DNA of 11,510 bases. Origin: Magnetococcales bacterium. Lineage in GTDB: Bacteria > Pseudomonadota > Magnetococcia > Magnetococcales > JADFWU01. The notes beneath the pieces were generated by a model, which was not told where the DNA came from, did not search any database, and was given only the letters and a program-made list of their open reading frames with translations. The translations under genes were made by a program, and so were the position numbers. This document shows, one piece after another, positions 1 to 11,510 of the stretch. Position 1 is the first letter of the stretch. Each line of letters starts with the position of its first letter. Location: assembly GCA_015234045.1 (NCBI GenBank), contig JADFWU010000073.1, positions 1-11,510 on the forward strand. The letters run 5' to 3'.

Positions 1-2
1 CC

Positions 3-161
3 GCGAATGGCGCGGAATTAAGCGCGATAATGCAAGCAGGCCGATGGAAAAGCCCGACCATGCCAGCACGCTATAGCGAACGCCTCTCAGCCGGGAAAGG
101 TGCGGTGGCTCAACTGTATCAGAAGGGTGGATATGGTGGTCTATTGGAGAAGGGTGAATGA
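3..161 (+). CDS. Tyrosine recombinase/integrase, C-terminal fragment (5' part outside window)
   Basis: This is the 3' end of a gene that enters from the left edge; 52 codons and a TGA stop are visible. The fragment contains the end of a tyrosine recombinase catalytic domain: a GRWKSPTMPARYSE segment with the H/W-position tryptophan (fragment residue 15) and, nine residues later, the nucleophilic tyrosine (residue 24, bases 72-74). It then has a 28-residue tail. In this family that tyrosine attacks the DNA and forms a covalent 3'-phosphotyrosyl link during site-specific recombination. The upstream R-H-R catalytic residues are outside the window. The gene points toward the tRNA-Glu 3' fragment at 1234-1282, which fits an island integrase lying beside its attachment site. 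The family call is firm; the exact subtype and whether the full gene is intact cannot be judged. Confidence 0.85.
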   Translation, partial: ANGAELSAIMQAGRWKSPTMPARYSERLSAGKGAVAQLYQKGGYGGLLEKGE

Positions 162-183
162 GGTTTAAACGAACCCACAACCA

Positions 184-308
184 TCATTCATCAAAGTTAT
201 TCAGAACGGACGTTTAGTCCATGGTTTGGCTATAGCCATCTCCAGCGCTGGCCAGATCTGCTTAACCTGGTCCTGGAAATCGGACATCTTCATTTATTTG
301 ATGAATGA
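184..308. repeat. Perfect 12-bp inverted repeat around a 30-codon open frame
   Basis: TCATTCATCAAA at 184-195 is exactly repeated in inverted orientation at 297-308. The 101 bases between the arms almost exactly contain a minus-strand ATG open frame (201-293, 30 codons) that I do not recognise and that has only a weak GAAG ribosome-site candidate. The interval also contains a 12-bp perfect palindrome, TGGCTATAGCCA (227-238). It lies between the convergent ends of the integrase and antitoxin genes. It may be a small non-autonomous element, a recombination-accessory site or a chance structure; no function is claimed. Confidence 0.4.
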
Positions 309-317
309 AGACAACTA

Positions 318-644
318 TCACTGACTTAAAGCAATACGAACCCGCTTTAACGTCTTGCTTTTCACCTCTTTTGAGTGCTCTAGTTTGCTGATATAGGCTT
401 GGGAAACCCCCATGCGTTCAGCAAGTTCAATCTGCTTGAGACCGGCTTTTAGTCTAGCAAGAGCCACTGGATTCTGAATATAGTCAGCTGGTTCAAAATC
501 TTCATATTCATCACTCTCGCCAACAGTGATATCCAGATCTGATAGCTCATCTTCGATTTCACTTTTTAGGGCTTCAAAAACCTTTACGGGCACAAGAACA
601 TACTCGTCCTGACCGTCCATTCCTTTGATGACCTGTAAGTTCAT
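318..644 (-). CDS. Xre/HTH-type antitoxin of a RelE/ParE-like toxin-antitoxin pair
   Basis: This 108-residue protein should neutralise the toxin encoded just upstream and act as DNA-binding repressor of the pair. The C-terminal half (about residues 59-105) is an Xre/Cro-type helix-turn-helix: NPVALARLKAGLKQ, then ELAERMGVSQAYISKLE covering the turn and recognition helix. The N-terminal half (1-35) looks like a toxin-contact or dimerisation segment, joined by an acidic linker (29-52). Its ATG overlaps the toxin's TGA in an ATGA junction, so the two are translationally coupled. A GAGGAG ribosome site lies inside the toxin's last codons, ten bases before the ATG. The toxin-first order with an HTH antitoxin resembles higBA-type loci. 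A diverged remnant of a second such gene lies at 1441-1482. Whether it binds the palindrome at 903-916 is inferred. Confidence 0.85.
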   Translation of the reverse strand: MNLQVIKGMDGQDEYVLVPVKVFEALKSEIEDELSDLDITVGESDEYEDFEPADYIQNPVALARLKAGLKQIELAERMGVSQAYISKLEHSKEVKSKTLKRVRIALSQ

Positions 645-901
645 TTGTACACATCTCCTCTGGACCGTATACGTTCGATAGCGATGATTTTCACAGCGTC
701 CTGACGGTCATAGATCACACGCCATCCACCAACCCTCAGCCGGTACAAATCTGTTCCCGTCAGAGACTTGGTATCCAGTGTGATGGAATCTGGATCTTGT
801 CCAAGCTCCATGATTTTATCAACGATCCGAAGCCGTGTTTTTGATGTCAGATTCTGAAGCTTACGTTTGGCTTCTCGTCGGATTTTTATTGAATAGGACA
901 T
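641..901 (-). CDS. RelE/ParE-superfamily toxin
   Basis: This 86-residue basic protein has the RelE/ParE fold pattern: an N-terminal beta strand (MSYSIKIRREAKRKL), two helices (8-36), then the diagnostic C-terminal sheet LYRLRVGGWRVIYDRQ followed by AVKIIAIERIRSRGDVYK. RelE-like members cleave mRNA on the ribosome using arginines and lysines in these strands; ParE-like members poison gyrase. The basic residues R54, R56, R61, R77, R79 and R81 are compatible with an RNase, but the activity class is not settled by sequence. It is the first gene of a two-gene operon with the HTH antitoxin. No Shine-Dalgarno sequence precedes its ATG, and the predicted promoter would start transcription at about the A of the ATG (see the promoter entry). 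The small size, coupling and location inside an integrated element support a stabilising toxin-antitoxin locus. Confidence 0.87.
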   Translation of the reverse strand: MSYSIKIRREAKRKLQNLTSKTRLRIVDKIMELGQDPDSITLDTKSLTGTDLYRLRVGGWRVIYDRQDAVKIIAIERIRSRGDVYK

Positions 902-937
902 GGTTATATATATAACACTTGCCAGTTATATATACAA
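902..937 (-). promoter_or_regulatory. Predicted toxin-antitoxin promoter and palindromic operator
   Basis: On the minus strand, TTGTAT (932-937), 17 bases, then TATATA (909-914) form a plausible -35/-10 pair. The -10 end lies only seven bases before the toxin ATG, so the transcript would be leaderless or nearly so. The -10 sits inside a perfect 14-bp palindrome, GTTATATATATAAC (903-916), and a related GTTATATATAC lies at 925-935. Such repeated palindromes over the core promoter are the expected operator of an HTH antitoxin. A similar GTATATATAAAC occurs at 1151-1162. The boxes are seen; repressor binding and the start point are inferred. Confidence 0.5.
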
Positions 938-1233
938 TCAGCATATCAGCCGCATAATCAATCAATAGCAATTTAGCTATGAACAATCAGGCAGCTATGA
1001 AACCCTAGTCTTTGTCTATCATAATCTGTCAGGAGCTTTTTCAACTTTCGATTCACGGCCACCTTATCGAACCCTATAGCCACCAAACAATAACACCACC
1101 CCTGCAAAGGGTGGTGAATAGTCGGTTTTGCTCTTTACATCACAGGTCAAGTATATATAAACGATGTTTACTTGTGATCCTTGAAACGTTACCACTTGCC
1201 CGTCGCAAGCCAATTGATTTCATTAACTGAATT
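938..1233. other. Non-coding interval between the toxin promoter and the tRNA fragment
   Basis: No credible gene is present; the longest open frame (1012-1230, +) begins with TTG, lacks a ribosome site and resembles nothing I know. The stretch holds a stem-loop (1094-1116) and an inverted repeat CAAGTA...TACTTG (1148-1153 and 1169-1174) around a GTATATATAAAC motif. As the segment between an integrase gene and the recombination core, it is where integrase arm-type and excisionase sites would be expected, but I cannot identify any with certainty. Confidence 0.4.
1094..1116. repeat. 8-bp perfect stem-loop
   Basis: CACCACCC (1094-1101) and GGGTGGTG (1109-1116) form a perfect 8-bp GC-rich stem with a 7-base loop. 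There is no clean run of T residues directly after the stem on either strand (TTTT appears only after GAATAGTCGG on the plus strand), so it is a poor intrinsic terminator. It may be a protein-binding or recombination site. Confidence 0.5.
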
Positions 1234-1282
1234 CTGGCCTCTCACGCCGGCAACAGGGGTTCGAATCCCCTTGGGGACGCCA
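1234..1282 (+). tRNA. tRNA-Glu(CTC) 3' fragment, probable integration attachment site
   Basis: The fragment has a complete anticodon arm: stem CTGGC/GCCGG (one T-G pair) and loop CTCTCAC with anticodon CTC at 1241-1243. It continues through a variable region, a full T-arm (AGGGG / TTCGAAT / CCCCT), the 3' acceptor strand TGGGGAC, discriminator G and an encoded CCA ending at 1282. The acceptor and T-arm match the familiar bacterial tRNA-Glu pattern. The D-arm and 5' acceptor (expected near 1208) are absent; the bases there do not fold or match. A tRNA 3' half without its 5' half is the typical product of tyrosine-recombinase integration into a tRNA gene. With this orientation, the element lies to the left and the intact gene at its other end. 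It is not a functional tRNA. Confidence 0.85.
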
Positions 1283-1290
1283 TAAATCAA

Positions 1291-1440
1291 TCACTTAAAA
1301 AGAATCCTTTGCGATGCCCTTCTAGCGGCTCTCTGATCAGGCTTCACATACACATCATAGCTTTGGATCTGGATTTGTTCCCACTCTTCAGACAATGCGG
1401 ACACTTTCTTTTCAGCGGCTTGTTTATCAGTCCATCGTGA
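1291..1440 (-). pseudogene. Unrecognised 49-codon open frame without a start codon (possible gene remnant)
   Basis: In the minus frame directly following the TAA of the antitoxin remnant, 49 codons remain open to a TGA stop at 1291-1293. The predicted peptide is charged and looks protein-like (RWTDKQAAEKKVSALSEEW early on, ending RRASQRILFK), with helix-prone composition, but it has no ATG; an internal GTG or TTG is the only possible start. I do not recognise a family. Its position between a tRNA fragment and a broken antitoxin gene suggests debris from rearrangement. It could equally be a chance open frame. Confidence 0.25.
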
Positions 1441-1494
1441 TTACTGACTTAAAGCAATTTGAACCTGCTTTAATGTCTGTTGGTGGCCTGACAG
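1441..1494 (-). pseudogene. Remnant of a second Xre-type antitoxin gene (C-terminal codons only)
   Basis: The minus strand reads HQQTLKQVQIALSQ followed by TAA. The intact antitoxin at 318-644 ends KSKTLKRVRIALSQ followed by TGA. The last eleven codons thus encode TLKxVxIALSQ in both with only two changes, while the DNA has diverged at several positions, so this is an old paralogue and not a fresh duplication. Upstream in the same frame a stop occurs within 18 codons and no helix-turn-helix can be read in any frame between here and the fic gene. No toxin relic was recognised. Confidence 0.5.
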
Positions 1495-1558
1495 TCATCC
1501 AGTCTTGAAAAGCTGAAAGCTCAGGAGTTCCTTCACGCCCCAAGACCCTAGAAAGACA

Positions 1559-2722
1559 CTAGCCTGATCGCATTTTCATTGGATAGAGCTTTGGAAACCA
1601 ATCATCCAAGACATCTACCGGGAACCCTAATCTCAAAGGTTTTCTTGGTCCTTCAGTACGCAACAAACCAAGTGCCAACAACTTATTAACAACGTTTCTA
1701 GCATGGCGCATTTGAAGACCTGTCAGATTTGCCACATCACTGCGTCTGATTTCACCAGCAAATAAGACCTCACGTAATACACGATTGGTCCCCTTTGGTA
1801 CTGCATTCTGCTGTACATATCGATCAATACGCTCTGCCAGTCCTGCCGGGTCAAGTAGTTCCCCCATGAAAACCACTTGATCAATAGCTGTTTCCAACAT
1901 GAACTGACTGAATACATTAAGCTGCTTTAGAGACAAATGCCCCCGGCCATCCAGGTCTCCTTGACGTGGCATATCTGCCCCCATCAACAACTCCTTGTAT
2001 CTTTTCTCCTGACGTGCAAGCCCTCGTGAAACTGACCATAGACCACTTCCAACTTCGCACTCTTTTAAAATTGCATGGGTCATTAGCCGAGCCACTCTAC
2101 CGTTACCATCCAAAAATGGATGAATCCATAATAATCTATGGTGTGCGGCTGGAATGGCCTTAATACGATCCAATGTTGAACCGTGGGAATACACATCCTG
2201 AAAGCGTCTCATGAATCGGTCTATGCTTTCAGGAGCAATACCAATATGTCCACCCACCCGAACATCCTTTTTTCTGAATGCACCGGGAATTATCTCTACT
2301 CTTTCTCCAGTCTCTGGGTTTTCAACCCACCTTAAGCTATCTGGAAGGTGCGCATAAAACTCTCTATGCACCCACTTTAGACACTCAGGACTGGTGGGCG
2401 CATAAGGCAAGGGGTATTCATCAATCAATGCTTGAACGTGAATATGCGCATTCGCTTCCAACTGAAGATCCCGTTGTTTTTGATCCAGGGAATAGTCATC
2501 AGACAATGCCCGATCAATATCTACAGGATGTGTGTTATGCCCCTCAATCAAGTTGCTATAGTAGCAGTTCATTGAGCGTACTATCCCGGCAACAGAGCGT
2601 GCCACTGTTTGATTTAATCGCCCTGCCAGAGTGGAGGCCTGTTGGACTAACTCAAAGGTCAGATCATCCAATTCCTTCGATTGGGTTGGAACCATTGGTT
2701 CCATCAATGATGTGCTTTGCAT
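1559..2722 (-). CDS. Class II Fic domain protein with C-terminal winged-helix region
   Basis: Fic enzymes usually transfer AMP from ATP to a hydroxyl side chain of a target protein. This 387-residue protein has the full active-site motif HPFLDGNGRVAR (residues 201-212), with catalytic H201 and the phosphate-binding GNGR. An N-terminal inhibitory helix motif SNLIEG (56-61) matches the (S/T)xxxE(G/N) consensus, with E60 as the obstructing glutamate, which places it in the self-inhibited class II group. The segment 145-165 (IPGAFRKKDVRVGG) is the target-docking flap typical of the family. Residues ~305-387 look like a winged helix (SDVANLTGLQMRHARNVVNKLLALGLL). No antitoxin partner is encoded nearby. 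The ATG at 2722 has no clear Shine-Dalgarno sequence and overlaps a copy of a 13-bp repeat; M7 is an alternative start. The target protein is unknown. Confidence 0.9.
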   Translation of the reverse strand: MQSTSLMEPMVPTQSKELDDLTFELVQQASTLAGRLNQTVARSVAGIVRSMNCYYSNLIEGHNTHPVDIDRALSDDYSLDQKQRDLQLEANAHIHVQALIDEYPLPYAPTSPECLKWVHREFYAHLPDSLRWVENPETGERVEIIPGAFRKKDVRVGGHIGIAPESIDRFMRRFQDVYSHGSTLDRIKAIPAAHHRLLWIHPFLDGNGRVARLMTHAILKECEVGSGLWSVSRGLARQEKRYKELLMGADMPRQGDLDGRGHLSLKQLNVFSQFMLETAIDQVVFMGELLDPAGLAERIDRYVQQNAVPKGTNRVLREVLFAGEIRRSDVANLTGLQMRHARNVVNKLLALGLLRTEGPRKPLRLGFPVDVLDDWFPKLYPMKMRSG

Positions 2723-2746
2723 TGCCGGTCATTATTGCCTGTTTAT
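2721..2746. promoter_or_regulatory. Two degenerate 13-bp repeat copies overlapping the fic start codon
   Basis: ATTGCCGGTCATT (2721-2733) and ATTGCCTGTTTAT (2734-2746) are adjacent, in 13-bp register, and match the unit ATTGCCGGTTGAT of the upstream array. The first overlaps the fic ATG. A DNA-binding protein that recognises the array, possibly the winged-helix tail of Fic itself, could block fic expression here; that is inference. Confidence 0.45.
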
Positions 2747-2802
2747 AGAGTTGATTTATTCTTCATAATATCAGCAATGTATATCGACATGCACGGCCTA
2801 TG

Positions 2803-2862
2803 ATTGCCGGTTGATATTGCCGGTTGATATTGCCGGTTGATATTGCCGGTTGATATTGCCGG
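2803..2862. repeat. Tandem 13-bp repeat array upstream of fic (4.6 units)
   Basis: Four perfect copies of ATTGCCGGTTGAT occur head to tail (2803, 2816, 2829 and 2842), followed by a partial ATTGCCGG at 2855-2862. No interruption or variation is present. The array ends 81 bases before the fic ATG on the minus strand, and two decayed units lie at the start codon. Iteron-like spacing of a little over one helical turn suggests operator or protein-binding sites. A replication-iteron role is unlikely since no Rep gene or AT-rich origin is adjacent. Perfect tandem identity would also permit slipped-strand copy-number change. Confidence 0.85.
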
Positions 2863-3022
2863 AATTTTTCCCTGTATTATCCACTGAATTATTCGATAGT
2901 ATGAGAGTGAAAAGCACGGGATAGAGCATATTTAGAAGTGGAGCAAGTGGCTATTTACCCACCATGATCTGTGGAGTCATCTCCAAGTCGTTCATATCCC
3001 GGATAATGGCTGTATTGTAGGC
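2863..3022. other. Intergenic region with possible DUF433-like N-terminal remnant
   Basis: No intact gene is present. On the minus strand, 2951-2995 reads MNDLEMTPQIMVGK and then TAG. This resembles the opening of small DUF433-family proteins (VapB-like antitoxin partners), which typically continue KPVIKGTRI, but here the frame stops. A GATAAT hexamer preceded by TG (minus strand, about 2878-2883) could be a -10 for fic, although no good -35 is visible. Confidence 0.3.
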
Positions 3023-3532
3023 TTAATGCATAGAAGTACCACCCATCAAGCGACTCTCTGGTTTCATGAACGGAGGAACCCGTCTTCGACTCCATTTTGC
3101 GGATCCCTTTCTAGCAAATGACGATTTTTCAGCTCGGTAGTAGCGACGGTATGCTTCAACAACATCATCAGAACGATACTGCTCTGGCATGGCCTGAGGC
3201 GGATCACGCCACTCTTCGTCCGGGATAGGTGGGTATTCTGGTAATGTCGAGATAACCGTCTGACATTTGTGAATCTTGCCAAATCGATAGGTATACTCAT
3301 CACACAATACGCTTCCGAAACGGTAAGTCCAACGGTAGTGCCGCAGGCTGTCACCAACCCAGAGCACGGAGGGGTGGTTGGCATGTGTTAAACGGTAAGG
3401 GGCTTCCACGCCATAACGCCACAGAACAGAGCAGAGAATCTGCGTTGTCTCCAACACCATTTTCACCACATGCTGATCTGAATGGTAACGAACAGCACGT
3501 TGGATATCACGGTCCAGGTAGAAGATATTCAT
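3023..3532 (-). CDS. Conserved uncharacterised protein (phage/virus-associated family)
   Basis: This 169-residue protein carries a conserved motif pattern I recognise from uncharacterised proteins of tailed phages, algal viruses and some bacteria: MNIFYLDRD at the N-terminus, YHSDQHVVKMVLETTQIL (16-33), a THANHPSVLWV segment (48-58), DEYTYRFGKIHK (78-89) and a C-terminal AMPEQYRSDD...AYRRYYRAEK block. The invariant-looking H, D, K and E residues (H17, D19, H21, K24, E28, H49, H52) would suit a metal-binding or catalytic site, but no biochemical function is known to me. No signal peptide or membrane segment is seen, so it should be cytoplasmic. It begins 39 bp after the sulfotransferase gene on the same strand and could be co-transcribed. 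The ribosome site is weak (GGAG, 14 bases upstream). Viral relatives hint at horizontal transfer. Confidence 0.75.
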   Translation of the reverse strand: MNIFYLDRDIQRAVRYHSDQHVVKMVLETTQILCSVLWRYGVEAPYRLTHANHPSVLWVGDSLRHYRWTYRFGSVLCDEYTYRFGKIHKCQTVISTLPEYPPIPDEEWRDPPQAMPEQYRSDDVVEAYRRYYRAEKSSFARKGSAKWSRRRVPPFMKPESRLMGGTSMH

Positions 3533-3571
3533 GTATTCTACCCATGCTCCAGATTTGTTTGACTTGCCACA

Positions 3572-5191
3572 TCATAGGGTATTGGGAAGTCGGAAGCTTG
3601 GCGTGTTAACGATGGGATGTCGTGCAATTGTTTCGAGAAAAGCGTGTTCTTTTTCTGTGCTCCATAACTGGTCATCGCACTGATCATGGCGGTCTTTAGC
3701 CAATGGTGATGCGCTTTGGGAATCTCGGTTGAGAATGGCAGATAATTTTTCCATCGGTAGTGAGGGTACGCCGATCATTGCAAACAGCTTTTGCAAAGTC
3801 TCATGGGGATGTTCCAGCAGTGATTCATATCGGATCGGAATGAGCGGAACGCCGCTTTGTTGGGCTTGCTGTGCTTGAGCCATGTTTGAAGCCCAAGCCT
3901 GGGCCATGTTTTCCGGGTTGTTATGATACCAGTTACGGGTAACAGAACATCTCCATGGGCGGGCATCTCGATACATATAAAGGATGTGCGCGTCCGGTCT
4001 GCTGCGATGATAGAGAGATATCAGTGGGGTGACATGACTGCGAAATTTGACTAGAAATCCTTGAGATGCGTATTGGTTAACGGCAGCTTGATCAAGGGTT
4101 AGGCAACTTTGAATCAGGGGTTTTAGCTGGCTGTCCAGAAGAGATCCATAGCGTTGACGGACCATAGCAATATTGGTATGCGCGTCTGGTTCTGACAGCG
4201 CAACAAAATCAGGAATGGCACGAAAAATTTGATTGACCAGCGTTGAACCACAACGACCCATTGAGAAAAGAAAAATCACTTTACCTGATGATTTTGGCGC
4301 GGCTTTAGCCCATTCATTCAGTTGAGAAAAGGGCGTAGCAATCAACTGTTTAGTTTGGTGATATTGAGGTAAATAGTGAAATGTGGCTTCTTGCAAAGTT
4401 TGCCATTTTGCACCACGGGTTAATAGAGCAATTTCAGACTGAAAATCAAGACAATAAACACTTAAGTCCTGTTCTTGCCATGGCCGATTAATAACCGTCT
4501 GTTCCATAATTTCAAAAACAAACTGATGACTTTCCGATGGGGCTGTCTCCTCTTTTCGTGCACCAATCAAAGGGGTCAATATTGTCGTTTGCGTTATCTT
4601 CTTCAGCATGGCCGACGCGGCCTGATCGGGCAGACCACTCTTACGCTGCACAATAAAGCCATCAATGCCTAAATGTGTGATGGTGAACAGTCCGGCTTTT
4701 TCATAATAGGCAAGTAGAAGACGTAGTTCATCTTGCTGCAATGACTCAATAACCGCCAACACCCCATTATCAGCAAGCTTACAGAAAAAAATCTCAATTT
4801 CTCGACGTAATTGAAGAGAATCTTTAACACCCTGAATGACCAACCAGTGTAATTGGCGCTCTGGAATCACAGAGGAAAATTCAAAAGGAATACCTTGCCA
4901 CATGGTCACCTGCTTAGTGGTCATAGGCTCATGGAAATAGTGGGTTACTGCTTGTGGAACGCCTTCAAACCATGGATCAATCAGCACAAGTTTCTTTGGG
5001 GACAGTTTGTTATAAAGCTGTTGTATAACGGTGCTGTGCCCAGGGTAGATATGAGCTCCAAAACTATTTGTAGGCAAGGCACTTAAGAGCGCATTCAACA
5101 TATTGAACCATCCCTGGAGCATGAGACCATATTTTTCCGTGGCCCTTATTAGGGTACGGTGATATTCACTTAATTTTGGTTGAGAAAGCAA
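3572..5191 (-). CDS. Methyltransferase-like / sulfotransferase two-domain protein
   Basis: The 539-residue product appears to join two units. Residues ~300-525 form a sulfotransferase domain: the 5'-phosphosulfate loop FLFSMGRCGSTLVNQ (around 308-322), the 3'-phosphate region LYMYRDARPWRCS (404-416, with R408 and S416), and the C-terminal YESLLEHPHETLQKLFAMIGVP block. Such enzymes move sulfate from PAPS to a hydroxyl or amine acceptor. Residues ~40-185 look like a degenerate Rossmann methyltransferase: GAHIYPGHSTVIQQLY, then KKLVLIDPW (beta-2 acidic end), a VLAVIES strand and a final FIVQRK strand. A clear SAM-binding GxGxG is missing, so this half may be non-catalytic. The start shown is TTG, directly beside a dispersed repeat (5197-5242); no ATG lies upstream before a stop, and M24 is an alternative start. 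The acceptor is unknown; cell-surface glycan or lipid modification is a guess. Confidence 0.75.
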   Translation of the reverse strand: MLSQPKLSEYHRTLIRATEKYGLMLQGWFNMLNALLSALPTNSFGAHIYPGHSTVIQQLYNKLSPKKLVLIDPWFEGVPQAVTHYFHEPMTTKQVTMWQGIPFEFSSVIPERQLHWLVIQGVKDSLQLRREIEIFFCKLADNGVLAVIESLQQDELRLLLAYYEKAGLFTITHLGIDGFIVQRKSGLPDQAASAMLKKITQTTILTPLIGARKEETAPSESHQFVFEIMEQTVINRPWQEQDLSVYCLDFQSEIALLTRGAKWQTLQEATFHYLPQYHQTKQLIATPFSQLNEWAKAAPKSSGKVIFLFSMGRCGSTLVNQIFRAIPDFVALSEPDAHTNIAMVRQRYGSLLDSQLKPLIQSCLTLDQAAVNQYASQGFLVKFRSHVTPLISLYHRSRPDAHILYMYRDARPWRCSVTRNWYHNNPENMAQAWASNMAQAQQAQQSGVPLIPIRYESLLEHPHETLQKLFAMIGVPSLPMEKLSAILNRDSQSASPLAKDRHDQCDDQLWSTEKEHAFLETIARHPIVNTPSFRLPNTL

Positions 5192-5196
5192 ATAAA

Positions 5197-5242
5197 CCGA
5201 ACAACCATCCGCTGAAGCGGGTAGGTTCCTATTGGCAGACTG
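5197..5242. repeat. Dispersed repeat, copy A
   Basis: This 46-bp segment aligns with 10188-10232 at 37 of 46 columns, including GAACAACCA, CGCTGAA and TATTG blocks. It contains a small perfect hairpin CCGCTgaAGCGG (5209-5220). It separates the sulfotransferase TTG start from the terminator-like hairpin of the pump gene. It is likely a genome-wide interspersed repeat. It lacks the TATGCGAAGCAGATCATCA tail found in the other copies. Confidence 0.6.
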
Positions 5243-5249
5243 AAAACCC

Positions 5250-5271
5250 CGATACCGGCTAAAGCCGATCG
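5250..5271 (-). terminator. Terminator-like hairpin after the cation efflux gene
   Basis: On the minus strand, CGAT-CGGCT-tt-AGCCG-gt-ATCG forms a 9-bp stem with a 2-base bulge, followed by GGGGTTTTCA. It starts nine bases after the pump's TGA. The T-run is short, so termination may be partial and leave some read-through to the sulfotransferase gene. Confidence 0.45.
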
Positions 5272-5279
5272 AGCATCCC

Positions 5280-6482
5280 TCATCTTAATGATTCCGTCAT
5301 TCCCGTTTTTTTTGGCCTATCTCCGCTCAATAGTAAATGGATCACCGCATCAGACACCGGTATGGCTCCTTTCAGCTTCTGGCGAAAACGCGCGGCTTGT
5401 TCATGAAGCTTTTTGATTGATCCGTTTGAACCTTCTACCAAGGTTATTTCCAGAAACATACCGCTTGCTGTTTGGTGTGTAGTGATGTTTTGTACAGCTT
5501 GAAATGCTTCTACTTCGGCCAACAGAGCATTGATTTGTTGTTCCAGTTGATCATGGAAAACAGGACTGGAATCAAACTCACTCTGTTCGTCTTCAATATC
5601 CACATGGGTCAGGATATGGCGTAGATTTGGTGCACTCTCTTTTAGCGCTTGTTCAGCTTTTCGAGCGATTTGATGGCCTTCTGATACGGTCAGAAATGGA
5701 TTGACCACAATGTGACATTCAACAGCCCGATCAGGTCCGAGACGACGTCCTTTGAGCTGGTGAACACTGATCACTCCAGGAACTGACAGAAGCGTCTGCT
5801 CCATGCGTTCCAAAGTGGGTTTAGTTAGGTCGTGCTCTACGAGTTCTTGAAGTGAGGTTTGCAGAAAAGTCCACCCCATTTTTCCAATAAACAGCGCGAC
5901 AAAAATCGCCATCATGGGATCCATCAATGGAAAACCCATCATGGCAGCGGCAATTCCAATCAATGCCGCTATTGATGAAATAGCATCGGAGCGGTGGTGC
6001 CACGCATTGGCGATCAAGGCAGGCGAATCATGATGCCGCCCTACCCGTACCGTGACGTGATAGAGCCACTCCTTGATTGCAATGGATAGAACTGCGCCCC
6101 AAAGGGCAATTTGGGAAGGAATGACCGGAGGCGTATCCTTCAGCATTTCTGTAATAGCATCGTAAGCGATACCCAATGCCACCATGGACAATCCGAGTGC
6201 CAAAAACAGCGTTGCCAAGGTTTCAAACTTGCCATGACCGCTGGGATGCTCCCGATCAGGCGGCTCCTTGGCCCAGCGCAGAGCCAATAGGACAACACCA
6301 TCTGAAACCAGATCTGACAGAGAATGAATCCCATCAGCGACCATGACAGAAGAACGACCGATCAAACCAGCAGCAATTTTCAGACCCGCCAAAAATAGAT
6401 TAAAACCAACGGATAACCACGTAACCCGCTGGCTGGCGGAATAACGTGACTCGGATGATTTGGTCTGGCGTATGTCAGTCAT
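5280..6482 (-). CDS. Cation diffusion facilitator (CDF) family metal efflux transporter
   Basis: CDF proteins export divalent metals (Zn, Fe, Mn, Co, Cd) in exchange for protons across the inner membrane. This 400-residue protein has about six membrane helices between residues 20 and 210. Paired transport-site motifs are H53-SLS-D57 in TM2 (VADGIHSLSDLVSD) and H162-HRS-D166 in TM5 (NAWHHRSDAISS). The first cytoplasmic dimerisation domain spans ~215-300 and includes conserved histidines and acids (H257, H293, D295). An additional ~90-residue segment (310-390) resembles a second copy of that ferredoxin-like fold, longer than standard ~300-residue members. The ATG at 6482 has a near-ideal GGAGGTGAT ribosome site. 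A Fur-box-like sequence lies in the promoter, suggesting Fe(II) as substrate, though the motif set is also compatible with zinc or manganese. Confidence 0.92.
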   Translation of the reverse strand: MTDIRQTKSSESRYSASQRVTWLSVGFNLFLAGLKIAAGLIGRSSVMVADGIHSLSDLVSDGVVLLALRWAKEPPDREHPSGHGKFETLATLFLALGLSMVALGIAYDAITEMLKDTPPVIPSQIALWGAVLSIAIKEWLYHVTVRVGRHHDSPALIANAWHHRSDAISSIAALIGIAAAMMGFPLMDPMMAIFVALFIGKMGWTFLQTSLQELVEHDLTKPTLERMEQTLLSVPGVISVHQLKGRRLGPDRAVECHIVVNPFLTVSEGHQIARKAEQALKESAPNLRHILTHVDIEDEQSEFDSSPVFHDQLEQQINALLAEVEAFQAVQNITTHQTASGMFLEITLVEGSNGSIKKLHEQAARFRQKLKGAIPVSDAVIHLLLSGDRPKKTGMTESLR

Positions 6483-6574
6483 GGATCACCTCCGTTTGTT
6501 GGAGAGACAAAAGACTGCTTACTTAGTTAGTCCCTCTAAACAGAGTAAAAGTTTCACAAGACATCATCTAACAT

Positions 6575-6603
6575 ATTGTAATCTAGGTGATTATCATTAC
6601 CAT
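6575..6603 (-). promoter_or_regulatory. Predicted promoter with Fur-box-like operator ahead of the CDF pump
   Basis: The minus-strand sequence GGTAATGATAATCACCTAG (6583-6601) matches the 19-bp Fur consensus (GATAATGATAATCATTATC) at 13 positions, with an unbroken TAATGATAATCA core. It lies just upstream of a good -10, TACAAT (6575-6580, 5/6), within the -35 to -10 spacer; the -35 (ATGGTA) is weak. That is where an iron-loaded Fur would occlude RNA polymerase. It sits immediately after the stop codon of the sensor kinase. The predicted leader is about 85 nt. Iron regulation is inferred. Confidence 0.5.
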
Positions 6604-6608
6604 ACAGC

Positions 6609-9600
6609 TCAGTTGGAGTCCTCTTTCAAGCCCATAATAACCTGTTCCAATTCCGATTGAACTGCTTCTGCCTCACTCATAATGGCGATCAAACTCTCTT
6701 CACCCTTTGGCGTTTGAGCAGATTTTCCCATCCTTTCAAACTGAAGTGTCATTTCAACAAGCCGATCTGCACCCACAACGGCAGCAGAACCTTTGAGGGT
6801 ATGCGCTGCTTTAGCCATAGCATCGTGATCGCCTTGTTTAGCTGAATCCGTGATATCCTTTATACGGATCGGCAGTTTCTCAAGAAAAACGTTTAAAAAT
6901 GGCGCAATATCTCCATCACAATCTTCAGAAAACTCTTCAAAACGTGTTTTATTGATTGCACCGCACATAGCCGAACTTTGAAGGGGTATATCTTCTGAAC
7001 ATGACGCTGAATGCGTTTCTGATAGTGGCATCATACCGCGCTTATTTTTTGAAAATTCGCGTAGTGTCTCAATTAGGCGTTTTTTTCTAATCGGCTTTGT
7101 CAAATGCAAATCACAGCCTGCATCGTGAATCTGTTTAACTTCTTCCTGTAGCGCATGGGCTGTCAGAGCAATAACTGGCGTAGGATCAACAGCCAAATCT
7201 CTTTCCCAAGCGCGAATTTTTCTGGTTGCTTCATAACCATCCATCACAGGCATCTGAATATCCATCAGAACCAAGTCAAAAACACCGTTTATAAATTTCT
7301 CGACAGCTTCAGCACCATTTTTGGCAATATCCAACCGGCATGGTGTATTTTCCAGAAACGCTTGAATCACCATCAGATTTTCCGGCGTATCATCGACTAA
7401 TAGAATGTTAATATTCATCGGCTCATGCGGTACATGCTCTATTAATTCTGATGCCTTTTTATCGCCTACTGTCTCTGGATGACTCTTTGAAGCTATCCTC
7501 GTCAGTGGTGCTAAAAAAGTAAACTGACTGCCATCGCCCAGTTTACTTTTCAAGTGCAAACGCCCACCCATCAAACTTGCAAGCCGTTGGCAAATCGTGA
7601 GCCCTAGCCCCGTGCCACCATGTTTACGTGTTGTGGATGTATCAGCCTGAGTAAAAGGCTGAAAGATCTCCTCTTGTTTATCCTCTAAAATTCCTGGACC
7701 AGTATCAGAAACAGAAAAAGAGACGTGATCATTGCTACTCACGGCTACATGAACGGTTACGCCTCCCTCTTTTGTGAATTTAATGGCATTCCCAATTAAA
7801 TTCAGCAGAATTTGACGCAATCTGGTTGGATCACCTTGCACCCAATGCGGTACTTTATCATCCACGTGCAGTTCTAATTGGAGCCCTTTTTCCAGTGCCG
7901 TGAAAGAAAAAATCTCAACTGTCTCCTTCATCGACTGATGAAGATCAAATGCCGTTTCTTCCAACACCAATTGACCTGCTTCAATTTTTGACAGATCCAG
8001 GATGTCATTAATCAAGGCCAGTAGCACTTCACCTGAACGATTGAGTGTATTGAGACACCACGCTTGCGACTCTGTAAGCTTGGTGTCTTTGATAATTTCG
8101 CCCATGCCCAAAATGGCGTTCAAGGGTGTTCGGATCTCGTGCGACATCGCGGCCAGGAAGGCACTTTTTGCTTCATTGGCGATCTCTGCTTTCTCTTTGG
8201 CCAGGAGCAGTTCTTGATCCACTTGACCTGCAACGATAACTTGAGACGCTGACTGACCAAGACTACGCAACATGGCATCTTCATCTTCACTGAGGGGATG
8301 CTTCGAGAACATGGCAAACACCCCCACACTACAGCCGTTTCTATCTTGTAGCCTGTACCCGGCAAAAGAGACTAAACCAAGCTTTCGCGCCCACTCTGGA
8401 TCATGAATGCGCGGCTCAGTGACTACACTATTTGTCAAAAAACTTGTCTCTTTCTGAAAGGCAAGCAAACCGATTTTGAAGGCACCAATTGGTACTCTCC
8501 GGTGAGTACCATCAATATTGGTATACCGCCCTTCACTGGTGATAAGATGAAGACAGCGTTCCTGTTGCTGACATTTGGGATCATCCCCTTGAAGATGGAT
8601 ACAATCATCACAGCTATCTCCTGGATTTATCACCCAGATTCTGCAAAAATCCAATTTGAAAGTGTCAACAGCTTTTTCAGTAATAAGTGACAATTTGTCC
8701 TTTGTCACTCCCGGTGCGATCAATTGATCCTGCAAGTGGTTAAAAGTCTCCAACCAATGCATGTTTTTTCGTTGACTCTCCTCTGCTTTTTTACGTTCAG
8801 TGAGATCGCGAACAACAGCGACAAACCTTGGCTTACCAGATTTTGATGAAACAAATTGCACAGTCATTTCAACAGGCACTTCTTGACCATTCTTATGCCT
8901 GTGACATGTCTCGAAGACATAAGGGTGACCTGGTTTTTCAATGAGTGGCTGGAGAATTTTTTGGAATTTTATTAGTGTAAGGGTCGGGTTGATATCAATT
9001 GGTGTCATTCTGAGGAGTTCATGCCGTTCAAACCCCACTTGAATCTCAGCACCGTTATTGACGTAGATGAATTGAAGATCATCCGGCCTGAACATGAATA
9101 CACAGTCTTGGATACGATCCAAGGTGGCTTTGAAACGGGCCAACTCGATTTTTTTGGCCCGTATGAAAAGTGTCCATATAGAGGATAGAATCAATAAGCC
9201 AGCAGCACTAATCAACAACCAACGCAACCAAGCAGGCGGCGTCCAACGACCTGTTTCCGTATAAGTAGCAAGCGTATTAAAATAGAAAGAGTCGCTGTCA
9301 GCCTTCCATTTTTTCAAATAAGCATCAATGGTCTGCAATATTTCTGAATGTGCGCCTTCTGGTGCGGCAAAACGCAAGCCGAACGGCTCATAAATAATGG
9401 CGCTGCGAGTGACCTTAAATTCATGCTCAAAAGCATATCCGAACAAACTATTAATAGCCGCCGCATCGGCATGACCTTCGGAAACGGCGTGCATCGCATC
9501 CCGATACCCTTGGACAGGCATGATTTCACAGTCAACCTGGAACTTATTGCACAACTCAGACAACCGAATGCCGAATAAACCGTTACGCATTACGGCAATT

Positions 9601-9992
9601 TTTTTGCCTTTTAGATCCAGAATATTGTTCAATTCCAGCGTGTTTTTTTGGTAGATCTGTCCCCAAACCAGCACCACAGGCTCTTGACTATAATCAATGT
9701 ACTTATCGCGACCAACGTCGTAAGCAATGGTGGTAATCAGATCAAGCTGCCCCTGTTTCAAAGCCTCCAGATGTTGGGCCCATGAACCCCAAACAAATTG
9801 AATCTGCCAACCTTCTTGACGCGCTATCTCCTGAATCAAATCTACATAGATACCACGCGGTGTTTTGTCTTCGTCTTGAAATACCTGTGGAGGATTATCG
9901 TAGATACCCACGGTAAGTTCTGGCACTTCTGCCCGCAGATGTCCTGCACAGACAAAAAGTAATAGCAAAACCAAAAGCAATTGATATCTCAT
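6609..9992 (-). CDS. Hybrid sensor histidine kinase: SBP-TM-PAS-GAF-HisKA-HATPase-REC-HPt
   Basis: This 1127-residue membrane-bound multistep phosphorelay sensor has a signal peptide (1-21) and a periplasmic solute-binding-protein family 3 domain (about 25-245) like BvgS sensors. One membrane helix (257-277) follows, then PAS (285-400) and GAF (415-590) with a four-cysteine cluster (C461, C464, C474, C480), and a coiled connector. HisKA carries H618 in MSHEIRTPLNAIL; HATPase has N735 and the DTGPG (763-767) and GGTGLGL (792-798) boxes. The receiver has acidic D867/D868, phospho-acceptor D911 in LMDIQMPVMDGYEA, T944 and K966. The C-terminal HPt has H1064 in AAHTLKGSA. All catalytic residues are present. 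The output partner is not in the window; the diguanylate cyclase 415 bp upstream lacks a receiver. A periplasmic small molecule, such as an amino acid, is the likely ligand class. The ATG has a weak GGAA ribosome site; the signal peptide supports this start. Confidence 0.93.
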   Translation of the reverse strand: MRYQLLLVLLLLFVCAGHLRAEVPELTVGIYDNPPQVFQDEDKTPRGIYVDLIQEIARQEGWQIQFVWGSWAQHLEALKQGQLDLITTIAYDVGRDKYIDYSQEPVVLVWGQIYQKNTLELNNILDLKGKKIAVMRNGLFGIRLSELCNKFQVDCEIMPVQGYRDAMHAVSEGHADAAAINSLFGYAFEHEFKVTRSAIIYEPFGLRFAAPEGAHSEILQTIDAYLKKWKADSDSFYFNTLATYTETGRWTPPAWLRWLLISAAGLLILSSIWTLFIRAKKIELARFKATLDRIQDCVFMFRPDDLQFIYVNNGAEIQVGFERHELLRMTPIDINPTLTLIKFQKILQPLIEKPGHPYVFETCHRHKNGQEVPVEMTVQFVSSKSGKPRFVAVVRDLTERKKAEESQRKNMHWLETFNHLQDQLIAPGVTKDKLSLITEKAVDTFKLDFCRIWVINPGDSCDDCIHLQGDDPKCQQQERCLHLITSEGRYTNIDGTHRRVPIGAFKIGLLAFQKETSFLTNSVVTEPRIHDPEWARKLGLVSFAGYRLQDRNGCSVGVFAMFSKHPLSEDEDAMLRSLGQSASQVIVAGQVDQELLLAKEKAEIANEAKSAFLAAMSHEIRTPLNAILGMGEIIKDTKLTESQAWCLNTLNRSGEVLLALINDILDLSKIEAGQLVLEETAFDLHQSMKETVEIFSFTALEKGLQLELHVDDKVPHWVQGDPTRLRQILLNLIGNAIKFTKEGGVTVHVAVSSNDHVSFSVSDTGPGILEDKQEEIFQPFTQADTSTTRKHGGTGLGLTICQRLASLMGGRLHLKSKLGDGSQFTFLAPLTRIASKSHPETVGDKKASELIEHVPHEPMNINILLVDDTPENLMVIQAFLENTPCRLDIAKNGAEAVEKFINGVFDLVLMDIQMPVMDGYEATRKIRAWERDLAVDPTPVIALTAHALQEEVKQIHDAGCDLHLTKPIRKKRLIETLREFSKNKRGMMPLSETHSASCSEDIPLQSSAMCGAINKTRFEEFSEDCDGDIAPFLNVFLEKLPIRIKDITDSAKQGDHDAMAKAAHTLKGSAAVVGADRLVEMTLQFERMGKSAQTPKGEESLIAIMSEAEAVQSELEQVIMGLKEDSN

Positions 9993-10407
9993 TACGTTTC
10001 CAAGTTCATCGTGGTAGCGACTCAGTTATTTTTTCTATGTTACCTTCCTCAAGCAGAGAGAATGCATTAGACGATGAGGTTTGATTTGCAATTGATGGGT
10101 AAATTTTATGAATTTTGTATGATTTTAGACCGGTATGCAGATAATCTCCAGGTATTCGATGAAATCCTCTCACCTGTAATACACTGACTGAACAACCACT
10201 CGCTGAACCGGGCGGGTTCGTATTGCGGACTGCTATGCGAAGCAGATCATCAGAGCAAAAATATCACCAGGGATGGAACGGCTGACTGTTCAATTTTTAG
10301 ACGAATTCACTATATTAGATTGGAGTAAAAACAATTATAAGATTCATTAATATTATTAAAATTATTATTTCAGGCAAAAATAGTTTCATACAGTCCAATT
10401 AAAATCA
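9993..10407. other. 415-bp intergenic region with dispersed repeat and AT-rich stretch
   Basis: No convincing gene is present. A 37-codon plus-strand ATG frame (10074-10187) has no ribosome site and no recognised family. The region holds repeat copy B (10188-10252) and a very AT-rich stretch (about 10305-10385), which may contain the kinase promoter. A minus-strand TTATAA, 17 bases, TAATAT pairing near 10314-10342 is one weak candidate. No clear terminator for the diguanylate cyclase gene is visible. Confidence 0.4.
10188..10252. repeat. Dispersed repeat, copy B
   Basis: The first 45 bases align with 5197-5242 (37 of 46 columns). The last 19 bases, TATGCGAAGCAGATCATCA (10234-10252), are identical to the final 19 bases of the window. 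Two small hairpins are present: GAACC/GGTTC (10205-10219) and TGCT/AGCA (10231-10244). No open frame runs through it. It may be a REP- or MITE-like interspersed element. Confidence 0.65.
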
Positions 10408-11352
10408 CTATCCCATACTAACGCGATTACGCCCTTGGCTTTTGCTTTGATACATCAATTGGTCGGCGCGTTTTTGAAGGGATTCCATGTCATCTTCAGG
10501 TTGGATCATTGTAGCACCGATTGAAACGGTCACGGCGACCTCCTGATCTACAAGCTTAAACTTTGATTTTTCAATTAAAACTCGATTGCGTTCAGCGATT
10601 TTTTCCAGCACTTTCTGATCCAAATTGGGAACAATCTCGATAAACTCTTCACCACCCCAACGACCGATCAGATCCGCTGCCCGTAACGTATTTCTCAGCG
10701 TTGCGGAAACCATACGAATCACCTTATCGCCCACATCATGACCATAGTTATCATTGATCTGTTTGAAATGGTCAATATCGTAAAAAATGACACCAACACC
10801 CATATGTGTGTCTCTGACACTTTGCACACGGCGCTCAAGCTCCTTGTCCACATAACGCCGGTTGGCAAGCTGAGTCAGATAATCCAGCATGGCCAACTTC
10901 TCAAGCTCTTGAATCTGCTTGCGAATAGCCATTTTTGAAGAAATATCACTGAACACCTCACAAGCACCAACGATATCACCTTGCCCTGAACGAATCGGTG
11001 CTGTTCGAACAAAAACCGGAACCCGATGACCTTTATGATGCCGTAAAAATGTCTCCGTTTCGCTGATCTCACCTTCACGAATCGCCAACAACACCGGACA
11101 TTTCCCAGAATCACATAACACTTTTCCTTGTTCATCAATATGTTTTAAACCATTTTTATGGCAATACTGGCCCACCATTTGATCCTCGGAAAAACCGGTA
11201 ATCGCATCAGCCCCAGTATTCCAAAAGGAGATCTTACGCTCCTGATTGGTTATGTAGACCCCTTCACGTAGCGTATCCAATACACCACGGTAAATTTCAC
11301 CATAGTCCTGGTCAGTCTTTATTTCTTTCAAGGTATTTGCGCTTTCCGTCAT
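10408..11352 (-). CDS. PAS-GGDEF diguanylate cyclase
   Basis: The protein condenses two GTP into cyclic di-GMP. Its 314 residues comprise a PAS domain (about 20-140) and a GGDEF domain (150-314), with no membrane segment or signal peptide, so it is probably cytoplasmic. The active-site signature is RWGGEEF (G233-F237). The metal-binding FYDIDHFKQIND segment (D192) and the NYGHDVGD loop are intact, so it should be active. An RAAD sequence (224-227), five residues before GGEEF, matches the RxxD product-inhibition site. The PAS domain carries a C64...H71...C80...C85 pattern (YCHKNGLKHID, then LCDSGKCP) seen in many PAS-GGDEF proteins, possibly a metal or redox site. The ATG at 11352 lacks a strong ribosome site. 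It is transcribed in the same direction as the sensor kinase downstream but separated by 415 bp, so co-transcription is doubtful. Confidence 0.93.
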   Translation of the reverse strand: MTESANTLKEIKTDQDYGEIYRGVLDTLREGVYITNQERKISFWNTGADAITGFSEDQMVGQYCHKNGLKHIDEQGKVLCDSGKCPVLLAIREGEISETETFLRHHKGHRVPVFVRTAPIRSGQGDIVGACEVFSDISSKMAIRKQIQELEKLAMLDYLTQLANRRYVDKELERRVQSVRDTHMGVGVIFYDIDHFKQINDNYGHDVGDKVIRMVSATLRNTLRAADLIGRWGGEEFIEIVPNLDQKVLEKIAERNRVLIEKSKFKLVDQEVAVTVSIGATMIQPEDDMESLQKRADQLMYQSKSQGRNRVSMG

Positions 11353-11491
11353 GAGTGATTGTATCTCGGCTGGAACGTCATCATGAGAATGAATATCAAT
11401 CAGATTAACAGATCAAAGAACATAGATCAAAACTTGACAATGAATCACAACCTGAGTGGAAGCCCTGGTGATGTTTTTGCGCCGCTTTTGA

Positions 11492-11510
11492 TATGCGAAG
11501 CAGATCATCA
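11492..11510. repeat. Dispersed repeat, copy C (cut by window edge)
   Basis: TATGCGAAGCAGATCATCA is identical to 10234-10252 and reaches the window's last base. The preceding ~140 bases upstream of the diguanylate cyclase start hold no gene that I can support and do not resemble the first part of copy B. Confidence 0.6.

What the first reader, a model, noticed from the sequence alone, without database searches (positions are those of the whole stretch)
2721..2862. 13-bp tandem array in front of fic with two degenerate units in the same 13-bp spacing at the start codon
Four perfect units and a partial unit lie at 2803-2862, and two diverged units at 2721-2746, the first overlapping the fic ATG. 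Fic genes are not generally known for iteron-like control regions. The protein ends in a winged helix, so an autoregulatory Fic-operator circuit is a testable idea. The perfect copies could also vary by slippage and alter expression.
Basis: partly seen in the sequence, partly recalled or inferred. Interest (0 to 1): 0.6.

Follow-up and report, generated by a model that had tools for sequence, protein, structure and literature searches.

The report
Repeat-array operator controlling a Fic gene
The short tandem repeat in front of this Fic (AMP-transferring enzyme) gene is the expanded local form of a control sequence found in front of most genes of this Fic subfamily, and its letters change in step with the DNA-reading helix at the end of the Fic protein, so the enzyme very probably switches its own gene.

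Summary
Four perfect 13-bp units plus a partial one (2803-2862) and two diverged units (2721-2746) lie in front of fic, and the array occurs nowhere else in the genome. It is not a local oddity. Among 72 non-redundant upstream regions of fic homologues with the same C-terminal winged helix (three phyla), 63 carry an 8-mer direct repeat at exactly 12 bp; chance gives about 4. A second set of 39 new loci gives 28. Distant Fic genes, downstream regions and coding regions lack the signal. Units sit in two clusters about 55, 66 or 79 bp apart that flank a promoter, and the second cluster reaches the start codon. The unit co-varies with the recognition helix: Arg at residue 343 goes with C at unit position 6, any other residue with A (66/66 in the first set, 19/20 in the second), and Arg339 goes with G at position 4 (58/58). 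The best reading is an iteron-like operator read by Fic's own winged helix, most likely for autorepression. One precedent exists, the Yersinia Fic protein CccR, with a widely spaced inverted repeat. I found no report of direct-repeat Fic operators in open papers. Binding and sign of regulation are inferred.

The parts
1559..2722 (-). fic gene, 387 aa, class II-like Fic (N-terminal inhibitory motif SNLIEG, active-site motif HPFLDGNGRVAR) with C-terminal winged helix
   Evidence: Pfam Fic PF02661 E=9e-14; both motifs present in 77/77 homologues; AlphaFold2 model, mean pLDDT 83.8
1628..1789 (-). winged helix-turn-helix, residues 312-365 (helices 312-322, 327-334, 338-350; wing strands near 354-355 and 363-365)
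   Evidence: AlphaFold2 secondary structure, pLDDT above 90 for most of the domain; aligned together with the rest of CccR 7xux, Z 28.4 over model residues 5-382
1673..1711 (-). recognition helix, residues 338-350, with the inferred specificity residues R339 and N343
   Evidence: covariation with unit positions 4 and 6
2803..2863 (-). upstream operator cluster: five unit cores ACCGGCAAT at -141, -128, -115, -102 and -89 relative to the A of the ATG, 13-bp period; the outermost core is 8/9 (TCCGGCAAT)
2734..2742 (-). downstream operator unit, core ACAGGCAAT, at -20
2721..2729 (-). downstream operator unit, core ACCGGCAAT, at -7, running into the ATG start codon
2765..2770 (-). probable -10 box TATTAT, 28 bp upstream of the downstream unit, the most favoured distance across homologues; no good -35 match
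   Evidence: positional enrichment is modest and the tool's consensus scan reports no minus-strand promoter here
2720..2722 (-). fic start codon; the N-terminus aligns with homologues at this ATG

Best explanation
The array is an iteron-like operator for the fic gene, read by the winged helix at the C-terminus of Fic itself. Each unit (core A[T/C/G]CGG[C/A][A/C]A; here ACCGGCAAT) is bound in one orientation by one winged-helix domain. Two clusters of units, in direct repeat at 12 bp (13 bp here), flank the RNA-polymerase site: one upstream of the -35 region and one between the -10 region and the start codon. When Fic accumulates it fills both clusters and shuts its own promoter, which keeps an AMP-transferring, potentially toxic enzyme at a low set level. 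Shown here by computation: the array, its conservation, its two-cluster geometry and its covariation with the recognition helix. Inferred: that Fic binds it, that binding represses, that occupancy is cooperative, and that the extra units in this genome arose by repeat expansion and raise affinity or cooperativity.
For: 63 of 72 non-redundant upstream regions have an 8-mer repeat (at most 1 mismatch) at lag 12, and 13 of 72 at lag 13; dinucleotide shuffles give 4.2 (maximum 8) and 3.0; downstream regions 8/68; fic coding regions 6/72. A second set of 39 new loci gives 28/39 at lag 12, while the other lags from 8 to 19 give 0-6. Distant Fic genes: 3/20, none operator-like. The two clusters are separated by quantised distances, 54-57 (9 loci), 64-69 (34), 76-79 (10), with a -10-like box most often 27-28 bp before the downstream unit (22 calls at these two distances against a mean of 3.7 per distance). 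In a scan of protein columns, the column with the strongest association with unit position 6 is residue 343 (uncertainty coefficient 1.00) and with position 4 residue 339 (0.92); both lie on the recognition helix, four residues apart. Arg343 goes with C and non-Arg with A in 66/66; both traits switch five times on a catalytic-domain tree, and the switches coincide. The second set agrees in 19/20. The operator pair is unique in the genome and sits only in front of fic. CccR, the closest solved structure by VIA-align (Z 28.4 over 336 residues), is an experimentally proven autorepressor (PMC9755527).
Against: No binding or expression data. The covariation rests on five switches, three of them on strongly supported branches; the tree-based sign test on so few pairs cannot reach significance. 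Operator distance also correlates with protein windows outside the HTH, so the whole-helix Mantel test is not specific, and some columns outside the HTH associate strongly with other unit positions. About 12% of the first set and 28% of the second show no lag-12 pair. The window's -35 is poor. The sign of regulation is by analogy and promoter geometry only.
Confidence: 0.85

Rival explanations
1. The same operator, but Fic bound at the upstream cluster activates transcription, or acts as activator upstream and repressor downstream.
For: The upstream cluster lies just beyond the -35 region, as many activator sites do, and -35 boxes are weak in the window and several homologues.
Against: Most loci also have units between the -10 region and the start codon, where a bound protein would block transcription. 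The one studied Fic-HTH regulator is a repressor (PMC9755527).
Confidence: 0.12
2. Another DNA-binding protein, not Fic, reads the array.
For: Autoregulation is inferred; some plasmid copies have an HTH gene next door.
Against: Most fic copies have different neighbours, the array follows fic across three phyla, and unit letters track residues of Fic's own recognition helix.
Confidence: 0.05
3. The repeats are plasmid replication or partition iterons, or a mobile-element site that merely lies beside fic.
For: Many homologues are on plasmids, some beside repC or mobF. The 12-bp direct-repeat form resembles centromere iterons read by winged-helix proteins such as TubR (own knowledge). A 12-bp match to the unit also occurs in a dispersed MITE-like repeat.
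Against: The same layout occurs in a 4.6-Mb single-contig genome and on other large chromosomal contigs, always placed around the fic promoter. The dispersed repeat never carries a 13-bp neighbour.
Confidence: 0.03
4. A slippage-prone tandem repeat with no operator function (chance expansion or phase variation).
For: Perfect copies imply recent expansion; copy number differs among homologues (up to eight units in L134 and L172).
Against: The motif, orientation, spacing and place are conserved where there are only two or three units. Copy-number change may still modulate the operator.
Confidence: 0.03

Closest known systems
CccR of Yersinia pseudotuberculosis (PDB 7XUX; PMC9755527)
   Same: Fic domain with (S/T)xxxE(G/N) inhibitory motif plus C-terminal HTH; full-length fold match, Z 28.4 over 336 residues; represses its own gene through the HTH, 3.3-fold, shown by lacZ fusion, EMSA and footprint.
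   Different: Its reported operator is a pair of inverted 10-bp boxes (AGATAATCAT) 26 bp apart, not a 12/13-bp direct-repeat array. It is a secreted effector. Sequence identity is about 19%.
SoFic (Shewanella Fic; PDB 3EQX, 3ZCN; anti-phage family SoFic in PADLOC)
   Same: Class II Fic with C-terminal winged helix; PADLOC SoFic profile hits the window protein (82 bits, E=1e-23).
   Different: Far below the NCBIfam equivalog cut-off (20.9 against 550 bits). No direct-repeat operator reported in the papers searched.
CbFic2 of Coxiella burnetii (PMC10628234; PDB 8CIL)
   Same: Fic plus winged helix that binds DNA; DNA binding changes its AMPylation/deAMPylation activity.
   Different: The paper found high affinity for random DNA, with no defined operator.
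Iteron-type direct-repeat operators and centromeres read by winged-helix proteins, e.g. TubR-tubC (own knowledge)
   Same: Direct repeats of about 12 bp read by a winged helix, with autoregulation of the adjoining gene.
   Different: Unrelated proteins; no Fic domain. Resemblance only, not tested here.

Membership tests
Class II Fic AMP-transferases | Active-site motif HPFx[D/E]GNGRxxR | tested here: met
   HPFLDGNGRVAR at residues 201-212; motif in 77/77 homologues
Class II Fic AMP-transferases | N-terminal inhibitory motif (S/T)xxxE(G/N) | tested here: met
   SNLIEG at residues 56-61; motif in 77/77
Class II Fic AMP-transferases | AMP transfer to a target protein | not testable with these tools
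   needs biochemistry; target unknown
Fic-HTH autorepressors (CccR type) | Fic domain fused to a C-terminal HTH, same overall fold | tested here: met
   7xux_A Z 28.4, 336 residues, model residues 5-382
Fic-HTH autorepressors (CccR type) | Operator of two inverted 10-bp boxes about 26 bp apart | tested here: not met
   operator here is direct repeats at 13 bp
Fic-HTH autorepressors (CccR type) | Represses its own promoter | not testable with these tools
   inferred from geometry and covariation only
SoFic equivalog (NF046030) | Score above the curated cut-off of 550 bits | tested here: not met
   20.9 bits
Direct-repeat operator of this Fic-winged-helix subfamily (described here) | Units at 12-13 bp in two clusters flanking the promoter, same orientation as fic | tested here: met
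   window: five units at -141 to -89 and two at -20 and -7
Direct-repeat operator of this Fic-winged-helix subfamily (described here) | Unit letters at positions 4 and 6 predicted by residues 339 and 343 | tested here: met
   window R339 with G4 and N343 with A6

The most novel reading that the evidence does not exclude
The array is more than a repressor site. By gathering many Fic molecules in a row it may control the enzyme's activity as well as its amount: DNA-bound Fic stays inactive (or becomes active), and loss of binding, for example when phage DNA or DNA damage titrates Fic, would release an AMP-transferring toxin. That would make the Fic gene its own antitoxin, with DNA as the sensor.
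Probability: 0.12. Interest if true: 0.8.

Novelty: new variant of a known kind. Interest (0 to 1): 0.62.

Why it matters
How single-gene Fic toxins are kept in check is an open matter: class II Fics carry an internal inhibitor but usually no separate antitoxin. Here a whole subfamily, spread over plasmids and chromosomes of three phyla, turns out to carry a recognisable operator next to the gene and a simple residue-to-base correspondence on its recognition helix. This gives a ready test set for Fic autoregulation, a way to annotate regulated Fic genes from sequence alone, and a natural series of winged-helix specificity switches.

Tried and rejected
(1) Dispersed repeat: ATTGCCGGTTGAA, one mismatch from the unit, occurs 17 times in the genome, mostly at one end of a MITE-like repeat. 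I considered that the array derives from it; rejected as the origin because relatives in the same class and distant homologues carry the same core in front of fic. The 12-bp identity remains unexplained. (2) Whole-helix Mantel test: significant for the recognition helix given the catalytic domain (r 0.32, p 0.0002), but other protein windows score as high, so it is not used as proof. (3) Regulon search: no second operator pair in the genome, so no evidence for other targets. (4) A clear sigma-70 -35 box for the window was not found. (5) No viral-contig homologue; one distant partial phage match. (6) Literature: seven searches of the open library found no direct-repeat Fic operator; subscription papers are mostly not held. 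(7) L012 was excluded from the covariation count because its units are not credible. L160 is the one exception in the second set, with a weak two-copy call.

Full report
WHAT IS THERE. The array is as described: period 13, 2803-2862, 4.6 perfect copies, with two diverged units at 2721-2746 in the same spacing. Shuffled windows do not produce either feature. Read on the fic strand the unit is ATCAACCGGCAAT, with core ACCGGCAAT. Relative to the A of the fic ATG the cores start at -141, -128, -115, -102, -89, then -20 and -7; the last runs into the start codon. The genome holds no other such pair, and none of the other 47 genomes of the class has the array.

THE GENE. The 387-residue protein has a Fic domain, the active-site motif HPFLDGNGRVAR and the inhibitory motif SNLIEG. 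Both motifs are present in all 77 homologues examined. The AlphaFold2 model (mean pLDDT 83.8) ends in a winged helix with recognition helix 338-350. The best solved match by VIA-align is 7xux, CccR of Yersinia pseudotuberculosis (Z 28.4, 336 residues, helix domain included; identity of 7XUX from PMC9755527).

CONSERVATION. I collected homologues 34-56% identical to the window protein from whole genomes, genome contigs and plasmids. Of 72 non-redundant upstream regions, 63 contain an 8-mer direct repeat at lag exactly 12, and 13 at lag 13. Other lags stay near the chance level of about 4, apart from lag 24, which is twice 12. Downstream and coding regions show no such peak at lag 12. Twenty distant Fic genes do not show it. 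Thirty-nine further loci fetched afterwards gave 28 at lag 12. The carriers include Alpha-, Beta- and Gammaproteobacteria, the window's own class, Melainabacteria and Rhodothermales.

GEOMETRY. Units lie in the orientation of fic, in an upstream and a downstream cluster. The distance from the last upstream to the first downstream unit is quantised: 54-57, 64-69 and 76-79 bp, that is, steps of about 12. A -10-like hexamer is most frequent 27-28 bp upstream of the downstream unit; the window has TATTAT at exactly 28. So the clusters flank the polymerase site. Some members have long arrays (eight units of 12 bp in L134 and L172). The window is therefore one of several independent expansions, here with 13-bp spacing.

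WHO READS IT. In a scan of all variable protein columns against all unit positions, the column most strongly associated with unit position 6 is residue 343 (uncertainty coefficient 1.00) and with position 4 residue 339 (0.92). Both sit on the recognition helix, four residues apart. Arg343 goes with C6 and anything else with A6, 66 of 66. On a tree built only from the rest of the protein, each trait changes five times and the changes coincide. Arg339 goes with G4 in 58 of 58; the eight proteins with Val or Ala there have A, C or T in seven. The rule was noticed on the first set by eye before being computed, so the second set is the fairer test: 19 of 20 credible unit calls obey it. Arginine reading guanine (the partner of C6, and G4) is the commonest protein-base contact (general knowledge).

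MECHANISM. Most likely the winged helix of Fic binds each unit, both clusters fill, and the promoter is closed. CccR sets the precedent for autorepression by a Fic-HTH protein (PMC9755527). The operator form differs: CccR was reported to use inverted boxes 26 bp apart. The sign of regulation, cooperativity and the effect of copy number are inference.

LIMITS. The genome is a 117-contig assembly, so unit number may be mis-assembled. No near relative is held, so slippage cannot be judged. The held literature lacks most subscription papers, so novelty is judged against open papers only.

Noticed in passing
window 1233-1282 and about 1283-1428: 3' half of a tRNA-Glu(CTC) gene plus flank, matching the intact tRNA-Glu locus on contig C82 (83-91% in two pieces); looks like an attachment-site remnant of an integrated element near fic and the toxin-antitoxin pair.
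   Followed up: partly
G000 contigs C6, C20, C22, C24, C25, C29 and others (L054-L070): Dispersed MITE-like repeat with ends TTAGGCGTTACGCAATTGCCGGTTGAA ... TTCATTCAACTGCGTAACGCC; one end shares 12 bp (ATTGCCGGTTGA) with the fic operator unit. It could be coincidence, or dispersed single decoy sites for Fic.
   Followed up: partly
window 318-901: A ParE/RelE-like toxin (641-901) and HTH antitoxin (318-644) pair on the same strand, downstream of fic.
   Followed up: no
window about 5195-5280, 10180-10260, 11460-11510: Copies of a dispersed repeat (CACTCGCTGAACCGGGCGGGTTCG ... GCGAAGCAGATCATCA) between genes, seen by eye.
   Followed up: no
L126, L127 (Rhodobacterales plasmids): The fic homologue sits immediately beside repC, so this Fic with its repeat operator may be part of plasmid maintenance modules.
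   Followed up: no
PMC9755527: The two published CccR boxes also share GATAATC in the same orientation, 37 bp apart (about three 12-bp steps), so they could be read as direct repeats as well as inverted ones; not pursued.
   Followed up: no
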